This document shows, piece after piece, positions 1 through 64,000 of a stretch of 64,000 bases of DNA; positions within the stretch are counted from its first letter, which is position 1, and each line of letters begins with the position of its first letter. The stretch is from Cyanobium sp. C1_MAG_00004. GTDB lineage: Bacteria; Cyanobacteriota; Cyanobacteriia; PCC-6307; Cyanobiaceae. The notes under the pieces are model-generated. The model did not search any database. It saw only the letters and a program-made list of their open reading frames with translations, and had not been told where the DNA came from. A program made the position numbers and the translations under genes. The DNA lies in the NCBI GenBank assembly GCA_027486935.1, contig JAIXOF010000062.1, positions 1 to 64,000 on the forward strand, in the 5' to 3' direction.

Positions 1-335
1 ACGCGCAGAAACACCCCCGACACCACCAGGTTGATGGCGGCCAGCACCAGGGCTGCAGCGATCCAGGTGAGCCCCTGGGCCTGGTGCAGCCACAGCAGCA
101 GGGCCAGCTCGGCACCGATCAACGACAGCAACACCAGCACCAGGGCGCCACTGACGAACAGCGCACCGCTGATCAGGCGGCGTTTTTCACGGTCCACCTC
201 CTGCAGGGCCATGCGCACATGCAGGTCCATGACCGAGGTCATCAGCGCGCCCACCCGTCCGGCCGCTGCGCGGGCCACACCCGGAGCTGCGGCGCCGTTG
301 CGGCCCACAGCGTCAGAAGCGGACTCGGAGCTCAT
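1..335 (-). CDS. Phage-holin-family (Phage_holin_3_6-like) membrane protein, cut by window edge
   Basis: The reading frame starts at an ATG whose complement is at 333-335 and runs off the left edge, so only about 111 N-terminal residues are seen. The protein opens with a polar stretch (MSSESASDAVGRNG), then an amphipathic segment ending in QEVDREKRRLI, then two hydrophobic helices separated by a short loop (WLHQAQGL). This layout is typical of the putative actinobacterial holin-X/Phage_holin_3_6 family, which in chromosomes is a small membrane protein of unknown role and not a phage lysis gene. It lies 27 bases downstream of the DUF883-like gene on the same strand, so the two are probably co-transcribed and may act together at the membrane. 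The function is inferred from fold pattern only. Confidence 0.7.
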   Translation of the reverse strand, partial: MSSESASDAVGRNGAAAPGVARAAAGRVGALMTSVMDLHVRMALQEVDREKRRLISGALFVSGALVLVLLSLIGAELALLLWLHQAQGLTWIAAALVLAAINLVVSGVFLR

Positions 336-362
336 CGGCACAGTTCAGTTCAGTTCAGGGGT

Positions 363-812
363 TCAACGGGAGCGCCGGCCCGAGGCCAGCAGCAGGCCCA
401 GCAGCAGGCCGACGCCGCCGGCCAGGCCCAGGGCCAGCAGGGGCCGCTCGCGCACAGGCTTTTCGATGCGCGGCCGCAGGCTGGCGTTGAGATCGTCGAG
501 CAACGCCTCGAGCTGGTGCTCGAGCGGCTCCAGGCTGCTGGCCAGTCGACTGGTCTGCTCGCCAGCCAGCTGCAGCAGCTCCTGCAGCTGGTCCTGGACA
601 ACCCCAGCGGTTTTGCCGGTGTGCTGTGCTATCACCTCGGCCACCTCATCGAGGCTGCCGCGGGTGGCCTCGAGGGTCTGACGGGCCACGTCAGGCCACT
701 GGCGCTGGATCGCGGGCAGCAGGGCTTCGAACCGCTCGCGAAACAACTGCTGCACTGAGTGCTGAGCTGGCTGCTGGGCTGTGGGGGTGTCCAGGGTCAT
801 GGCACCGAACAT
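363..812 (-). CDS. DUF883/ElaB-YqjD-like membrane-anchored protein
   Basis: The 149-residue protein has a long charged helical body (residues about 20-115, rich in Q, E, L and R) followed by one C-terminal glycine-rich hydrophobic helix ([20 protein letters not shown]) and a basic tail GRRSR. That architecture matches ElaB/YqjD (DUF883) proteins, tail-anchored inner-membrane proteins that in enterobacteria associate with ribosomes in stationary phase; the role in cyanobacteria is unknown. The start used is the first ATG (MFGAM); the ATG four codons on is equally plausible. It is the first gene of a two-gene unit with the holin-family gene and diverges from smc, sharing a 73-base upstream region. 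Confidence 0.65.
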   Translation of the reverse strand: MFGAMTLDTPTAQQPAQHSVQQLFRERFEALLPAIQRQWPDVARQTLEATRGSLDEVAEVIAQHTGKTAGVVQDQLQELLQLAGEQTSRLASSLEPLEHQLEALLDDLNASLRPRIEKPVRERPLLALGLAGGVGLLLGLLLASGRRSR

Positions 813-885
813 GCTTCCAAACTAAGGAGGGACTTGATCAAGCGAAAGCCTCCGCTACATTTCTGCTGCTCGGCGCACGGGCCTG

Positions 886-3800
886 TTGGTTCACATCAAT
901 CAGGTCGAGCTCAGTCATTTCAAGTCGTTCGGCGGATCGATGGCGATCCCGCTCGAACAGGGCTTCACGGTGGTGACCGGACCCAACGGATCCGGCAAAA
1001 GCAACATCCTTGATGCCGTGCTGTTCTGCCTGGGGCTGGCCAGCAGCCGTGGCATGCGGGCCGAGCGCCTTCCCGACCTGATCAACAGCGCTGTGCTGCG
1101 CAGCGGCCGCGCCGCCGAAACGGTGGTCAGCGTGCGCTTCGACCTCAGCGACTGGCAGCCCGACGAGGCCGAAGCGGGACTGGACCCCCCCACCGAAGGG
1201 CCCTGGATCAAACCCGGCCAGCAGCAGTGGACCGTGAGCCGCAAGCTGCGGGTGGCCCCCGGGGGCACCTATGCCAGCAGCTTCAGCGCCGACGGCGAAC
1301 CCTGCAACCTGCAGCAGCTGCAGACCCAGCTGCGGCGCCTGCGGGTCGACCCCGAAGGCAGCAATGTGGTGATGCAGGGCGATGTGACCCGCATCGTCTC
1401 GATGAGCGCCCGCGACCGCCGCGGGATCATCGACGAACTGGCCGGCGTGGCCCTGTTCGACAGCCGCATCGAGCAGACCCGCAGCAAGCTCGATGCCGTG
1501 CACGAGTCCCAGGAGCGCTGCGGCATCGTGCAGCAGGAACTGCTGGCCTCGCGCCACAAACTCGAGCGCGACTGCGCCCGGGCCCGCACCTACCAGGAGC
1601 TGCGGCAGCGGCATGCCAGCGGCCGCCTGCACGAGCAGGTGCTGGTGGCAGAGGAGGCCCGCCGCCAACTCGAGGCCCTGGCCCAACGGCAGCAGGCCCT
1701 GAACCAGCAGCAGGCCAGCACCGAAGCGGCGATCGCCCAGGGCGAAACCGCCGTCACCGAAGCCTCGCGCGCCCTGGAAACCCTGCAGGCCGAGGTGCGG
1801 GCCCTGGGCGAAGACCAACTGATCGCCGTGCAAGCCGAACTGGCGGGCCTGGAGGCCAGCGGCCGTGAGCTGGCCCGCCAGGCCGACAAACACCAGCGCG
1901 AGGCCGAAGACCTGCAACGCCAGCGCCACGAACTGGCGCGGCTGCAGGGGGATCTGCGCACCCAGCAGCAGGCGCTGGGGTCGGCTGCTGACGAGGGCGA
2001 GCTGCAGCAGGCCGAAGCCGACGTCAGTGCCGCCGAAGCCGCCGTGGAGCTATCGCGGCGGCGGCTGGGCGAGGTGGCCGGTCGTTCGGGCACCTGGCTG
2101 GAGGCCCAGAAGCAGCGCAGCCAGCAGCGTCAGCAACTGGCTGAACAGCTGAGCCCCCTGGAAGCCGAGCACCAGCAGCTGCTCGAACGGCTGCGGCAGC
2201 AGCACGAACGCCTGGCCGAAGTCAGCGAAGCCGCCAGCGCCGAGCTGAGCAGCAACCAGAGCGTGCAAGAGCAGCTGGCCCATGTCGACGGCGAATGGCA
2301 ACAGCTGCTCGACGCCCTGCAGCAGCAGCAGCGGCAGGTGCAGGACCTGGCCGAGGAGCTGGCCCTGCAGCAACGCACCCGCAGCCGGCTCGAGCAGGAG
2401 CAGGCCACGCTCGAGCGCGAGATCGCCCGGCTCGACAGCCGCCGCGAAACCCTGCAGGAGAGCCGCGGCACCGGCGCCCTGCGGGTGCTGCTCGAGGCGG
2501 GTCTCGAGGGGATCCACGGCCCGGTGGCCCAGCTGGGCGAGGTGAACGAGCGGGTGCGGCTGGCCCTCGAGGTGGCCGCCGGAGCGCGCCTCGGCCAGGT
2601 GGTGGTCGACGACGACCGCATCGCCGCCCGGGCGATCGAGCTGCTCAAGCAACGGCGGGCCGGGCGGCTGACCCTGTTGCCGCTCAACAAGATCCGCGGG
2701 GGTGGCGGTGGCGGGGGAAGTGGCAGCAGCGGCAGTGCCGCCCTGCAGCGCAGCAGTGGTAGCAGTGGTGGTGGCAGTGGAGCGGCGGGGCTGATCGGCC
2801 GGGCCGTCGACCTGATCGATCACGAACCGGTCTATGCCGAGGTGTTCCGCTATGTCTTTGGCGACACCCTGGTGTTCGACACCCTGGCCAACGCCCGCCG
2901 CGAGCTGGGCCGCAGCCGGGCCGTGACGCTTGAGGGCGAACTGCTTGAGAAAACCGGCGCCATGACCGGCGGCAGCCTGCAGCAGCGCAACGGCGCCCTG
3001 AGCTTTGGCCGCAGCAGCGACGGCGATGAGGCCGAACCGCTGCGCCGCCGCCTGCTCGAACTGGGCGAAAGCCTGGTGGCCTGCCAGCGGCGCGAAGCCG
3101 ACCTGAGCCAACAGCTCGAACGGCTGCGGCCCGCCCTGCTGCAGCGGCAGCAGCGCCAGGCCGCCCTCGAGGCCGAGCGGGCTGCCGCCCAGCGCAACCT
3201 GACCCCGCTGCAGCAGCGTCAGCAGCAGCTCGAGCAGCGCCTGACCCAGCTGCGCAGCGCCATCGTCAGCGACCAACAGCGCCAGCAGGAGCTGGAGCAG
3301 CTGCTGGCGCCGCTGCAGCAGCAGCTCACTGCGCTCGAGCTGACCGAACGGCAGGCCCAGGCCAGCGGCGATGCCGACCGCTGGCAGGGACTGCAACAGG
3401 AGCTGGAGGTCGCCGATGGGGCCCTGGCGGCGGCCCGCCAGCAGCGGGACGGGTTGCTGGCTGCGCGGCGCGAGCGGGGCCTCGCCCTCGAGCGGCTCAA
3501 CAGCCAGCTCGACGCCCTGACCGCCGACGAGCAGCGCCTGGTGCAGGCGGTCAATGCCCTGGTGGCCGAGCGCGGCCAATGGAAAGAACAGCAGCAGGCC
3601 GAGCAGCAGCAACGGGCTGCCCTCGAAGCGCAGCAACTGGAATTGCAGGAGCGTTTCGGTCAGCAGCGCCGGGCCCGCGATGCCGCCGAAGCCCAGCTGG
3701 CCGACCAGCGGCAACAGTTGCAACAGCGGCAATGGGAGCTGCAACGCCTGATCGAAGAGCTGGATGCCCTGGCAGCGCAGCAACGCAGCGAGACCGTCCG

Positions 3801-4515
3801 GGTCGACCAACTGGAGCGCGAATTGCCCGATCCGCTGCCCGAGGTCCCTGAGGAGGTGCGTGCCGGCGGGCTCGAGGCGCTGCAGGCCGAACTGCGCAGC
3901 CTGCAGGCCCGCATGGAGGCCCTGGAACCGGTCAACATGCTGGCCCTCGAGGAGCTCGCCCAACTGGAGCAGCGGCTTGACGAACTCGAGCAACGGCTCG
4001 ATGTGCTCAACAAGGAACGGGAGGAGCTGCTGCTGCGGATCGAGACGGTGGCCACCCTGCGCCAGGAGGCCTTCATGGAGGCCTTCACGGCGGTGGACGG
4101 CCACTTCCGCACGATCTTCGCCGGCCTGTCCGACGGCGAAGGTCACCTGCAGCTCGAGAACGCGGAATCGCCCCTGGACGGGGGCCTGACCCTGGTGGCC
4201 CATCCCAAAGGCAAGGCGGTGCGACGCCTGGCGGCGATGAGCGGCGGCGAAAAATCGCTGACGGCGCTGAGCTTTCTGTTTGCACTGCAGCGCTTCAGGC
4301 CTTCGCCCTTTTATGCCCTCGACGAGGTCGACAGCTTTCTCGATGGCGTCAACGTGGAGCGGCTGGCCGCCCTGATCGCCAGCCAGGCCGACGAAGCCCA
4401 GTTTTTGGTGGTCAGCCACCGCCGGCCCATGATCGCCGCGTCGAGCCGCACAATCGGGGTCACCCAGGCACGCGGTGCCCACACCCAGGTGGTGGGTTTA
4501 CCGCCAGCGGCCTGA
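886..4515 (+). CDS. smc: Chromosome segregation ATPase SMC
   Basis: This 1209-residue protein is the SMC subunit of condensin, which organises and segregates the chromosome. The Walker A loop GPNGSGKS is at residues 32-39. Two long Q/E/R/L-rich coiled coils flank a central hinge. Near the C terminus are the ABC signature (MSGGEKSLT, about 1118) and Walker B with the catalytic glutamate (FYALDEVDSFLD, about 1141-1152). Length is normal for the family. The start is TTG at 886, chosen because MVHINQVELSHFKSFGG is the expected SMC N terminus. Residues about 605-635, inside the hinge, are a Gly/Ser low-complexity insert (runs of glycine, then SGSSGS and SSGGGSG) that looks unlike the rest of the protein. 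The partners ScpA and ScpB are not in this window. Confidence 0.95.
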   Translation: MVHINQVELSHFKSFGGSMAIPLEQGFTVVTGPNGSGKSNILDAVLFCLGLASSRGMRAERLPDLINSAVLRSGRAAETVVSVRFDLSDWQPDEAEAGLDPPTEGPWIKPGQQQWTVSRKLRVAPGGTYASSFSADGEPCNLQQLQTQLRRLRVDPEGSNVVMQGDVTRIVSMSARDRRGIIDELAGVALFDSRIEQTRSKLDAVHESQERCGIVQQELLASRHKLERDCARARTYQELRQRHASGRLHEQVLVAEEARRQLEALAQRQQALNQQQASTEAAIAQGETAVTEASRALETLQAEVRALGEDQLIAVQAELAGLEASGRELARQADKHQREAEDLQRQRHELARLQGDLRTQQQALGSAADEGELQQAEADVSAAEAAVELSRRRLGEVAGRSGTWLEAQKQRSQQRQQLAEQLSPLEAEHQQLLERLRQQHERLAEVSEAASAELSSNQSVQEQLAHVDGEWQQLLDALQQQQRQVQDLAEELALQQRTRSRLEQEQATLEREIARLDSRRETLQESRGTGALRVLLEAGLEGIHGPVAQLGEVNERVRLALEVAAGARLGQVVVDDDRIAARAIELLKQRRAGRLTLLPLNKIRGGGGGGGSGSSGSAALQRSSGSSGGGSGAAGLIGRAVDLIDHEPVYAEVFRYVFGDTLVFDTLANARRELGRSRAVTLEGELLEKTGAMTGGSLQQRNGALSFGRSSDGDEAEPLRRRLLELGESLVACQRREADLSQQLERLRPALLQRQQRQAALEAERAAAQRNLTPLQQRQQQLEQRLTQLRSAIVSDQQRQQELEQLLAPLQQQLTALELTERQAQASGDADRWQGLQQELEVADGALAAARQQRDGLLAARRERGLALERLNSQLDALTADEQRLVQAVNALVAERGQWKEQQQAEQQQRAALEAQQLELQERFGQQRRARDAAEAQLADQRQQLQQRQWELQRLIEELDALAAQQRSETVRVDQLERELPDPLPEVPEEVRAGGLEALQAELRSLQARMEALEPVNMLALEELAQLEQRLDELEQRLDVLNKEREELLLRIETVATLRQEAFMEAFTAVDGHFRTIFAGLSDGEGHLQLENAESPLDGGLTLVAHPKGKAVRRLAAMSGGEKSLTALSFLFALQRFRPSPFYALDEVDSFLDGVNVERLAALIASQADEAQFLVVSHRRPMIAASSRTIGVTQARGAHTQVVGLPPAA

Positions 4516-4559
4516 ACCGCTGGCGTGAGCCACAATGACGCGAAGGCCACACGCAGGAT

Positions 4560-5591
4560 TTGACCTCCTCCATTCCCCCTTCAGCGGATCCGGCCAGCGG
4601 GGCCCCCAGCGATCGGCTCTGGTTGCGGTCCGAGCTGATGGGAACCCAGGTGATCACCCGCGACACCGGACGCCGGCTGGGGGTGGTGGGCGAGGTGGTG
4701 GTCGACATCGACAGGCGCGAAGTCGTCGCCCTCGGTCTGCGCGACAACCCCCTGACCCGCTTTCTGCCGGGGCTGCCCCGCTGGATGCCCCTGGAGCGCA
4801 TCCGCCAGGTGGGCGACGTGATCCTGGTGGATTCGGCCGATTCGTTGGCCGAAGGGTTCAACCCTGAACGCTTCAGCAAGGTCATCAACTGCCAGGTGAT
4901 CACCGAGGCCGGCGAAACCCTGGGACGGGTGCTGGGCTACAGCTTTGACATCGAAACCGGTGAACTGACCACCCTGGTGCTGGGCGCCGTCGGCGTGCCC
5001 CTGCTGGGCGAGGGAGTCCTCAGCACCTGGGAGCTGACCGTCGACGAGATCGTTAGCAGCGGCCCTGATCGGATCATCGTCTACGAGGGCGCCGAAGAGA
5101 AGCTCAAGCAACTGGGCACGGGTCTGCTGGAAAAGCTGGGCATCGGCGGCACCAGCTGGGAGCGTGACGAGCGCGAGCGCTACCGGGTGGGCATGGTTCC
5201 CGTCGAGAACCAGTTGGCGCCAGGCCAGCCCAGTGCGACTGAGCAGCGGCGCATTCAGCCGGCCAGCACCCAGGCTTTTGTGCCAGAAGAGGAGCTCGAC
5301 TACGTCGAACTCGAGGAACGTCGTGAGCGCGAACCCCTGCGTCAGCGCCGTTATCTCGATGAAACCGACGATCGCTATCGCAGCGAGCGTCGCTACGACG
5401 AACCGCGGTTCGAGAGCGACCGTTTTGGTCAGGAGCGCATCAGCGACGATCGCTACAGCCAGGAGCCCGAGCGCAGCCAGGATGTCGATCGCCCCAGCCA
5501 GCCCCGCCCCCCCCTGCAGCGGCGCGAACCCCGCTACGACGCCCGGGAACCACTGGATGTGGAACCCGAGGTAATCGACGATCCCTGGTGA
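4560..5591 (+). CDS. PRC-barrel domain protein with Arg/Asp-rich tail
   Basis: This 343-residue protein has two PRC-barrel-like units: about residues 20-90 (LRSELMGTQVITRDTGRRLG) and about 100-180 (GQVITEAGETLGRVLGYSFD). PRC barrels occur in photosynthetic reaction-centre subunit H and RimM and usually mediate protein or RNA contacts. The last 120 residues are a charged, repetitive, probably disordered tail with many RYD/ERR/DDRY clusters ending in VIDDPW. The start is TTG at 4560; an in-frame ATG occurs later (M28 in SELMGTQ) but would cut into the first barrel. The gene follows smc by 44 bases and may share its transcript. Cyanobacteria commonly carry this protein, and its cellular role is not established. 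Confidence 0.75.
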   Translation: MTSSIPPSADPASGAPSDRLWLRSELMGTQVITRDTGRRLGVVGEVVVDIDRREVVALGLRDNPLTRFLPGLPRWMPLERIRQVGDVILVDSADSLAEGFNPERFSKVINCQVITEAGETLGRVLGYSFDIETGELTTLVLGAVGVPLLGEGVLSTWELTVDEIVSSGPDRIIVYEGAEEKLKQLGTGLLEKLGIGGTSWERDERERYRVGMVPVENQLAPGQPSATEQRRIQPASTQAFVPEEELDYVELEERREREPLRQRRYLDETDDRYRSERRYDEPRFESDRFGQERISDDRYSQEPERSQDVDRPSQPRPPLQRREPRYDAREPLDVEPEVIDDPW

Positions 5592-5638
5592 GCCTCAACG
5601 GCTAGTGAGCCTCAACGGCTGGCGAGCCTCAAGGCTGC
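5588..5638. repeat. Three tandem 17-bp repeats between convergent genes
   Basis: Units start at 5588, 5605 and 5622. The first two differ only at the last base and the third is degenerate. Each contains the small inverted repeat AGCC-TCAAC-GGCT (third copy AGCC-TCA-AGGCT). The first unit overlaps the stop codon of the PRC-barrel gene, and the array fills the space before the convergent msrB stop. It could act as a weak bidirectional terminator, but there is no T-run. Confidence 0.6.
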
Positions 5639-5641
5639 TCG

Positions 5642-6121
5642 TTAGCGGGCCTTGAAGTCGAGTGAGAGCGAATTGACGCAGTAGCGCTGGCCGGTGGGTG
5701 CCGGTCCATCGTTGAACACATGGCCAAGATGGGCGTCGCAATTGCTGCAACGGATCTCGGTGCGCACCATGCCATGGCTGCGGTCCTCGATGGTGGTAAT
5801 CGCCCCTGCCGCAACCCCGTCCCAGAAGCTCGGCCAGCCGGTGCCCGAATCGAATTTGGTGGCTGAGCTGAAGAGCTCGGACCCACAGCAGACGCAGTGG
5901 TACATCCCCGTGCCCTTGTGATTCCAGTAAGCACCGGTGAACGCCCGTTCCGTTCCCCCTAGGCGGGCCACAGAGAACTGTTCGGGGGTCAGGCGCCCGC
6001 GCCACTGGTCCTGATCGGCGTCAAGGCTGCGGGGCAGTCCGCTGGGCAAGCCGCAGGCGGACGGGGCCGAGGCATCCGCCTGCGAAGGGTTCTGCAGTTC
6101 TTCGGCCATCGTCAGCAACAA
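5642..6121 (-). CDS. msrB: Peptide-methionine (R)-S-oxide reductase MsrB
   Basis: MsrB reduces the R form of methionine sulfoxide in oxidised proteins, using thioredoxin. In the 159-residue frame the two zinc-binding pairs are CVCC-type (Cys76/Cys79) and CSNC (Cys125/Cys128), the substrate-site motif is TGWPSFWD, and the catalytic cysteine is in RYCVNS (Cys148), followed by LSLDF. The first ATG gives MLLTMAEEL; the ATG at codon 5 (MAEEL) is a likely alternative. It converges on the PRC-barrel gene across the 17-bp repeats. The glycosyltransferase-like gene on the same strand ends 12 bases upstream of its start, so the two may be co-transcribed. Confidence 0.92.
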
Positions 6122-6133
6122 GCTGGGCGAACC

Positions 6134-7405
6134 CTAGACAGGGGAGGCGGGGGGCAGCAGCTCCACCACCAGATCGGCCAGGGCAGACACGGCCCCAGGC
6201 TGGCCCCGCAGGCTGCGCAGGTCGTCGCGCATGCCGGCCAGCCGTTCCGGCTGAGCCAGCCAGTCGGCGGCCTCGGCGGCAATCTGGGCCGGGGTGATCA
6301 CCCCGACGCGCTCGGGCACCACAGCCCGCCCGGCAGCGATGTTGGGCCAGGCCAGAAACCCCCGATGGCGCATCCGCCAGGCGGTCAGGGCGAGCCCCAG
6401 CAACCAGCGCAGCAGCGGCAGCCGCGCCACCAGGCCCAGCGCCCCATCCCAGGCCTGCATCACCTGCAGGTGCTGGGTGGGGACCAACACGATCATCGGC
6501 ACGCCGAGCGCGCCGAGTTCGGCGGTGTTGGCTCCGACGGTGGTCAACGCCAGATCGCACTGGCTCAACGGCCCGTGGGCCGGATGGGCGACCACCAGTT
6601 CGATCGCGGTGCCGGCCGGGGTCAGCAACCGTGGCGGCACGCCCTCGTCAAGCCTCGGCTCGCCACTGCCGTAGTGGCGCTGCAGCGGGTTGACGGCGCT
6701 GCCATAGGCCAGCAGCTCGGCCGGGCTGGTGGTGGGTGCCACCGGCAGCAGAAAGCGGCAGCCAGGCCTCAGCGCCGCCAGACGATCGGCGGTCTCAAGC
6801 AGAAAGGGCACGCCGACCTGCAGTTTGGCCCGTTTTGAACCGGGCAGCAGGGCCACCCATTCGCCGGGGGGCAGGGGGGTCGTGCTGCGGGCACTGGCCG
6901 ACAGATCGGCCATCAGATCCCCAACCACGGTGCAGCGCTGCCGCAGCCGTGACGGCAGGCGGGTGGCCGCTGCCGGCCCCATCGCCGCGATGCGGTCGTT
7001 CCACTGGGGCCAACGGGCCACCCACTCGGCATAGGTGAGATGGCGGTAGCCGAGCCTGGCCGAGAGCAGCACGGTCCAGAACTGATCGCCCCCCAGAAAC
7101 ACCACCAGGCCCTGGGACGGCCAAGGGCCATAGCGCCAAGGCCGCAGCAACAAGCCCCAGAACCGCCGCGCCGGCACAATCCGTTCAAAGGTCTGCCATT
7201 CAGCCGCCACCCGGTGCTCAACACCGGTGGCGTTGGGGCAAGGCACCAGCACCAGCTCCAATGACCACGGAGAGCCGGGGCTGCGGGGACGCAGGGGCAG
7301 CTGCTGATGCAGGTGCTCAACCAGGGGGCGAACCCAGGTGGAGAGTTCACCAGGCCCGTTGCTGACCAACACGATGGCGGCCGGTGCCTGGGTCCTGGGC
7401 ATCAA
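6134..7405 (-). CDS. Lipid-A-disaccharide synthase-related glycosyltransferase (TIGR03492-like)
   Basis: The 423-residue protein begins with a GT-B-type nucleotide-sugar enzyme N terminus (IVLVSNGPGELSTWVRP) and has a C-terminal UDP-binding half with TVGANTAELGALGVPMIV, a motif shared with LpxB and MurG. Members of this cyanobacterial family are annotated as lipid-A-disaccharide-synthase-related, but they are distinct from true LpxB and their product is unknown; a cell-envelope glycolipid is a reasonable guess. No signal peptide or clear membrane anchor is seen. The start is the first of two methionines (MMPRTQ). The tRNA-Leu gene lies immediately upstream on the same strand. Confidence 0.75.
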   Translation of the reverse strand: MMPRTQAPAAIVLVSNGPGELSTWVRPLVEHLHQQLPLRPRSPGSPWSLELVLVPCPNATGVEHRVAAEWQTFERIVPARRFWGLLLRPWRYGPWPSQGLVVFLGGDQFWTVLLSARLGYRHLTYAEWVARWPQWNDRIAAMGPAAATRLPSRLRQRCTVVGDLMADLSASARSTTPLPPGEWVALLPGSKRAKLQVGVPFLLETADRLAALRPGCRFLLPVAPTTSPAELLAYGSAVNPLQRHYGSGEPRLDEGVPPRLLTPAGTAIELVVAHPAHGPLSQCDLALTTVGANTAELGALGVPMIVLVPTQHLQVMQAWDGALGLVARLPLLRWLLGLALTAWRMRHRGFLAWPNIAAGRAVVPERVGVITPAQIAAEAADWLAQPERLAGMRDDLRSLRGQPGAVSALADLVVELLPPASPV

Positions 7406-7413
7406 AAAAGAAA

Positions 7414-7495
7414 TGCGGATGGCGAGACTTGAACTCGCAAGGCCGAAGCCACACGCCCCTCAAACGTGCGTGTCTACCAATTCCACCACATCCGC
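7414..7495 (-). tRNA. tRNA-Leu (anticodon GAG)
   Basis: Read on the minus strand, the gene begins GCGGATG and ends CATCCGC plus discriminator A, which form a full 7-bp acceptor stem. The D-arm is GTGGAATTGGTAGACAC. The anticodon stem CACGT/GCGTG encloses the loop TTGAGGG with anticodon GAG. A long variable arm (GTGGCTTCGGCC region) and a T-arm with GTTCAAGTC follow. The long variable arm is typical of a class II leucine tRNA. The 3' CCA is not encoded (the next bases are TTT). Length is 82 nt including the discriminator. Confidence 0.97.
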
Positions 7496-7530
7496 GTGGT
7501 TGCTGGAACGGCGAACCGCTCCGGCCCAGC

Positions 7531-7536
7531 AATATA
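7531..7536 (-). promoter_or_regulatory. Candidate -10 element for tRNA-Leu
   Basis: On the minus strand these bases read TATATT, the only AT-rich hexamer in the spacer between tRNA-Leu and accC. It would place initiation about 28 bases before the tRNA 5' end. No convincing -35 hexamer was found 16-18 bases further upstream. Confidence 0.4.
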
Positions 7537-7607
7537 CCTACGGGCCTGGCGAGTGAGCGCTGATACAGTCCGCAACGGCCCTGCCCGCTGACCCCAGCCC
7601 ACCGCGG

Positions 7608-8960
<1,353 letters not shown>

Positions 8961-8965
8961 GCGGG

Positions 8966-9271
8966 TCAGCCCACCGGCAGGGACTGCCGCATCAGCTGGG
9001 TGACCAGGCCTTGCTGGCCGACCAGCAGCTCGCGCAGCAGGCTGATCAGCCCCACCCAGATCACCGGGGTGACATCGACGCCGCCGATCGGTTGAATCAC
9101 CCTGCGGGTGGCCGCCAGCAGCGGTTCGGTTGGGGCCCCGATCAGACGCATCGCCCCCGCTGTCAGGTCGATCTGGGGGTACCAGGTCAGCACGATCCGG
9201 AACAGAAACAGAAGGGTCCAGGCAGCCAGCAGCAGGCCCAGGAGCAGATGCATCACAGACAGGGCCGTCAC
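8966..9271 (-). CDS. YggT family membrane protein (Ycf19-like)
   Basis: This 101-residue protein has two hydrophobic segments, [19 protein letters not shown] near the N terminus and [17 protein letters not shown] near the C terminus. Between them is the YggT signature region (LTWYP, then [16 protein letters not shown]). YggT/Ycf19 proteins are thylakoid or plasma-membrane proteins; in cyanobacteria and chloroplasts relatives are linked to photosystem biogenesis and nucleoid organisation. It diverges from psbX across 92 bases. The function is taken from the family, not shown here. Confidence 0.85.
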
Positions 9272-9363
9272 AAAGCTCTAAGCAGCAGGTCAATCAGCCT
9301 AGGAAGCGGCGATCACTGCCTAGGATCCCAGGCACTGACAGCTGCTGCCAGCACCACAGGCCC

Positions 9364-9486
9364 ATGACTCCTTCCCTCGCCAACTTTCTGAGCAGTCTCG
9401 TCTGGGGCGCCGTGATCGTGGTGGTGCCGATCACCGTGGCGCTGATCCTGATCAGCCAGAACGACCGCGTCGATCGCAAACTCTGA
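9364..9486 (+). CDS. psbX: Photosystem II protein X
   Basis: The 40-residue product is a single-span photosystem II subunit: a short lumenal start (MTPSLANF), one hydrophobic helix ([18 protein letters not shown]) and a polar end (QNDRVDRKL). PsbX sits near the PSII plastoquinone site and stabilises QB function. The ATG at 9364 gives the standard length; the longer upstream open frame has no support. Two copies of CCTAGGA (9298 and 9319) precede it; the second contains TAGGAT, a possible weak -10. A 12-bp perfect palindrome (CTGGAGCTCCAG, 9490-9501) follows the stop. Confidence 0.95.
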
Positions 9487-9545
9487 ACACTGGAGCTCCA
9501 GCGGTCCCGTCCCTAGAGTGACGTGACCCAACGGGGTGATCGCGG

Positions 9546-10484
9546 GTGGTTAATGCCAGTCTGAACTGGGCCAGCATCGTGGGCATCGTGCTCGCGGTCG
9601 GAGGCGCGTTGCTGTACTTCATGCGCAGCTTCAAGCCTGCGCTGGCCAGGGATTACGACGTCTTCTTTGCAGCCGTCGGCCTTCTGTGTGGCGGCATCCT
9701 GTTTTTTCAGGGCTGGCGCCTCGACCCGATCCTGCAGTTCGGCCAGTTCCTGTTGGCCGGTACGACTGTGTTTTTCGCCTATGAGAGCGTGCGCCTGCGG
9801 GGGGTCACCACCGAGCAGGCCCGACGTTCCTCCTATTTCGACGACGAAGAACCGCCCGGCCCCTATCGGCCGCAGATGGGCGGTCGCAGCTGGGACGGGG
9901 ACCCCGACCGGTTTGCAGAGCCCGAACCGATTCGGCGTCGCATCCCCTCCCGTGAGGACGAGGACACCGATGCCCTTTACAGGCCCCGCCGCGCCGCCAG
10001 CCGCGCCGCGATTCCCGAACGGGCTGCCAGCCGCCGCGGCGCATCTGAACGGGGTGCCTCTGAAGACTGGGATCGGGAACCTTCAGCCGATCGCGGCGCC
10101 TCCCGCTACAGCGGCAGCAATGGGCCCGAGCGGACCCCTGAATTCGGAGCCCGCCGTCGGGAACGGGACAGCGCTGCCGAGCCCCGCCGCGGCAGCCGGA
10201 TCAGCGGCAACGACGACATGATGCCCCGTTCGAGCCGGCGCGGCCCCAGCGCTGCGCCGGCCGGATCCCCCAGCGCCGATCGGTCAGCCACCCCACCCGC
10301 TCAACCAGCAGGGCGGGTGCCTCAAGGAGAGCCGCTGCGGGCAACCAGAGCAAACGGCGGCAGCAGCATCAGCGACGCCGACTTTCGCCCGGCTGGGAAT
10401 TCGTCGGCGTCGGATGCATCACCCACAGCGATGCCCTCACGGCAACCCAGGCCTCGGGACAACAGCTCCCGATTTGACGACTGA
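9546..10484 (+). CDS. Ycf66 family protein with long disordered tail
   Basis: The N-terminal 90 residues form the Ycf66 domain: three hydrophobic helices (ASIVGIVLAVGGALLYFMRS, VFFAAVGLLCGGILFFQGW, LQFGQFLLAGTTVFFAYES) followed by VRLRG. Ycf66 proteins are found in cyanobacteria and some plastids and have no settled function. The remaining 220 residues are rich in R, S, P, G and A (AASRAAIPERAASRRGASERG) and are likely disordered. The start is GTG at 9546, giving VNASLNWASIVG. The next gene's TTG start directly abuts the stop codon, so this gene and the two lipoprotein genes form one transcription unit. Confidence 0.85.
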   Translation: MVNASLNWASIVGIVLAVGGALLYFMRSFKPALARDYDVFFAAVGLLCGGILFFQGWRLDPILQFGQFLLAGTTVFFAYESVRLRGVTTEQARRSSYFDDEEPPGPYRPQMGGRSWDGDPDRFAEPEPIRRRIPSREDEDTDALYRPRRAASRAAIPERAASRRGASERGASEDWDREPSADRGASRYSGSNGPERTPEFGARRRERDSAAEPRRGSRISGNDDMMPRSSRRGPSAAPAGSPSADRSATPPAQPAGRVPQGEPLRATRANGGSSISDADFRPAGNSSASDASPTAMPSRQPRPRDNSSRFDD

Positions 10485-11039
10485 TTGACCGGCGCGCACC
10501 TGCTTTTGCCTGTTGCGCTGCTCACCCTTGCGGGCTGCGCTGACACCGGCCTCCTGAGCGGAGGCTGGCTGAGCCGCCGCCAGGCTTCCACAGGGTCCCT
10601 GATGGGCAGCGAGCAACGGCGTGATCCAGCCCTCAGTGGGAATGGGCGCCTGCTGGCCAGCATCAGCGACCGTCAGGGACGCAGCAGCGTGATCCTGCAG
10701 GAGCAGCCCAGCGGTCGATTGCTGCCGCTGCGTCATCTGCGGGGCCACAGCCCCCATCGTTCGCCTGCGCTGAGCTGGAACGGCCGCTACCTGGCGGTGC
10801 TGATGCAGCAGGGAATGCAGACCGTGGCAGTGGTGGAGGACCGTCTGCGGGGCCAGCTGCTGCGCCTGCCCGCTCCGGCCGGCGCCAGCGTCGAACGGCT
10901 GAGCCTTGCACCCGATGGCCAGACCGTGGCACTGCAGCTGGTCCAGGGCGGGCAGCAGCGGGTTCAGGTGTTTGACCTGTCTGGACTGCTGGAGCCTGAT
11001 CGCGCCGGTGGGCAGCGCATCAGCGATCCGCCGCCATGA
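10485..11039 (+). CDS. TolB-like lipoprotein (first of a coupled pair)
   Basis: The 184-residue product begins with a lipoprotein signal peptide (LLLPVALLTLAGC, lipobox LAGC, acylated Cys at about 18). The mature part contains TolB/WD40-like beta-propeller blades of the form NGRLLASISDRQGRSSVILQ, NGRYLAVLMQQGMQTVAVV and DGQTVALQLVQGGQQRVQVF. It is probably anchored in a membrane facing the periplasm. The start is TTG at 10485, directly after the Ycf66 stop. It overlaps the next lipoprotein by ATGA. With only three or four blades it cannot close a normal propeller by itself. Exact function is not known. Confidence 0.75.
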   Translation: MTGAHLLLPVALLTLAGCADTGLLSGGWLSRRQASTGSLMGSEQRRDPALSGNGRLLASISDRQGRSSVILQEQPSGRLLPLRHLRGHSPHRSPALSWNGRYLAVLMQQGMQTVAVVEDRLRGQLLRLPAPAGASVERLSLAPDGQTVALQLVQGGQQRVQVFDLSGLLEPDRAGGQRISDPPP

Positions 11040-11512
11040 AGCTGCTAGCGCCAGCCCTGCTTGCCACAACGTTGCTGACCGGTTGCCTGGGACCGATGCC
11101 GATTCCCCGCTCAGGTCTCAACCGCCAGCTTGAGCAGGCAGGTGGCAACCGGGATCCCTCACTGGGACTGCGCTGGATGGCGCTGATCCAACAACGGGGC
11201 GGCCGGGAACAGGTGCAGCTGCTGGATCTTCAGCGGCAGCTGCCCGTTCCCGTACCCGGTCTCAACCGGCCCGATGCGCTGCCGATCAGCGTCAGCACCG
11301 ATGCCAACGGCGAACGCCTGGCCCTGGTGCGTCAACTGGGAGGGCGCAGCGAAGTGGTGCTGTACAGACGCGCGCTGCAGAGTCTTCAGCTGATCCCGAT
11401 GGCCAGCGACTCGATCCCGACCCAGGTCAGCCTGCGGGCCGATGGTCGGCAACTGGCGGTGCAGGTGAGCCGCAACGGCCTCTGGCAGATCGATCTGGTG
11501 GAGCTGCCCTGA
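11036..11512 (+). CDS. TolB-like lipoprotein (second of a coupled pair)
   Basis: The 158-residue product has a lipoprotein signal (MKLLAPALLATTLLTGC, lipobox LTGC) and propeller-like blades: LRWMALIQQRGGREQVQLLD, ANGERLALVRQLGGRSEVVL and DGRQLAVQVSRNGLWQIDLV. It overlaps the previous gene by four bases (ATGA), so translation is likely coupled. The two proteins resemble halves of one TolB-like propeller and may work as a complex. It converges on the hli gene with a 2-base gap. Confidence 0.75.
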   Translation: MKLLAPALLATTLLTGCLGPMPIPRSGLNRQLEQAGGNRDPSLGLRWMALIQQRGGREQVQLLDLQRQLPVPVPGLNRPDALPISVSTDANGERLALVRQLGGRSEVVLYRRALQSLQLIPMASDSIPTQVSLRADGRQLAVQVSRNGLWQIDLVELP

Positions 11513-11514
11513 GT

Positions 11515-11712
11515 TCAGGGCACCAGCCCGGCCCAGTGCAGGAAGGTGTCCTGGCTGATCAGCTCCACCAGCAGCACCGCCACGAAGCCGACCATCGCAA
11601 AGCGGCCGTTGACGCGCTCGGCATAGGCGCTCCAGCCAAAGGCTGGCTGATCACCGGTGGTGGCGCTGGTGGAACGGGGTGATGAATCGGCGGCGGTCAT
11701 CGGATCATCCAT
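11515..11712 (-). CDS. High-light-inducible protein (HLIP)
   Basis: The 65-residue protein has the chlorophyll-binding motif ERVNGRFAMVGF in a single helix (FAMVGFVAVLLVELIS), which defines the one-helix Hlip/Scp family. Hlips bind chlorophyll and carotenoid, dissipate excess energy and protect PSII assembly. The N-terminal 30 residues are polar (SSPRSTSATTGDQ). The start overlaps the end of the upstream ABC transporter gene by eight bases; an ATG four codons in (MTAADSS) avoids the overlap. Co-transcription with the transporter is likely. Confidence 0.92.
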   Translation of the reverse strand: MDDPMTAADSSPRSTSATTGDQPAFGWSAYAERVNGRFAMVGFVAVLLVELISQDTFLHWAGLVP

Positions 11713-13723
11713 GGCGTGTCAAGTCATAGCCGGCGGCCGGCAACAGGCGCCAGCCCCCTGAACCGTCGAGTTCGAGCACGGTGTCGTGGAATGCGGTCAG
11801 GGTGGGCCGGTGACCGACGCTCACAAACGCCATCTCCCGTTCCCGCAACAGGCTGTAGAGGTGGGTTTCGGTCGTCACATCGAGGGCGCTGGTGGCCTCG
11901 TCAAGCACCACGAAACAGGGGGCCGTCAGCAACAGCCGGGCAAAGGCCAACCGTTGCTGCTCACCCAGGGAGAGCAGCCGCGGCCAGTCCTGTTTGATGT
12001 CGAGATCGGGGTAGCGCTGCACCAACTCGGGCAGTTTCACCTGCTCGAGCACGTGGCGCAGCTGCTCATCGCTGAACCGGTCAGGGGTCTGGGGGTAACA
12101 GAGTTGTTCCCGCAGGCTGCCCAACAACATGTAGGGCTTCTGGGGAATGAACATCAGATCTCCGACAGGCGGTCGTTCGATCTGACCAGCAGAGGGTGGC
12201 CACAGGCCGCTGACCAGACGCAGGAAAGACGTCTTGCCGCAGCCCGATGGACCCACCACGAGCAGGCGCTGGTGACGATCGACTTCAAGGCTGAGATCCC
12301 GGATCAGGCAGCGCTCTGAACGCGGCAGCAGCAGGTCGACATGGCTGACCAGGATGGAGCCATGGCGATCAACACTGGGCTCTGGGGCCCCAGCCACACG
12401 CGCTCTTGCAGCGGCCTGCTCGGCTTCAGCATGGAAGCCCTCAACCTTGCCTTGAAAGGCTTCAAGCCTGCTGATCGAGGCCGAGAAGGCAGCCAATTCA
12501 GAGATGTTATTGACGATGAAGCTGACGGAAAAGAAAACCTGAGAGAAGGCGATGCCGGCCTGCCCAAAAACACCAAAATCCTTTTCTTTGATAAAATAAA
12601 GAGGAGCCAGCACCAGCCAGGGCAAAAAGCGAGAAAAGTAGTCGTAGGACTTCTGAATGACTGTAATCAGCGCATTCCAGACAATTAATCGATCGAAGTT
12701 GACAATGGCCTTGCCCAAGCGACGGTCCGCTTCCTTTTGCTCGACGTCCTCACCTTTGTAAAAGGCGATGGCCTCGGCATTGTCTCGGATGTGGACCAAG
12801 CCGTAACGAAAATCAGCCTCAAGACGCAACTGCTGGTTATTGAGCACAACAAGCCGGCGGCCAGCAAAGACAATCAAGCCAGTACCGATCAAGGAGTAGG
12901 CGAGCAGGACTAGCGCGAGCTTGGGACTGATGGTCCAAAGCACGATGACAAAACTCACAAACGTGAGCAATGCCTCAAATACGCCAACCGTAAAAGACAG
13001 ACTTTGCGCCGTAAAGCTATTGGCGTCCTGCGATATGCGCTGATCGGGATTATCAATCTCCTCTTCCGTCTCATCATTCGGATTCAGGATGTAATAGGCC
13101 TTGTTGTCGAGGTAACGACCAATCAGGCGACCGGTCAGCCACTCTCTCCACAACAGGCCCAACTTGGGCACCAGATAACTCTGGAGTGCTCGAATTGGCA
13201 ATGCACAAACAAGACAGCCCGCATAAATCGCAACAATCTTCCAGAACTCATCCTGCTTATAAGCAACCAGCGCGTTATCAATGTTGCGGGCCACAAAACT
13301 GATGCCGACATTAATGCCATTGATCACCAGGATCAACAACACAATCACACCCAGCAGAACCCATGGGATCCAACGACCCTGACGCAGACGCTGACGCAGC
13401 GCGCCAAACACCAGCAGGCCAAGGGCAAAGGCCACCATGACCGTCTTACCGATCCAGCTGGCCCAGAGGCCAGCGACCCATTCGGGGATCCCCGGTAGAA
13501 AGCGATCGCGCAAGCTCGGAATCAAGGCCCCACTGAGGGACACCGCGCCGGTCAGCAGCAACAGCGTGGTCCCCACCACGACGGCGAGCATGGCGACGAT
13601 CAGCAGCAGAAACTGCCAACCGCCGCTGCTTGACCCGTTATCGAGTGGCAAGAAATAAGGCTGGGCCAGGCGTTGCAGCTTGCCGAGCTGAACCCGCAGA
13701 GCAGAAAAAGGATTCATGGCCAC
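11705..13723 (-). CDS. ABC transporter, permease fused to ATP-binding domain (SbmA/YddA/BacA-like)
   Basis: The 672-residue protein joins an SbmA/BacA-like membrane domain (about residues 30-400; helices such as FLLLIVAMLAVVVGTTLLLL and VLLGVIVLLILVINGINVGI, plus YILNPNDETEEEIDNPDQRI) to a C-terminal ABC domain. The ATPase domain has Walker A VVGPSGCGKTSF, a variant signature (LSLGEQQRLAFARLLL), Walker B with the catalytic glutamate (FVVLDEATSALD) and an H-loop (VSVGHRPTL). Fused members are common in cyanobacteria and plants (ABCD-like); the substrate is unknown. The start is GTG at 13723 or ATG at 13717 (MNPFSALRV). The part encoding the membrane domain (about 12.5-13.4 kb) is visibly more AT-rich than its surroundings. 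Confidence 0.88.
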   Translation of the reverse strand: MAMNPFSALRVQLGKLQRLAQPYFLPLDNGSSSGGWQFLLLIVAMLAVVVGTTLLLLTGAVSLSGALIPSLRDRFLPGIPEWVAGLWASWIGKTVMVAFALGLLVFGALRQRLRQGRWIPWVLLGVIVLLILVINGINVGISFVARNIDNALVAYKQDEFWKIVAIYAGCLVCALPIRALQSYLVPKLGLLWREWLTGRLIGRYLDNKAYYILNPNDETEEEIDNPDQRISQDANSFTAQSLSFTVGVFEALLTFVSFVIVLWTISPKLALVLLAYSLIGTGLIVFAGRRLVVLNNQQLRLEADFRYGLVHIRDNAEAIAFYKGEDVEQKEADRRLGKAIVNFDRLIVWNALITVIQKSYDYFSRFLPWLVLAPLYFIKEKDFGVFGQAGIAFSQVFFSVSFIVNNISELAAFSASISRLEAFQGKVEGFHAEAEQAAARARVAGAPEPSVDRHGSILVSHVDLLLPRSERCLIRDLSLEVDRHQRLLVVGPSGCGKTSFLRLVSGLWPPSAGQIERPPVGDLMFIPQKPYMLLGSLREQLCYPQTPDRFSDEQLRHVLEQVKLPELVQRYPDLDIKQDWPRLLSLGEQQRLAFARLLLTAPCFVVLDEATSALDVTTETHLYSLLREREMAFVSVGHRPTLTAFHDTVLELDGSGGWRLLPAAGYDLTRHG

Positions 13724-13734
13724 GTCTGGATCGA

Positions 13735-13756
13735 CCCATTGTGACGGGCCAATGGG
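13735..13756 (-). promoter_or_regulatory. Hairpin between the HIT and ABC transporter genes
   Basis: CCCATTG (13735-13741) and CAATGGG (13750-13756) form a perfect 7-bp inverted repeat with an 8-base loop in the 37-base spacer. No T-run follows on the minus strand, so it is more likely an operator, processing site or mRNA structure than a terminator. Confidence 0.35.
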
Positions 13757-13760
13757 GGCA

Positions 13761-14114
13761 TCAGCCCGGGGGCCAGGCCAGCGGCCGTCCGCCGATCACA
13801 TGCACATGCAGATGGAACACGGTCTGGCCGGCTTCGGCACCGCTGTTGATCACCGTGCGCCAGCTGCTGAGCCCCTGCTCGGCAGCGACCCGGGCAGCCA
13901 CCAGCAGCAGATGGCCAAGCAACTGCTGGTGCTCGGGGCCGGCATCCGCCAGTTGGGGGATCGGCTCGCGCGGAATCACCAGCAGGTGCACCGGAGCCTG
14001 GGGTTGCACATCGCGAAAGGCGATGCACAGCTCATCGGCGTGAACCTGATCGCAGGGGATCTCACCCCTGAGGATCCGGCCGAACACGGTGTCGCCGCCT
14101 GGGGCCATCGGCAT
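13761..14114 (-). CDS. Histidine triad (HIT) nucleotide-binding protein
   Basis: The 117-residue protein has the HINT pattern: TVFGRILRGEIPCDQVHADE at the N terminus, APVHLLVIPREPIPQLADA in the middle and the catalytic triad HLHVHVIGGR near the C terminus. HINT proteins hydrolyse purine nucleoside phosphoramidates and act as general nucleotide hydrolases. The start is the ATG at 14114 (MPMAPGGDT) or two codons later. A much longer frame continues upstream but is antisense to the YifB gene. It lies upstream of the ABC transporter on the same strand, separated by a small hairpin. Confidence 0.93.
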   Translation of the reverse strand: MPMAPGGDTVFGRILRGEIPCDQVHADELCIAFRDVQPQAPVHLLVIPREPIPQLADAGPEHQQLLGHLLLVAARVAAEQGLSSWRTVINSGAEAGQTVFHLHVHVIGGRPLAWPPG

Positions 14115-14184
14115 CGCTGTTACGGGGGCTGCGGGAGGGGCTGTTACGGGGGTGGCACTGATCAAACAGTGACCCGGTTGTTGA

Positions 14185-15753
14185 ATGTTGGCACGCTGCA
14201 CCACAGCCACCCTGCAGGGGCTGGACGCCCGACAGGTCGAGGTGGAAGTGGACCTGGGGCCCGGCCTGCCGGCCCTGCAGATGGTCGGCCTGGCCGACAC
14301 GGCGATCCATGAATCCCGGGAGCGGCTGCGTTCGGCCCTGCGCAACAGCGGCCTGCGGGTCCCCCTGACCCGGGTTGTGGTCAACCTGGCCCCGGCCGAC
14401 CTGCGTAAGGAGGGACCGGGGTTTGACCTGCCGATCGCCCTGGCCCTGCTGGTGGCCAGCGCCCAGGTGCCAGCGCCCCATCTCGACGGCATCTGGAGTG
14501 CCGCCGAACTGGGTCTCGATGGCACGTTGCGGCCGATTCGCGGCGTGTTGTCACTGGCGATCGCGGCGCGCCGTGCCGGGGCCCGAGCCCTGGTGGTGGC
14601 CGCTGCCAACCAGGACGAAGCAGCCCTAGTCCAGGGGCTGGCCGTCTGGGGGGCGACCACCCTGGGCGAGGTGCTGCTCCTGCTGGCCCCTGACCAAGCG
14701 GACCGGCAACGCGGGCTGTCGCTGTCGTCCCCTGCCGCCGTCCGCCCAACCCTGGGCAGGCGATCAGCTGACGAAGACGCCCCCGACCTGAATGCGGTGC
14801 AGGGGCAGTTGCACGGCCGAAGGGCGCTGGAAATTGCCGCAGCAGGTGAACATCACCTGCTGCTGGTGGGCCCACCCGGCAGCGGTAAAACCATGCTGGC
14901 CCGGCGGCTGCCGGGACTGCTGCCGCCCCTCAACGACGCCGAGGCACTGGCGATCAGCCAAATTCATTCGGTTGCAGGGCTGTTGCCAGAGAACCGGGGA
15001 CTGATGCGCTGCCGTCCCTTTCGCAGCCCGCACCACAGCTGCTCAGCGGCTGCCCTAATCGGCGGAGGGGCCAATCCCCGCCCTGGCGAACTGAGCCTGG
15101 CCCACCATGGGGTGCTCTTTCTCGATGAGTTAGCGGAATTTCCCCGCGAGGTGCTGGATCAGCTGCGCCAGCCCCTGGACATGGGCGAAATCTGGATTCA
15201 CCGGGCACGGCTGCAGACCCGATTCCCCTGCCGGATCACCCTGGTGGCCGCGACCAACCCCTGCCCCTGCGGTTGGTACGGCAACAGTGATCCCGGCTGC
15301 AGCTGCCTGGACTCGTTGCGCCAGCGGTACTGGGCCAGGCTTTCAGGACCGCTGCTGGATCGGCTGGACCTGCAGGTCTGCATGCGACCGGTCAGCGGCA
15401 GGCAACTGCGCTGCAACTATCAGGACATGGTCCCGCACGCGGCGCCCGAGAGCAGCGTGACTGTGGCGGAGCGGGTTGCAGCCGCCAGGGAGCGGATGCA
15501 GGCACGCAATCCGGAGGGCCTGAGCAATGGCAGCCTCAGCAGCCAAGGGTTTCGAGCAACCATCCGGGTTGAACCCGACGCCCTCAGTCTCTGGGAAGCC
15601 GCTGTTCAAAGACGGAAACTGACCGGCCGTGGAAGTGAGCGGGTGCTGCGGGTGGCGCAGACGATCTCCGATCTCAACGGCCATTCGACGATTGACGCGG
15701 AAGCCATTGCCGAAGCAATCGGCTACCGCTCATTTGACCAGAACCTGCCCTGA
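14185..15753 (+). CDS. YifB/ComM-type Mg-chelatase-like AAA+ ATPase
   Basis: This 522-residue protein has the N-terminal ChlI-like/LON-like domain (VEVEVDLGPGLPALQMVGLA), a central AAA+ module with Walker A GPPGSGKT at 229-236 and the GVLFLDELAEFPREVLDQLR Walker B block, and a C-terminal Mg-chelatase domain. The zinc-like motif CPCGWYGNSDPGCSC is characteristic of YifB/ComM. ComM is a branch-migration helicase that helps integrate foreign DNA during natural transformation. The start is the ATG at 14185. It diverges from the HIT gene across 70 bases containing two copies of GCTGTTACGGGGG. Confidence 0.92.
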   Translation: MLARCTTATLQGLDARQVEVEVDLGPGLPALQMVGLADTAIHESRERLRSALRNSGLRVPLTRVVVNLAPADLRKEGPGFDLPIALALLVASAQVPAPHLDGIWSAAELGLDGTLRPIRGVLSLAIAARRAGARALVVAAANQDEAALVQGLAVWGATTLGEVLLLLAPDQADRQRGLSLSSPAAVRPTLGRRSADEDAPDLNAVQGQLHGRRALEIAAAGEHHLLLVGPPGSGKTMLARRLPGLLPPLNDAEALAISQIHSVAGLLPENRGLMRCRPFRSPHHSCSAAALIGGGANPRPGELSLAHHGVLFLDELAEFPREVLDQLRQPLDMGEIWIHRARLQTRFPCRITLVAATNPCPCGWYGNSDPGCSCLDSLRQRYWARLSGPLLDRLDLQVCMRPVSGRQLRCNYQDMVPHAAPESSVTVAERVAAARERMQARNPEGLSNGSLSSQGFRATIRVEPDALSLWEAAVQRRKLTGRGSERVLRVAQTISDLNGHSTIDAEAIAEAIGYRSFDQNLP

Positions 15754-15763
15754 ACCAGCGGGG

Positions 15764-15934
15764 TCAGCGACGACGGCGGCGCTGCTGGGCCTTGCGCTTG
15801 TACTTCTCGGTCGGCGTCTCGTGATGACGGAGGCGCTTGAGATCAGCGAAGATCCCAGCTTTGGAAACCTGACGCTTGAAGCGACGCAGGGCTGATTCGA
15901 TGCCCTCGTTTTCGCCCACGGTGACCTGGGTCAT
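15764..15934 (-). CDS. rpsU: 30S ribosomal protein S21
   Basis: The minus strand encodes a 56-residue, very basic protein starting [20 protein letters not shown], continuing [20 protein letters not shown] and ending [13 protein letters not shown]. This is S21 with its typical length and Arg-rich tail. S21 binds the small-subunit platform near the anti-Shine-Dalgarno region. The gene converges on yifB with a 10-base gap. It is too short to be found with a 60-codon cut-off. Confidence 0.95.
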
Positions 15935-15982
15935 GAAGCTGGTGATCGATGCGTCAGACGTGACACCCTAGCAAGAGGGCCT

Positions 15983-16702
15983 TCACCCCCCTGTTGCGCG
16001 GCCGGCGGACACAGGCGCTGGAGCCGCAGGAACGGGCGGGGGCGTCGGATTGGAAGCTGCGGCAGCGGACGCCGCCTTGCCACCAGCGGCTGTCGGATCG
16101 GTTGCCTGCTGATCGCCGGGCCAGCCCGCGCGCTGCAGGTAGACATGGCCCAGGTGCCTGCCGCCATAGGCCCGGCGCATCACCTGCCAGCCCGGTTCGA
16201 GGGTGAACGCCAGAAAGGTGGTCGGGCCAGCGCTGCCATTGGTGCGTCCGACCAGCATTTCGGGCTTGCCTCCAGCTCCCCCCGCCGGTGTGGCCATCAG
16301 CAGGTTGTCGCCACCCACCTTGCGGACAACAAAGCGGTAACCGCTGCCCAGGTCTTCGTTGCCGACCCTGGCCGAGTAGCCCTGGGAGTCGATGTAGCGG
16401 CGGCAGATGCCGGTGAAGTCAAAGGTCCCGAGCAGGGGCGACACGGCGGCGGGCGTCCCGCTGGCCACGGCGAAACAGGGTCGCTTCCTGAGGTCGATCT
16501 GCTCGTAGATCTGCAGCTGGGCCTTGGTGCCGCTTGAACCAATCGGCACGGCCACGATCACAAAACGGTTCTGCTCGACCGCCAGGGCATCAAACAGCTG
16601 GCCGGCGGCGGCAGTCGTGGGGACAAGGCCGGTCAACAGGGCCGGAACCGCCACGGTTGACGCAGCGGCCAACAGGCCAGAACGCAGCACCGATGGGGTC
16701 AT
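15983..16702 (-). CDS. DUF3747 domain secreted protein
   Basis: The 239-residue protein has a signal peptide (SVLRSGLLAAASTVAVPALL, cleavage near AAAG) followed by the cyanobacterial DUF3747 region: GQLFDALAVEQNRFVIVAVP, YEQIDLRKRPCF and GICRRYIDSQGYSARVGNED. The C terminus (about 205-239) is a P/A/G-rich linker-like tail. DUF3747 proteins are predicted to be exported and are sometimes attached to S-layer-like envelope proteins; their activity is unknown. Two cysteines in the domain (CF and GICR) could form a disulfide. Confidence 0.75.
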   Translation of the reverse strand: MTPSVLRSGLLAAASTVAVPALLTGLVPTTAAAGQLFDALAVEQNRFVIVAVPIGSSGTKAQLQIYEQIDLRKRPCFAVASGTPAAVSPLLGTFDFTGICRRYIDSQGYSARVGNEDLGSGYRFVVRKVGGDNLLMATPAGGAGGKPEMLVGRTNGSAGPTTFLAFTLEPGWQVMRRAYGGRHLGHVYLQRAGWPGDQQATDPTAAGGKAASAAAASNPTPPPVPAAPAPVSAGRATGG

Positions 16703-16759
16703 GTCTCGGACAGGACTGAACGCGAATCGTATGGCCGCCAGGGCCAGCCAGCCAGGGGC

Positions 16760-16957
16760 TCAGGCCGGTTTGTTGATCCGGATCGCGGCCAGCAGGGCCG
16801 CGACCGTACCTGGCAGGCTCAGGCCCAGGATCAGGCGGGTGGTCTGCAGACCCAGGTCCGGTTCGCCGTAGGCCAGCTCAAAGACCGAACCGGTCGCCGC
16901 GATGCCTAGGACGCAGGCCAGGGCCAGGAACAGCCCAGCCAGAGGTTTCATCGGCAT
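16760..16957 (-). CDS. Small two-helix membrane protein, unknown function
   Basis: The 65-residue product has two hydrophobic helices (AGLFLALACVLGIAATGSVF and ILGLSLPGTVAALLAAI) separated by a polar loop (ELAYGEPDLGLQTTR), ending in RINKPA. It lies 5 bases downstream of def on the same strand and is probably co-transcribed with it. No family was recognised. Spacing, start and composition support a real gene. Confidence 0.6.
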   Translation of the reverse strand: MPMKPLAGLFLALACVLGIAATGSVFELAYGEPDLGLQTTRLILGLSLPGTVAALLAAIRINKPA

Positions 16958-16962
16958 GGTGA

Positions 16963-17568
16963 TCAGCGAATGGCGTGAACGTCGGAGCGGTTGAATCCCT
17001 TGTCCTGAAGACCGGCATTCAGGCTGAGCTCGTCGGTGACGCGATCGACGAACAGGACCCCATTCAGGTGATCCATCTCGTGCTGGATGCAGCGCGAGAG
17101 CAGCCCATCGGCCTTGATGCGCTGGGGCCTACCCAGCTCATCGCGATAGGTGACCTCAACCACCGAGGGGCGCACCACATTGAGATAGACACCGGGAATG
17201 CTGAGGCAACCCTCTTCGTAGGTCTCGATCGCCGAGCCGAACGAACGGATCTCAGGGTTGATCAGGACCATCGGCGGCGCGGCCGCATTGTCGGGATCGA
17301 GGTCAATCACCAACAGCTGCTTGTGCACCCCGACCTGGGGGGCCGCCAGGCCGATGCCGGCGGAGCTGTACATGCTGCGCAACATGTCGCGAGCCAGCTC
17401 CCGCACGGCCTCATCCACCTTGCTGATGCGCTTGGCGCTCTGACGCAGGTCCTGATTCCCGAGGGTGCGGATCGTCAGCGGTGACTGATCCAAGGACTCC
17501 TTGGGAACCTGCACCGTGCGGGTGGAGTGCTCGGCGGAGCGAGCCATCTGGGCGAAGCTGCGCGCCAA
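16963..17568 (-). CDS. def: Peptide deformylase
   Basis: PDF removes the formyl group from nascent protein N termini. With the TTG start at 17568 (MARSFAQMARSAEH) the protein has 201 residues. Motif 1 GIGLAAPQ is at 71-78, motif 2 EGCLS at 119-123 (Cys is a metal ligand) and motif 3 HEMDH at 163-167 (two His ligands and the catalytic Glu). The frame stays open upstream to 17619, and an ATG exists at 17547; TTG was preferred because LARSFAQ resembles known picocyanobacterial PDF N termini. It diverges from the S9 peptidase gene across about 53 bases. Confidence 0.93.
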   Translation of the reverse strand: MARSFAQMARSAEHSTRTVQVPKESLDQSPLTIRTLGNQDLRQSAKRISKVDEAVRELARDMLRSMYSSAGIGLAAPQVGVHKQLLVIDLDPDNAAAPPMVLINPEIRSFGSAIETYEEGCLSIPGVYLNVVRPSVVEVTYRDELGRPQRIKADGLLSRCIQHEMDHLNGVLFVDRVTDELSLNAGLQDKGFNRSDVHAIR

Positions 17569-17621
17569 CGAATCCAAGTCATACGTTGGGGTGATTCTAA
17601 GGCGACCGGCCCGGGGCACGA

Positions 17622-19550
17622 ATGCACAACGACCAGGGCGCGGGCGCCCTCAGCGCCCGGGCCGTCGTGGGCAGCACACCCGCGCTCAAGGAGCCCAGGC
17701 TCGATGGCGACAGCCTTTACTGGCTTGAACAACGCCCCCAGGAACGGGGCCGCACCACCCTGCTGCGCCGGCCTGTGGCCGACCCGCAGGCCCCGCCAGA
17801 AGAGCTGACTCCCGGCAGCTGGGACCTGCGCAGCCGGGTGCATGAATACGGCGGCGGCGTGGTGGCCATCGCCGGCAGCGATGTGGTGTTCGTCCATGAC
17901 GGCGACCGCTGCCTGTGGCATGGCGATCTCGCCGGCCAGCCGCCCGGTGACCCCGGCGCACGTTTCCGGCGGCTCACCCCTGCAGCTCCGGCCGAGAGTC
18001 CGCGGGCGTTTGCCGGTGGGGTGATCGATCAGAAGCACCGGCGCTGGCTTGGGGTGATGGAAGCCGAGGGGCGCGACCAGCTGGTGGCAGTGCCCCTGGC
18101 CGGCGGCGAACCGCAACGGCTGCGGACCTGCGCCGATTTCTGTGGCGATGCGCTGCTCAGCCCCAGCGGCAACCAGCTGGCCTGGATCGAATGGCAGCAC
18201 CCGGCCATGCCCTGGGAGCGCAACACGCTCTGGTTGGCCGACCTGATGGAGGACGGCAGCCTGCAGGCGCCCCGCCCGATGGCCGGTGTGGCCGCCGGCA
18301 ACCCCGACGAAGCCCTGTTCCAGCCCCTCTGGGTCACGACCCCAGAAGGACTGGAGAGCCTGGTGGTGGCCAGCGATGCCACGGGCTTCTGGAACCTGCA
18401 ACTGCTGGAACCCGGGAACCAGCGCTGGCGGCCGTTGCTGCCGCAGCAGGCCGAATTCGGCCTGCCCCAGTGGGTCTATGGCATGCGCACCAGCGCCTGG
18501 GACGGCCAGCGCCTGATCGCGCTCTGCTGTCGGGATGGAGCCTGGGAGCTGGGCGAAGTGCCCCTGGAGAGGAGCAGCGCCGCAAACCCCGGCTGGCAAC
18601 CGATGGCCCTGCCGTACAACGATCTGACCAGCCTCGATGCCGCCGCCGGGCAGGTGGTGGCCCTGGCCAGCGGGCCGCTGGTTGGTCCCGGTCTGCTGCA
18701 ACTCGAACTGGACAGCCGCCAATGCCACCACAGCCCCGCCAGCCCTGAGCCCTGCCCCCTGAGCCCCGCCCAGATCAGCACGCCCGAGGGCATCTGGTTT
18801 GAGGGCCACAACGGTCTGCCCACCCACGCCTGGTATTACCCCCCCAGCGGTGGCGCCAACCCGGAGGCCCCCCTGCTGGTCAAGAGCCACAGCGGGCCAA
18901 CCTCCATGGCGCGCACGGGCCTGAGCCTGGCGATCCAGTACTGGACCAGCAGGGGCTGGGGGGTGGTCGATGTCAACTACGGCGGCTCCACCGGCTTTGG
19001 CCGGGCGTACCGCGAACGGCTCAACGGCCAGTGGGGGGTGGTCGATGTGGCCGACTGCGCCGCCGCCGCCCGCGCCCTGGTGAGCGCCGGCAAGGCCCAC
19101 CCCGAACGGCTGGCCATCGAAGGCGGCAGCGCCGGCGGCTTCACCACCCTGGCGGCCCTCTGCTTCACCGACGTGTTCAGGGCTGGCGCCAGCCGCTATG
19201 GCGTGGGCGATCTGAGCGCGCTGGCCCAGGACACGCACCGTTTTGAAGCGGGCTATCTGGACAGCCTGGTGGGCCCCTGGCCCCAGGCCGAAGCGATCTA
19301 CGGGCAGCGCTCGCCGCTGCAGCATGCGGACCGCATCCGCTGCCCGGTGATCTTCTTTCAGGGGCTCGAGGACAAGGTGGTACCGCCCGATCAAACCGAT
19401 CGGATGGCGGCCGCCCTGCAGACCAACGGCATCGCCGTCGAGGTGCACCGCTTTGCCGGCGAAGGGCACGGCTTTCGCCGCAGCGAGACCCAGATCCAGG
19501 TGCTGGAGGCCACAGAAGCCTTCTTCCGCGCTCACCTGGGATTGCCATGA
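17622..19550 (+). CDS. S9 family peptidase (prolyl-oligopeptidase/acylaminoacyl-peptidase type)
   Basis: The 642-residue protein has an N-terminal beta-propeller region (about 1-390) and a C-terminal alpha/beta-hydrolase domain. The triad is visible: nucleophile Ser503 in EGGSAGGFTT, Asp584 in GLEDKVVPP and His616 in GEGHGFRRSE. The oxyanion region is KSHSGPTSMAR. No signal peptide is seen, so a cytoplasmic oligopeptidase is likely. The start is the ATG at 17622. The stop overlaps the start of the following GltS-like gene (ATGA), which suggests translational coupling, perhaps linking peptide breakdown with amino-acid transport. Confidence 0.9.
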   Translation: MHNDQGAGALSARAVVGSTPALKEPRLDGDSLYWLEQRPQERGRTTLLRRPVADPQAPPEELTPGSWDLRSRVHEYGGGVVAIAGSDVVFVHDGDRCLWHGDLAGQPPGDPGARFRRLTPAAPAESPRAFAGGVIDQKHRRWLGVMEAEGRDQLVAVPLAGGEPQRLRTCADFCGDALLSPSGNQLAWIEWQHPAMPWERNTLWLADLMEDGSLQAPRPMAGVAAGNPDEALFQPLWVTTPEGLESLVVASDATGFWNLQLLEPGNQRWRPLLPQQAEFGLPQWVYGMRTSAWDGQRLIALCCRDGAWELGEVPLERSSAANPGWQPMALPYNDLTSLDAAAGQVVALASGPLVGPGLLQLELDSRQCHHSPASPEPCPLSPAQISTPEGIWFEGHNGLPTHAWYYPPSGGANPEAPLLVKSHSGPTSMARTGLSLAIQYWTSRGWGVVDVNYGGSTGFGRAYRERLNGQWGVVDVADCAAAARALVSAGKAHPERLAIEGGSAGGFTTLAALCFTDVFRAGASRYGVGDLSALAQDTHRFEAGYLDSLVGPWPQAEAIYGQRSPLQHADRIRCPVIFFQGLEDKVVPPDQTDRMAAALQTNGIAVEVHRFAGEGHGFRRSETQIQVLEATEAFFRAHLGLP

Positions 19551-20905
19551 ATCCCCAGCTGCTGGGCGACCTAACCCTGGCCCTGGCGCTGCTGGTGGGG
19601 CTGCTGGCTGTGGGCACGGCCCTGGGCCGCAGCCTGGGAGTGCACCAATGGGGCATCCCCGAAGCGCTGCTGGCCGGCACGTTGGGGCTGCTGATCGCCC
19701 CGGGCGGCGGCCTGGTGGCCCTGATCCCGCCGCGGGTGATCGCGATCTGGGACCAGCTGCCGCTGATCCTGCTGACCCTGGTGTTCGGCACCCTGCTGCT
19801 GGGCAAACCCCTGCCGCGCCTCAACGGCCTGCTGCGGCCCCTGGGTGCCCAGATGCTGCTGGCCCTGACCCTGGCCTTCGGCCAGTACCTGGTCGCATCA
19901 CTGGCCGTGCTGCTGGTGCTGGGACCGCTGCTGCATGTCAGTCCCGTCATGGCCTGCCTGATCGAGGTGGCCTACGAGGGCGGCCACGGCTCGGCGGCGG
20001 CGATGGGCCCCACCTACGAACGGCTCGGGGTCGAAGGCGGCCAGGCCCTGGGACTGGCGATGGCCACCGTGGGGCTGCTGGCCTCGACGTTGGTGGGCGG
20101 CCTGGTGGTGGTGATTGCCCGGGCCCGGGGCTGGCTGATGGCCCCGGCTGCCGCGACCCGTGGCAGCGCCCAACCAGCCATTGCTGGCGAAACCGCTGAC
20201 ACAGCTCCCGGCGAGCGGCTCAGCCGCTGGCTGATCAACCTGGCCCTGGTGGGCATCGCAGTGGCGATCGGCTACGGGTTAATGGCCCTGCTGCAGCTGC
20301 TGGCGGCGCGCACGGGCGGTGGCTTCGCCGTGGTCATCGATGCCCTGCCGGTGTTTCCGCTGGCCCTGATCGGCTCGCTGCTGGTGCGGTTGGTGCTCGA
20401 ACGGCTGGGAGCCGGTGAACTGACCTGCACCAAGGTTCAGAGCCGCATCGGCACGGTGTCGGCTGACCTGCTGATCGTGGCCGCCACAGCCTGCCTGGAT
20501 CTGTCGCTGCTGGCCCAGGACTGGCTGCCGCTGACGGTGCTGGCCCTGATCGGCCTGGCCTGGAATCTGGCGGTGGTGCTGATGCTGGCCCGCCACAGCC
20601 TGCCGGCACCCTGGTTTGAGCGCGGCATCCTCGAATTTGGCCAGGCCACGGGCGTGGCGGCCAGCGGGCTGTTGCTGCTCAACATGGCCGACCCGGACGA
20701 CCAGAGCGACGCCCTGACCCCGTTTTCGATCAAGCAGCTGCTGCTGCAGCCCCTGCTGGCCGGTGGCGTGATCACGGTGGTGGCTCCGCTGGCGATCGCC
20801 GGCTGGGGCCTGCCGGTGTGGACCGGGGTCTGCCTGGGCCTCACCGTGTTGTGGATCGTGCTGGCGCTGCTGCTGGGCCGCCTCGGCGGTCAAGCGGCGC
20901 CGTAA
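19547..20905 (+). CDS. Sodium/glutamate symporter GltS family membrane protein
   Basis: The 452-residue protein is almost entirely hydrophobic, with about 11-12 helices. Its features match the ESS/GltS family: the re-entrant region ACLIEVAYEGGHGSAAAMGP in the first half and a related block EFGQATGVAASGLLLLNMAD in the second, reflecting the inverted repeat of the fold. GltS proteins import glutamate with sodium. Start coupling to the S9 peptidase gene (ATGA overlap) suggests co-expression. The stop overlaps the 3' end of the convergent aldolase gene by 16 bases. Substrate specificity is not evident from sequence. Confidence 0.85.
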   Translation: MNPQLLGDLTLALALLVGLLAVGTALGRSLGVHQWGIPEALLAGTLGLLIAPGGGLVALIPPRVIAIWDQLPLILLTLVFGTLLLGKPLPRLNGLLRPLGAQMLLALTLAFGQYLVASLAVLLVLGPLLHVSPVMACLIEVAYEGGHGSAAAMGPTYERLGVEGGQALGLAMATVGLLASTLVGGLVVVIARARGWLMAPAAATRGSAQPAIAGETADTAPGERLSRWLINLALVGIAVAIGYGLMALLQLLAARTGGGFAVVIDALPVFPLALIGSLLVRLVLERLGAGELTCTKVQSRIGTVSADLLIVAATACLDLSLLAQDWLPLTVLALIGLAWNLAVVLMLARHSLPAPWFERGILEFGQATGVAASGLLLLNMADPDDQSDALTPFSIKQLLLQPLLAGGVITVVAPLAIAGWGLPVWTGVCLGLTVLWIVLALLLGRLGGQAAP

Positions 20906-21537
20906 AGCAACGCGCTGAACTGCTGCTGCACGGCTGCCATCTGGGCGACGTCGAGCACGCGCGGCTCGCCCAGCTGCAAGGCCTGCAGGTACATGCGCGC
21001 CAGGGTCTCGACCTCGATCGCCAGGCGCAGGGCCTGCTGCAGGCTGGTGGCCAGCGTCACCTGGCCGTGCTGGGCCAGCAGCGCCGCCTGGCGCCCTTCG
21101 AGCGCCGCCAGGGCCAGGTCCGAAAAGATCTGGGTGCCGAACAGGGCATAGGGGGCGCAGCGCACATCAACGCCGCCGGCCACCGCCACCATGTAATGGA
21201 ACGCGGGAATGCCGCGCCCATGACAGGCCAGAGCCGTGGCGCTGGTGGAGTGGCAGTGCACCACAGCCTGGGCCTCGGGCCGCTGGCGCAGGATGTCGGC
21301 GTGCAGGCGCCATTCGGACGATGGACGGCGCTGGCCCTCGTGCAACGGTTGCCCCTGCAGATCGAGGGCGACCAGATCAGCCGCCTGCATCTGCTCGTAG
21401 GGCAGCGACGTCGGCGTGATCAACAGACCACCGTCGATGCGGGCCGACACGTTGCCCGAGGTGCCCTGGTTGATGCCACTGGCGTTGAGGGCACGGGCGG
21501 TCTCGACCACCCGTTGGCGCAGATCCGCCTCGATCAC
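20890..21537 (-). CDS. Class II aldolase, FucA type (candidate DHAP-shunt aldolase)
   Basis: The 215-residue protein follows L-fuculose-1-phosphate aldolase closely along its length: GINQGTSGNVSARI, GGLLITPTSLPYE, SSEWRLHADI, AVVHCHSTSA and LLAQHGQVTLA. The zinc ligands and acid are conserved: Glu75, His94, His96 and His157, offset by two from E. coli FucA. It resembles FucA more than the dehydratase MtnB. In the DHAP shunt such an aldolase cleaves 5-methylthioribulose-1-phosphate or 5-deoxyribulose-1-phosphate to DHAP plus an aldehyde. The nearby mtnA and divergent alcohol dehydrogenase support that role over fucose breakdown. Its start is 38 bases from the dehydrogenase start, so both use one short promoter region. 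Confidence 0.85.
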   Translation of the reverse strand: MIEADLRQRVVETARALNASGINQGTSGNVSARIDGGLLITPTSLPYEQMQAADLVALDLQGQPLHEGQRRPSSEWRLHADILRQRPEAQAVVHCHSTSATALACHGRGIPAFHYMVAVAGGVDVRCAPYALFGTQIFSDLALAALEGRQAALLAQHGQVTLATSLQQALRLAIEVETLARMYLQALQLGEPRVLDVAQMAAVQQQFSALLYGAA

Positions 21538-21575
21538 GGGAGAGCATGCTCCTGCAAGATCTGAGCCTAGAAGCC

Positions 21576-22634
21576 ATGCGCGCCGTTGGACTGCGCCGTC
21601 ATCTGCCGCTCAACGATCGGGAGGCGTTGCTCGATCTGGAGCTGCCCGCCCCCGCGCTGCGGCCCCACGACCTGCTGATCGGGGTCGAGGCGATCGGCGT
21701 CAATCCGGTCGACACCAAACTGCGCGCCGGCCAGGCCCCTGCCGATCCACGGGTTCACGAACCACCCCTTGTGCTGGGCTTTGACTGCTGCGGAGTGGTC
21801 GAGGCCATGGGGCCGCTCGCAGCTGCGAACGGCAGCTGGCGAATCGGCGCCCGCGTCTTCGCCGCCGGCGACGTGACCCGGCAGGGCTGCAACGCCGAGC
21901 TGGTGGCCATGGACCATCGCCTCTGCGGCCGAGCGCCGGCCAGCCTGGACGCCGCCGCGGCCGCGGCCCTGCCACTGACCGGCCTGACGGCCTGGGAAGG
22001 CCTGTTTGAACGCCTGGGGCTGACCCCTGAACCCAACCCCGATCAGCAAGGCCAGACCCTGTTGATCATCGGCGGCGCCGGTGGCGTGGGCTCGCTGATG
22101 ATTCAGTTGGCCCGCCGCGCCGGCCTGCGGGTGATCACAACGGCCACCAGACCCGAGAGCCGGGCCTGGTGCCTGGAACTGGGTGCTGATGCGGTGATCG
22201 ACCACAGCGAACCTCTGGCACCGCAACTGGCCGCCCTTGATCGGCACGCCGGGGCCACGCCCCAGATCCCCTGGATCGCCAACCTGGCCGACACCGATGC
22301 CTACTGGGACCAGATGGCCGAGCTGGTGGCGCCCCAGGGGGCGATTCTGGCGATTGTGGGCAACCGCGCTCCCCTGGATCAGACCCAGCTCAAGGCCAAG
22401 AGTGCGCGGCTGTGCTGGGAATTCATGTTCACCCGCGCCCGGTACGCCACCCGCGACATGGACCAACAGGGCCGGATCCTCGATGGCCTCAGCGCACTGA
22501 TCGACGCCGGCGAACTCAAGCCCACCGCGCGCACCAACCTGGGACCGATCAGCGCCGCCAACCTGCGCATGGCCCACGCCCAGCTGGAGGCGGGTCACAC
22601 GATCGGGAAGATCGTGCTGAGCGGATGGAGCTGA
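21576..22634 (+). CDS. Medium-chain zinc-type alcohol dehydrogenase/quinone oxidoreductase (TIGR02817-like)
   Basis: The ATG at 21576 gives MRAVGLRRHLPLNDREALLD, the expected N terminus of the family; an upstream ATG at 21546 would add ten residues. The protein (352 residues) has the GroES-like substrate half (GVNPVDTKLRAG, GFDCCGVVEAMG) and a Rossmann half with the nucleotide loop IIGGAGGVGSLMIQLAR. The family includes NADPH-dependent reductases of small aldehydes, ketones and quinones. It is sandwiched between the FucA-like aldolase and mtnA, so reduction of methylthioacetaldehyde or acetaldehyde released by the aldolase is an attractive inference. Sequence alone does not fix the substrate. 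Confidence 0.85.
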   Translation: MRAVGLRRHLPLNDREALLDLELPAPALRPHDLLIGVEAIGVNPVDTKLRAGQAPADPRVHEPPLVLGFDCCGVVEAMGPLAAANGSWRIGARVFAAGDVTRQGCNAELVAMDHRLCGRAPASLDAAAAAALPLTGLTAWEGLFERLGLTPEPNPDQQGQTLLIIGGAGGVGSLMIQLARRAGLRVITTATRPESRAWCLELGADAVIDHSEPLAPQLAALDRHAGATPQIPWIANLADTDAYWDQMAELVAPQGAILAIVGNRAPLDQTQLKAKSARLCWEFMFTRARYATRDMDQQGRILDGLSALIDAGELKPTARTNLGPISAANLRMAHAQLEAGHTIGKIVLSGWS

Positions 22635-22640
22635 GCCCGA

Positions 22641-23771
22641 TCAGATCGTCCCGTACAGCCCCTTGAGCCCTGCCTCGCTGGCCGCACAGACCCCCCGCTC
22701 TGTGATCAACGCCGTGACCAACCGCGCCGGGGTCACATCAAAGGCAGGGTTAAAGCCCGGGCTCCCGTCGGGCGTGAGCTGAACACTGACGATGGCGGCA
22801 CCCGGGGCAGAACCGCCGGCCCCGTTGCCGTCGGACAGCCGCCCCTGGATGTGGGTCACCTCGGCGGCACTGCGCGCTTCGATCGGAATCTCGGCGACGC
22901 CGTCAGCCACGGTCCAGTCGATCGTGGAGGCGGGCAGGGCCACATAGAACGGCACGCCGTTGTCGTGGGCGGCCAGGGCCTTGAGATAGGTGCCGATCTT
23001 GTTGCAGACATCGCCGCGGCTGGTGGTGCGGTCGGTGCCGACGATGACCGCATCCACCTGGCCGTGCTGCATCAGGTGACCGCCGGCGTTGTCGACGATC
23101 ACCGTGTGCGGAACCCCCTCGCGACCCAGTTCAAAGGCGGTGAGCGAGGCGCCCTGGTTGCGAGGGCGGGTCTCATCGACCCAGACATGCATGTTGAGCC
23201 CGGCGCGGTGGGCTTTGTAGATGGGCGCCAGGGCCGTGCCCCAGTCGACGGTGGCCAACCAGCCCGCGTTGCAGTGAGTCAGGACGTTGAACGGCTGCCC
23301 CTGTCGCTCGGCCGGTCGGGCCGCGGCCAGCTGCTGAAAGAGGCCGAGTCCGTGGTCGCCGATCGCTTCGCACATGGCCACGTCTTCGTTGGCGATGACG
23401 GCTGCTTCGTCTTGGGCCGCCTGGGCCCGCTGCTCGGGGGGCAGCGGCGCCACCCGAGCGCGCACCCGCTCGAGCGCCCAGCGCAGGTTGATCGCCGTGG
23501 GCCGGGTGGCGTTGAGCTGCGCAAACGCCGCGGCCAGGGAGGCATCACCGGGATCGGCCTGCAGGGCCAGCATGAGGCCGTAGGCGCCCGTGACACCGAT
23601 CAGCGGCGCCCCCCGCACCACCATGGTGCTGATCGCCTCTGCCGCCTGCTCGCAGCTGCTGAGGGTGCAGGTGGTGAAGCGATGGGGCAGCTGGGTCTGA
23701 TCGATCACGCCGACCGAGCGGCCGTCCTGCTCGAGCCAGATGGTGCGCCAGGCCTTGCCGTCGATGTTCAT
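22641..23771 (-). CDS. mtnA: S-methyl-5-thioribose-1-phosphate isomerase
   Basis: MtnA converts 5-methylthioribose-1-phosphate (or 5-deoxyribose-1-phosphate) to the ribulose form. With the ATG at 23771 (MNIDGKAWRTIWL) the protein is 376 residues; a frame extension to 23813 adds MGSSMEHLQQRRTP. Motifs: RGAPLIG at 53-59, catalytic Cys167 in NVLTHCNAGWLA, DETRPRNQGA at about 199-208 and catalytic Asp247 in VGTDRTTS. It converges on the alcohol dehydrogenase gene with a 6-base gap. No mtnB, mtnC, mtnD or mtnK is near, so the full methionine salvage pathway is not represented here. Confidence 0.95.
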   Translation of the reverse strand: MNIDGKAWRTIWLEQDGRSVGVIDQTQLPHRFTTCTLSSCEQAAEAISTMVVRGAPLIGVTGAYGLMLALQADPGDASLAAAFAQLNATRPTAINLRWALERVRARVAPLPPEQRAQAAQDEAAVIANEDVAMCEAIGDHGLGLFQQLAAARPAERQGQPFNVLTHCNAGWLATVDWGTALAPIYKAHRAGLNMHVWVDETRPRNQGASLTAFELGREGVPHTVIVDNAGGHLMQHGQVDAVIVGTDRTTSRGDVCNKIGTYLKALAAHDNGVPFYVALPASTIDWTVADGVAEIPIEARSAAEVTHIQGRLSDGNGAGGSAPGAAIVSVQLTPDGSPGFNPAFDVTPARLVTALITERGVCAASEAGLKGLYGTI

Positions 23772-23827
23772 GGGGGTGCGCCGCTGCTGCAGATGCTCCA
23801 TGCTGCTCCCCACAGCGCCCTCGCTCC

Positions 23828-24844
23828 ATGGCCCTGCGCCGACGTCAGCTGCTGCGGCTCGCCGCCGCCGGTGCGGGCAGCGGTGCCTGGTGGCTGCTGG
23901 ACCAGCAGCGTGCTCCGGCGGCCCCGGCAGCCATGGCCCCGGCGCTGCGCATCGGCCTGATCAGCGATCTCAACAGCAGCTACGGCTCCACCACCTACAT
24001 CCCGCAGGTGAACGCGGGCCTGCAGCAGCTGTTGGCTCTGCAACCGGGGCTCGTGGTCTGTGCCGGCGACATGGTCGCCGGCCAGAAGCCTGGGCTGAGC
24101 CCCGTCCAGCTCGATGCCATGTGGGAGGGCTTTGCCCGCGCGGTGCTGAAGCCCGTGCGCCAGGCGGGCATCCCCTTCCTGCCGGCGGTGGGCAACCACG
24201 ACGGTTCGCCGGGGTATGCCGCCGATCGCGAGGCCGTGCACCGTTTCTGGCGTCCCCGCCGCCAGGCACTGGGGCTGCAGTTTGTCGACGCCGGCGACTT
24301 CCCGTTTCACTACAGCGCCCTGCAGAACGACGTGTTCTGGCTGGTGTGGGACGCCAGCTCTAGCCGCATCCCTGCCTCTCAGTTGAGCTGGGCACGTCAG
24401 CAGCTGGCCAGCCCCGCCGCCCGGCAGGCGCGGCTACGACTGGTGGTCGGCCACCTGCCCCTGGCCGGCGTGAGCCAGGGGCGCGACCGCCCCGGCGAGG
24501 TACTCGATCAGGCCGACCTGGTGCAGAACCTGCTGCTTGAGGGCCGCGTGCAGGCTTATATCAGTGGCCACCAGCACGCCTGGTACCCCGCCCGCCGCGG
24601 ACAGCTTGATCTGATCCAGCTCGGGGCCCTCGGCAGCGGTCCCCGGCGGCTGCTGCAGGGAGGCCTGCCCCCCCAGCAGACCTACACAACCCTCGACATC
24701 AACTGGGACAAGCGGTTATTGGCCGAGACGACCTATGCCGTGGCCACCGGGCAGGCCGTGGCCTGGAGCCGTTTGCCCGGCACCCTGGCGGGTCGCGCCG
24801 GAGACCTGGAGCGCAACGTTCAGGAGCGGTCGATCCGCCGATAG
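23828..24844 (+). CDS. Exported metallophosphoesterase
   Basis: The 338-residue protein begins with a twin-arginine-like leader (LRRRQLLRLAAAGAGSG) ending near APAAPA. Calcineurin-like motifs are in order: motif I as SDLNSSYGSTTY (Asn in place of the usual His), CAGDMVAG, the VGNHDGS block, VGHLPLAG and SGHQHAWYPA. It probably hydrolyses a phosphoester in the periplasm or at the membrane. It starts 56 bases from the divergent mtnA start and overlaps the convergent DUF1543 gene by 25 bases. The substrate is unknown. Confidence 0.85.
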   Translation: MALRRRQLLRLAAAGAGSGAWWLLDQQRAPAAPAAMAPALRIGLISDLNSSYGSTTYIPQVNAGLQQLLALQPGLVVCAGDMVAGQKPGLSPVQLDAMWEGFARAVLKPVRQAGIPFLPAVGNHDGSPGYAADREAVHRFWRPRRQALGLQFVDAGDFPFHYSALQNDVFWLVWDASSSRIPASQLSWARQQLASPAARQARLRLVVGHLPLAGVSQGRDRPGEVLDQADLVQNLLLEGRVQAYISGHQHAWYPARRGQLDLIQLGALGSGPRRLLQGGLPPQQTYTTLDINWDKRLLAETTYAVATGQAVAWSRLPGTLAGRAGDLERNVQERSIRR

Positions 24845-25347
24845 CCGAACCAGTCGGGGACCTGGGGCTGGCTCAGACCTTGGGGATGGGGCTCGAGCTG
24901 CACGTGCCAGGACTCACCACCCAACAGCTCGAACTGCTCGAGCGCCAGGCAGTCGTCGATGGCAACCAGATCGTCCTTGTGTTGCTGCAGGGCACCGGCC
25001 AGCCACTGGCGCCTGGCCGCAGCCTTGGCCCCCTGGGCCGAACGGGCCACCACCAGGCCAAAGTGATGCAGCTCGGCGAGCGAATCGGGGCGGTAAGCCC
25101 CCAGGTTCACAAACCACAGCCGCTCAGGCCTGGGCGAAGCCGGCACGGGGACCAGGTGCACCGCCCAGCCGTCGATCGCCCGCACCGCCATGTAGCTGTC
25201 GAGATGGAGGCCCTCACGCCGACCGAACCACTGCCGCCGCAGCTCGCTCAGGGTGTCGTCAATGGTGTGGCCCGCCACAAAACGCACATCGTGCTGCTCA
25301 ATGTGGCTGCCGGCGCTGCGCCCACCCAAGACCGCCAGAAACAACAT
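24820..25347 (-). CDS. DUF1543 domain protein
   Basis: From the ATG at 25347 the protein has 175 residues starting MLFLAVLGGRSAGSHIEQHD, then VRFVAGHTIDDTLSELRRQW and AIDGWAVHLVP. DUF1543 proteins are small, soluble and uncharacterised. The sequence has a second related half (RLWFVNLGAYRPDSLAELHH), suggesting an internal duplication: both halves pair a short strand with a helix. A longer frame continues upstream to 25545 but would be antisense to the amine oxidase and is rejected. Confidence 0.75.
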   Translation of the reverse strand: MLFLAVLGGRSAGSHIEQHDVRFVAGHTIDDTLSELRRQWFGRREGLHLDSYMAVRAIDGWAVHLVPVPASPRPERLWFVNLGAYRPDSLAELHHFGLVVARSAQGAKAAARRQWLAGALQQHKDDLVAIDDCLALEQFELLGGESWHVQLEPHPQGLSQPQVPDWFGYRRIDRS

Positions 25348-25372
25348 TGCTTTCGCCGCTGAGGTTGCCAAC

Positions 25373-26812
25373 GTGAGCCAAACCGAGCGAATCGACGACG
25401 CCATGCTGACCGCTATCGATGCCGTCGTGGTGGGTGCGGGCCTCTCGGGCCTGGTGGCTGCACGGCACCTGCAGCGATCAGGGCAGCGCGTGCGGGTGCT
25501 GGAGGCCCGCACCCGCGTCGGCGGGCGCATGGTCAGCATGACCACGCCCCATGGGGCCGTGGTCGATCTGGGCGGTCAGTGGGGCGGCGTCAGCCATCGC
25601 CGCTTTGCGGCCCTGCTCGACGAGTTGGCACTGGCCACTTACCCCAGCCATTACCTCGGTCAGGGGGTGTTCCACTGGCAGGGGCGGCGGGTCGTGGCCC
25701 CCCTGGCCGATCGCTTTGACCAGAGCCTGCTGTTCTTTGAGCCCGAGGCCCTCGGCCTGCCCAGCGATGAGCTGGCCGCCAGCCAGGGTCTGCAACGGGC
25801 CTTTGCCGAACTGGTGGCCCGGGTGGACCCTGTCCAGCCCTGGCTCACCCCCGACGCCCAGCAATTGGATCGGCTCACGGTGGCCCAGTGGACTCAGCAA
25901 CACACCGCCATCCCCCTGGCCCAACTGCCGCTCGACTGGCTGTGCCGGGTGGGGGGCTCCGGCGGCTTTGAACCCTGGGAGGCCTCGATCCTGCATCTCG
26001 CCTGGACCCAGGCGGTGGCCCCCCAGGCCGAGAGCCCCGAGGCCTGGCTGGTGCGCGGCGGAGCCGGCCAGGTGCCGCCGCTGCTGGTCGACGCCCTCGA
26101 GGCCGGCGATCCCGGTTGCGTGCAACTGGGCCAGGCGGTCGTGGCGATCAGCCAGAACGCTGCGGGGGTCACCGTCGCCACCGCTAACGGCCGGCTGCAC
26201 CAGGCCAGAGCCGCGATCGTGGCTGTGCCACCCCAGCTGCGACTGGGCATCAGCTTTGATCCCCCACTTCCGGCTGCCCACCGGGCCCTGCTGCAGCGCT
26301 CGCCGATGGGGGGCATGGCCAAGATCCTGGCGGTTTACGAGCGACCCTTTTGGCGTGAACAGGGCCTCAACGGCCTGGGGATCGGCGACCGGCCAGCCCT
26401 CGATCTGACCGCCGACAGCGGCCCACCCGAAGGCGCCCCGGCTGTGCTAGCCAGCTTTCTGGCCGGCGAGCGGGCCCTCACCCTTGGGGCCCTGCCCGCC
26501 GCAGAACGGCGCCAGATGATCCTGTCCGACCTCGTGGCCTACTGGGGCCCCGAGGCCGGCGAACCGCTGGATCTGATCGAGCAGCCCTGGAACGCCGAAC
26601 CCTGGAGCGGGGGCGCCTTTACCAGCTTTGTGAGCCCCGGAACCTGGACCAGCCACGCCCGCCTGGCAGCAGGCGAGCAGGGCGGCCCCGGCCCTGCGGC
26701 CCATGGCCGGGTGGCCTGGGCCGGCACCGAGGTCTCACCGCGCTGGCCCGGCTACTTCGAGGGGGCGATCGAAGCTGGCGAGCGTGCCGCCGCGGCGCTT
26801 CAAAAGCTGTGA
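25373..26812 (+). CDS. FAD-dependent amine oxidase (monoamine oxidase/polyamine oxidase type)
   Basis: With GTG at 25373 the protein has 479 residues; ATG at 25403 (MLTAIDAVVVGAG) is the alternative. The dinucleotide-binding motif VVVGAGLSGLVAARHL is at about 18-33, followed by LEARTRVGGRM, and the C-terminal FAD block WAGTEVSPRWPGYFEGAI matches flavin monoamine oxidases. Length fits the family (450-500). It diverges from DUF1543 with about 25 bases between starts and overlaps the following methyltransferase start by four bases (GTGA). The substrate is unknown; an amine or amino acid is likely. Confidence 0.88.
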   Translation: MSQTERIDDAMLTAIDAVVVGAGLSGLVAARHLQRSGQRVRVLEARTRVGGRMVSMTTPHGAVVDLGGQWGGVSHRRFAALLDELALATYPSHYLGQGVFHWQGRRVVAPLADRFDQSLLFFEPEALGLPSDELAASQGLQRAFAELVARVDPVQPWLTPDAQQLDRLTVAQWTQQHTAIPLAQLPLDWLCRVGGSGGFEPWEASILHLAWTQAVAPQAESPEAWLVRGGAGQVPPLLVDALEAGDPGCVQLGQAVVAISQNAAGVTVATANGRLHQARAAIVAVPPQLRLGISFDPPLPAAHRALLQRSPMGGMAKILAVYERPFWREQGLNGLGIGDRPALDLTADSGPPEGAPAVLASFLAGERALTLGALPAAERRQMILSDLVAYWGPEAGEPLDLIEQPWNAEPWSGGAFTSFVSPGTWTSHARLAAGEQGGPGPAAHGRVAWAGTEVSPRWPGYFEGAIEAGERAAAALQKL

Positions 26813-27693
26813 CTTACATCCACGGCACCAGCCCGCGTGAGCAGCGGCGGCTGATCGAACAGGCAGGGCGACTCGACAGGCTGCTGGCCGCCAACCTGGA
26901 GCTGCACCCCGGCGAACGGTTGCTCGAAATCGGCTGCGGCGTGGGGGCCGTGCTGGCCCGCATCGCCACAGCCCATCCCGACGCCCGGCTGTGGGGCATC
27001 GACATCAGCGCCCAGCAGATCGAGGGCGCCCGCCGCCACCTGAACGAACAAGGCATCGGCGGCATCGAGCTGGTGGTGGGGGACGGCGCCGCCCTGCCCT
27101 GGCCCGATGGGTCGTTTGACCGACTTCGGCTGGTGTGGGTGGTCGAGCACCTGGCCGATCCAAAGGCGGTGCTGGCCGAAGCGCTGCGGGTGCTGCGCCC
27201 CGGCGGCAGCATCCACCTGACCGAAACCGATTACGCCAGCTTGCTGGTCTCTCCGCCCGACCCGGCCATCGCGGCGCTGCTGGCGGCGTTTGTGGCTCAT
27301 TTCAACTGCCACGGCAACGCCCATGCCGGCCCTGCCCTGGGGCCGCTGTTGGCACAGGCGGGCTTTGCCGAGGTGACGGTGGACATGGTGGGCATCCACC
27401 ACTGGTGCCCCGGCCAGCGGCAACAGCTGCACGAGTTTTGCAACTACCTCCTGGGGTTCATCGGCCCCGAACTGCCTGCGTTGGAGCAGGCCGCCGGCTC
27501 AGGGGCCCATGCCGCGCTGATCCGCCGCGGCCACGGGCGCTTTGCCCGGCTGGCCGAACGCGCCGACGCCGCGATCAGCATCAGCGCTTATCAGGGGCGC
27601 GGGGTGAAACCGGCCACGACGGGGCTCGATCCAGCCGATCATCGGCACCACCTCAAAGTCGAGGCAGGCATCAAAGGCGAGCACAAGCTTTGA
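26809..27693 (+). CDS. Class I SAM-dependent methyltransferase
   Basis: The 294-residue protein has the SAM-binding loop LLEIGCGVGAVLARIA at about 37-52, motif II acidic residue in WGIDISAQQ, GDGAALPWPDGSFDRL and LRVLRPGGSIHLTE. It is a Methyltransf_11/UbiE-type enzyme. A tail of about 40 residues (GRGVKPATTGLDPADHRHHL) is not typical of the fold. The GTG start at 26809 overlaps the amine oxidase stop, so the two are translationally coupled and may act on the same small molecule. The acceptor is unknown. Confidence 0.85.
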   Translation: MTYIHGTSPREQRRLIEQAGRLDRLLAANLELHPGERLLEIGCGVGAVLARIATAHPDARLWGIDISAQQIEGARRHLNEQGIGGIELVVGDGAALPWPDGSFDRLRLVWVVEHLADPKAVLAEALRVLRPGGSIHLTETDYASLLVSPPDPAIAALLAAFVAHFNCHGNAHAGPALGPLLAQAGFAEVTVDMVGIHHWCPGQRQQLHEFCNYLLGFIGPELPALEQAAGSGAHAALIRRGHGRFARLAERADAAISISAYQGRGVKPATTGLDPADHRHHLKVEAGIKGEHKL

Positions 27694-27757
27694 CTTGACT
27701 GCGATTGTCGCCAAGCTGGAAGCACTTCGCCTGGCGGCTGTGCACGCTCCAGTCCCG

Positions 27758-28699
27758 ATGCCATCGATCAGCCTGCAGGGCGGCGCCCAGATGCCAGCCC
27801 TGGGTCTGGGCACCTGGAAATCGAGCCCTGGCGACGTGGGGGCAGCGGTGAGCACGGCCCTGCAGCTGGGCTACCGCCACATCGACTGCGCAGCCATCTA
27901 CGGCAACGAGGCCGAGATCGGCGCGGCCCTGGCCAAAGCCCAGCGCGAGGGCCAGGTGCGTCGTGAGGAGCTGTGGATCACCTCCAAGCTCTGGAACGAC
28001 TGCCACAGCCCCGAGCAAGTCAGACCTGCCCTGGAGAAGACCCTGCGGGATCTGCAGCTCGACCAGCTCGATCTTTATTTGATCCACTGGCCGGTGGTGC
28101 ACCGCCACGGGGTGCTGATGCCCAGCAACGCCGCGGATCAGATCCCACTGGAGCAGCTGCCTCTCGATGCAACGTGGAGCGCCATGGAAGCCCTCGTGGA
28201 TGCAGGACTGGTCCGCCAGATCGGGGTGTCCAATTGCAGCGCCACCAAGCTGGCCGCCCTGCTGTCCCACTGCCGCATGGCGCCGGCGATGAACCAGGTC
28301 GAACGCCACCCCTGGCTGCAGCAGAACGCTCTATTGACCTTCTGCCGGCAGCAAGGCATCGCCTTGACCGCCTATTCGCCCCTGGGCTCCCCGGCGGCCG
28401 GCGGCCCCGCGCCGCTGTTGGGCGAACCGGTGATCACCGCGATTGCCCAGGCCCATGGGACCAGCCCAGCCCAGGTGCTGCTGGCCTGGGGGCTGGCCAC
28501 CGGCACGGCGGTGATCCCCAAGTCGGTGCACCGCGAGCGCCTGGCCGCCAACCTGGCTGCCGCCCAGCTGCGCCTGAACCCAGCCGAGCTGGAACAGATC
28601 GCCGCCCTCGATCGGCACCACCGCTTTGTCGACGGCAGCTTCTGGGAGCTGCCTGGGGGGCCTTACAGCCGGGGCACTCTGTGGGATGACGCCGGCTAA
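27758..28699 (+). CDS. Aldo/keto reductase
   Basis: From the ATG at 27758 the enzyme has 313 residues, the normal AKR size. Catalytic residues are all present: Asp43 and Tyr48 (IDCAAIYGNEAEIG), Lys77 (WITSKLWNDC) and His110 (LYLIHWPVVH). The NADPH-binding block near the C terminus is AVIPKSVHRERLAANLAA. A TTG at 27695, almost abutting the methyltransferase stop, would add 21 residues. It reduces aldehydes or ketones; the substrate is not predictable. It follows the amine oxidase and methyltransferase genes on the same strand. The stop TAA overlaps the TAG of the convergent Nif11-like gene. Confidence 0.92.
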   Translation: MPSISLQGGAQMPALGLGTWKSSPGDVGAAVSTALQLGYRHIDCAAIYGNEAEIGAALAKAQREGQVRREELWITSKLWNDCHSPEQVRPALEKTLRDLQLDQLDLYLIHWPVVHRHGVLMPSNAADQIPLEQLPLDATWSAMEALVDAGLVRQIGVSNCSATKLAALLSHCRMAPAMNQVERHPWLQQNALLTFCRQQGIALTAYSPLGSPAAGGPAPLLGEPVITAIAQAHGTSPAQVLLAWGLATGTAVIPKSVHRERLAANLAAAQLRLNPAELEQIAALDRHHRFVDGSFWELPGGPYSRGTLWDDAG

Positions 28700-29094
28700 A
28701 ACGGCCAGCCCGGAACCAGACTCAACATCACCGACACCACCACCAAGACCGGAAACACCCCACGCCACAGCAACCTCTGCCAGGACGAGCCCTTGCGCCA
28801 TTGACTGCGCAATGCCAGATCGAACAGGCGCAAGTAGGGCAGATCGAGGGGCATCAGCAACTCCCCCCAGAAGCGGCGCCGGTAGCCCCCCACAAAGCGC
28901 TCGCCAAAGAGCGCCTGATGCTCCAGCAACAACCGGGGCGTGACGGCGAAGCCGGCCCGCTGGGCGACCACACACACACCGAACAAGGCGCGGGTGCCCA
29001 ACAGCTGCTGTTGCAACCCAGGGTCTCGGCGCACCTGGATCACAAAGCGGCGCACCTGCCTCAAACTCGGCTGATGTTCCAGGATGGCCAGCAT
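28696..29094 (-). CDS. Nif11-like domain membrane protein
   Basis: The 132-residue protein opens with a Nif11-like block: LRQVRRFVIQVRRDPGLQQQ, then AQRAGFAVTPRLLLEH, the 'xxDPxLQxxL ... AxxxGFxxxxxxL' pattern of that family. It continues with a basic middle region and a single C-terminal hydrophobic helix (GVFPVLVVVSVMLSLVPG). Nif11 domains occur as leader peptides of ribosomally made natural products and as stand-alone proteins of unknown role; here the membrane anchor argues against a simple leader. Its ATG shares a CATG tetranucleotide with an ATG of the divergent methyltransferase, and its stop overlaps the aldo/keto reductase stop. The assignment is by pattern only. Confidence 0.55.
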   Translation of the reverse strand: MLAILEHQPSLRQVRRFVIQVRRDPGLQQQLLGTRALFGVCVVAQRAGFAVTPRLLLEHQALFGERFVGGYRRRFWGELLMPLDLPYLRLFDLALRSQWRKGSSWQRLLWRGVFPVLVVVSVMLSLVPGWPF

Positions 29095-29812
29095 GGATTT
29101 CTTTGAACGGCAGTGGACCTCCTACCGGGCCATTGTTGAGCACGATCTGATGGAGCATCAGGCCGTGGCACGCGCCACGGCCGCTGCGATCGACAGCTGG
29201 CTGGCCGCCCGCCCCGCCGGCGAACCGGCACCCCATCTGGTCGACCTGGGCTGCGGTGATCTGGCCCTGCTGGCGCCTGTGCTGCAACGGTTGCCGCTGG
29301 CCAGCTACACCGGCCTGGACCTGACCGCGGCCGTGCTGCCCCTGGCGCAGCAGGCCCTGGGAGCCGTGCCCTACCCCAGCCTCTGGCTCGAAGGCGATCT
29401 GCTGGCCTGGGCCAAGGCAGGTCCGGGCGCCGACGGCAGCGCGCGCCCGGTTGACATCCTGCATTCAGCCTTTGCGATCCACCACCTCACGGATCCGGAC
29501 AAAGCCACATTCCTGCAGGCCGCTCGCCAGCGCATCGCTCCAGGCGGCGTGTTCATCTGGGTTGATGTGTTTCGCCAACCCGGCGAAAGCCGGGATGCCT
29601 ACGTGGCGCGTTACAAGCAGCGGATCGCAGCGCAGTGGGCCCAGCTGACCGCCGAGCAGCATCAGCATGTGACCAGCCACCTAAGTGCCTACGACATCCC
29701 CGCTGACCGGCAGGCCATCGAGGCCGCCGCCGCGGCCTCTGGCTGGCGGTGGAGCTGGGGCTGGGAGGGTGCCCACCAGGCCGAAGCCATGGCGGTGTTG
29801 ACACCGCTCTGA
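29084..29812 (+). CDS. Class I SAM-dependent methyltransferase
   Basis: The 242-residue protein has the SAM loop PHLVDLGCGDLALLAPVL (about 50-67), the acidic motif II in YTGLDLTAAVLPLAQQAL, and the late motif QRIAPGGVFIWVDVFRQPGE. The start may be the ATG at 29084 (MASMDFFE) or 29093 (MDFFERQW); either overlaps the divergent Nif11-like gene at its start codon. The acceptor is unknown. It converges on sufS with a 2-base gap. It is not closely similar to the methyltransferase at 26809. Confidence 0.85.
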   Translation: MASMDFFERQWTSYRAIVEHDLMEHQAVARATAAAIDSWLAARPAGEPAPHLVDLGCGDLALLAPVLQRLPLASYTGLDLTAAVLPLAQQALGAVPYPSLWLEGDLLAWAKAGPGADGSARPVDILHSAFAIHHLTDPDKATFLQAARQRIAPGGVFIWVDVFRQPGESRDAYVARYKQRIAAQWAQLTAEQHQHVTSHLSAYDIPADRQAIEAAAAASGWRWSWGWEGAHQAEAMAVLTPL

Positions 29813-29814
29813 AG

Positions 29815-31128
29815 TCAGCTGTGGTCGCGCAGGAACTGAATCGTGCCCGTCAGCTCGTCGGCGAAACGGTCGATCTCGTCAAGCGTGGTGGTGAAGCTGA
29901 GGCTGGCCCGGGCCGTACCGCTCAAGCCGTAATGGCGGTGCAGGGGCTGGGTGCAGTGATGGCCGCTGCGAATGCAGATGCCTGCTGAATCAAGCAGGGC
30001 GGCGATGTCGTTGGCATGCAGGCCCTCGACATCGAACGCCGCCAGGGCGCCCCGATCGAGTTGTTGCTCGGGGGTGGGGCCAAGGATGCGCAGACCTTCA
30101 ATCGCCTGCAGCCGGGCAAACAGATGGCGGGTGAGCTGCTGCTCCCAGGCGTGGATGCGCTCGAGGCCGATCGCGTTCAGATAGTCGAGGGCCGCCCCCA
30201 TGCCGATCGCCTCGCCAATGGCCGGAGTGCCCGCCTCAAACTTGTGGGGCAGCTCGGCCCAGCTGCTGTGGTCCAGATAGACGTCCTGGATCATTTCGCC
30301 GCCACCGAGAAACGGCGGCATCGCCTCCAGCAGTGCTTCGCGGGCCCACAGAAATCCCATGCCGGTGGGGCCGCACAGCTTGTGGGAGCTGCCGACCAGA
30401 AAGTCGCAATCCAGCTGCTTCACATCCACCGGCAGGTGGGGCAGGCTCTGACAACCATCCACCAACACCAGAGCGCCGACGCTGCGGGCCAGCTGGGTCA
30501 CCAAGGCGATCGGGTTGAGGCAACCCAGGGTGTTACTGACCTGGACCAGGCTCACCAGCTTGGTGCGCCCGTTCAGCTTGGCGCGCAAATCGTCCAGATC
30601 CAGCTCACCGCTCTCGGTCAGGCCCGCGTGGCGCAGCACGCAGCCCGTGCGCGCCGCCAGCAGCTGCCAGGGCACCAGGTTGCTGTGGTGCTCCATCACC
30701 GTGAGCAGCACCTCATCGCCAGGCCGCAGGAATGCCTCACCCCAGCTGCGGGCCACCAGATTGATGGCCTCGCTGGCGTTGCGGGTGAACACGATCTCGC
30801 GCGGGTTCGCTGACCCGACAAAGCGAGCCGTCTTCTCGCGCGCTGTCTCAAATCCCTCGGTGGCACGGGCGCTCAGCTGGTGGGCGCCGCGGTGCACATT
30901 GGCGTTGTCGTGGTCGTAGTAATGACGCAGGGCATCGAGCACTTGGCGCGGCTTCTGGCTGGTGGCGGCGTGATCGAGGTAGATCAGCGGTTGGCCCAGA
31001 CAAGCCGTCTGGGCCAACAACGGAAAATCAGGCCTCGTCAGGGCTGCCAGATCCGCTGCGCCGGGACTGCGCTCGACAGCCGATAGAGCGGAAGCCTGGG
31101 GGCTCTCAATCACAGGCAGAACGGTCAT
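29815..31128 (-). CDS. sufS: Cysteine desulfurase SufS
   Basis: SufS takes sulfur from cysteine for iron-sulfur cluster assembly. From the ATG at 31128 (MTVLPVIESP) it has 437 residues. The PLP lysine is Lys250 in GSSHKLCGPTG and the persulfide-forming cysteine is Cys392 in IRSGHHCTQPLH, the group II (SufS) type. The first 25 residues before DFPLL are a non-conserved extension. It is the last gene of the ftrC-sufBCDS series, 4 bases after sufD. No sufE is in the window. Confidence 0.96.
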   Translation of the reverse strand: MTVLPVIESPQASALSAVERSPGAADLAALTRPDFPLLAQTACLGQPLIYLDHAATSQKPRQVLDALRHYYDHDNANVHRGAHQLSARATEGFETAREKTARFVGSANPREIVFTRNASEAINLVARSWGEAFLRPGDEVLLTVMEHHSNLVPWQLLAARTGCVLRHAGLTESGELDLDDLRAKLNGRTKLVSLVQVSNTLGCLNPIALVTQLARSVGALVLVDGCQSLPHLPVDVKQLDCDFLVGSSHKLCGPTGMGFLWAREALLEAMPPFLGGGEMIQDVYLDHSSWAELPHKFEAGTPAIGEAIGMGAALDYLNAIGLERIHAWEQQLTRHLFARLQAIEGLRILGPTPEQQLDRGALAAFDVEGLHANDIAALLDSAGICIRSGHHCTQPLHRHYGLSGTARASLSFTTTLDEIDRFADELTGTIQFLRDHS

Positions 31129-31132
31129 CGCC

Positions 31133-32238
31133 TCAAGGCTCCAGCAGCTGCTTGGCCAGGGGCTGCCAACCCGCAGCGGCGGCCGGCAACTCCCGCAGCA
31201 CATCCTGGCAATAACCGGCCAGCAACAGCCGGGCCGCCTGGTCGGCAGCGATGCCGCGGCTCTGCAGATAGAACAGCTCCTCTTGCTGCAGCCGGCTCAG
31301 CGTGGCGCCATGGGCGCATTTGACATCGTCGGCGACGATCTCAAGCTCGGGCTTGGTGTCGACCCTGGCGCGGTCGCTCAACAACAGACTGCGGCTGAGT
31401 TGAGCCGCATCGGTGCGCTGGGCCGCCTGGGGCACCTGCACGGCACCGTTGAACACGCTGCGTCCGGCGCCAGCGGCAACGGTCTTGTGCAGCTGATCGA
31501 GCTGCCCGTCGGGCCCCTCGAACCGCACCAGGCTGTGGGTATCGGCCAGCTGATGGTCATCCACCCACTGCAGTCCCCGCAGGCGAGTGTGGGCCGCACC
31601 TGCTGCCTGGAACACCCTGGGCTCCAGCCGGCTCAGGCCCCAGCCGGCACTGACGGCCGTCAGGTTGAGGGCGCTGCCAGGAGCCTGGACCACGGCGAGA
31701 TGGCCCAGCAGTGCCGCGTCGGTTTGGCCCTGGGCAACCAGGCCCCAGTCGAGCCGGGCATCGGCGGCCAGAGTGGCTTCGCACACCAGGCTGACCACGC
31801 CGACCCCTGTCGACGACACCCGTTGCGCCACCTGCAGTGAGGCCCCGGGTTCGAGCTGCAGCACCAGGTGTACGGCCAGCAGTTCGCCCTGGTCACCGGC
31901 ATCGAACTGCAGCGCAAGCGGCTGGGAAGCGGTGTGGGCCGCAACCCGCAGGCCCAGCCGCACGGGGCTGGCGTGGGCATTCAGCCTGACCGGCCAGTGC
32001 CCGTCGCACCCGGTGTGGGCCAGGGTCTGACCTGCCACCACGTCCAGTTCAGCGTCTGTGAGACGGGACACCCCAGCCGGTAGCTGCAGCGAGGCCAACG
32101 GATCGCCACCGCTCCAGGGGCGCGGTTCGATGGCCGTCAGCACCGCCAGATCGGTGAAGCGCCAGTCCTCCATCCGACGAGAGGGCACCGGGCCGCCGGC
32201 CAGGTCTTCCCAGGTGTGGGCCAAGGTCGTCGCCACCA

Positions 32239-32242
<4 letters not shown>
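31133..32242 (-). CDS. sufD: Fe-S cluster assembly protein SufD
   Basis: SufD is a scaffold partner of SufB and SufC. The 369-residue protein has the SufBD core with [40 protein letters not shown] and LFYLQSRGI near the C terminus. The N terminus ([20 protein letters not shown], then [12 protein letters not shown]) is typical. The start codon overlaps the sufC stop by four bases. It is part of the sufBCDS operon. Confidence 0.95.
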
Positions 32243-33027
<785 letters not shown>

Positions 33028-33075
33028 AGAACTTCAGGACAACACGTCAAAGAGAAACCAGCAGCAGGGAGTCGA

Positions 33076-34515
33076 CTAACCAACCGATCCCTCGAGTTTG
33101 AGGGCGAGCAGCTTGTCTGCCTCGGCAGCAAATTCCATCGGCAGCTGATTGAACACGTCGCGGCAGAAGCCACTGACCATCATCGAGACAGCCTCTTCAA
33201 AACCGATCCCGCGACTCTGTAGATAGAAAAGCTGATCGGCCGACAGCCGGCAGGTGCTGGCCTCGTGCTCAACCACCGCATCACTCTGCTGAGAACGGAT
33301 GTAGGGATAGGTGTTGGCACCTGCCTGGTCGCCGATCAGCATCGAGTCGCACTGGCTGTAGTTCTTGGCCCCAACAGCCTTGGGTCCGATCTGAACCAGA
33401 CCGCGGTAGCTGTTGATCGAGTGCCCGGCACTGATGCCCTTGCTGACAATGGTGGAACGGGTGCGGGGCCCCACGTGGATCATTTTGGTGCCGGTGTCTG
33501 CCTGCTGGCGGTTGTTGGTGAGAGCGACCGAGTAAAACTCGCCGACCGATTCAGCCCCTTGCAGCACACAACTGGGATACTTCCAGGTGATCGCCGAACC
33601 GGTTTCCACTTGAGTCCAGCTGATTTTGCTGCGGGCGCCGCGGCATTGCCCGCGCTTGGTGACAAAGTTGTAAATACCACCGACACCGTTTTCATCGCCG
33701 GCGTACCAGTTCTGCACGGTCGAATATTTGATCGAAGCGTCATCCAACACAACCAGCTCCACCACAGCGGCATGGAGCTGATTGGTGTCAAACATCGGCG
33801 CGGTACATCCCTCGAGATAGCTCACCGAGGCGCCCTCTTCGGCCACGATCAGGGTGCGCTCGAACTGGCCGGTATCGCCTGAGTTGATGCGGAAATAGGT
33901 GGACAGCTCCATCGGGCAGGTCACTCCCTTGGGAATGAACACAAAGGAGCCATCGCTGAAGACTGCCGAGTTGAGCGCGGCAAAGTAGTTGTCGTTACTG
34001 GGCACCACAGTGCCCAAATAACGCTCGATCAGCTCAGGATGCTCCTTAACCGCTTCGCTGATGGAGCAAAAAATAACCCCGTGCTCGGCGAGCTGCTCCT
34101 TGAACGTGGTGGCGATTGAGACACTGTCGAATACCGCATCAACGGCCACATTAGAGAGACGCTTTTGCTCGCTCAGCGGAATACCAAGCTTGTCAAAGGT
34201 CTCCAGCAGCTTGGGGTCCACCTCATCGAGACTGCTTTTCTTGGCCTGCTGCTTGGGAGCCGCGTAATAAATGATGTCCTGGTAATCGATCGGCGGATAA
34301 CCCAGGGCCGCCCAATCGGGCTCCTGCATCTGCAACCACTGCCGGTAAGCACGCAAACGAAAGTCGAGCAAAAAAGCCGGCTCGTCTTTTTTGGCCGAGA
34401 TCAGGCGAACGACATCCTCACTCAACCCTTTGGCGATCTTTTCGGTTTCAATATCGGTCACGAAGCCGTATTTGTACGGCTGCGAGACCAGATCACCAAC
34501 GGCTGCGGAGGTCAT
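33076..34515 (-). CDS. sufB: Fe-S cluster assembly scaffold SufB
   Basis: The 479-residue protein is SufB, the central scaffold of the SUF system. Recognisable blocks are [20 protein letters not shown] at the N terminus, [25 protein letters not shown]-like [40 protein letters not shown] and YLQSRGI near the C terminus. Conserved cysteines are in SYLEGC and SQCDS. Codon use is slightly more AT-rich than its neighbours, as often seen in highly expressed conserved genes. The start ATG at 34515 is 9 bases from the ftrC stop, so the two are one transcription unit. Confidence 0.97.
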
Positions 34516-34524
34516 CAGAACAAT

Positions 34525-34881
34525 TCAACCGGAAATACTGCTTTTGATCTCGTCCATCGAGATCGTCTGCTTGTCACAACGGAACGCGTTGTCTTCGGTG
34601 AGGAACAGCATGCAATGGCATTCATGGCGCTCGCGCATCGGCACGCAGGGGCAGTTCCAGAACGCCTGAGCCACTTCGGCTTCCTTGTCCTCGTAGTGGC
34701 GGCAAGGGCAGAGCGCGGCACCGAGCTGGTCCTTGTGGCGGGCCAGCCCCTCGAGCACGACAGCCGTCACGCCACTGTCACTGCAGAAATAGGTGCCGGT
34801 GCGCTGGGCATAGGTCTCGGCGAACTTACGGATCACCTCAAGACTCTCGGAGCTCGGCGCAGAAGCAGCGGGATCAGCCAT
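34525..34881 (-). CDS. ftrC: Ferredoxin-thioredoxin reductase catalytic subunit
   Basis: FtrC carries the [4Fe-4S] cluster and redox disulfide that pass electrons from ferredoxin to thioredoxin, linking light to enzyme activity. The 118-residue protein has the family cysteines at 58 and 60 (ALCPCRHYED), 77 and 79 (FWNCPCVPMR) and 88 and 90 (HECHCMLF), plus Cys33 and Cys102. It is the first gene of the minus-strand series leading into sufBCDS and diverges from sufR. Putting an Fe-S enzyme directly under the SUF promoter region suggests joint control by SufR. The variable subunit ftrV is not in the window. Confidence 0.96.
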   Translation of the reverse strand: MADPAASAPSSESLEVIRKFAETYAQRTGTYFCSDSGVTAVVLEGLARHKDQLGAALCPCRHYEDKEAEVAQAFWNCPCVPMRERHECHCMLFLTEDNAFRCDKQTISMDEIKSSISG

Positions 34882-34924
34882 GGCAGAGAGGGGGTGGCGT
34901 CAGGGCCTGAAAGAGGAGCAAGAC

Positions 34925-34967
34925 GTTTCGAAGACGAAGGCGTTTCGAAACCAAAGGGTTTCTAAAC
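34925..34967. promoter_or_regulatory. Three phased palindromic elements, candidate SufR operator
   Basis: The ftrC-sufR intergenic region holds GTTTCGAAGA (34925-34934), the perfect palindrome GTTTCGAAAC (34942-34951) and GTTTCTAAAC (34958-34967), with centres 16-17 bases apart. The last two together make GAAAC-CAAAGG-GTTTC (34947-34962), i.e. AAC-N6-GTT, the core of the CAAC-N6-GTTG sites reported for SufR in Synechocystis. The site is 44-86 bases upstream of the ftrC start. SufR as the ligand is inference. Confidence 0.5.
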
Positions 34968-34976
34968 CCACCGTAG

Positions 34977-34993
34977 GCCACCGGAACGGTGGC
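34977..34993. promoter_or_regulatory. 7-bp inverted repeat in the ftrC-sufR spacer
   Basis: GCCACCG-GAA-CGGTGGC is a perfect inverted repeat with a 3-base centre, 10 bases beyond the GTTTC cluster on the sufR side. No T-run follows in either direction, so a second operator or a 5' leader hairpin is more likely than a terminator. Confidence 0.4.
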
Positions 34994-35091
34994 TGGAGGC
35001 TGGGGCCATTGTGCCCCTTGGAAGCCGCCCCCTGACGCAAACCCCCAATTGCCTGCGACGCGTGGCATGGTTGTGAAGCGACCGGTTTGCA

Positions 35092-35736
35092 ATGCGCGCC
35101 ACCGTCCTGGCCCAATCCCAACCGACCACACGTAAGGGGATCCTGGCCATCCTGCTGCGTCTGGGCGAGGCGACGGCCAATGACATCGCCACGCGCCTGG
35201 AGATTTCGGTGCAGGCCACCCGCCGCCATTTGCGGGGGCTGGAGGACGACGGTCTGGTCGAGGGCTCCTCAAGCGCAGAAGGTCCAGGTCGCCCCAGTTA
35301 TCGCTGGCAGCTGACCAGCAAGGGACATGCCCAGTTTGCCGATGGCAGCGAAAGCTTTGCCTTGACCCTGCTGGAGTCTCTGAGCAAAGAGCTTCCTCAA
35401 GACGCTCTGCAGTCGCTGCTGCAGCATCAAGCGGTACAACAGGCCGCCCAATACCGAGAACGCTTGGGGGACGGCCCGCTTGAGCAACGGGTTGCGCGCC
35501 TGGTGGAGCTGCGCAAGGCCGAGGGCTACGTCGCCGAGTGCGACCTGGAGGCTGAAGGCTGGGTGATCCGCGAATTTCATTGTTCGGTGATGCGAATCGC
35601 CGAGCAATTCCCCTGCGTCTGCGATCAGGAGTTGCAACTGATCCGCCACACCTTTCCCGACTGCCAGGTGGAACGGGTGCACTGGCGGCTGGAAGCCGGC
35701 CACTCCTGTGGCTTCAGGCTGACCCCCCTGGCCTGA
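35092..35736 (+). CDS. sufR: Iron-sulfur cluster biosynthesis repressor SufR
   Basis: SufR represses the suf operon when Fe-S supply is sufficient. The 214-residue protein has an N-terminal DeoR/ArsR-like winged helix (GILAILLRLGEATANDIATR, then QATRRHLRGLEDDGLVE) and a C-terminal half with the cluster-ligand cysteines Cys164, Cys175 and Cys177 (HCSVMRIAEQFPCVCDQEL), plus Cys191 and Cys206. The ATG at 35092 gives MRATVLAQSQ. It is divergent from ftrC-sufBCDS, the usual cyanobacterial arrangement, with palindromic elements in the shared 210-base region. Confidence 0.95.
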   Translation: MRATVLAQSQPTTRKGILAILLRLGEATANDIATRLEISVQATRRHLRGLEDDGLVEGSSSAEGPGRPSYRWQLTSKGHAQFADGSESFALTLLESLSKELPQDALQSLLQHQAVQQAAQYRERLGDGPLEQRVARLVELRKAEGYVAECDLEAEGWVIREFHCSVMRIAEQFPCVCDQELQLIRHTFPDCQVERVHWRLEAGHSCGFRLTPLA

Positions 35737-35741
35737 GCCCG

Positions 35742-36176
35742 GTGCCTGATGCCGCCGCGCCTGACCACGGGCAGGGTCCGCTCAGCATCAGCGAGCTGCA
35801 GCAGCTCGAAGCAACGCTGCTGCCAGCTCTGGAGCGCCATCACCTGCGCCTGCTGGCCCACGGCCTGCGCACCCTGCAGCAGGTGCAACGGTGCACAGCC
35901 GAGCCGCACCTGCCCAAGCAGGCCGCGATTGAGCAGTGGTTGCTGGCCCAGAGCGACCTGAGCCAAGAGCCGGACTTTTGCCGGCAACTGGCCCAGCAGC
36001 TGGACAGTGCCGGCCGCCAGCTCGAGCAGCTGGCGCTGCAACGGGGTGTGGCGCCCCTCGAGCTGGACCTCGAGGCACTGATCGACTGGGCCCGGCAACA
36101 GGCCGATCAGCGCCTGGCTACCGCACCACCATCCACACCCCAAACGCCGCCAGCAGCGCCGCCAGCAGGCCTGTGA
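35742..36176 (+). CDS. Hypothetical helical protein downstream of sufR
   Basis: From GTG at 35742, five bases after the sufR stop, a 144-residue frame encodes a helix-rich protein: LSISELQQLEATLLPALERH, LRLLAHGLRTLQQVQRCT, EPDFCRQLAQQLDSAGRQLE and LDLEALIDWARQQADQRL. No family was recognised. The last 20 residues (APPSTPQTPPAAPPAGL) are low complexity and overlap the convergent EamA gene by 59 bases. The ordered amphipathic pattern and tight spacing with sufR support a real gene co-transcribed with sufR. Confidence 0.55.
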   Translation: MPDAAAPDHGQGPLSISELQQLEATLLPALERHHLRLLAHGLRTLQQVQRCTAEPHLPKQAAIEQWLLAQSDLSQEPDFCRQLAQQLDSAGRQLEQLALQRGVAPLELDLEALIDWARQQADQRLATAPPSTPQTPPAAPPAGL

Positions 36177-37002
36177 ATCCAGGCTGATCGCGATCGAGGG
36201 GCGCCAGCAGCACCGCCATGGTCGGAGCTGTGGCCATGAGAGTCATGGCCTGACCCACCGGCAGCTGCGCCAAGGCGGCCTGCTGCAGGGCAATGCCCAG
36301 CGTCGTACCCAGCAAGGTGGCCAGCAGCACCCAGGGCCAGCGGCGGCGCGGGGGGCGGGGACCCACCCCTGCGCGGGCCACGGCCAGCAGGCCTGGCGCC
36401 AAGGGCAGCTGCGCCAGGGTGGCGGCCCCCAGCCGCAGCGATGCCGCCTGCCATGGCGAGATCAGCTGTGCAGCCAGCACCTGCCGGGACAGCAGCGCGC
36501 CTCCACTGGCGCAGAGCACCGCCAACAGCGCCAGCAGCACCCCCTGGCGCCAACCGGGCTGATGCCCCCAGGCTGCCCCATCACTCTGCTGACACTGGGC
36601 CACCATCACCACGGCCGCGCTGACCAACCCCAGCCCCAGCAACTGGGCCGGGCCGGGCCCCTCGGCCAGCACGGCCAGCCCGGCCAGGGTGGTGACCACC
36701 GGCGCCGCCGCTTCAATCGTGAGGGTGGTGCGCGTACCCAGCCGACGCAGGGCGGCAAAGAACAGGCTGTCGCCGGCGGCGATCCCGAGCACGCCACTGG
36801 CGCCCAGCAGCAACCAGGCGGTGGTGGGCAGGGGCTGCCAAACCAGCAGCTGCAGCGGCAGCAGCAGCGCCAGACCGAGGGCGTTCTTGAGCAGATTCAG
36901 CTCAGCAGCCCCCAGCGAGATGGGTAAGCGGCGCCAGCAGAAGCTGGCCAAGGTCCAGCACAAGGCTGCCGCCAGCGCCGCCAGAGCCCCGCTCAACAAC
37001 AC
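36118..37002 (-). CDS. EamA/DMT family transporter
   Basis: The 294-residue protein has ten predicted helices in two EamA repeats, with the start LLSGALAALAAALCWTLASF and the second repeat beginning LLALLAVLCASGGALLSRQV. The family exports or imports small metabolites such as amino acids and nucleobases; the substrate is unknown. The start is GTG at 37002 (GTG-TTG-TTG). The 3' end overlaps the gene after sufR. It diverges from the bilin lyase gene across 52 bases. Confidence 0.88.
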   Translation of the reverse strand: MLLSGALAALAAALCWTLASFCWRRLPISLGAAELNLLKNALGLALLLPLQLLVWQPLPTTAWLLLGASGVLGIAAGDSLFFAALRRLGTRTTLTIEAAAPVVTTLAGLAVLAEGPGPAQLLGLGLVSAAVVMVAQCQQSDGAAWGHQPGWRQGVLLALLAVLCASGGALLSRQVLAAQLISPWQAASLRLGAATLAQLPLAPGLLAVARAGVGPRPPRRRWPWVLLATLLGTTLGIALQQAALAQLPVGQAMTLMATAPTMAVLLAPLDRDQPGFTGLLAALLAAFGVWMVVR

Positions 37003-37054
37003 ATCCCCCCCCCAGCCCTGCGATCATCGACCCACCCTGTGCCTTCCAGCGGCC

Positions 37055-37678
37055 ATGCGGATCGACGATGCGATCAGCTTCTTTCGCCTGAGTTGCGGGC
37101 GATGGCAGTCCCAGCGGAGCAGCCACCATCTGCTGCACCGCAGGGCAGAAGCCGGCGGCTCGCTGATCGTGGTCGACGAACTGGAGGCCGACGATCCCAG
37201 GCTGATCGCCATCGCGGCGCTGCATCAGCAGGATCCGCAGCGGCTGGTCGGCGGTTGTCGTGTGCGCTGGAGCGGATCGATGGCCTGGGACAAAGCCGGT
37301 GAAACCCACGAGGGGGAAAGCCTGTTCGGGCTGATCCCCACCGACCAACGGGGCCGCAGCGGTCTGTTGCTGCGCGACCGGGGCTATGCCGAGACGGCAC
37401 CGGTGGCTGGCGAGTTCCGCATGGACGACCGGGACGCCCTGCTGCTCAGCACCGACTACGAGACGATGAGCAGCCTGGAGCGCTTCAGCTTTGCCGGTCC
37501 CGACGTGCGCCTACGCACCAGCACCGTTGAAGGACTGTCCAACACGGCTTCATTCTGCGTTGAAACCCGCCTGAAGGAGCAGAACCCGGCCGAGGGTGGA
37601 GCCCCGGACGCCAGCGCCGAAGCCGAGTCCACGGCCCTGACCCAGCCGCACCAGTCCCTGTCGCCCCTGGGCTGGTGA
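37055..37678 (+). CDS. Phycobiliprotein chromophore lyase, CpcS/CpeS type
   Basis: The 207-residue protein has the lipocalin-like CpcS pattern: ISFFRLSCGRWQSQRSSHHL at the N terminus, then RVRWSGSMAWDKAGETHEGE, FRMDDRDALLLSTDYETMSS and ERFSFAGPDVRLRTSTVEG. CpcS/CpeS lyases attach phycocyanobilin or phycoerythrobilin to a conserved Cys (usually Cys84) of phycobiliproteins. It lies 102 bases upstream of cpcG on the same strand, so both serve phycobilisome assembly. The ATG at 37055 fits the family. The C-terminal 30 residues (ASAEAESTALTQPHQSLSPL) are an extra polar tail. Which subunit and bilin it uses cannot be told. Confidence 0.87.
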   Translation: MRIDDAISFFRLSCGRWQSQRSSHHLLHRRAEAGGSLIVVDELEADDPRLIAIAALHQQDPQRLVGGCRVRWSGSMAWDKAGETHEGESLFGLIPTDQRGRSGLLLRDRGYAETAPVAGEFRMDDRDALLLSTDYETMSSLERFSFAGPDVRLRTSTVEGLSNTASFCVETRLKEQNPAEGGAPDASAEAESTALTQPHQSLSPLGW

Positions 37679-37780
37679 AGCCGCGGCCAGAACGTTACGG
37701 ACTGTGAGTCCTGCCCATCGGGTCCGAATCCTGACCAGGGCGCACTTCTACGATCCGCAGCGACGACTGCCAGAGTTCGC

Positions 37781-38542
37781 GTGGCCCTGCCGCTTCTGAA
37801 GTACGCACCCACCACCCAGAACTCGCGTGTGAACGCGCTGCGGGTGGGTTCCGATGAGGATCCGAAGGCCGCCTCCATGGACAAGGCCATGGATCGCGAA
37901 GACCAGAACTTCGTGATCGAGGCCGCCTACCGGCAGATCTTCTTCCACGCCTTCAAAGTCGACCGCGACCGCACCCTGGAATCCCAGCTGCGGGACGGTC
38001 AGATCACCGTGCGGGACTTCATCCGCTCGCTCTGCCTGTCGGACACCTTCACCCGCAGCTTCTACAATCTCAACAGCAACTACAAGGTGGCTCGCCACCT
38101 GGTTGAGAAGCTCCTGGGCCGCCCCACCCACGGCAAATCGGAAGAGATCGCCTGGTCGGCCGTGCTGATGACCCGTGGGGTCAAAGGCATGGTGGACGAC
38201 ATCATCAACGGCCAGGAGTACCTGGACGCCTTCGGCTACGACACGGTTCCCTATCACCGCAATCGGGTCGTCGGCTCCCGTGATCTGGGCGAAACACCCT
38301 TCAACATCACCAGCCCCCGCTACGACGCCTATTACCGGGGCATCCTCGGCTTCCCCCAGGTGGTGTACACGGGCACGGCCAAGGCCTACCCCGAGCGCAG
38401 CCGTGCCCGTCGCGGTGGCTTCCCCGAGGATTACCTCCCCTGGGTGCGCTCCATGCCTGCCATGCGCTCGAGCGCCGGTGCCTCAGGCAACACTGCCATG
38501 GACTACCTGTCGAAGGTTCCTTACCGCAGCATCGGCCGCTGA
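37781..38542 (+). CDS. cpcG: Phycobilisome rod-core linker CpcG
   Basis: CpcG joins phycocyanin rods to the allophycocyanin core. The 253-residue protein starts VALPLLKYAPTTQNSRVNAL (GTG start), the standard CpcG N terminus, then has the pfam00427 linker domain at about 40-185 (QNFVIEAAYRQIFFHAFKVD, ESQLRDGQITVRDFIRSL, SDTFTRSFYNLNSNYKVARH). The C-terminal part (SPRYDAYYRGILGFPQ) binds the core. The short tail lacks the hydrophobic anchor of CpcL-type linkers, so this is a conventional CpcG. A strong intrinsic terminator follows. Confidence 0.95.
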   Translation: MALPLLKYAPTTQNSRVNALRVGSDEDPKAASMDKAMDREDQNFVIEAAYRQIFFHAFKVDRDRTLESQLRDGQITVRDFIRSLCLSDTFTRSFYNLNSNYKVARHLVEKLLGRPTHGKSEEIAWSAVLMTRGVKGMVDDIINGQEYLDAFGYDTVPYHRNRVVGSRDLGETPFNITSPRYDAYYRGILGFPQVVYTGTAKAYPERSRARRGGFPEDYLPWVRSMPAMRSSAGASGNTAMDYLSKVPYRSIGR

Positions 38543-38569
38543 AGGTCCAGCCAAGTGTCCTGATGACCT

Positions 38570-38593
38570 GGGCGCCTAACGGCGCCCTTTTTT
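38570..38593 (+). terminator. Rho-independent terminator of cpcG
   Basis: GGGCGCC-TAAC-GGCGCCC forms a perfect 7-bp G+C-rich stem with a 4-base loop, followed at once by six T residues. It is the clearest intrinsic terminator in the window and lies 28 bases after the cpcG stop. Confidence 0.93.
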
Positions 38594-38707
38594 GTGGGCA
38601 GCGGTCGCCGATGACACCGCTGGCAGTCAGTGGTTCCTGACCACCCGCCCCAGTGCCGGTCAAGGAATGGGAAAGTTTGCAGACTGATCCCAAACGAAAT
38701 CAGGAAC

Positions 38708-39772
38708 GTGACCCAGACCCTTTCATCACTGGCCAGGCTGACCCTGCGGCAACTGCGGCAAGTTGCCAGTGATCTCGGGGTCACGCTGTACAGCCGTAAA
38801 TCCAAGGAAGAACTGCTGGAGGCCATCAACACCAAGCAGGGCAGCGAGGCTGATCTCAGCAGCATCGAATCCGAACTGACCCCGGCGCCCCGTCCCGAGG
38901 CAGAAACCCACGTGGTGTTTCTGCCCCGTGATCCTCAGTGGGCCTATGTGTTCTGGGAGATCTCCCGCGACGACCGCGAAAGCGCACAGGCCGCCGGCGC
39001 CACCCAGCTGTGCCTTCGGGTCGCCGACGTCACCGGCCTGGCACCGGGATCGACCCATCCCCACACCCTGCAGGAGGTGGTCGTCGACAGCCACGCCACC
39101 GAGTGGTACCTGCCTGTGCCGCTCAGCGACCGCGACTACCGCGTCGAACTGGGCTATCGCAAAGGCGGTTCCGGCGGCTGGATCTCGCTGGCGTTTTCGT
39201 CGGTGGCCCGGGTGCCCGCCCTGCATCCGAGCGAGCAGATCCTGGACCAGTTCGTGCCCTTTTCGCTGGAGACGGCTCCCGCTGATCTGAGCACCAGCCT
39301 GCTCGAGCCGGCTGACACTGCTTTGCACGAGCGGCTGTACCAGACGGCCACCTCCCGCTGGCGGCGCCTGGGCCGGGGCTCAGAGGCCTTCCATGAGATG
39401 GAAGACGACCTGCTCGCCAGCTCGGGACTGAATGCCTCGGGTGCCGGTCTGTGGGCCAGCGGCCGCAACGAGTCCGGGGCTGGACTCATGGCCCGCCAGC
39501 GCTCGTTCTGGTTGGTGGCCGATGCGGAACTGATCGTCTACGGCGCCACCGATCCGGCTGCGCGCCTGACCATCGGCGGCGAAGAGGTGCCCCTGTCGGC
39601 GGATGGAACCTTCCGCATTCAGGTTCCGTTCCGCGATGGCGAACAGCTCTATCCGATCGAAGCTGTGGCCGCCGACGGCGAACAGAAGCGCAACATCACC
39701 CTGGCCTTCAACCGCACCACGCCCGAAGACAACAGCAACCCTGCTGATCAGGCCAAGAGCGAATGGTTCTGA
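38708..39772 (+). CDS. DUF4912 domain protein with SAP/Rho-N-like N terminus
   Basis: From GTG at 38708 the protein has 354 residues. Residues about 8-45 (LARLTLRQLRQVASDLGVTL, then KSKEELLEAI) look like a Rho_N/SAP helix-extended-loop module. DUF4912 follows: VVFLPRDPQWAYVFWEISRD, EWYLPVPLSDRDYRVELGYR and FSSVARVPALHPSEQIL. A C-terminal beta domain has FWLVADAELIVYGATDPAAR and ADGTFRIQVPFRDGEQLYPI. The function is unknown; a sugar- or peptide-binding beta fold is plausible. The next small gene overlaps its stop by 10 bases. Confidence 0.8.
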   Translation: MTQTLSSLARLTLRQLRQVASDLGVTLYSRKSKEELLEAINTKQGSEADLSSIESELTPAPRPEAETHVVFLPRDPQWAYVFWEISRDDRESAQAAGATQLCLRVADVTGLAPGSTHPHTLQEVVVDSHATEWYLPVPLSDRDYRVELGYRKGGSGGWISLAFSSVARVPALHPSEQILDQFVPFSLETAPADLSTSLLEPADTALHERLYQTATSRWRRLGRGSEAFHEMEDDLLASSGLNASGAGLWASGRNESGAGLMARQRSFWLVADAELIVYGATDPAARLTIGGEEVPLSADGTFRIQVPFRDGEQLYPIEAVAADGEQKRNITLAFNRTTPEDNSNPADQAKSEWF

Positions 39773-39945
39773 AGCGCGCCCTGGTCGCCCTGACCCCCCT
39801 AGCAGGAGCCCTGGCCTTTCCCGTGCTGGTGCCCCTGCTGATGACCAGGGTCAGCATCCCCGTCAGCCTGATGGCGGCGGTGCTGGTGGCGACGGTTTGG
39901 TTTGTGCTGATGTTGCGCACCTCCGAAATGCCTGGCCACCACTGA
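39763..39945 (+). CDS. Small two-helix membrane protein, unknown function
   Basis: The 60-residue product has two hydrophobic helices: ALVALTPLAGALAFPVLVPL and IPVSLMAAVLVATVWFVLML, with a basic start (MVLKR) and a polar end (RTSEMPGHH). It overlaps the DUF4912 gene by ten bases, suggesting translational coupling. No family was recognised. Confidence 0.6.
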   Translation: MVLKRALVALTPLAGALAFPVLVPLLMTRVSIPVSLMAAVLVATVWFVLMLRTSEMPGHH

Positions 39946-39998
39946 GGCCTCAGTGGACGCACCTGTGGGAATGCTCAGGGGATCCGAACGTTCTGCTG

Positions 39999-41405
39999 AT
40001 GCGCCTGCGATTCAAGGGCTGGTCTGGCCTGCTGGCCGCACTGTTGCTGAGCGGTTGCTCGGCCCAGGCACGGCTTGAGGGCAGACCTCCCCAGTCGCTC
40101 CCTGTGCCCCAGGGGATCGAGGTGGCGTTCAATCACAACCCAACCAGCCGCTACCGCAGCCCCATTACTGGGGCCTGGCGTCAGGGCGATGACCTCGAGA
40201 CGTTCGTCCTGCAAAGCATCGAGACCGCCCAACGTCAGATCCTGGTTGCGGTGCAGGAGCTGTCCCTCCCTCGGGTGGCTGCAGCGCTGGTGCGCAAGCA
40301 CCAGCAGGGACTGGATGTGCGGGTGGTGCTCGAAAACACTTACAGCACGCCCTGGAGCCTGCAGCACGATGCCGGCCTGAGCCCCCACATCAGACGCCGC
40401 AACCAGCAGCTCAGACAGCTGGGCTGGGGCGACGCCGTCCTGCTGCTGCAGCGCGGCGGGGTGCCGCTGCTCGATGACACCGCTGACGGCAGCTCGGGCA
40501 GCGGGCTGATGCACCACAAATTCATGGTGGTGGATGGCCGCACCGTGGTCACCGGCTCGGCCAACTTCACGCCCTCGTGCATCCACGGTGACCCCGACGA
40601 CCCACGCACCCGGGGCAATGCCAATCACCTGCTGCGACTGCAGAGCCCTGAGCTGGCAGCCCTGTTTGACGCCGAATTCGCCAAACTCTGGGGTGACGGG
40701 CCCGGCGGCGCTCCCGACAGTCGCTTCGGGATTGCCAAAGAGAGCGAGGGGCCGCAACAGGCAATGGTGGCCGGCACACCGGTGCAGGTGCTGTTTGCGC
40801 CCCACCGCCGCAGCGATGCCGACAACGGGCTGGCCTGGTTGGCCCAGCTGTTGGCCCAGAGCCAGCGAAGCCTGGACATGGGCCTGTTTGTGTTTTCGGC
40901 CCAGAACCTGGCGGATGCGCTGGCAGCGTTACAGGCCCGAGGCGTACGGATCCGCCTGCTGGCCGACCCCGGCTTCGCCAACCGCAGTTTCAGCGAAACC
41001 CTTGACCTGCTTGGGGTCAGCCAGAGCGATCGGCGCTGCAAGCTCGAGGCTGGCAACAGACCCTGGCAGCAGGCGCTGCCGGGAGTCGGGACTCCGCGGC
41101 TGCGTCCGGGTGACAAGCTGCACCACAAGGTGGCGGTGATCGACCATCGACGGGTGATCACCGGCTCCTTCAACTGGAGTCCATCAGCGGCTCACCAGAA
41201 CGATGAAACGCTGCTGGTCATTGATTCACCTGTGCTGGCCAGGCACTTCACAGCCGAGATCGACCATCTGTGGCGAGGGGCCGAGCTGGGGGTCAGCAGG
41301 CGTCTGGCCCGCAAACTGGAGCGCCAACGGCAGCGTTGCGGCAGCGGCAAGGCTGTTGCAACGGCAAGACTGTGGCAGATTGAGGGCCTAGACCTGACGG
41401 CCTGA
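39999..41405 (+). CDS. Phospholipase D-like lipoprotein with two HKD motifs
   Basis: The ATG at 39999 gives a 468-residue lipoprotein (signal GWSGLLAALLLSGCSAQA, lipobox LSGC). Two PLD halves are visible: HKD motif 1 at His172-x-Lys174 (MHHKFMVVDGRTVVTGSANF) and motif 2 at His375-x-Lys377 (LHHKVAVIDHRRVITGSFNW). Such proteins cleave phosphodiesters in lipids or nucleic acids; the lipid anchor places it at the envelope. Residues about 190-215 (SCIHGDPDDPRTRGNANHLL) are typical of bacterial PLD-like nucleases/lipases. The frame is open upstream but lacks support. Confidence 0.9.
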   Translation: MRLRFKGWSGLLAALLLSGCSAQARLEGRPPQSLPVPQGIEVAFNHNPTSRYRSPITGAWRQGDDLETFVLQSIETAQRQILVAVQELSLPRVAAALVRKHQQGLDVRVVLENTYSTPWSLQHDAGLSPHIRRRNQQLRQLGWGDAVLLLQRGGVPLLDDTADGSSGSGLMHHKFMVVDGRTVVTGSANFTPSCIHGDPDDPRTRGNANHLLRLQSPELAALFDAEFAKLWGDGPGGAPDSRFGIAKESEGPQQAMVAGTPVQVLFAPHRRSDADNGLAWLAQLLAQSQRSLDMGLFVFSAQNLADALAALQARGVRIRLLADPGFANRSFSETLDLLGVSQSDRRCKLEAGNRPWQQALPGVGTPRLRPGDKLHHKVAVIDHRRVITGSFNWSPSAAHQNDETLLVIDSPVLARHFTAEIDHLWRGAELGVSRRLARKLERQRQRCGSGKAVATARLWQIEGLDLTA

Positions 41406-41414
41406 CATTCGCCC

Positions 41415-41663
41415 GTGGATTCTCAACCGGCAGCTCGCGCTCACAGCGCCACGCTGGACGCCATTCAGCTGATGCTGCGCGACCTGCACACCCGCCACGA
41501 TGAGATCCGCCATCGCGCCGCCTTCCGGGGCTGCACCAAGGAACTGCTGGAAGTGCAGCAAGAGCTTGTCGACTATCTGCTGAACAAGAAGAGCGAGCTG
41601 CTCGGTATTGCAGCACCGGAGCAGGACACACCGACCGTGCGCAACTACAACTCCTTTCTCTGA
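41415..41663 (+). CDS. Small conserved-looking helical protein, unknown function
   Basis: The 82-residue protein (GTG start at 41415) is soluble and helical: ATLDAIQLMLRDLHTRHDEI, RGCTKELLEVQQELVDYLLN and KKSELLGIAAPE. A single cysteine lies in FRGCTKE. It sits ten bases after the PLD-like gene and five bases before the next secreted protein, so all three could be one unit. No family was recognised. Confidence 0.55.
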   Translation: MDSQPAARAHSATLDAIQLMLRDLHTRHDEIRHRAAFRGCTKELLEVQQELVDYLLNKKSELLGIAAPEQDTPTVRNYNSFL

Positions 41664-41668
41664 GCGCA

Positions 41669-42160
41669 GTGACCGGGACCATGCCGCGCCGACATCCATG
41701 CCCCTTCGCCCTGCCGGTGCTGGTAGCCCTGTTGGGGGCTGTCAGCCTGCACCAGCCAGCCGCGAGAGCCCAGGGCAACAACCGCATTGACCCTGCCACG
41801 TTTCCACCGACCGAGCTGTTTCGCGACCTTCAACTGAAGACCATCGCCTGCGGCCGTGACAACAGCCCCGAGCCCTGTCAGCAGGCCCGCTCGATCGCGG
41901 ATCCGCTGATGGACCATCCACGGCTGCCGGCCTCCTGTAAGGACACCCTGTGGGACATCCGCGAGCGCGCGGTGGTGGTCAGCAAGAACAGCTATGAGCG
42001 CCGCGAAACCCTCAACCGAGAAGCTGCTGATCTGCTGGTGCTGTGCAAACCGGCCACCAAACCCCTGGGCAGCGGCAGCCAGCAACCGGCCCCCGAGCAG
42101 AAAAAGCAAGGAGGCCTGGGCGGCTTCCTGCGGGGCCTCGGGGGTGGCGGCAGTCAGTGA
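41669..42160 (+). CDS. Secreted protein with four cysteines, unknown function
   Basis: The product (163 residues from GTG at 41669; ATG at 41681 is an alternative) has a signal peptide (FALPVLVALLGAVSLHQPAA, cleavage near RAQG). The mature part has paired cysteines, TIACGRDNSPEPCQQARS and PASCKDTLWDIR with LLVLCKPATK, suggesting two disulfides. It ends in a Gln/Gly-rich tail (GGLGGFLRGLGGGG). It is exported; its role is unknown. It lies 89 bases upstream of pgm. Confidence 0.65.
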   Translation: MTGTMPRRHPCPFALPVLVALLGAVSLHQPAARAQGNNRIDPATFPPTELFRDLQLKTIACGRDNSPEPCQQARSIADPLMDHPRLPASCKDTLWDIRERAVVVSKNSYERRETLNREAADLLVLCKPATKPLGSGSQQPAPEQKKQGGLGGFLRGLGGGGSQ

Positions 42161-42201
42161 TCCCAGCGGAGTTGGTCAGACCAAACACCGGTCAGAGCTG
42201 A

Positions 42202-43908
<1,707 letters not shown>

Positions 43909-43941
43909 TCAGCGAGAACACCGGGAGCCGAGGCTGGGATA

Positions 43942-46900
43942 TCAACCTGCCTCGGCCGATTCACGGGCAGAGGGGCCGAACCAGCGGGCTTCCAGGTTTT
44001 TTATCAACACATAGAAGGGAGGCACAACCCCGAGCGAGAGCACGGTGGCCACCAAGAGGCCACCGAAGATGACCGTGCCCAGAGATTGCTGACTGTTGGC
44101 ACCGGCTGTTGTGGCCACAACCAGGGGCAGAAAGCCCGCCAATGAGGCAATTGCGGTCATCAGAATCGGTCGCATGCGTGATTCTGCGGCCGCCATGGCG
44201 GCCTCTTTGACACCCATGCCCTCTTCGACGTGCTGCTCAGCCACCTCGACGATGAGGATGCCGTTTTTGGCAGCCAGACCGATCAGGGTCACCAGACCGA
44301 CCTGGGCATAGATGTTCAGATCGATCGAGCGGAGCGCCAGAAACACCAGCGCACCCAGCATGGCCAGAGGCACGGTCATCAAAATGATCACAGGCGTGAC
44401 ATAGCTTTCATACTGGGCCGACAGCACCAGATAAACCACTAATACGCCGAGGCCAAAAACCAGCACACTGGCACTACCGGCAGAGAGCTGCAGAGCAGCC
44501 AGACCGGTGAAGGCATAGCCGATGTTGTTGAAGTTCTGCCCCTTGAAGATCTGCTGAATCGCCGTCAAAGCCTGGCCAGAACTCTTACCGATGGCCTCGG
44601 CACCCTGGACCAGAATCGTGCGGTAGAGGTTGTAATGGCTGATCACAGGGGGAGCGCTGGTGAGCTCGGCGGAGGCGAACTCACTGACCTGAACCAGTTT
44701 GTTATCCTCATTGCGGACGTAGTAACTGAGAATGTCATCAAGGTTGCTGCGTCCTGAGGCTTCGGACTGGACATAAATGTTGCGAACCTGGCCATTTTCA
44801 TAGGTCAGACCCGAGTAGTTGCCGCCAGCCAGGACGGCGATTGTCTGCATCGCCTGCTGAAAATCAATACCCAAGGCACCCATGATCGAACGATCGATCT
44901 TCAAGCCGAATGCGGGTGCACTGGGAATGAACTGGGTGTAAAGCGTCGAGAACTGACCCGAGGCAGTGCCGGCCGCAACCAACTGCTGGGCCAGGCCATC
45001 CAGCTGGGGGAAGGTGTAAGACCCGTTGCTGAGGTCATTGAACTGAAAATAGAAACCGCCCTGGGCCGAGAAACCAGGGATGGCCGGCGGCTGGGCGGCG
45101 ACAGCAAGCCCGCTGCTCAACTTCGACAGCTTGGCGTTGAGGCGTTCGACAATGGCCGGCGCCTTCTGATCGGCACCACTGCGTTCCTCCAGGGGCTTCA
45201 AACCAAAGAAGAACACACCCTGGTCAGGGCTTGAGCCATTGAAGCCATAGCCGCTGATCACGGAAGCTGCAACGATGTCGTCTTCGGTCTTGAGAATGGC
45301 AGCGATATCAGTGCCGACCTTCTGGGTCTGGCTCAGGGAGGCTCCGTTCTGCAACTGGTAGATCCCCAAGCCATACCCCTGATCCTCTTCAGGGATGAAG
45401 GCCGATGGCAACGCGTTGAAGGCAATCGCCGTCAACACAATGCCACCGAGCAGCCCGGCGAAAATGGTGCGACGCCGACGGATCAACACGTCAAGCAACC
45501 TGACATAACTGCTCTGCAGCCAGGCAAAGAAAGCGTTGAAACGGTCAAAGATCAAGGCCAGACGGCTGCCGGCAAAGCCGAATAACAACACACCAAAGAC
45601 ATAGGCACCTGGTCCAAAGGAGGCTGAACTGAAACGTCCAAAGGCCAGTCCGACGACCACACCACCCACAGTCCATCCCCAACCCTTCGGCTTGGGTGGC
45701 TGTTCAGACTTGAGAATCAAGGCCGACATCATGGGTGAAAATGTCAGCGCATTAAAGGTGGAGATTGCAATCGAAAATGCAATCGTCAAGGCAAACTGCC
45801 GGTAAATAATGCCAATGCCACCGGGGTAAAAGGCCACCGGCACAAACACCGCCATCAGCACCAGAGAGGTGGCGATCAGGGCACCGATCAATGAGCCCAT
45901 GCAATCGATGGCGGCCTGGCGCGGGCTCATGCCGGCCTCAAGGTTTTTGGAGACAGCCTCAATCACCACGATGGCATCGTCCACAACCAGGCCAGTGGCC
46001 AGAACCAGGCCCAGCAGCGTCAACTGGTTGATGGAAAAGCCAAAGGCCGAGATGAAGGCAAAGGTACCCACCAGTGAAATGGGAATCGCCAAACTGGGCA
46101 CGACCGTTGCCCGCCAGTTCTGCAGAAACAGAAACAGGATCACCAGCACCAACACGATCGCCAGACCGAGGGCATCGGTGACACCACTGACTGCTGACTC
46201 AATGAATTGACCGATGTTGTAGATCTGTGTGACGCTGACACCAGGTGGGACAACAGCGGAGAACTGATCCATCACAGCCACAACGGCTTCCGACACATCC
46301 AGCGCGTTGCTCTCGGGGGTCTGGAACACAGCCACCGTGATCGAGGGATAGCCGTTAACGCTGACGGCCGTCTGGGCAAAGGTGTTGAACCCATAGGTAG
46401 CCCCGCCCACATCGCGCAGACGCAGCAGATTGCCCTGGGGGGATTTGCCGATGATCAGGTCGTTGAGCTGCTCGACAGACACCAGGTTGCCGTTGTCCTG
46501 CACCAGAATTGGGTAGGCAAAGGCCTGGTTGCCACCAGCCGGTGGACCACCCACCAGACCGCCAATGGCAACACTGTTCTGAGTCTTGACCGCAGAGACA
46601 ATCTGGTCGGCGGTCAGCTGGTTGGCGGTCAGCTTTTCAGGATCGACAAACAACCAAAACGCCGGGTTGCTGCCACCCAGCATGTTGACCTGGGCAACCC
46701 CGGGCACACGCTCTAACTGGTAGTAGAGCTGTTCGTAGATCAGGCCATTGAGATAGGCCGAATCGAACTGCCCCTGGGTCGATGTCACCTGGTAAGCCAA
46801 CAGAATCGACGGGGTGCTCTGCATCACCGACACACCGGTGGCAGACACCTGCTGGGGCAACTGCGGCATCGCCAGGGAAACGCGGTTCTGCACGTTCACC

Positions 46901-47217
46901 TGGTCAATATTGATATCCGTCCCCTCCTCGAAATAGACCTGAATCGTGCTTTGACCGGTGTTTGAGCTGGTCGACGAGATGTACGCCGCACCAGGCACAC
47001 CGTTGATCTGCTGCTCCAGCGGGTTGGTCACCGCCTGTTCGGTCACCAGCGAGTTGGCACCGCCGTAATTGGCCGTGACCTGAATCAGCGGAGGCGCAAT
47101 ATTGGGCAGGTTTTCAATCGGCAGCGTCGGGATCGCAATGATGCCGATCAACACGATCAGGATGCTGCAGACCGTCGTTAGAACAGGCCGCTTAATAAAA
47201 TTGTCGGAGAGTGACAT
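43942..47217 (-). CDS. RND efflux pump permease (HAE1/AcrB family)
   Basis: The 1091-residue protein starts SLSDNFIKRPVLTTVCSILI, typical of AcrB-type pumps, and has 12 helices with two large periplasmic loops. The proton-relay aspartates are Asp413 and Asp414 in ATGLVVDDAIVVIEAV (helix 4), with a lysine-containing helix 10 region LVTLIGLAAKNGILIVEVAE. Length is slightly over AcrB (1049), mainly through an insert near residues 500-560 (PKPKGWGWTVGGVVVGLAFG). It pumps drugs or lipophilic compounds together with the two adaptor proteins encoded just upstream. No TolC-like channel is in the window. Confidence 0.94.
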   Translation of the reverse strand: MSLSDNFIKRPVLTTVCSILIVLIGIIAIPTLPIENLPNIAPPLIQVTANYGGANSLVTEQAVTNPLEQQINGVPGAAYISSTSSNTGQSTIQVYFEEGTDINIDQVNVQNRVSLAMPQLPQQVSATGVSVMQSTPSILLAYQVTSTQGQFDSAYLNGLIYEQLYYQLERVPGVAQVNMLGGSNPAFWLFVDPEKLTANQLTADQIVSAVKTQNSVAIGGLVGGPPAGGNQAFAYPILVQDNGNLVSVEQLNDLIIGKSPQGNLLRLRDVGGATYGFNTFAQTAVSVNGYPSITVAVFQTPESNALDVSEAVVAVMDQFSAVVPPGVSVTQIYNIGQFIESAVSGVTDALGLAIVLVLVILFLFLQNWRATVVPSLAIPISLVGTFAFISAFGFSINQLTLLGLVLATGLVVDDAIVVIEAVSKNLEAGMSPRQAAIDCMGSLIGALIATSLVLMAVFVPVAFYPGGIGIIYRQFALTIAFSIAISTFNALTFSPMMSALILKSEQPPKPKGWGWTVGGVVVGLAFGRFSSASFGPGAYVFGVLLFGFAGSRLALIFDRFNAFFAWLQSSYVRLLDVLIRRRRTIFAGLLGGIVLTAIAFNALPSAFIPEEDQGYGLGIYQLQNGASLSQTQKVGTDIAAILKTEDDIVAASVISGYGFNGSSPDQGVFFFGLKPLEERSGADQKAPAIVERLNAKLSKLSSGLAVAAQPPAIPGFSAQGGFYFQFNDLSNGSYTFPQLDGLAQQLVAAGTASGQFSTLYTQFIPSAPAFGLKIDRSIMGALGIDFQQAMQTIAVLAGGNYSGLTYENGQVRNIYVQSEASGRSNLDDILSYYVRNEDNKLVQVSEFASAELTSAPPVISHYNLYRTILVQGAEAIGKSSGQALTAIQQIFKGQNFNNIGYAFTGLAALQLSAGSASVLVFGLGVLVVYLVLSAQYESYVTPVIILMTVPLAMLGALVFLALRSIDLNIYAQVGLVTLIGLAAKNGILIVEVAEQHVEEGMGVKEAAMAAAESRMRPILMTAIASLAGFLPLVVATTAGANSQQSLGTVIFGGLLVATVLSLGVVPPFYVLIKNLEARWFGPSARESAEAG

Positions 47218-47227
47218 CGGCTTGTTC

Positions 47228-48361
47228 TCAGTTGGCGGTAGCAGGTGCGATCTTCACGGGCATGCCCGATCGCAGCAGCGCAGTGTTGCTGGTCACGATC
47301 TGCTCGCCCGCGGCCAGACCCGACAACAGGGGGTAGCGGTTGTTCTGAAGCTGGCCCAGCTGGACCGGCGTCTGCAAAACGATCGGGGTCGCCCCTGGGA
47401 GGGATTCCAGGGTCTTCTTAGTGGCGTCGGGGATCTGGGTCGAAGCCCTAATCTTGGGCAACGCCGCCGACAGCGGCACGATGCGATAAACGAAGGGCTG
47501 CTGCGCTTGCATCATCACGGCCTGCACCGGCACCGACAGCTGGCGGCTGGTGCTGGTGACGATGCGGTTGCGCACGAACTGACCGGTTTTGAGCCGGCCG
47601 GTGAGATTGGGGAACTCAGCCTTCACCAACACCGTGTTGGGTGAAGAGTTGCTGCCACTGACCCCGTAATACGGGGAGATGAACACCACCTGACCGGAGC
47701 CGTTGACCGGTGGATTCCCCTGGGTGCGCAGCTGCACCGTTTGGCCCATCTTGACGTACGAGGCCTGGGTGGCCGGCACATCCATCAGGGTCCAGAGGAG
47801 GCTGTTGTCGACGATGCCGGTGATCGCCTGTCCCTGCCTGACGTAGTCCCCGATCTTGACGGTGTCAAGATCGCCGATCTCACCGGAGATCGGCGCTGTC
47901 ACGTACTTGTAGCCCAGGGTTGCGGCATCAGCCCGCACCTGATCGGCACTGCGGATCGCCTCGGTGACGTAATAGTCGCGCTCGCGGGTGGAGACGGCTC
48001 CCTGCTGGTTGAGGAAGACGTAGCGCTCGGCGTTGACGCGGTCACGGCGGGCAGCCGCCTGACTGGCATTGAGCGACGCCGACTGCTGCACGTTGTCGAG
48101 CACCAGGATTGGCTGTCCGGCTTTGACCCGTTGCCCCTGGGTGGCCAGGATCTTGACCACCCGACCATCGACCTCGGGGCGCAGGGCCACGCTGGCCGTC
48201 GATTCCAACCGGCTGATGACGTCGATGCCCGGGGTGAACTGGGCATCACCGACGCGTTCGACCTGCACCACCAGAGGCGCCCGTTTCTGGGCGCTGGGAG
48301 CACAGGCAACCAACAGGCCGGCACTGAACAGCGGAATCAGCGCAACGCGTAAACGGCGCAC
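47228..48361 (-). CDS. RND efflux periplasmic adaptor (second copy)
   Basis: The 377-residue lipoprotein (GTG start; signal VALIPLFSAGLLVACAPSAQ, lipobox LVAC) has the membrane-fusion-protein order: lipoyl half (VDGRVVKILATQGQRVKAGQ), helical hairpin (about 100-150), second lipoyl half (YVTAPISGEIGDLDTVKIGD), and beta-barrel and membrane-proximal domains. The C-terminal block TPVQLGQLQNNRYPLLSGLA closely matches that of the upstream adaptor, indicating an old duplication. It ends 10 bases before the pump gene. Confidence 0.92.
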   Translation of the reverse strand: MRRLRVALIPLFSAGLLVACAPSAQKRAPLVVQVERVGDAQFTPGIDVISRLESTASVALRPEVDGRVVKILATQGQRVKAGQPILVLDNVQQSASLNASQAAARRDRVNAERYVFLNQQGAVSTRERDYYVTEAIRSADQVRADAATLGYKYVTAPISGEIGDLDTVKIGDYVRQGQAITGIVDNSLLWTLMDVPATQASYVKMGQTVQLRTQGNPPVNGSGQVVFISPYYGVSGSNSSPNTVLVKAEFPNLTGRLKTGQFVRNRIVTSTSRQLSVPVQAVMMQAQQPFVYRIVPLSAALPKIRASTQIPDATKKTLESLPGATPIVLQTPVQLGQLQNNRYPLLSGLAAGEQIVTSNTALLRSGMPVKIAPATAN

Positions 48362-48385
48362 ATTGCAGAGGCGTGTGCGCGCAAG

Positions 48386-49552
48386 TTACCGGAAATCGCG
48401 CGCCCGGTCCTGGCGAAGGCGCACGGGCGTGCCATGGCGCAACGTCAACAGACCCGAGGTGACCACCTGCTGCCCAGGTGACAGGCCCGCCAGCACGGGG
48501 TAGCGGTTGTTCTGGACCTCGCCGAGCTGCACGGGCACCTGCAGCGCGAACCGGGTGCTGGCCGGCAGGGATTCCAGCTGCTGGCGATCAACCTGACCGG
48601 GCCGCTGTAGCAGTTGGCCGCGGTCGCCGATCACATAGACAAAACTCTGGCCCGCCAACCGGGTCACGGAAGCAAACGGAACCGCCAGTTGGCTGCGGGT
48701 TCCAAGCACGACCCTGGCCCGCAGGCGCATGCCGTTGCGCCACTGATCCCCGGCCACAGGCAGCGGTGCCTGCGCCATCAGCAGCTGGGTGGCTGCCGTG
48801 ACCGAGGGTTCAACCGCCGAGATCCGGGTCCTGATCTCCTGACCCGAGCCATCGGGGGGCTGCAGCACCACCGATAAGCCCGGTCTGATCCGGCCAGCCA
48901 GGTTGGCCGGCAGTTCGATCTCGGCCAGCTGATCGCTGTTGCTGACCAGGCGGGTGAAGGGCACGCCCGCCTGCAGCACATCGCCCGCCTTGAGATTGAT
49001 CTCGCCGATCACACCGGCCTGGGGGGCCCGCACGGTTCGAAAGGCCAGGTCGGCCTCGCGGGCCACCAACGCCGCCCGCGAGGCCATGGCCGCTTGACGG
49101 TATTGATCACGCTGAATCGCACTGGCGGCACCCTCGCGCACCAGCCGTTCGTAACGCTCGTGGTTGAGCCTGTCGGTCTGCATCTGGGCCCGCAGGCTGG
49201 CCACCTCGGCCTGCAGCTGGGTCTGATCCAGCACCAGCAGCACCTGACCGGGACGCACGCTCTGCCCCTGCCGGATCTGCAATTGCAGGACGCGACCGGT
49301 CGCCTGGCTGGCCAATTGAACCGATCGAGCCGCCTCCAGGGTGGCGATCGCCTCGATGCCCTGGCCAAAGACCGCCGGCTCGACGGCGGTGGTAGTCACC
49401 ACTGGAATCCTGGTGGCCCGCTCAGGGGCGCCGCGGCCACAGCCCGCCAGGGACAAGCTGACCCCAAAGGCCAACAGCATCAGGACCGACCTGCAGCGAC
49501 TCGGTCCAGGCAGGGCACGCGCCCGGATTGTCGCTGCCTTCACAAGCGTCAT
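48386..49552 (-). CDS. RND efflux periplasmic adaptor (first copy)
   Basis: From the ATG at 49552 the protein has 388 residues with a lipoprotein signal (SVLMLLAFGVSLSLAGCGRG, lipobox LAGC); ATG at 49480 is a later option. Adaptor features are [20 protein letters not shown], a hairpin with ERLVREGAASAIQRDQYRQA, and FRTVRAPQAGVIGEINLKAG. The C-terminal VPVQLGEVQNNRYPVLAGLS matches the next adaptor. The open frame extends 215 codons further upstream but is antisense to rarA. It is the first gene of the adaptor-adaptor-pump series, divergent from rarA. Confidence 0.9.
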   Translation of the reverse strand: MTLVKAATIRARALPGPSRCRSVLMLLAFGVSLSLAGCGRGAPERATRIPVVTTTAVEPAVFGQGIEAIATLEAARSVQLASQATGRVLQLQIRQGQSVRPGQVLLVLDQTQLQAEVASLRAQMQTDRLNHERYERLVREGAASAIQRDQYRQAAMASRAALVAREADLAFRTVRAPQAGVIGEINLKAGDVLQAGVPFTRLVSNSDQLAEIELPANLAGRIRPGLSVVLQPPDGSGQEIRTRISAVEPSVTAATQLLMAQAPLPVAGDQWRNGMRLRARVVLGTRSQLAVPFASVTRLAGQSFVYVIGDRGQLLQRPGQVDRQQLESLPASTRFALQVPVQLGEVQNNRYPVLAGLSPGQQVVTSGLLTLRHGTPVRLRQDRARDFR

Positions 49553-49643
49553 CGCTCCCAAGCGCGCTGCAGCAGCCGGATTGACCGTTGGGGTCAGCGT
49601 AAGTGCAACGGCGGTTCGATGATGGGGCCAGGAGGATGCCCCG

Positions 49644-51815
49644 GTGCCTGATCTGTTCGAGCAGCATGCCGACACCCTGCTGCAGGGTCTGGCACCCCTG
49701 GCGGATCGGTTGCGGCCGCGCCGCCTGGATGATTTTGTGGGCCAGGACTCGATCCTGGGCCCCGGGCGATTGCTGCGCCGCGCGATTGCCGCCGATCGGG
49801 TCGGCAACCTGATCCTGCACGGGCCACCCGGGGTGGGCAAAACGACCCTGGCCCGGATCATCGCCGGCAGCACCCGCGCCCACTTCAGCAGCCTCAACGC
49901 CGTGCTGGCTGGGGTCAAGGACCTGCGCGCCGAGGTGGACGCGGCCCGGGAGCGGCTGCAGCGCCATGGGCTGCGCAGCACCCTGTTCATCGATGAGGTG
50001 CACCGCTTCAACAGCGCCCAGCAGGATGCCCTGTTGCCTTGGGTTGAAAACGGCACGGTCAACCTGATCGGAGCGACCACCGAAAACCCGTTCTTTGAGG
50101 TCAACAAGGCTCTGGTGAGCCGTTCGCGTCTGTTTCGGCTGCAGCCCCTGGAGCCCGAGCACCTGCACCAGCTGTTGCAACGGGCCCTGAGCGACAACGA
50201 GCGGGGCTATGGCAACCGCAGAGTTGCCATCAGCGACGACGCCGCCAACCACCTCGTCGACGTGGCCGGAGGCGATGCACGCAGCCTGCTCAATGCCCTG
50301 GAGCTGGCCGTCGAGACGACACCGCTCAACGACGACGGTGTGATCGCGATCGATCTGGCCATCGCCGAAGAATCGATCCAGCAGCGGGCGGTCCTGTACG
50401 ACAAGCAGGGCGATGCCCATTTCGACACGATCAGCGCCTTCATCAAGTCGCTGCGGGGCAGCGATGCCGATGCGGCCCTGTTCTGGCTAGCCCGCATGGT
50501 GGAGGCCGGCGAGAACCCGCGCTTCATCTTCAGGCGCATGCTGATCGCCGCCGGCGAGGACATCGGCCTGGCGGACCCCCAGGCGATCGTGGTGGTCGAG
50601 GCCTGTGCGGCCACATTTGAACGGGTGGGTCTGCCCGAAGGCCTGTACCCCCTGGCCCAGGCAGCGCTGTATCTGGCCGGCGCCGAAAAGAGCAACAGCG
50701 TCCTGGGCTTCTTCGATGCCCTCAAGGCCGTGCGCGAGCGCAACCGACAGCAGGTTCCCGCCCATCTGCGCGACGCCAACCGCGACGGCCAGGCCTTTGG
50801 CGATGGGGTCGGCTACCGCTACCCCCACGCCTACGCCGAACACTGGGTCGCCCAGCAATACCTGCCCAACTCCCTGCAGGGCCAAGTGTTCTGGCAACCC
50901 GGCAGCCTGGGATGGGAAGGGGCGCTGCGGCCCCGCCTGGCCCAACGCCGCGCCGCCCAGCTGGCAGCCGCGGCCGAAACGGCGGCCGACCAGGCCGAGG
51001 TGCTCAGCCATGGGCCGGAGGACCCCCAGCTGCAACGCTGGCTGGCCCGCTCGGCGGCGGCCGAAGGCGAACGGCTCGACCAATTGCGGCAGCGCTTCTG
51101 GCAGGACACCAGCTGGCGGCGGCACGAACGGGTGCTGATCCTGGGAGCGCGCTCACTGCTGTGGGCCCTCGATGCGCTCGAACACACCCCCGAGGGGCAA
51201 GTGGTGATCAGCACCGATAGTCCCGATGACCTGCAGCGTCTGCAGGCCCAGCTGAAGGTGCTGGATCAGCTGCGCCAGCCCACCCTGCTGCTTGGGCTCG
51301 AGGCTGCCGAAGGCCCGTTTGAGCGCATCGCCGGCCGGCAACTGCAGCTGGCCGGCGATGCGGCCGGCCGGCGGCGCTGGCTCGCCCGCATCACCGCCCT
51401 GGCGGCACCGGGCTGCGAACTGCGCCTGCTGCGCAGCCAGTCCCTGCTGGGGCCTGTCAGTGGCCTGCTGCAACTGCTGCCCGAGCAGCCCGAGTGGCCC
51501 GACCTGCAGCGTGTGGCCGCCGCCGAAGCCAGCTGGCTCGCGGCCCAGACCACCGACCTGAAGGCCGAGCTGCAGCGCTCCCCATGGCAACTCAGCAGCC
51601 GCAGCTGGGACGAGCCATTGAAGCTCGAGCTGCAGCCGCCGATGCTGCAGCGCTGGTTCGGAAGCGACCAGCCCTACGGGCACTTTCTGCAGAACCAGCT
51701 GGGCGACGTCGCCCAGCTGCAGGCGCTCGAAACACTGTTTCGCCAGGTCATGAACAGCCCCCTGCCGCAACGGCTGCGCCACGAGCTGCTGATCGCCCGG
51801 CTGCAGGCCGCGTGA
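49644..51815 (+). CDS. RarA/MgsA-type AAA+ ATPase with C-terminal methyltransferase-like extension
   Basis: Residues 1-440 are RarA (MgsA), an AAA+ protein acting at stalled replication forks: RPRRLDDFVGQDSILGPGRL, Walker A GPPGVGKTT at 60-68, Walker B LFIDEVHRFN near 115-122, sensor region GATTENPFFEVNKALVSRSR, and the tetramerisation block FIFRRMLIAAGEDIGLADPQ. Residues about 455-723 are an extra domain with a Rossmann-like start (RHERVLILGARSLLWALDAL, then VVISTDSPDDLQRL), similar in layout to the methyltransferase-like domain attached to RarA in other cyanobacteria. Its SAM loop lacks the usual GxGxG, so methyl transfer is doubtful. Confidence 0.88.
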   Translation: MPDLFEQHADTLLQGLAPLADRLRPRRLDDFVGQDSILGPGRLLRRAIAADRVGNLILHGPPGVGKTTLARIIAGSTRAHFSSLNAVLAGVKDLRAEVDAARERLQRHGLRSTLFIDEVHRFNSAQQDALLPWVENGTVNLIGATTENPFFEVNKALVSRSRLFRLQPLEPEHLHQLLQRALSDNERGYGNRRVAISDDAANHLVDVAGGDARSLLNALELAVETTPLNDDGVIAIDLAIAEESIQQRAVLYDKQGDAHFDTISAFIKSLRGSDADAALFWLARMVEAGENPRFIFRRMLIAAGEDIGLADPQAIVVVEACAATFERVGLPEGLYPLAQAALYLAGAEKSNSVLGFFDALKAVRERNRQQVPAHLRDANRDGQAFGDGVGYRYPHAYAEHWVAQQYLPNSLQGQVFWQPGSLGWEGALRPRLAQRRAAQLAAAAETAADQAEVLSHGPEDPQLQRWLARSAAAEGERLDQLRQRFWQDTSWRRHERVLILGARSLLWALDALEHTPEGQVVISTDSPDDLQRLQAQLKVLDQLRQPTLLLGLEAAEGPFERIAGRQLQLAGDAAGRRRWLARITALAAPGCELRLLRSQSLLGPVSGLLQLLPEQPEWPDLQRVAAAEASWLAAQTTDLKAELQRSPWQLSSRSWDEPLKLELQPPMLQRWFGSDQPYGHFLQNQLGDVAQLQALETLFRQVMNSPLPQRLRHELLIARLQAA

Positions 51816-51827
51816 ACGCGGCCTGGC

Positions 51828-52394
51828 TCAGCGGCCGCCCGTGGCCCCGGCCTGCAGACAGGCCATCAGAAAGGCGAGATGGGCCAGGGACGAACGGCCG
51901 CAGTCCTGCGGGCAACCGCAGACCAAAGCTGTCGTCTGCGGCTGGGGCTGGGCAGGGTGAGCATCTTCGGCCAAGACGAAGGGCACCGGCAACCGCTGCA
52001 GGACGCCCAGCAGCGACACCGAGCCGTCGCGGCTGTCGGCGACGATCGCCGACCGCAGGGCCGCCTGCCTGGCCTGGGGGGCCAGCTCGGGGGACCACCA
52101 GGGCAGTTGCTGCAGCAGCAGGGCCACACCGGGCGGACTGGCCAGATAGCGGCTCACCTGGGTGATGCTGAGGCCGTAGGAGCGACTCAGGGCCGCCCGC
52201 AGCTGCTGCTGGGGCCACAGGGCCTGGGACAGGTCCTGCTGCAGGCGGCGGCTGGTCACGGCACCGGTGGCCGCAAAGCGGGTCAGGGCCTCGCGGTCAT
52301 CCTCTACCGCGGCGACCGGGCCAGCCAGCAGCAGAACCAGCAGGGCACTGGCCCTGCAGCTGGCCCTGCAGCTGGCGCGGAGCAGGCCGTGCAC
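51828..52394 (-). CDS. Stand-alone DUF1400 domain secreted protein
   Basis: The 188-residue protein (GTG start) has a signal peptide (SALLVLLLAGPVAAVEDDRE) and then the DUF1400 helical domain: REALTRFAATGAVTSRRLQQ, LSRSYGLSITQVSRYLASPP, QARQAALRSAIVADSRDGSV and SLLGVLQRLPVPFVL. In most cyanobacteria DUF1400 is fused N-terminally to an alpha/beta hydrolase; here no hydrolase follows. Instead there is a Cys-rich end (ALVCGCPQDCGRSSLAHLAF, then MACLQAG). A 12-bp tandem repeat (52348-52376) encodes RASCRASCRAS in the signal region. It may be a truncated relative or a binding domain. Confidence 0.65.
   Translation of the reverse strand: MHGLLRASCRASCRASALLVLLLAGPVAAVEDDREALTRFAATGAVTSRRLQQDLSQALWPQQQLRAALSRSYGLSITQVSRYLASPPGVALLLQQLPWWSPELAPQARQAALRSAIVADSRDGSVSLLGVLQRLPVPFVLAEDAHPAQPQPQTTALVCGCPQDCGRSSLAHLAFLMACLQAGATGGR
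52348..52376. repeat. 12-bp tandem repeat in the DUF1400 signal-peptide region
   Basis: Two full copies of CTGGCCCTGCAG plus five bases of a third lie head to tail at 52348-52376. On the coding strand they give a repeated four-residue unit (RASC). Copy number may vary between strains without breaking the frame. Confidence 0.75.
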
Positions 52395-52400
52395 AACGTT

Positions 52401-53111
52401 TCACACCCCGGAATCGGTCCAAATTACGGGTGCGCGGCCCGGGGCCTCGAGCCCTGGTCCCACCGCCGCCCAGCACCAGCCCTCGAGCCGTCCTTCTCGT
52501 GGTTGGACGGCGATGCCTTCCACCCCATGGCTCAGCTGACCAAGCTCATGGTCCAGGCACCAGGAACTGAGTTCCTGAGCCAGGCCCCGTTGACGCCACT
52601 TGATCGCAGCCTCCTTGCACAACCAGCTGCGCAGCACAGCCCGCCGCAGGGCTTCGTCCTGCAGGGCCGCGAGCTGACGCTGTTCAGCCACGGGAAAGAA
52701 CCGCAACATCAGGGCACGGGCATCGAAGCGGCGATCGCACCTCTCCAGATCAACGCCCACGGGCTGGGGCGACCAGGCGATCAACAGGGCTTCGGCGGCA
52801 TGGCTGAGGCTGACCCAGCCGCAACCGCTGGGCAGCTGGGGGGGCTCCCCAGGGGGGCTGTGCAGGGGCACCTGCCGGGGCGGTAGATCCAGTACCGCCC
52901 CCAAGCTCAGGCGCATCGCCCGACGGCTGCGGCAGTACAGGCCCCGCCGCAGCGGCGGCAGGGCCGCGCCCCAGCTGCGCTCTTGGGTCGAGAGCACGTC
53001 TGGGGCTGCGCCAACGTCAGGAGTCTGAACGGGCCCACAGGGCGGCAAGAACCAGAGCTGGGATGGTGTCAACAGCAGGCCCGTATCCAGCCCCCTTAGG
53101 CTCTGACCCAT
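52401..53111 (-). CDS. 4'-phosphopantetheinyl transferase superfamily protein
   Basis: The 236-residue protein is of the Sfp type, which loads phosphopantetheine onto acyl, peptidyl or aryl carrier proteins. Its motifs are VGVDLERCDRRFD at 118-130 (magnesium ligands Asp121 and Glu123), FFPVAEQ near 138-144, and WLCKEAAIKW at 163-172. Basic residues upstream (RSRRAMRLSL) contact the CoA phosphate in relatives. Cyanobacteria usually have one Sfp-type enzyme serving fatty-acid and other carrier proteins. It lies 6 bases upstream of the DUF1400 gene on the same strand and diverges from bcp. Confidence 0.88.
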   Translation of the reverse strand: MGQSLRGLDTGLLLTPSQLWFLPPCGPVQTPDVGAAPDVLSTQERSWGAALPPLRRGLYCRSRRAMRLSLGAVLDLPPRQVPLHSPPGEPPQLPSGCGWVSLSHAAEALLIAWSPQPVGVDLERCDRRFDARALMLRFFPVAEQRQLAALQDEALRRAVLRSWLCKEAAIKWRQRGLAQELSSWCLDHELGQLSHGVEGIAVQPREGRLEGWCWAAVGPGLEAPGRAPVIWTDSGV

Positions 53112-53128
53112 TGTCGCCCCTCGCGTCC

Positions 53129-53596
53129 ATGGCCCTGCAGGTCGGTGATGCCGCCCCCGCCTTCAGCCTCTGCGATCAGAACGGAACCAGCGTCAGCCTG
53201 GACCAGTTCCGGGGCCAGCGGGTGGTCATCTACTTCTATCCAAAGGACGACACCCCCGGCTGCACCAAGGAAGCCTGCAACTTCCGCGATCAATGGAGCG
53301 TGTTCGCGCAACACAACATCGCGGTGCTTGGCATCAGCAAGGACGGAGCCACCAGCCATGGCAAGTTCATCGCCAAATACGACCTGCCCTTCACCCTGCT
53401 CACCGATCCTGAGCCCTGCCCGGTGGCCGCGGCCTTTGGCAGTTATGGCCTCAAGAAGTTCATGGGCAAGGAGTACATGGGCATGATGCGCCACACCTTT
53501 GTGGTGGACCCCGAAGGCAAGATCGAAAAGGCCTACACCAAGGTCAAGGCCGAAACCATGGCCGACGACATCCTGCGGGACCTGGGCCTCAGCTGA
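53129..53596 (+). CDS. bcp: Thioredoxin-dependent thiol peroxidase (Bcp/PrxQ)
   Basis: The 155-residue peroxiredoxin Q reduces hydroperoxides. The peroxidatic cysteine Cys45 and resolving cysteine Cys50 are in KDDTPGCTKEACNFRD, the 2-Cys PrxQ spacing of five. The ATG at 53129 (MALQVGDAAPAFSL) is right for the family; the frame opens 22 codons earlier without support. It diverges from the phosphopantetheinyl transferase gene and overlaps the convergent coaX by eight bases. Confidence 0.95.
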   Translation: MALQVGDAAPAFSLCDQNGTSVSLDQFRGQRVVIYFYPKDDTPGCTKEACNFRDQWSVFAQHNIAVLGISKDGATSHGKFIAKYDLPFTLLTDPEPCPVAAAFGSYGLKKFMGKEYMGMMRHTFVVDPEGKIEKAYTKVKAETMADDILRDLGLS

Positions 53597-54278
53597 GGGC
53601 GGCGGCGGCAGCCACCCCGTCAAGGCATAAGCCAGGCGCCAGGGTCCATCGCTGCGGGGCCTTTCCCCAGCTTGGCTCCAGCAGCCGCTGCAGCCGTTCG
53701 CCATCACCGCCGGTCAGCCAGAGCTGCAAACCGGGCTGCTGCTGCGCCAACCCCGCTGCGGCCCGCTGCAGAGCACCGGCCAACCCATCAAGCACCCCGA
53801 CGGCCATGGCGGCCTCGGTCTGCAGGGGCCACCCCTGATCGGGCCAGCCCGACGGCGGGGGCTCCAGCAAGGGCAGCGCCTGGGTGCCGGCATGCAGCGC
53901 CCGCAGTTGCAGGGCCGCACCGGCCAGCAGGCGACCGCCGGCAACGTGGCCATCGCGGTCGATCCAGGTCAGGCTCAGGGCCGTGCCGGCGTCGGCGACC
54001 AGCACCGGTCCAGCCGAGCGCTGCCAGGCCTGCCAGCCCGCCAGGGCGCGGTCGACCCCCAGCCAGGCAGGTGCTGAGGCCAGGGGTATCTGGGCCAGGC
54101 CGATGCGGGCGTTCGGGTCAAGGCCGGCCGGCGGAGGGCCAACGGCGGCCCAGCGCTCAGGCCATTGGGGCAGGGCCTGCTGCGGCGGCTCACTCCAGTA
54201 GCGGCGGTCATGGGATGGGCCCTCGGCCCAATGCCAGCGGCTGTTGCCGATCAACAGCCAGGGCCCGGCCCCGGCCAC
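53589..54278 (-). CDS. coaX: Type III pantothenate kinase (divergent)
   Basis: CoaX phosphorylates pantothenate in CoA synthesis. The 229-residue protein is short for the family (about 250-260). It has PWLLIGNSRWHWA at the N terminus, LGVDRALAGWQAW (GVDR at 74-77), VLVADAGTALSLTWIDRDG (Asp96) and AGGRLLAGAALQLRALHAGT. The first phosphate-binding motif is normally DxGNT/SR; here the Asp position is Leu9. The other hallmarks are intact, so activity is likely but altered. It lies directly downstream of cysH on the minus strand (3-base gap). Confidence 0.85.
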   Translation of the reverse strand: MAGAGPWLLIGNSRWHWAEGPSHDRRYWSEPPQQALPQWPERWAAVGPPPAGLDPNARIGLAQIPLASAPAWLGVDRALAGWQAWQRSAGPVLVADAGTALSLTWIDRDGHVAGGRLLAGAALQLRALHAGTQALPLLEPPPSGWPDQGWPLQTEAAMAVGVLDGLAGALQRAAAGLAQQQPGLQLWLTGGDGERLQRLLEPSWGKAPQRWTLAPGLCLDGVAAAAALS

Positions 54279-54281
54279 GGC

Positions 54282-55049
54282 TCAGATGCCCTCGCCCATC
54301 AGGCTGTGCAGATGGATACCGCACTCCTGCTTAAGCCCGCCAAAACGGGTGGCGCGGCCACTCAGCCCGCCATCGTCGGGGGCGCTGGAGTGCCAGTCGC
54401 CCACGGTCGAGTACCCCTGCTCAAATAGGGGGTGCTGGGGCAGGTCATGCTCCTGCATGTAGTAGTAGACATCGCGGCGGGACCAGGCCAGCAGGGGCCG
54501 CAGGGTCCAGCGTCCCCGCACCGGGTCCAGGGGCTGCATCGCCGAACGGTGATCGGTCTGACTGCCGCGCACGCCGCTGGCCCAGCAGCTCACCGCCAGC
54601 TCGCGCAGGGCCCGGTCAAGGGGCTCCACCTTGCGGATGCGGTGGTACAGCTCCAGATCGTCGAGCTTGCCGGTCTCCCACAGGCGTCCGTGCCGAGCCT
54701 CCATGTGGGCAGGACTGAGCTGGGCCTGGGCCACATGCAGGCGCAGCTGCAGGCGCTCGCTCAGCAGGTCGGCGTAGTGATAAGTCTCGGGCGGCAGATA
54801 GCCGGTGTCCACCCAGATGACCTGCACCGGCTGCCCCGTCTGCTGGGCCAGCTCGCTCACCATGTGCAGCAGCACGGCGGCCTGGATGCCGAAGCTGGTG
54901 GTCAGGGCCAGACCAGGGCCGAACGTCTGCTGGGCCCAGGCCAGACGCTCCTGGGGCGAACGGGGCTCCAACAGCACCCGGGCCGCCTCCAGATCCAGCG
55001 GTCGGCCGGCGACATCGGCAGGCAGGGCGAGGGCTGTGGCACTTGGCAT
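54282..55049 (-). CDS. cysH: Phosphoadenylyl-sulfate reductase
   Basis: CysH reduces PAPS to sulfite with thioredoxin in sulfate assimilation. The 255-residue protein has the PP-loop-like binding site (ALTTSFGIQAAVLLHMVSEL, then QVIWVDTGYLPPETYHYADL), GVRGSQTDHRSAM and the catalytic end motif KQECGIHLH with a single redox cysteine. The extra cysteine pairs that bind an Fe-S cluster in APS reductases (CCxxRK...CxxC) are absent, so PAPS is the likely substrate. It is followed by coaX. Confidence 0.94.
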   Translation of the reverse strand: MPSATALALPADVAGRPLDLEAARVLLEPRSPQERLAWAQQTFGPGLALTTSFGIQAAVLLHMVSELAQQTGQPVQVIWVDTGYLPPETYHYADLLSERLQLRLHVAQAQLSPAHMEARHGRLWETGKLDDLELYHRIRKVEPLDRALRELAVSCWASGVRGSQTDHRSAMQPLDPVRGRWTLRPLLAWSRRDVYYYMQEHDLPQHPLFEQGYSTVGDWHSSAPDDGGLSGRATRFGGLKQECGIHLHSLMGEGI

Positions 55050-55116
55050 CCATCCATCATCGCCCCTGAGGCGTGCCGTCGTTAGGGTTCATGCCCGCGG
55101 CCGGCGGTCCTGAACG

Positions 55117-56277
55117 ATGGCAAGAGAACCGAAGGCTCCGGTGGTGATCGTCGGCGGGGGGTTCGGCGGCCTTTACACCGCCCTGGCCCTTGCCGAACGG
55201 CGGGGGCATCCGCCGATCCTGCTGATCGAGCCCAACGAACGGTTTGTGTTTCTACCGCTGCTCTACGAGCTGCTGAGCCATGAACTGCGCAGCTGGGAGG
55301 TGGCCCCCCGCTACGACACCCTGCTGGCGGGTCGGGGGGTGGCCTGGCTGCAGGAGCGGGTCAGCCGGATCGAGCCCCAGGAGCACAGGATCCTGACCAG
55401 CAGCGGTCGCAGCGTGACCTATGGCCAGGCGGTGGTGGCGACCGGCTCGACCACCCAGAGCTACGGCATCCCCGGCGTGCTGGAGCACAGCCTCAGTTTT
55501 CGCACCCTTGCCGATGTGCAGCGCTTGCAGCAGTTGATCGCGAGCCTGCGGCAGCGGCAACGGCCCCTGCAGCGCCTGGCCGTGGTCGGGGGTGGGGCCA
55601 GTGGCGTCGAACTGGCCTGCAAGCTGGCCGATGAGCTCGGTGGCTCAGCCCTGGTCGAACTGCTCGAGCGCGGTCCGACCCTGCTGCCCCAGGCCCGCAG
55701 CTTCAACCGCGAGCAGGCCCTTTTGGCCCTGCAGCGGCGGGATGTGCGGGTGCGGACCGGCACCGCCGTGGTGGCCGTGGCGGCCGATCACCTGTTGATC
55801 GGTCCCCAGGCCGAGCGGCTGGCCTGTGACGGGGTGATCTGGACAGCGGGTATCCGCTGCCAGCCCCCTGCGATCAACCCCGCGCCCCAGACCGACGGCA
55901 ACGGTCGCCTGCACACCGGCGGTGATCTGCGGGTCAACGGCTGTCCGGATCTGTTCGCCATCGGCGATGGTGCGAACTGCGACGACGGCACCGGCCAGCC
56001 TCTGCCCGCCAACGCCCAGGTGGCCTTTCAACAGGCCACCTGCCTGGCAGACAACCTGCTGCGGGCGGCAGCGGGCGAGCCCCTGCGGCCGTTCAGCTTC
56101 CAGGATCTGGGCGAAATGATGAGCCTGGGACGGCAGGACGCCTGCCTGACGGGTGCCGGCGTGACCCTGGCCGGGCGGGCCGCCTACGAGCTGCGCCGGC
56201 TGGCCTACCTGACCCGGATGCCCGGCGGCAGCCACCGGCTCAAGGTGGCCGCCGGCTGGATGACGGCCTGGTCATGA
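55117..56277 (+). CDS. NAD(P)H-quinone oxidoreductase, NdbB-like (type II NDH family)
   Basis: The 386-residue flavoprotein has two dinucleotide folds: VVIVGGGFGGLYTALALAE at 9-27 (FAD) and RLAVVGGGASGVELACKL near 155 (NAD(P)H), plus DLFAIGDGANCDD near 287. The C-terminal block DACLTGAGVTLAGRAAYELR resembles Synechocystis NdbB, shown to reduce demethylphylloquinone for methylation in vitamin K1 synthesis. No long hydrophobic anchor is visible. Overlap with the HAD gene (ATGA) indicates coupling. The exact quinone is inferred. Confidence 0.85.
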   Translation: MAREPKAPVVIVGGGFGGLYTALALAERRGHPPILLIEPNERFVFLPLLYELLSHELRSWEVAPRYDTLLAGRGVAWLQERVSRIEPQEHRILTSSGRSVTYGQAVVATGSTTQSYGIPGVLEHSLSFRTLADVQRLQQLIASLRQRQRPLQRLAVVGGGASGVELACKLADELGGSALVELLERGPTLLPQARSFNREQALLALQRRDVRVRTGTAVVAVAADHLLIGPQAERLACDGVIWTAGIRCQPPAINPAPQTDGNGRLHTGGDLRVNGCPDLFAIGDGANCDDGTGQPLPANAQVAFQQATCLADNLLRAAAGEPLRPFSFQDLGEMMSLGRQDACLTGAGVTLAGRAAYELRRLAYLTRMPGGSHRLKVAAGWMTAWS

Positions 56278-56960
56278 GCCGCTCCCTGGGCCGCCCGCGG
56301 GGCCTGCTGCTCGATGCCATGGGCACCCTGATCACCCTGCGGGACTCTGTCGGCAGCAGCTATGCCGCCCTGGCCCGAAGCCATGGGGTGGTCGTGGATG
56401 CGGCAGCGATCGACGCGGTCTTCCCCGCCATCTACCGCCAGGCTCCGCCCCTGGCCTTTGCCGGCCGCAGCGGCGAGGACCTGCTCAGGGCCGAAATCGG
56501 CTGGTGGGGCGAGCGGATCAGCGAAACCTTTGCCGCGCTGGCCCTGCCGCCGCCGGATGGCGCCCTGCAGCGCGCCCTGTTCGACCACTTTGCAGAGGCT
56601 GAACGCTGGCTGGTCTATGGCGAGGTCGAGGCCCAGCTGAGGTCCTGGCGCCAGGCGGGGCTGCGGCTGGCGGTGGTCAGCAACTTCGACAGCCGCCTGC
56701 ATGGGCTGCTGCAGGCCCTGGGACTGAGGCCCCTGCTCGATGCCGTTGTGATCTCGAGCGAAGTCGGCGCCGCCAAACCCGATCCCAGGCCGCTGGAACT
56801 GGCGTTGGCCGCCCTCGAACTAACGCCTGATCAGGCCTGGCACATCGGCGACAGCCCCGACGATGGGGCCGCGGCCCGCAGCGCAGGCATGCACTACCTA
56901 CGGATCGAACGGGAGCGGCCCGCACAATCCCCTCATCACCGATCGACTATGTCAACATAG
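56274..56960 (+). CDS. HAD-like hydrolase (HDHD3-like)
   Basis: The 228-residue protein has HAD motif I as GLLLDAMGTLITLRD with nucleophile Asp14, motif II in VVSNFDSRLH, motif III as GAAKPDPRPL and motif IV as HIGDSPDDGAAARSAG. The usual second Asp of DxD is Met here, as often seen in the HDHD3/DREG-2-like branch (DAxGT). It probably dephosphorylates a small metabolite. It is coupled to the NdbB-like gene (ATGA overlap), and its stop is part of a palindrome before the peroxiredoxin gene. Confidence 0.85.
   Translation: MSRSLGRPRGLLLDAMGTLITLRDSVGSSYAALARSHGVVVDAAAIDAVFPAIYRQAPPLAFAGRSGEDLLRAEIGWWGERISETFAALALPPPDGALQRALFDHFAEAERWLVYGEVEAQLRSWRQAGLRLAVVSNFDSRLHGLLQALGLRPLLDAVVISSEVGAAKPDPRPLELALAALELTPDQAWHIGDSPDDGAAARSAGMHYLRIERERPAQSPHHRSTMST
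56947..56960. promoter_or_regulatory. Palindrome upstream of the 1-Cys peroxiredoxin
   Basis: CTATGT-CA-ACATAG is an inverted repeat with 6-bp arms in an AT-richer patch 23 bases before the peroxiredoxin ATG, overlapping the HAD stop codon. It could be an operator or contain the promoter -10 region. No regulator is identified. Confidence 0.3.
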
Positions 56961-56983
56961 ACCTGTCTGTCTGCTGACCTGCC

Positions 56984-57619
56984 ATGGCACTGCAACTGGG
57001 CGACACCGTGCCCGACTTCACCCAGAACTCCCAGCTGGGTCCGATCAACCTCTACGACTTCGGCGCTGACAGCTGGGTGGTGTTGTTCTCCCACCCCGCT
57101 GACTACACGCCCGTCTGCACCACCGAACTGGGTGAAGTTTCACGCCTGCGCCCCGAGTGGGAGAAGCGCAACGTCAAGACCATCGCCCTCAGCGTCGACT
57201 CGGCCGAGAGCCACAAAGGCTGGATCTGCGACATCAACGAGACCCAGAACACCACTGTCGACTATCCGATCCTGGCGGACGAAGACAAAAAGGTCAGCGA
57301 CCTTTACGGGATGATCCATCCCAACGCGCTCAATAACCTGACGGTGCGCTCGGTGTTCATCATGGACCCCAACAAGAAACTGCGTCTGCAGATCACCTAC
57401 CCCGCCAGCACCGGCCGCAACTTCGACGAGATCCTGCGGGTGATCGATTCGCTGCAATTGACTGACCACCACCAAGTCGCCACCCCGGTCAACTGGAAGG
57501 ACGGCCAGGACTGCGTCGTGGTGCCCTCCATCCCCACCGAGGAAGCCCGCGGCAAGTTCCCCAAGGGCGTCACCGAGATCCGCCCCTACCTGCGCATGAC
57601 CCCCCAGCCCAACCGCTGA
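56984..57619 (+). CDS. 1-Cys peroxiredoxin (Prx6 type)
   Basis: The 211-residue protein has the Prx6 active site FSHPADYTPVCTTELGEVSR with peroxidatic Cys45. Another cysteine (WICDIN) is not at the resolving position, so the enzyme is 1-Cys type. The C-terminal Prx domain has NWKDGQDCVVVPSIPTEEAR. Length (about 210-220) is normal. It detoxifies peroxides, probably with an external thiol. It is followed 85 bases later by the KtrA-like gene. Confidence 0.95.
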   Translation: MALQLGDTVPDFTQNSQLGPINLYDFGADSWVVLFSHPADYTPVCTTELGEVSRLRPEWEKRNVKTIALSVDSAESHKGWICDINETQNTTVDYPILADEDKKVSDLYGMIHPNALNNLTVRSVFIMDPNKKLRLQITYPASTGRNFDEILRVIDSLQLTDHHQVATPVNWKDGQDCVVVPSIPTEEARGKFPKGVTEIRPYLRMTPQPNR

Positions 57620-57704
57620 AACAGCCGGAACACTGAAACGCGGCTCCGGCGGGGCCCAGAATCACCCTGGCCCCGCTGGAGCTCACAACGATGAAGGCGC
57701 AACC

Positions 57705-58406
57705 ATGACTCAGTGGTGGCAGTGGCAAGGCAGCCCCCCCGTCGGGGGCAGCTTTGCAGTCATCGGCGTCGGCCGTTTCGGCAGCGCCGTCTGCACAGAA
57801 CTCTTGCGATTCGGCGCCGAGGTGCTGGCGATTGATGCCAGCCAACGGGCTGTCGACGACCTACGTCAGCTGGCGCCGGCCATCGAGGCGCGGGTCGTTG
57901 ACTGCACCGACGAAGAGGCGCTGCGGGCGGCAGGGGTGCTGGATGTGGCCACGGTGGTGGTGGCGATCAGTGAACCGATCGAGGCCAGCATCACCGCCAC
58001 CCTGATCGTCAAGGACAGCCAGGGCAGTCAGGTCCGGCAGGTGATTGCCCGAGCCACCAGCGACCTGCACGACAAGATGCTGCGCCGGGTCGGTGCCGAC
58101 AAGGTGGTCTTCCCCTCCAAGATGCAGGGAACCCGCCTCGGCATGGAGCTGGTGCGCCCCAACCTGTTGGAGCGGTTGCGTCTCGATGACCGCAACAGCA
58201 TCGAGGAGATCAAGGTCCCCCAGGCTTTTGTCGGACGCTCCCTGCGGGATCTGAACCTGCGCAAGAACTTCAACGTCAGCGTGCTCGCGGCAGGGCCCGA
58301 GAACCGGCTGACGGTGAATCCCCCGGCCTCCCAGGTGTTGCAATCCCAGGAGCTGCTGGTGGTGATGGGCACCAGTGAAGCCCTTGAAGCCCTGCCCAGC
58401 AGCTGA
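57705..58406 (+). CDS. Potassium channel/transporter regulatory subunit KtrA (TrkA/RCK family)
   Basis: The 233-residue protein has an RCK_N domain (FAVIGVGRFGSAVCTELLRF; GVGRFG at 21-26, Asp44 in LAIDAS) and an RCK_C/TrkA_C domain (VPQAFVGRSLRDLNLRKNFN, then LVVMGTSEALEAL). Such subunits sit on the cytoplasmic side of KtrB/TrkH and gate potassium uptake through ATP/ADP or NAD(H). No membrane subunit gene is adjacent. It ends 5 bases before anmK. Confidence 0.9.
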   Translation: MTQWWQWQGSPPVGGSFAVIGVGRFGSAVCTELLRFGAEVLAIDASQRAVDDLRQLAPAIEARVVDCTDEEALRAAGVLDVATVVVAISEPIEASITATLIVKDSQGSQVRQVIARATSDLHDKMLRRVGADKVVFPSKMQGTRLGMELVRPNLLERLRLDDRNSIEEIKVPQAFVGRSLRDLNLRKNFNVSVLAAGPENRLTVNPPASQVLQSQELLVVMGTSEALEALPSS

Positions 58407-58411
58407 AACCG

Positions 58412-59572
58412 ATGCGCGTGCTGGGGCTGATGAGCGGCACCAGCGCCGACGGCGTCGATGCGGTACTGGTGGAGCTGCACGGACCCTGCCGGCGTCCGCG
58501 CTGGCGTCTGCTCGCCAGCGTCGAGCAGCCCTATCCCCAGGCGCTGCGCCAGCGTCTGATCGCCGTGGGGCAGGGCGATCCGCTGTCCAGCGCCGAGCTG
58601 CTGGACCTGAGCGAGGCCGTGACCGAGCAGCAGGCCCTGGCCGCCCGGGCCTGCGACCCGACCGGACTGGCCCAGCTGGTGGGCTGCCACGGCCAGACGG
58701 TCTGGCACCGGCCGCCTGCGGGCGGCCACCGCGGCGCCAGCCTGCAGGTGCTGCAGGGTCCATTGCTGGCTGGGCTGCTGCAACGGCCGGTGGTGTTCGA
58801 CTTCAGGGCCGCGGACCTGGCACTTGGGGGGCAGGGGGCGCCCCTGGTTCCTCCTGCCGACGCAGCGCTGCTGGGCCACGGTGCGGGGTGGCGAGGGGTG
58901 CTGAACCTGGGGGGCATCGCCAACATCACCCTCATTCCGCCGGCCACAGGACCCGAGCGGCAGGCGCCGCTGCGGGGATGGGACTGCGGTCCCGCCAACA
59001 GCCTGATCGACCTGGCGGTACAGCAGCTCAGCGAGGGTCGGCTCAACCATGACGCAGGCGGGGCCTGGGCAGCCCGTGGTTGCGCCGACGAAGGACTGAT
59101 CAGGCGCTGGCTGCAGGAGCCCTACTTGCGCCAGCGCCCACCGAAATCAACCGGACGGGAACAGTTCGGCGCGGCCGACCTGCAGCGGCGATTGACCGAG
59201 CTGGACGGCCGCACTCCAGCCGACACCCTGGCCACGCTGACCGCATTCAGCGCCGCCTGCGTGGCCCAGGACCTGCAGCCACGGCCGCTCGAGCTACTGG
59301 TGGCCGGCGGGGGGGCCCGCAACGCCACCCTGATGGGTGAGTTGCGGCGCCGTTGCCGGGGCACCATCGTGCGGCCCCTGGCCGAGATGGGGATCGGCAG
59401 CCAGCAACGGGAGGCCCTGGCCTTTGCGCTGCTGGCTTGGTGGCACCAACGCCGTTATTGCAGCAATGCACCAACAGTCACCGGCGCCCAGGCCCGGGCG
59501 GTGCTGGGGGTTTGCGCCTGGCCGCCCGGCTCAGCCGAAGCGCCCAGCTCAAGTGGGGCGTTGCAGCCGTAA
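58412..59572 (+). CDS. anmK: Anhydro-N-acetylmuramic acid kinase
   Basis: AnmK phosphorylates and opens 1,6-anhydro-MurNAc in peptidoglycan recycling. The 386-residue protein has the ATP-binding start LGLMSGTSADGVDAVLVELH, GCHGQTVWHRPP, GQGAPLVPPADAALL, NLGGIANITLIPPA, and WDCGPANSLIDLAV. Near the C terminus are LLVAGGGARNATLMGELRRR and REALAFALLAWW. The start is the ATG at 58412. Its last 24 bases overlap the convergent ribbon-helix-helix gene. Confidence 0.95.
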   Translation: MRVLGLMSGTSADGVDAVLVELHGPCRRPRWRLLASVEQPYPQALRQRLIAVGQGDPLSSAELLDLSEAVTEQQALAARACDPTGLAQLVGCHGQTVWHRPPAGGHRGASLQVLQGPLLAGLLQRPVVFDFRAADLALGGQGAPLVPPADAALLGHGAGWRGVLNLGGIANITLIPPATGPERQAPLRGWDCGPANSLIDLAVQQLSEGRLNHDAGGAWAARGCADEGLIRRWLQEPYLRQRPPKSTGREQFGAADLQRRLTELDGRTPADTLATLTAFSAACVAQDLQPRPLELLVAGGGARNATLMGELRRRCRGTIVRPLAEMGIGSQQREALAFALLAWWHQRRYCSNAPTVTGAQARAVLGVCAWPPGSAEAPSSSGALQP

Positions 59573-59842
59573 ACGCCGGGGAGCGCCCCGCAAACGATCC
59601 GACCGCTGCTGTTGCTGCTCAAGGGCGGCACGAAAGCGATCCGTCCCGCCGGCACCCGCCTGCCGCAGCTGCTGTTCAAACCGTTCGACCCCTTGCTGGA
59701 TCAGCACCTTGGCCATGTTGCTGACGGTGCGCGACTCGGTCTCGGCCAGGTCGGCGAGGCGCAGGCAGAGCTCTTCAGGCAAGACCACCTGAATGCGCGG
59801 CGATTTGGGCCGGCCACTGGAGGAGTTCTGGCGCGTCGGCAC
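59549..59842 (-). CDS. Ribbon-helix-helix (CopG/Arc-like) DNA-binding protein
   Basis: The 97-residue protein has an RHH fold pattern: strand RIQVVLPEELCLRLADLAE with the first helix, then SRTVSNMAKVLIQQGVERFE as turn and second helix. A Q/R-rich basic tail follows. RHH proteins bind DNA as dimers, often as autoregulators or antitoxins. No toxin-like gene is adjacent. It diverges from a hypothetical gene across about 100 bases that contain an inverted repeat. It overlaps anmK at its 3' end. Confidence 0.72.
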   Translation of the reverse strand: MPTRQNSSSGRPKSPRIQVVLPEELCLRLADLAETESRTVSNMAKVLIQQGVERFEQQLRQAGAGGTDRFRAALEQQQQRSDRLRGAPRRLRLQRPT

Positions 59843-59860
59843 GGCCGGCTAGAGCCCGCG

Positions 59861-59901
59861 GGATACCGATGAGTGTACAGAGATGCGCAAGGGTAGTATC
59901 C
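59861..59901. promoter_or_regulatory. Inverted repeat in the divergent RHH/hypothetical spacer
   Basis: GGATAC (59861-59866) and GTATCC (59896-59901) are perfect complements 29 bases apart, in the shared upstream region. Between them are GTGTACAG and TAGTAT, the latter a possible -10 for the rightward gene. This is a candidate operator for the RHH protein; evidence is weak. Confidence 0.3.
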
Positions 59902-59943
59902 AGCACTATGCTTGTGGACAGCGTCCTCCTTGCGTCCGCAGCG

Positions 59944-60255
59944 ATGGCCACCCTTCCCCGCACCACAAGCTCCACGCTTCAGTCCCCAGCGGCCCCAGCC
60001 GCCAGCCCGCGCCGCCGCAAGCGCCGCACCGCCGAGCGCAGTGATGTGCTGGTCTCGGCCGTGATCAGCACCTATCTGCTGACCCACCTGCACCATGTGC
60101 TGCAACGGGCCGAATACGGCGCCCAGCAGGACGGCAATCAGGCGCTGGCAGGCAATTACGCCCAGCTGCGCAAGGTGCTCTGCCTTGATGCCCGCAGCAT
60201 GGAAGACGCTTCAGCCTGTGGAGAAGCCGAACATGCGGCACAAAAAGCCGCCTGA
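59944..60255 (+). CDS. Hypothetical small protein, unknown function
   Basis: From the ATG at 59944 (MATLPRTTSS) the product has 103 residues; ATG at 59908 or an earlier codon could extend it. A Pro/Ala/Arg-rich start (AAPAASPRRRKRRTAERS) leads to a helical domain VLVSAVISTYLLTHLHHVLQ and GNYAQLRKVLCLDARSM. No family was recognised. The ordered helical part and position between an RHH gene and a Nif11-like gene favour a real gene. Confidence 0.55.
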   Translation: MATLPRTTSSTLQSPAAPAASPRRRKRRTAERSDVLVSAVISTYLLTHLHHVLQRAEYGAQQDGNQALAGNYAQLRKVLCLDARSMEDASACGEAEHAAQKAA

Positions 60256-60288
60256 GGCCATAGGGTCTGGACACAACGGCCGAACGCC

Positions 60289-60531
60289 ATGACCGCCAGC
60301 AGCAGCGGCAATGCCGCCGAGCTCTACAACCTGATCAGCGCCGAACGGGATCTCACCCAGTCGCTGTTTCGCCAGGCCCTGCAGGACCCTTCAGGCGCGC
60401 TGGCCCGGATCGTCGAGCTGGGCGAGCGGCACAACCTGCCGGTGAGTGTTGAGGAGGTCAGGGCCCACATCGCCTCGCTCGAGGATCCGGCCAGCAAGCA
60501 GTGGCTGCTCAAGGCCAGCGGCGGCCTCTGA
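60289..60531 (+). CDS. Nif11-like microprotein ending in a double glycine
   Basis: The 80-residue acidic protein reads AELYNLISAERDLTQSLFRQ, ALQDPSGALARIVELGERHN and LPVSVEEVRAHIASLEDPAS, a Nif11-like pattern (helix, 'DPxxALxxI', 'xxxLPVSxEE'). It ends KASGGL, so the last residues are a double glycine plus one leucine and no core peptide follows. Leader peptides of cyanobacterial lanthipeptides have Nif11-like leaders ending in GG, but no modification enzyme is nearby. It may be a stand-alone member of unknown role. It partly overlaps a small antisense open frame. Confidence 0.6.
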   Translation: MTASSSGNAAELYNLISAERDLTQSLFRQALQDPSGALARIVELGERHNLPVSVEEVRAHIASLEDPASKQWLLKASGGL

Positions 60532-60651
60532 GCGCCGCTGGCGCTGGTCGGAGCCACCACCCTGAGCCCAGCTGAAGAACAGCCAGTAGCTCACGATCGC
60601 CAGACCTGCGGCAACCACCAGGGCCGCCACCTGCTCAAGGCGTTTGATCAT
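60391..60651 (-). CDS. Possible small membrane protein overlapping the Nif11-like gene
   Basis: The ATG at 60651 opens an 86-codon frame whose first 32 residues are a convincing membrane anchor (MIKRLEQVAALVVAAGLAIV, then SYWLFFSWAQ). The rest is Q/R/L-rich and overlaps the Nif11-like gene on the opposite strand for 141 bases, where the coding signal belongs to the other strand. It could be a real tail-to-tail overlapping gene or a shorter gene misread by a frameshift. Confidence 0.35.
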   Translation of the reverse strand: MIKRLEQVAALVVAAGLAIVSYWLFFSWAQGGGSDQRQRRSEAAAGLEQPLLAGRILERGDVGPDLLNTHRQVVPLAQLDDPGQRA

Positions 60652-60695
60652 CGTGGCGCCAGGTCGTTCGTAGGACACCAGTCTGGCTGAGCGGG

Positions 60696-62450
60696 ATGAT
60701 GGCCTCTGCCATGCCCCCTGCCGCCGTGCTGCGCCTCGAAAAGATCAGCAAGATCTACACCACCGGCGAGGTCCTGCGCGAGGTGACCTGGGAGGTCAAG
60801 GCAGGTGATCGCATCGGCCTGGTCGGCGTCAACGGCGCCGGCAAATCAACCCAGATGCGCCTGATCGCTGGCCTCGAGGAACCCAGCAGCGGCCAGGTGG
60901 TGCGCCAGGGAACCCCCCGCATCGCCTACCTGCAGCAGGAATTCGACGTCGACCCCCAGCGCACGGTGCGGGCCGAGCTGTTTCAAGCCTTCGGCGAGGC
61001 CGCCGACGTGCGCACCCGGACCAGTGCCGTCGAGCTGGAGATGGCCAGCGACAAAGCCGCCGACGATCCCGATCACCTCGAGGAGCTGATCCACGAGCTG
61101 GGCCACCTGCACGAGCGCTTTGAGGCCCTGCATGGCTACGAGCTCGAGGCACGCATCGACAAGCTGCTGCCCACCATCGGCTTCACCCCTGAGGGGGCCG
61201 AGCAGCTGGTCGCCGACTATTCGGGCGGCTGGCAAATGCGCATCGCCCTGGGCAAGATCCTGCTGCAGGAGCCCGATCTGCTGCTGCTCGACGAGCCCAC
61301 CAACCATCTGGACGTCGAAACGATCCAGTGGCTGGAGGGTTACCTGCTCGAGCAGAGCGCCGCCCTGGTGGTGATCAGTCACGACCGCACCTTTCTGGAT
61401 CGGGTCTGCAACCAGATCGTCGAGACCGAGCGGGGCATCTCACGCACCTACCTGGGCAACTACAGCCAGCACCTCGAGCAGAAGGCGCTCGAGCGGGAGG
61501 CCACCCAGGCAGCCTTCGAGCGCCAACAGAAGGAACTCGCCGAGCAGCAGGCCTACATCGACCGCTTCAGGGCCAGCGCCACCCGCTCGACCCAGGCCAA
61601 GAGCCGCGAAAAGCTGCTTGACAAAGTCGAGCGGGTCGAAGCCCCGATCGAAACCATTGGCGGACCGCGCTTCCGCTTTCCGGAACCGCCGCGCTCGGGG
61701 CGACTGGTGGCCGAGATCAAGAACCTCAGCCACAGCTACGGCGAGCAGATCCTGTTTCTGGGGGCCGCGCTCGAAATCGAGCGGGGCGACCGCATTGCCT
61801 TTGTCGGACCCAACGGCGCCGGCAAATCGACGTTGCTGCGCCTGATCATGGGCACCGAGACCGCCGACGACGGGGTGGCCCGCCTTGGCGAGCACAACGT
61901 GATCGCCGGCTACTTCGAACAGAACCAGGCCGAAGCCCTGGACCTGTCCAAAACCGTGATCGACACGATCTTTGAGGCGGTGCCCGACTGGACCCAAACC
62001 CAGGTGCGGAGCCTGCTGGGCAACTTCTGCTTCTCCAACGAGAGCGTGTTCAAGGAGGCCGGCAAGCTCTCGGGCGGCGAGAAGGCACGGCTGGCCCTGG
62101 CGCTGATGCTGCTACAGCCCTGCAACCTGCTGGTGCTCGATGAGCCCACTAACCACCTCGACATCCCCGCCAAGCAGATGCTCGAGGACGCCCTGATCGA
62201 CTACGAGGGGGCGGCGTTGCTGGTCAGCCACGACCGCTATTTCATTTCAAGGGTCGCCAACACGATCGTCGAGCTGAAGGACGGTGAACTGGTGCGCTAC
62301 CGCGGCGATTACGCCTACTACCTGCAGAAAAAGGAGGAAGAAGCCGCGGCCGCCCAGGCCGCAACCGAGGAGCAGGCCCGCGCCGCCAAACGGGCCGCCA
62401 ACCGCGACAAGCAGAAAACCAAGCAACGCGAGAAGCAGGAGCGCCGCTGA
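60696..62450 (+). CDS. ABC-F family ATPase (Uup/EttA-like)
   Basis: The 584-residue protein has two ABC domains and no membrane part. Walker A loops are GVNGAGKST at 44-52 and GPNGAGKST near 371; signatures are YSGGWQMRIALGKIL and LSGGEKARLALALML; both have LDEPTNHLD. The interdomain linker (REATQAAFERQQKELAEQQA) and a charged C-terminal coiled coil (KKEEEAAAAQAATEEQARA) resemble Uup-like ABC-F factors. ABC-F proteins act on the ribosome E site. The start may be codon 1 (MMASAMPP) or 6. A nested inverted repeat begins seven bases after the stop. Confidence 0.93.
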   Translation: MMASAMPPAAVLRLEKISKIYTTGEVLREVTWEVKAGDRIGLVGVNGAGKSTQMRLIAGLEEPSSGQVVRQGTPRIAYLQQEFDVDPQRTVRAELFQAFGEAADVRTRTSAVELEMASDKAADDPDHLEELIHELGHLHERFEALHGYELEARIDKLLPTIGFTPEGAEQLVADYSGGWQMRIALGKILLQEPDLLLLDEPTNHLDVETIQWLEGYLLEQSAALVVISHDRTFLDRVCNQIVETERGISRTYLGNYSQHLEQKALEREATQAAFERQQKELAEQQAYIDRFRASATRSTQAKSREKLLDKVERVEAPIETIGGPRFRFPEPPRSGRLVAEIKNLSHSYGEQILFLGAALEIERGDRIAFVGPNGAGKSTLLRLIMGTETADDGVARLGEHNVIAGYFEQNQAEALDLSKTVIDTIFEAVPDWTQTQVRSLLGNFCFSNESVFKEAGKLSGGEKARLALALMLLQPCNLLVLDEPTNHLDIPAKQMLEDALIDYEGAALLVSHDRYFISRVANTIVELKDGELVRYRGDYAYYLQKKEEEAAAAQAATEEQARAAKRAANRDKQKTKQREKQERR

Positions 62451-62456
62451 GGCCGG

Positions 62457-62519
62457 ACACAAAACTTGACAGCCCCATAGGCAATGGGACTCATCTTTCT
62501 GGTGTCAAGGGTTTTGTGT
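62457..62519. promoter_or_regulatory. Long nested inverted repeat downstream of the ABC-F gene
   Basis: The outer arms are ACACAAAACTTGACA (62457-62471) and TGTCAAGGGTTTTGTGT (62503-62519), pairing except for two extra bases. Inside lies a second perfect hairpin, CCCAT-AGGCA-ATGGG (62474-62488). The left arm also contains TTGACA, a -35-like hexamer. There is no clean T-run after the right arm. It could be an mRNA 3' structure, an attenuator, a small RNA or an operator. Confidence 0.6.
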
Positions 62520-62541
62520 GCATAGCCTGACTTCAGATCGG

Positions 62542-62754
62542 ATGTCAGCCCCCATGAACCACAACGCCAGCCCACAACCCGGCGGCACGCCGGCCTGCTG
62601 GAGCGGAGCGGGAGCCCCCCGATCCCAGGACCTTGCCCAGCAGGCGCAGACCTGGGACGCCATGGAGAGCTACTTCGAATGCATCACCACCTGCTCGCTC
62701 GATGACGGCGACTGCGTGACCCAGTGCGTCGAGCAACTGCGGGAGCAGTCCTGA
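62542..62754 (+). CDS. Twin-CX3C Cys-rich microprotein
   Basis: From the ATG at 62542 the product has 70 residues; ATGs at 62518 and 62554 are alternatives. The first 30 residues are polar and Pro/Gly/Ser-rich. The C-terminal part is a compact acidic helix pair with the pattern CX3C-X6-CX3C (YFECITTCSLDDGDCVTQCV). Such spacing suits a disulfide-linked helical hairpin or a metal site. One further cysteine (TPACWSG) lies upstream. The function is unknown. Confidence 0.6.
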   Translation: MSAPMNHNASPQPGGTPACWSGAGAPRSQDLAQQAQTWDAMESYFECITTCSLDDGDCVTQCVEQLREQS

Positions 62755-62840
62755 CCCGGCGCCCGACCCACCAGGCCGCCACCCCTTGGCGGCCCGAAAC
62801 ATTTCTTAGTATTCAAGGAGTCGACCGAGCAAGGAGCGCC

Positions 62841-63038
62841 GTGAGCGAGTCCATCAGCCTCAGCCTGGGCCAACAGTTCGAGCTGGAGCGCATGAGCCGC
62901 GTCATCGACGACACCCATGATCCCCAGACCCTGCAGCGCCTGGCCAAGCAGTTGCTGCAGGCCTGGCAGAGCCAGAAGGCGGCGACCCAGTGGCTGATGC
63001 GTCAGCAGCTGGAAGGGGCCGGGTCCCCGCCGCTCTGA
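62841..63038 (+). CDS. Small helical protein, unknown function
   Basis: GTG at 62841, after AAGGAG, gives a 65-residue protein: SESISLSLGQQFELERMSRV, IDDTHDPQTLQRLAKQLLQA and WQSQKAATQWLMRQQLEG. It is fully helical and charged, with no cysteine or membrane segment. The good ribosome-binding site and regular heptad-like pattern support it. It converges on the HtrA gene with a 7-base gap. No family was recognised. Confidence 0.65.
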   Translation: MSESISLSLGQQFELERMSRVIDDTHDPQTLQRLAKQLLQAWQSQKAATQWLMRQQLEGAGSPPL

Positions 63039-63045
63039 CCGTCCA

Positions 63046-64000
63046 TCAGCCCTGGCGGCCGACGGTGGCCAGATCAACAGGAACCACCTGCAGCTGCAAC
63101 GTGCCGCCACCGCGGTTGACCGTCAGGGTCAAAGTCCGCCCGACACCGGTGCGCTCGACCGCTGCGACCAATTGGCTGGCGGCCTGAATCGGCTGACCGG
63201 CCGCGGCCGTGATCACATCACCGGTGCGCAGACCGGCCTGGGCCGCCGGTCCACCGGCAGCGATCGACACGACCCGCACCCCCTGCAGACCAGGGGTCCC
63301 ATCGCCGGCCGGCAGGGGTTCGAGGCCCACACCGATCATCGGATGGGTTGCACGCCCATTGCTGACCAGCTGGGCGGCGATGGCCCGGGCGCGATTGATC
63401 GGAATCGCAAAACCCAGACCCGCTCCAGGACCTGTGCGCACCAGGGTGTTGATGCCGATCACGTCGCCATCGGCATTGAGCAACGGCCCCCCCGAGTTGC
63501 CGGGGTTGATCGCCGCATCGGTCTGAATCAGGTCGAGCCGCTTGTCGGTGATGCCGAGCTTGCTGGCGTTGCGGTTCAGGTTGCTGATGATCCCCAGGGT
63601 GACGGTGTTGTCCAGGCCGAACGGATTGCCCACGGCAATCGCCCAGTCACCCACCTGAAGGCTTTCCGAGTTGCCCAGGGGGGCCACGGGCCAGGGTCCG
63701 CTGCCAGACAGTCGCACCACCGCCAGGTCGGTCACCGGGTCCAGGCCCACCACGGTGCCAAGTGCGCGCCGGCCGTCCTGCAGGCCAACGGTCACCTTGT
63801 CACTTTTCTCGACCACATGGGCATTGGTGATGATCAGACCGCTGGAATCGACGATGAAGCCACTGCCCTGGCCCCGCTCGACCCGCTGGGATGGGGGCTG
63901 GCTGAACTGGGGCAGACCGAAGAACTGACGAAAGAACGGATCGTTGAGCAGGGGGGCAGGCAGGCCCGCGGCTCCACCGCGCACCGTGACGGTCCTCTCG
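63046..64000 (-). CDS. HtrA/Deg serine protease, 5' end beyond window
   Basis: The frame runs off the right edge, so the N terminus and signal are missing; about 318 C-terminal codons are present. The triad is visible: His in [13 protein letters not shown], Asp in [13 protein letters not shown] and Ser in [15 protein letters not shown]. One PDZ domain follows ([35 protein letters not shown]). The first visible part has [11 protein letters not shown], typical of cyanobacterial HhoA/HhoB/HtrA. Deg proteases degrade damaged proteins in the periplasm or thylakoid lumen. Which paralogue it is cannot be told. Confidence 0.93.

Follow-up and report, generated by a model that had tools for sequence, protein, structure and literature searches.

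Which letters in the spacer between sufR and the suf operon of Cyanobium sp. C1_MAG_00004 would be recognised by the regulator SufR, and are they the ones by which SufR sites are known elsewhere? In the window (the whole stretch of 64,000 nucleotides that was analysed), sufR is divergent from a minus-strand series of ftrC, sufB, sufC, sufD and sufS (Table 1). These gene identities, proposed in an initial annotation, were borne out by profile scores, which place the regulator among the SufR proteins. From residue 164 onward it carries C-x12-C-x13-C-x14-C, the cluster pattern given for SufR in the available part of a review (PMC8593673). A search of solved structures by sequence returned no SufR relative at E 0.001.

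Table 1. Coordinates of genes and sequence elements at the suf locus of the window.
Feature	Position	Strand	Basis or remark
sufS	29815-31203	-	above curated cut-off; start codon provisional
sufD	31133-32242	-	above curated cut-off
sufC	32239-33027	-	above curated cut-off
sufB	33076-34515	-	above curated cut-off
ftrC (ferredoxin-thioredoxin reductase catalytic chain)	34525-34881	-	PF02943
Palindrome 1, GTTTCGAAGA	34925-34934		3/5 pairs by eye; outside conserved operator
Palindrome 2, GTTTCGAAAC	34942-34951		5/5 pairs by eye
Predicted SufR operator, 26-bp frame	34943-34968		gap-free alignment with 43 relatives; 16.7 bits by model R1
Palindrome 3, GTTTCTAAAC	34958-34967		4/5 pairs by eye
Putative extended -10 of ftrC-suf promoter, GTGGCCTACGGT	34970-34981	-	by eye
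CCATTGTGCCC element	35006-35016		in 6/6 same-genus spacers
Putative sufR promoter element, GTGGCATGGTT	35062-35072	+	GTGGCAT common to 6/6 same-genus spacers; function putative
sufR	35092-35736	+	TIGR02702, 203.6 bits, above the curated cut-off of 178.8 bits

The inverted repeat and its resemblance to SufR sites

Direct reading of positions 34925-34967 gives GTTTCGAAGACGAAGGCGTTTCGAAACCAAAGGGTTTCTAAAC, in which the initial annotation had seen three phased near-palindromes that included a SufR-like site. The three 10-mers are present, with centres 17 and 16 bases apart, and the last two do form GAAAC-N6-GTTTC at 34947-34962. More fully, the inner halves of palindromes 2 and 3 make up the inverted repeat CGAAAC-CAAAGG-GTTTC at 34946-34962, and the operator letters in the window read TTTCGAAAC-CAAAGG-GTTTCTAAA. 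The exact GAAAC-N6-GTTTC pattern occurs once in the window, where base composition predicts 0.016 per 64 kb and 5e-5 in the 210-bp spacer. When one mismatch is tolerated the window contains 2 matches, compared with an expectation of 0.67, and 11 of 100 shuffles reach the same count, so that the statistics of the window by itself are modest and conservation has to decide.

The SufR operators of Synechocystis PCC 6803 are said to have been described by Wang in 2004 and Shen in 2007. The site is CAAC-N6-GTTG, at which holo-SufR represses, according to the available parts of PMC8593673 and PMC13421787, and its two copies differ in affinity (as cited in the available part of PMC6034842). As far as these parts of the sources go, the window resembles Synechocystis in having an inverted repeat with an AAC-N6-GTT core and six-base spacer, placed between the divergent sufR and suf genes, and in the four-cysteine pattern of SufR. 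It differs in that CGAAAC...GTTTC replaces CAAC...GTTG, in having one operator rather than two, and in the presence of ftrC between sufR and sufB. The likeness to SufR sites originally claimed therefore holds for the core and not for the half-site letters.

Conservation of the predicted operator and of its regulator

We searched 99 genomes, that of the window included, for SufR and obtained a match in 83; the sufR locus was then read in 46 genomes of the window's family and in 24 outside it. The 13 SufR-matching genomes left out comprise 12 from outside the family, mostly with weaker or split matches, and one family genome (G007) in which the match is a fragment of only 21 residues. Every one of the 46 family loci has sufR pointing away from ftrC and/or sufB (the stretch of L017 stops short of sufB). 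The sufR/suf spacer contains GAAAC-N6-GTTTC exactly in 42 of the 46 and with one mismatch in two more (L033, L039); of the other two spacers one is masked with N (L032) and one has no clear site despite the presence of sufR (L045). Where sufR is about 1.2 kb away (L017, genome G029), the operator is still beside ftrC.

The 44 suf sites align without gaps (alignment A1) to a consensus that in outline is TTACGAAAC-N6-GTTTCGTTA. Eight columns are invariant, three more are at least 90% conserved and the six central bases are variable; the 26-mer of the alignment starts one base before the frame in Table 1. The site in the window scores lower with model R1 than most family suf sites. It sits on the ftrC-suf side of the spacer, with approximately 95 bp between it and the conserved sufR-proximal element, and the second operator of most loci outside the family is missing; both points bear on the initial proposal that one regulator might control the two sides.

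The spelling separates the family from other sufR-bearing genomes. CAAC-N6-GTTG is found in 23/24 spacers outside the family versus 1/46 inside, and GAAAC-N6-GTTTC in none of the 24; the AAC-N6-GTT core with six-base spacer is common to both (43/46 and 24/24). One family spacer (L042) contains a CAAC-N6-GTTG match as well as the GAAAC-N6-GTTTC operator, perhaps by chance. Two sites 38-49 bp apart occur in 18/24 outside spacers (a hand count with a slightly stricter pattern), against more than one core in only 2/46 family spacers, the window having a single one. The recognition helix of SufR differs as well: it reads S-V-Q..RR(H/Q)LR in 46/46 family proteins, while outside the family V is replaced by P, L or A in 24/24 and HLKD is found in 23/24. 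We infer that the changed helix residues cause the change in operator letters.

If SufR is the protein that binds, the repeat should go missing along with it. A usable sufR is lacking in 15 family genomes (14 gave no match, and the other is G007); the sufB locus was obtained from seven of them, and none had the operator repeat upstream of sufB. In these loci (L076-L082) sufB also has no upstream sufR, and several seem, by eye, to have a reading frame directly upstream. When sampling was widened to 300 family genomes, 197 had at least 90% completeness and no more than 5% contamination. SufR was found in 147 of these and ACGAAAC-N6-GTTTC, counted genome-wide so that matches at the sigma-factor locus described below are included, also in 147. 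Cross-tabulated by hand, with totals that match both tallies, the pattern is present in 144/147 genomes with sufR versus 3/50 without. The three sufR-bearing exceptions are a genome with a masked spacer (G053) and two with the core present and its flanks changed (G124, G154). The three positives without sufR are G015, G293 and G304, the last two with one pattern match each, and a repeated search for sufR in these two again found none at E 0.001. The reversed pattern, used as a control, turns up in 15 of the 50 by hand count, so the three matches are not above chance. The sufR-less genomes are concentrated in few genera, and the 50 are therefore not independent events.

Taken together, the family conservation, the co-occurrence with sufR, the textbook sites outside the family and the recognition helix changing in step identify the repeat as the family's predicted SufR operator, which is known in layout, changed in its letters and present in one copy. 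The proposal of a SufR-type operator between ftrC and sufR is thus upheld, and we consider it very probable that 34943-34968, with its family-specific letters, is the single SufR operator of the ftrC-sufBCDS operon, a reading that draws on conservation, position by the operon, absence without sufR and the helix.

Promoter-like elements lie around the operator. On the minus strand GTGGCCTACGGT directly precedes it, and GTGCCCTAGGCT-like letters are found in many relatives at varying distance; a loose form of this putative -10 element after the operator was seen in only 21/44 family rows, and a scan with the sigma-70 consensus found no promoter there. Judged by eye, GTGGCCTACGGT may be the extended -10 element of the ftrC-suf promoter, in which case the start would fall at the operator. 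Before sufR, TGGCA followed by A, C or T is present in 25/44 family rows, and CCATTGTG or TCATTGTG, forms of the CCATTGTGCCC element, in 13/44.

A sigma-factor gene as a second predicted target

We applied model R1, a sequence-only model trained solely on the 44 suf sites, to 61 family genomes with stricter filters. The best match among those listed for the window's own genome is at C96:212-235 (L072), with 19.8 bits versus 16.7 for the suf site. Immediately downstream of it is a type-II sigma-factor gene, truncated by the contig end and oriented divergently to a pseudouridine synthase; assembly breaks interrupt this gene in several genomes, the present one included. The gene family is TIGR02997 (435 bits against a cut-off of 384.5, judged on the copy of G039). 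At least 21 of the 61 genomes, the window's own among them, have the operator before the sigma gene, 20 with the exact core and one (G041) with a mismatch. A sigma relative was found beside 20 of these sites and a pseudouridine synthase beside 19, L135 being counted by the synthase alone and L123 and L128 by the sigma gene alone. A further one-mismatch site in G055 (L157) was left out of the 21.

Of these 21 genomes, 20 have a SufR match; the other is 62% complete. Within the 32 of the 61 that passed the quality cut, the sigma-locus operator is present in at least 15/26 genomes with sufR versus 0/6 without, by hand count among the matches listed. In 18 of the 20 sigma-locus sites shown the operator comes directly after TGGTA or TGATA, as though superimposed on a promoter. 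Two sigma copies were compared in seven genomes (e.g. G039:C1:836281 and G039:C1:94312); they are 84-95% identical and the operator is at one copy only. In the sigma tree each pair clusters by genome, six with strong support and that of G028 weakly (80/75), and most operator-bearing copies share the same neighbour across genera. Our reading is that gene conversion keeps the proteins alike while their promoters stay different, the alternative being repeated duplication. We infer that SufR also acts through this operator at the sigma locus, where it would repress one member of a pair of closely similar type-II sigma-factor genes.

An exact scan with TTACGAAAC-N6-GTTTCGTWA over one genome per species (84,980 species) gave 100 stretches, 75 of them cyanobacterial by record title (Synechococcus, Cyanobium, Vulcanococcus, Aphanothece and others), from genomes that in part overlap the earlier sets. 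Of the cyanobacterial matches, 32 lie within 700 bp of a suf relative and 42 within that distance of a sigma and/or synthase relative; the stretch with the remaining match (L199) ends, by eye, in the start of a sigma gene, so that all 75 are at a suf or a sigma locus. One further match, in an actinobacterial MAG contig (L195, Promicromonosporaceae), places the same repeat at 2167-2190, about 60 bp before a SufR-like gene (2250-2942; 66.4 bits with TIGR02702, below the cut-off) that is followed by sufB (2939-4381); the operator may have come into use there independently. The other 24 non-cyanobacterial matches have no suf, sigma or synthase relative within 700 bp, and the same was true of five exact matches in viral contigs (L277-L281) for suf, sigma and pseudouridine-synthase relatives.

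In the window's own genome an operator-like site of 16.8 bits at C209:770-791 (L075) precedes an ammonium-transporter gene. The nearest relative (L284) shows, by eye, a change in one half-site, and the other five ammonium-transporter loci (L289 includes just part of the gene) have no core-like match upstream; given these loci, the site is probably due to chance or specific to the species. Another site, on C75 (L071), is inside a reading frame and is probably fortuitous. For the R1 or pattern matches L113, L121, L127, L130, L131, L132, L136 and L140-L146, tblastn found no adjoining suf or sigma gene, except for a weak sufB-like stretch beside the match in L143.

We regard the sigma-factor gene as a strongly supported but unproven second SufR target, predicted from these sequence comparisons. 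No tie between SufR and a sigma factor was found in the literature searched, including the available parts of PMC7393227 and PMC12274634, and the gene is not among the SufR targets tabulated in the available part of PMC13421787. GAAAC-N6-GTTTC as a SufR site was likewise not found in that search, although preprints, most subscription papers or RegPrecise, all beyond its scope, may record the motif; the accessible text of PMC7058544, PMC6034842, PMC8593673, PMC13421787 and PMC11995493 contains neither this site nor a SufR-sigma tie.

Competing readings, proposed mechanism and significance

The phasing of the three palindromes, which are indeed present at helical spacing, could mean a composite operator for a cooperative regulator. 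The two nearest relatives (L002 and L003, with SufR 87% identical) argue otherwise: they retain the GAAAC-N6-GTTTC repeat but lack palindrome 1, which is for this reason ruled out as a functional unit. Palindromes 2 and 3 are not separate units either but two half-sites of one operator, with flanks that differ elsewhere in the family, where their outer halves are mostly TTA-C and G-TTA and not GTTTC or AAAC. Alignment of the spacers has thus preserved one part of the original picture, the repeat, and removed the three-part unit, and a composite operator appears extremely unlikely. Still less credit can be given to a weak terminator or RNA element of the ftrC leader, whose probability we take to be negligible. 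There is one terminator-like match on the minus strand (34969-34956; 1 found versus 0.4 expected), but its T-rich tail is broken by GG and coincides with the conserved half-site, the six spacer bases vary freely while both half-sites are fixed, and the repeat recurs upstream of the sigma gene.

That the repeat serves another family-specific regulator, coincidentally absent wherever SufR is, would agree with the missing CAAC...GTTG letters, and SufR binding here is a prediction. Such a regulator would nevertheless have to share the spacer, core and spacing of SufR sites outside the family, the recognition helix of SufR would have to differ in step with the operator by coincidence, and the same repeat stands before the actinobacterial sufR-like gene with sufB; we hold this to be very unlikely. 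Somewhat better, yet still unlikely, is that the operator chiefly autoregulates sufR, with suf control secondary. Autoregulation is reported for Synechocystis SufR (available parts of PMC6034842 and PMC13421787), but here the operator remains with ftrC when sufR is displaced, is some 95 bp from the element before sufR, and is seldom accompanied by a second core.

Related SufR systems are known from other species. In Synechococcus elongatus PCC 7942, ftrC is co-transcribed with suf and its control by SufR has been proposed (RegPrecise and a preprint, as cited in the available part of PMC13421787), so control of ftrC-suf would be known in kind and the family operator a variant. In Streptomyces avermitilis, SufR is likewise a 4Fe-4S repressor with an operator laid over a promoter, CAAC-N6-GTTG overlapping the -10 region (cited in the accessible text of PMC11995493); the half-site letters differ from those of the window and the operator there controls sufR's own promoter. 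By analogy with Synechocystis SufR, a dimer with intact [4Fe-4S] clusters would bind both half-sites, about one helical turn apart, and block RNA polymerase at the ftrC-suf start. With clusters lost, reduced or impossible to build, SufR would release the operator and ftrC and suf would be expressed.

For the Synechococcus/Cyanobium-type family as a whole, we consider it likely that SufR has shifted in DNA specificity and acquired a second target, repressing one of two sigma-factor genes. The predicted site would be the defining operator of SufR control in picocyanobacteria, and a regulator and operator that differ in step between families offer a clean case for studying specificity shifts. The near-identical operators before the sigma gene suggest an unreported link between cluster supply and gene expression, and we propose that iron-sulfur status feeds into sigma-factor use. 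If true, cells losing iron-sulfur clusters would make more of a sigma factor whose second copy is driven by a different promoter.
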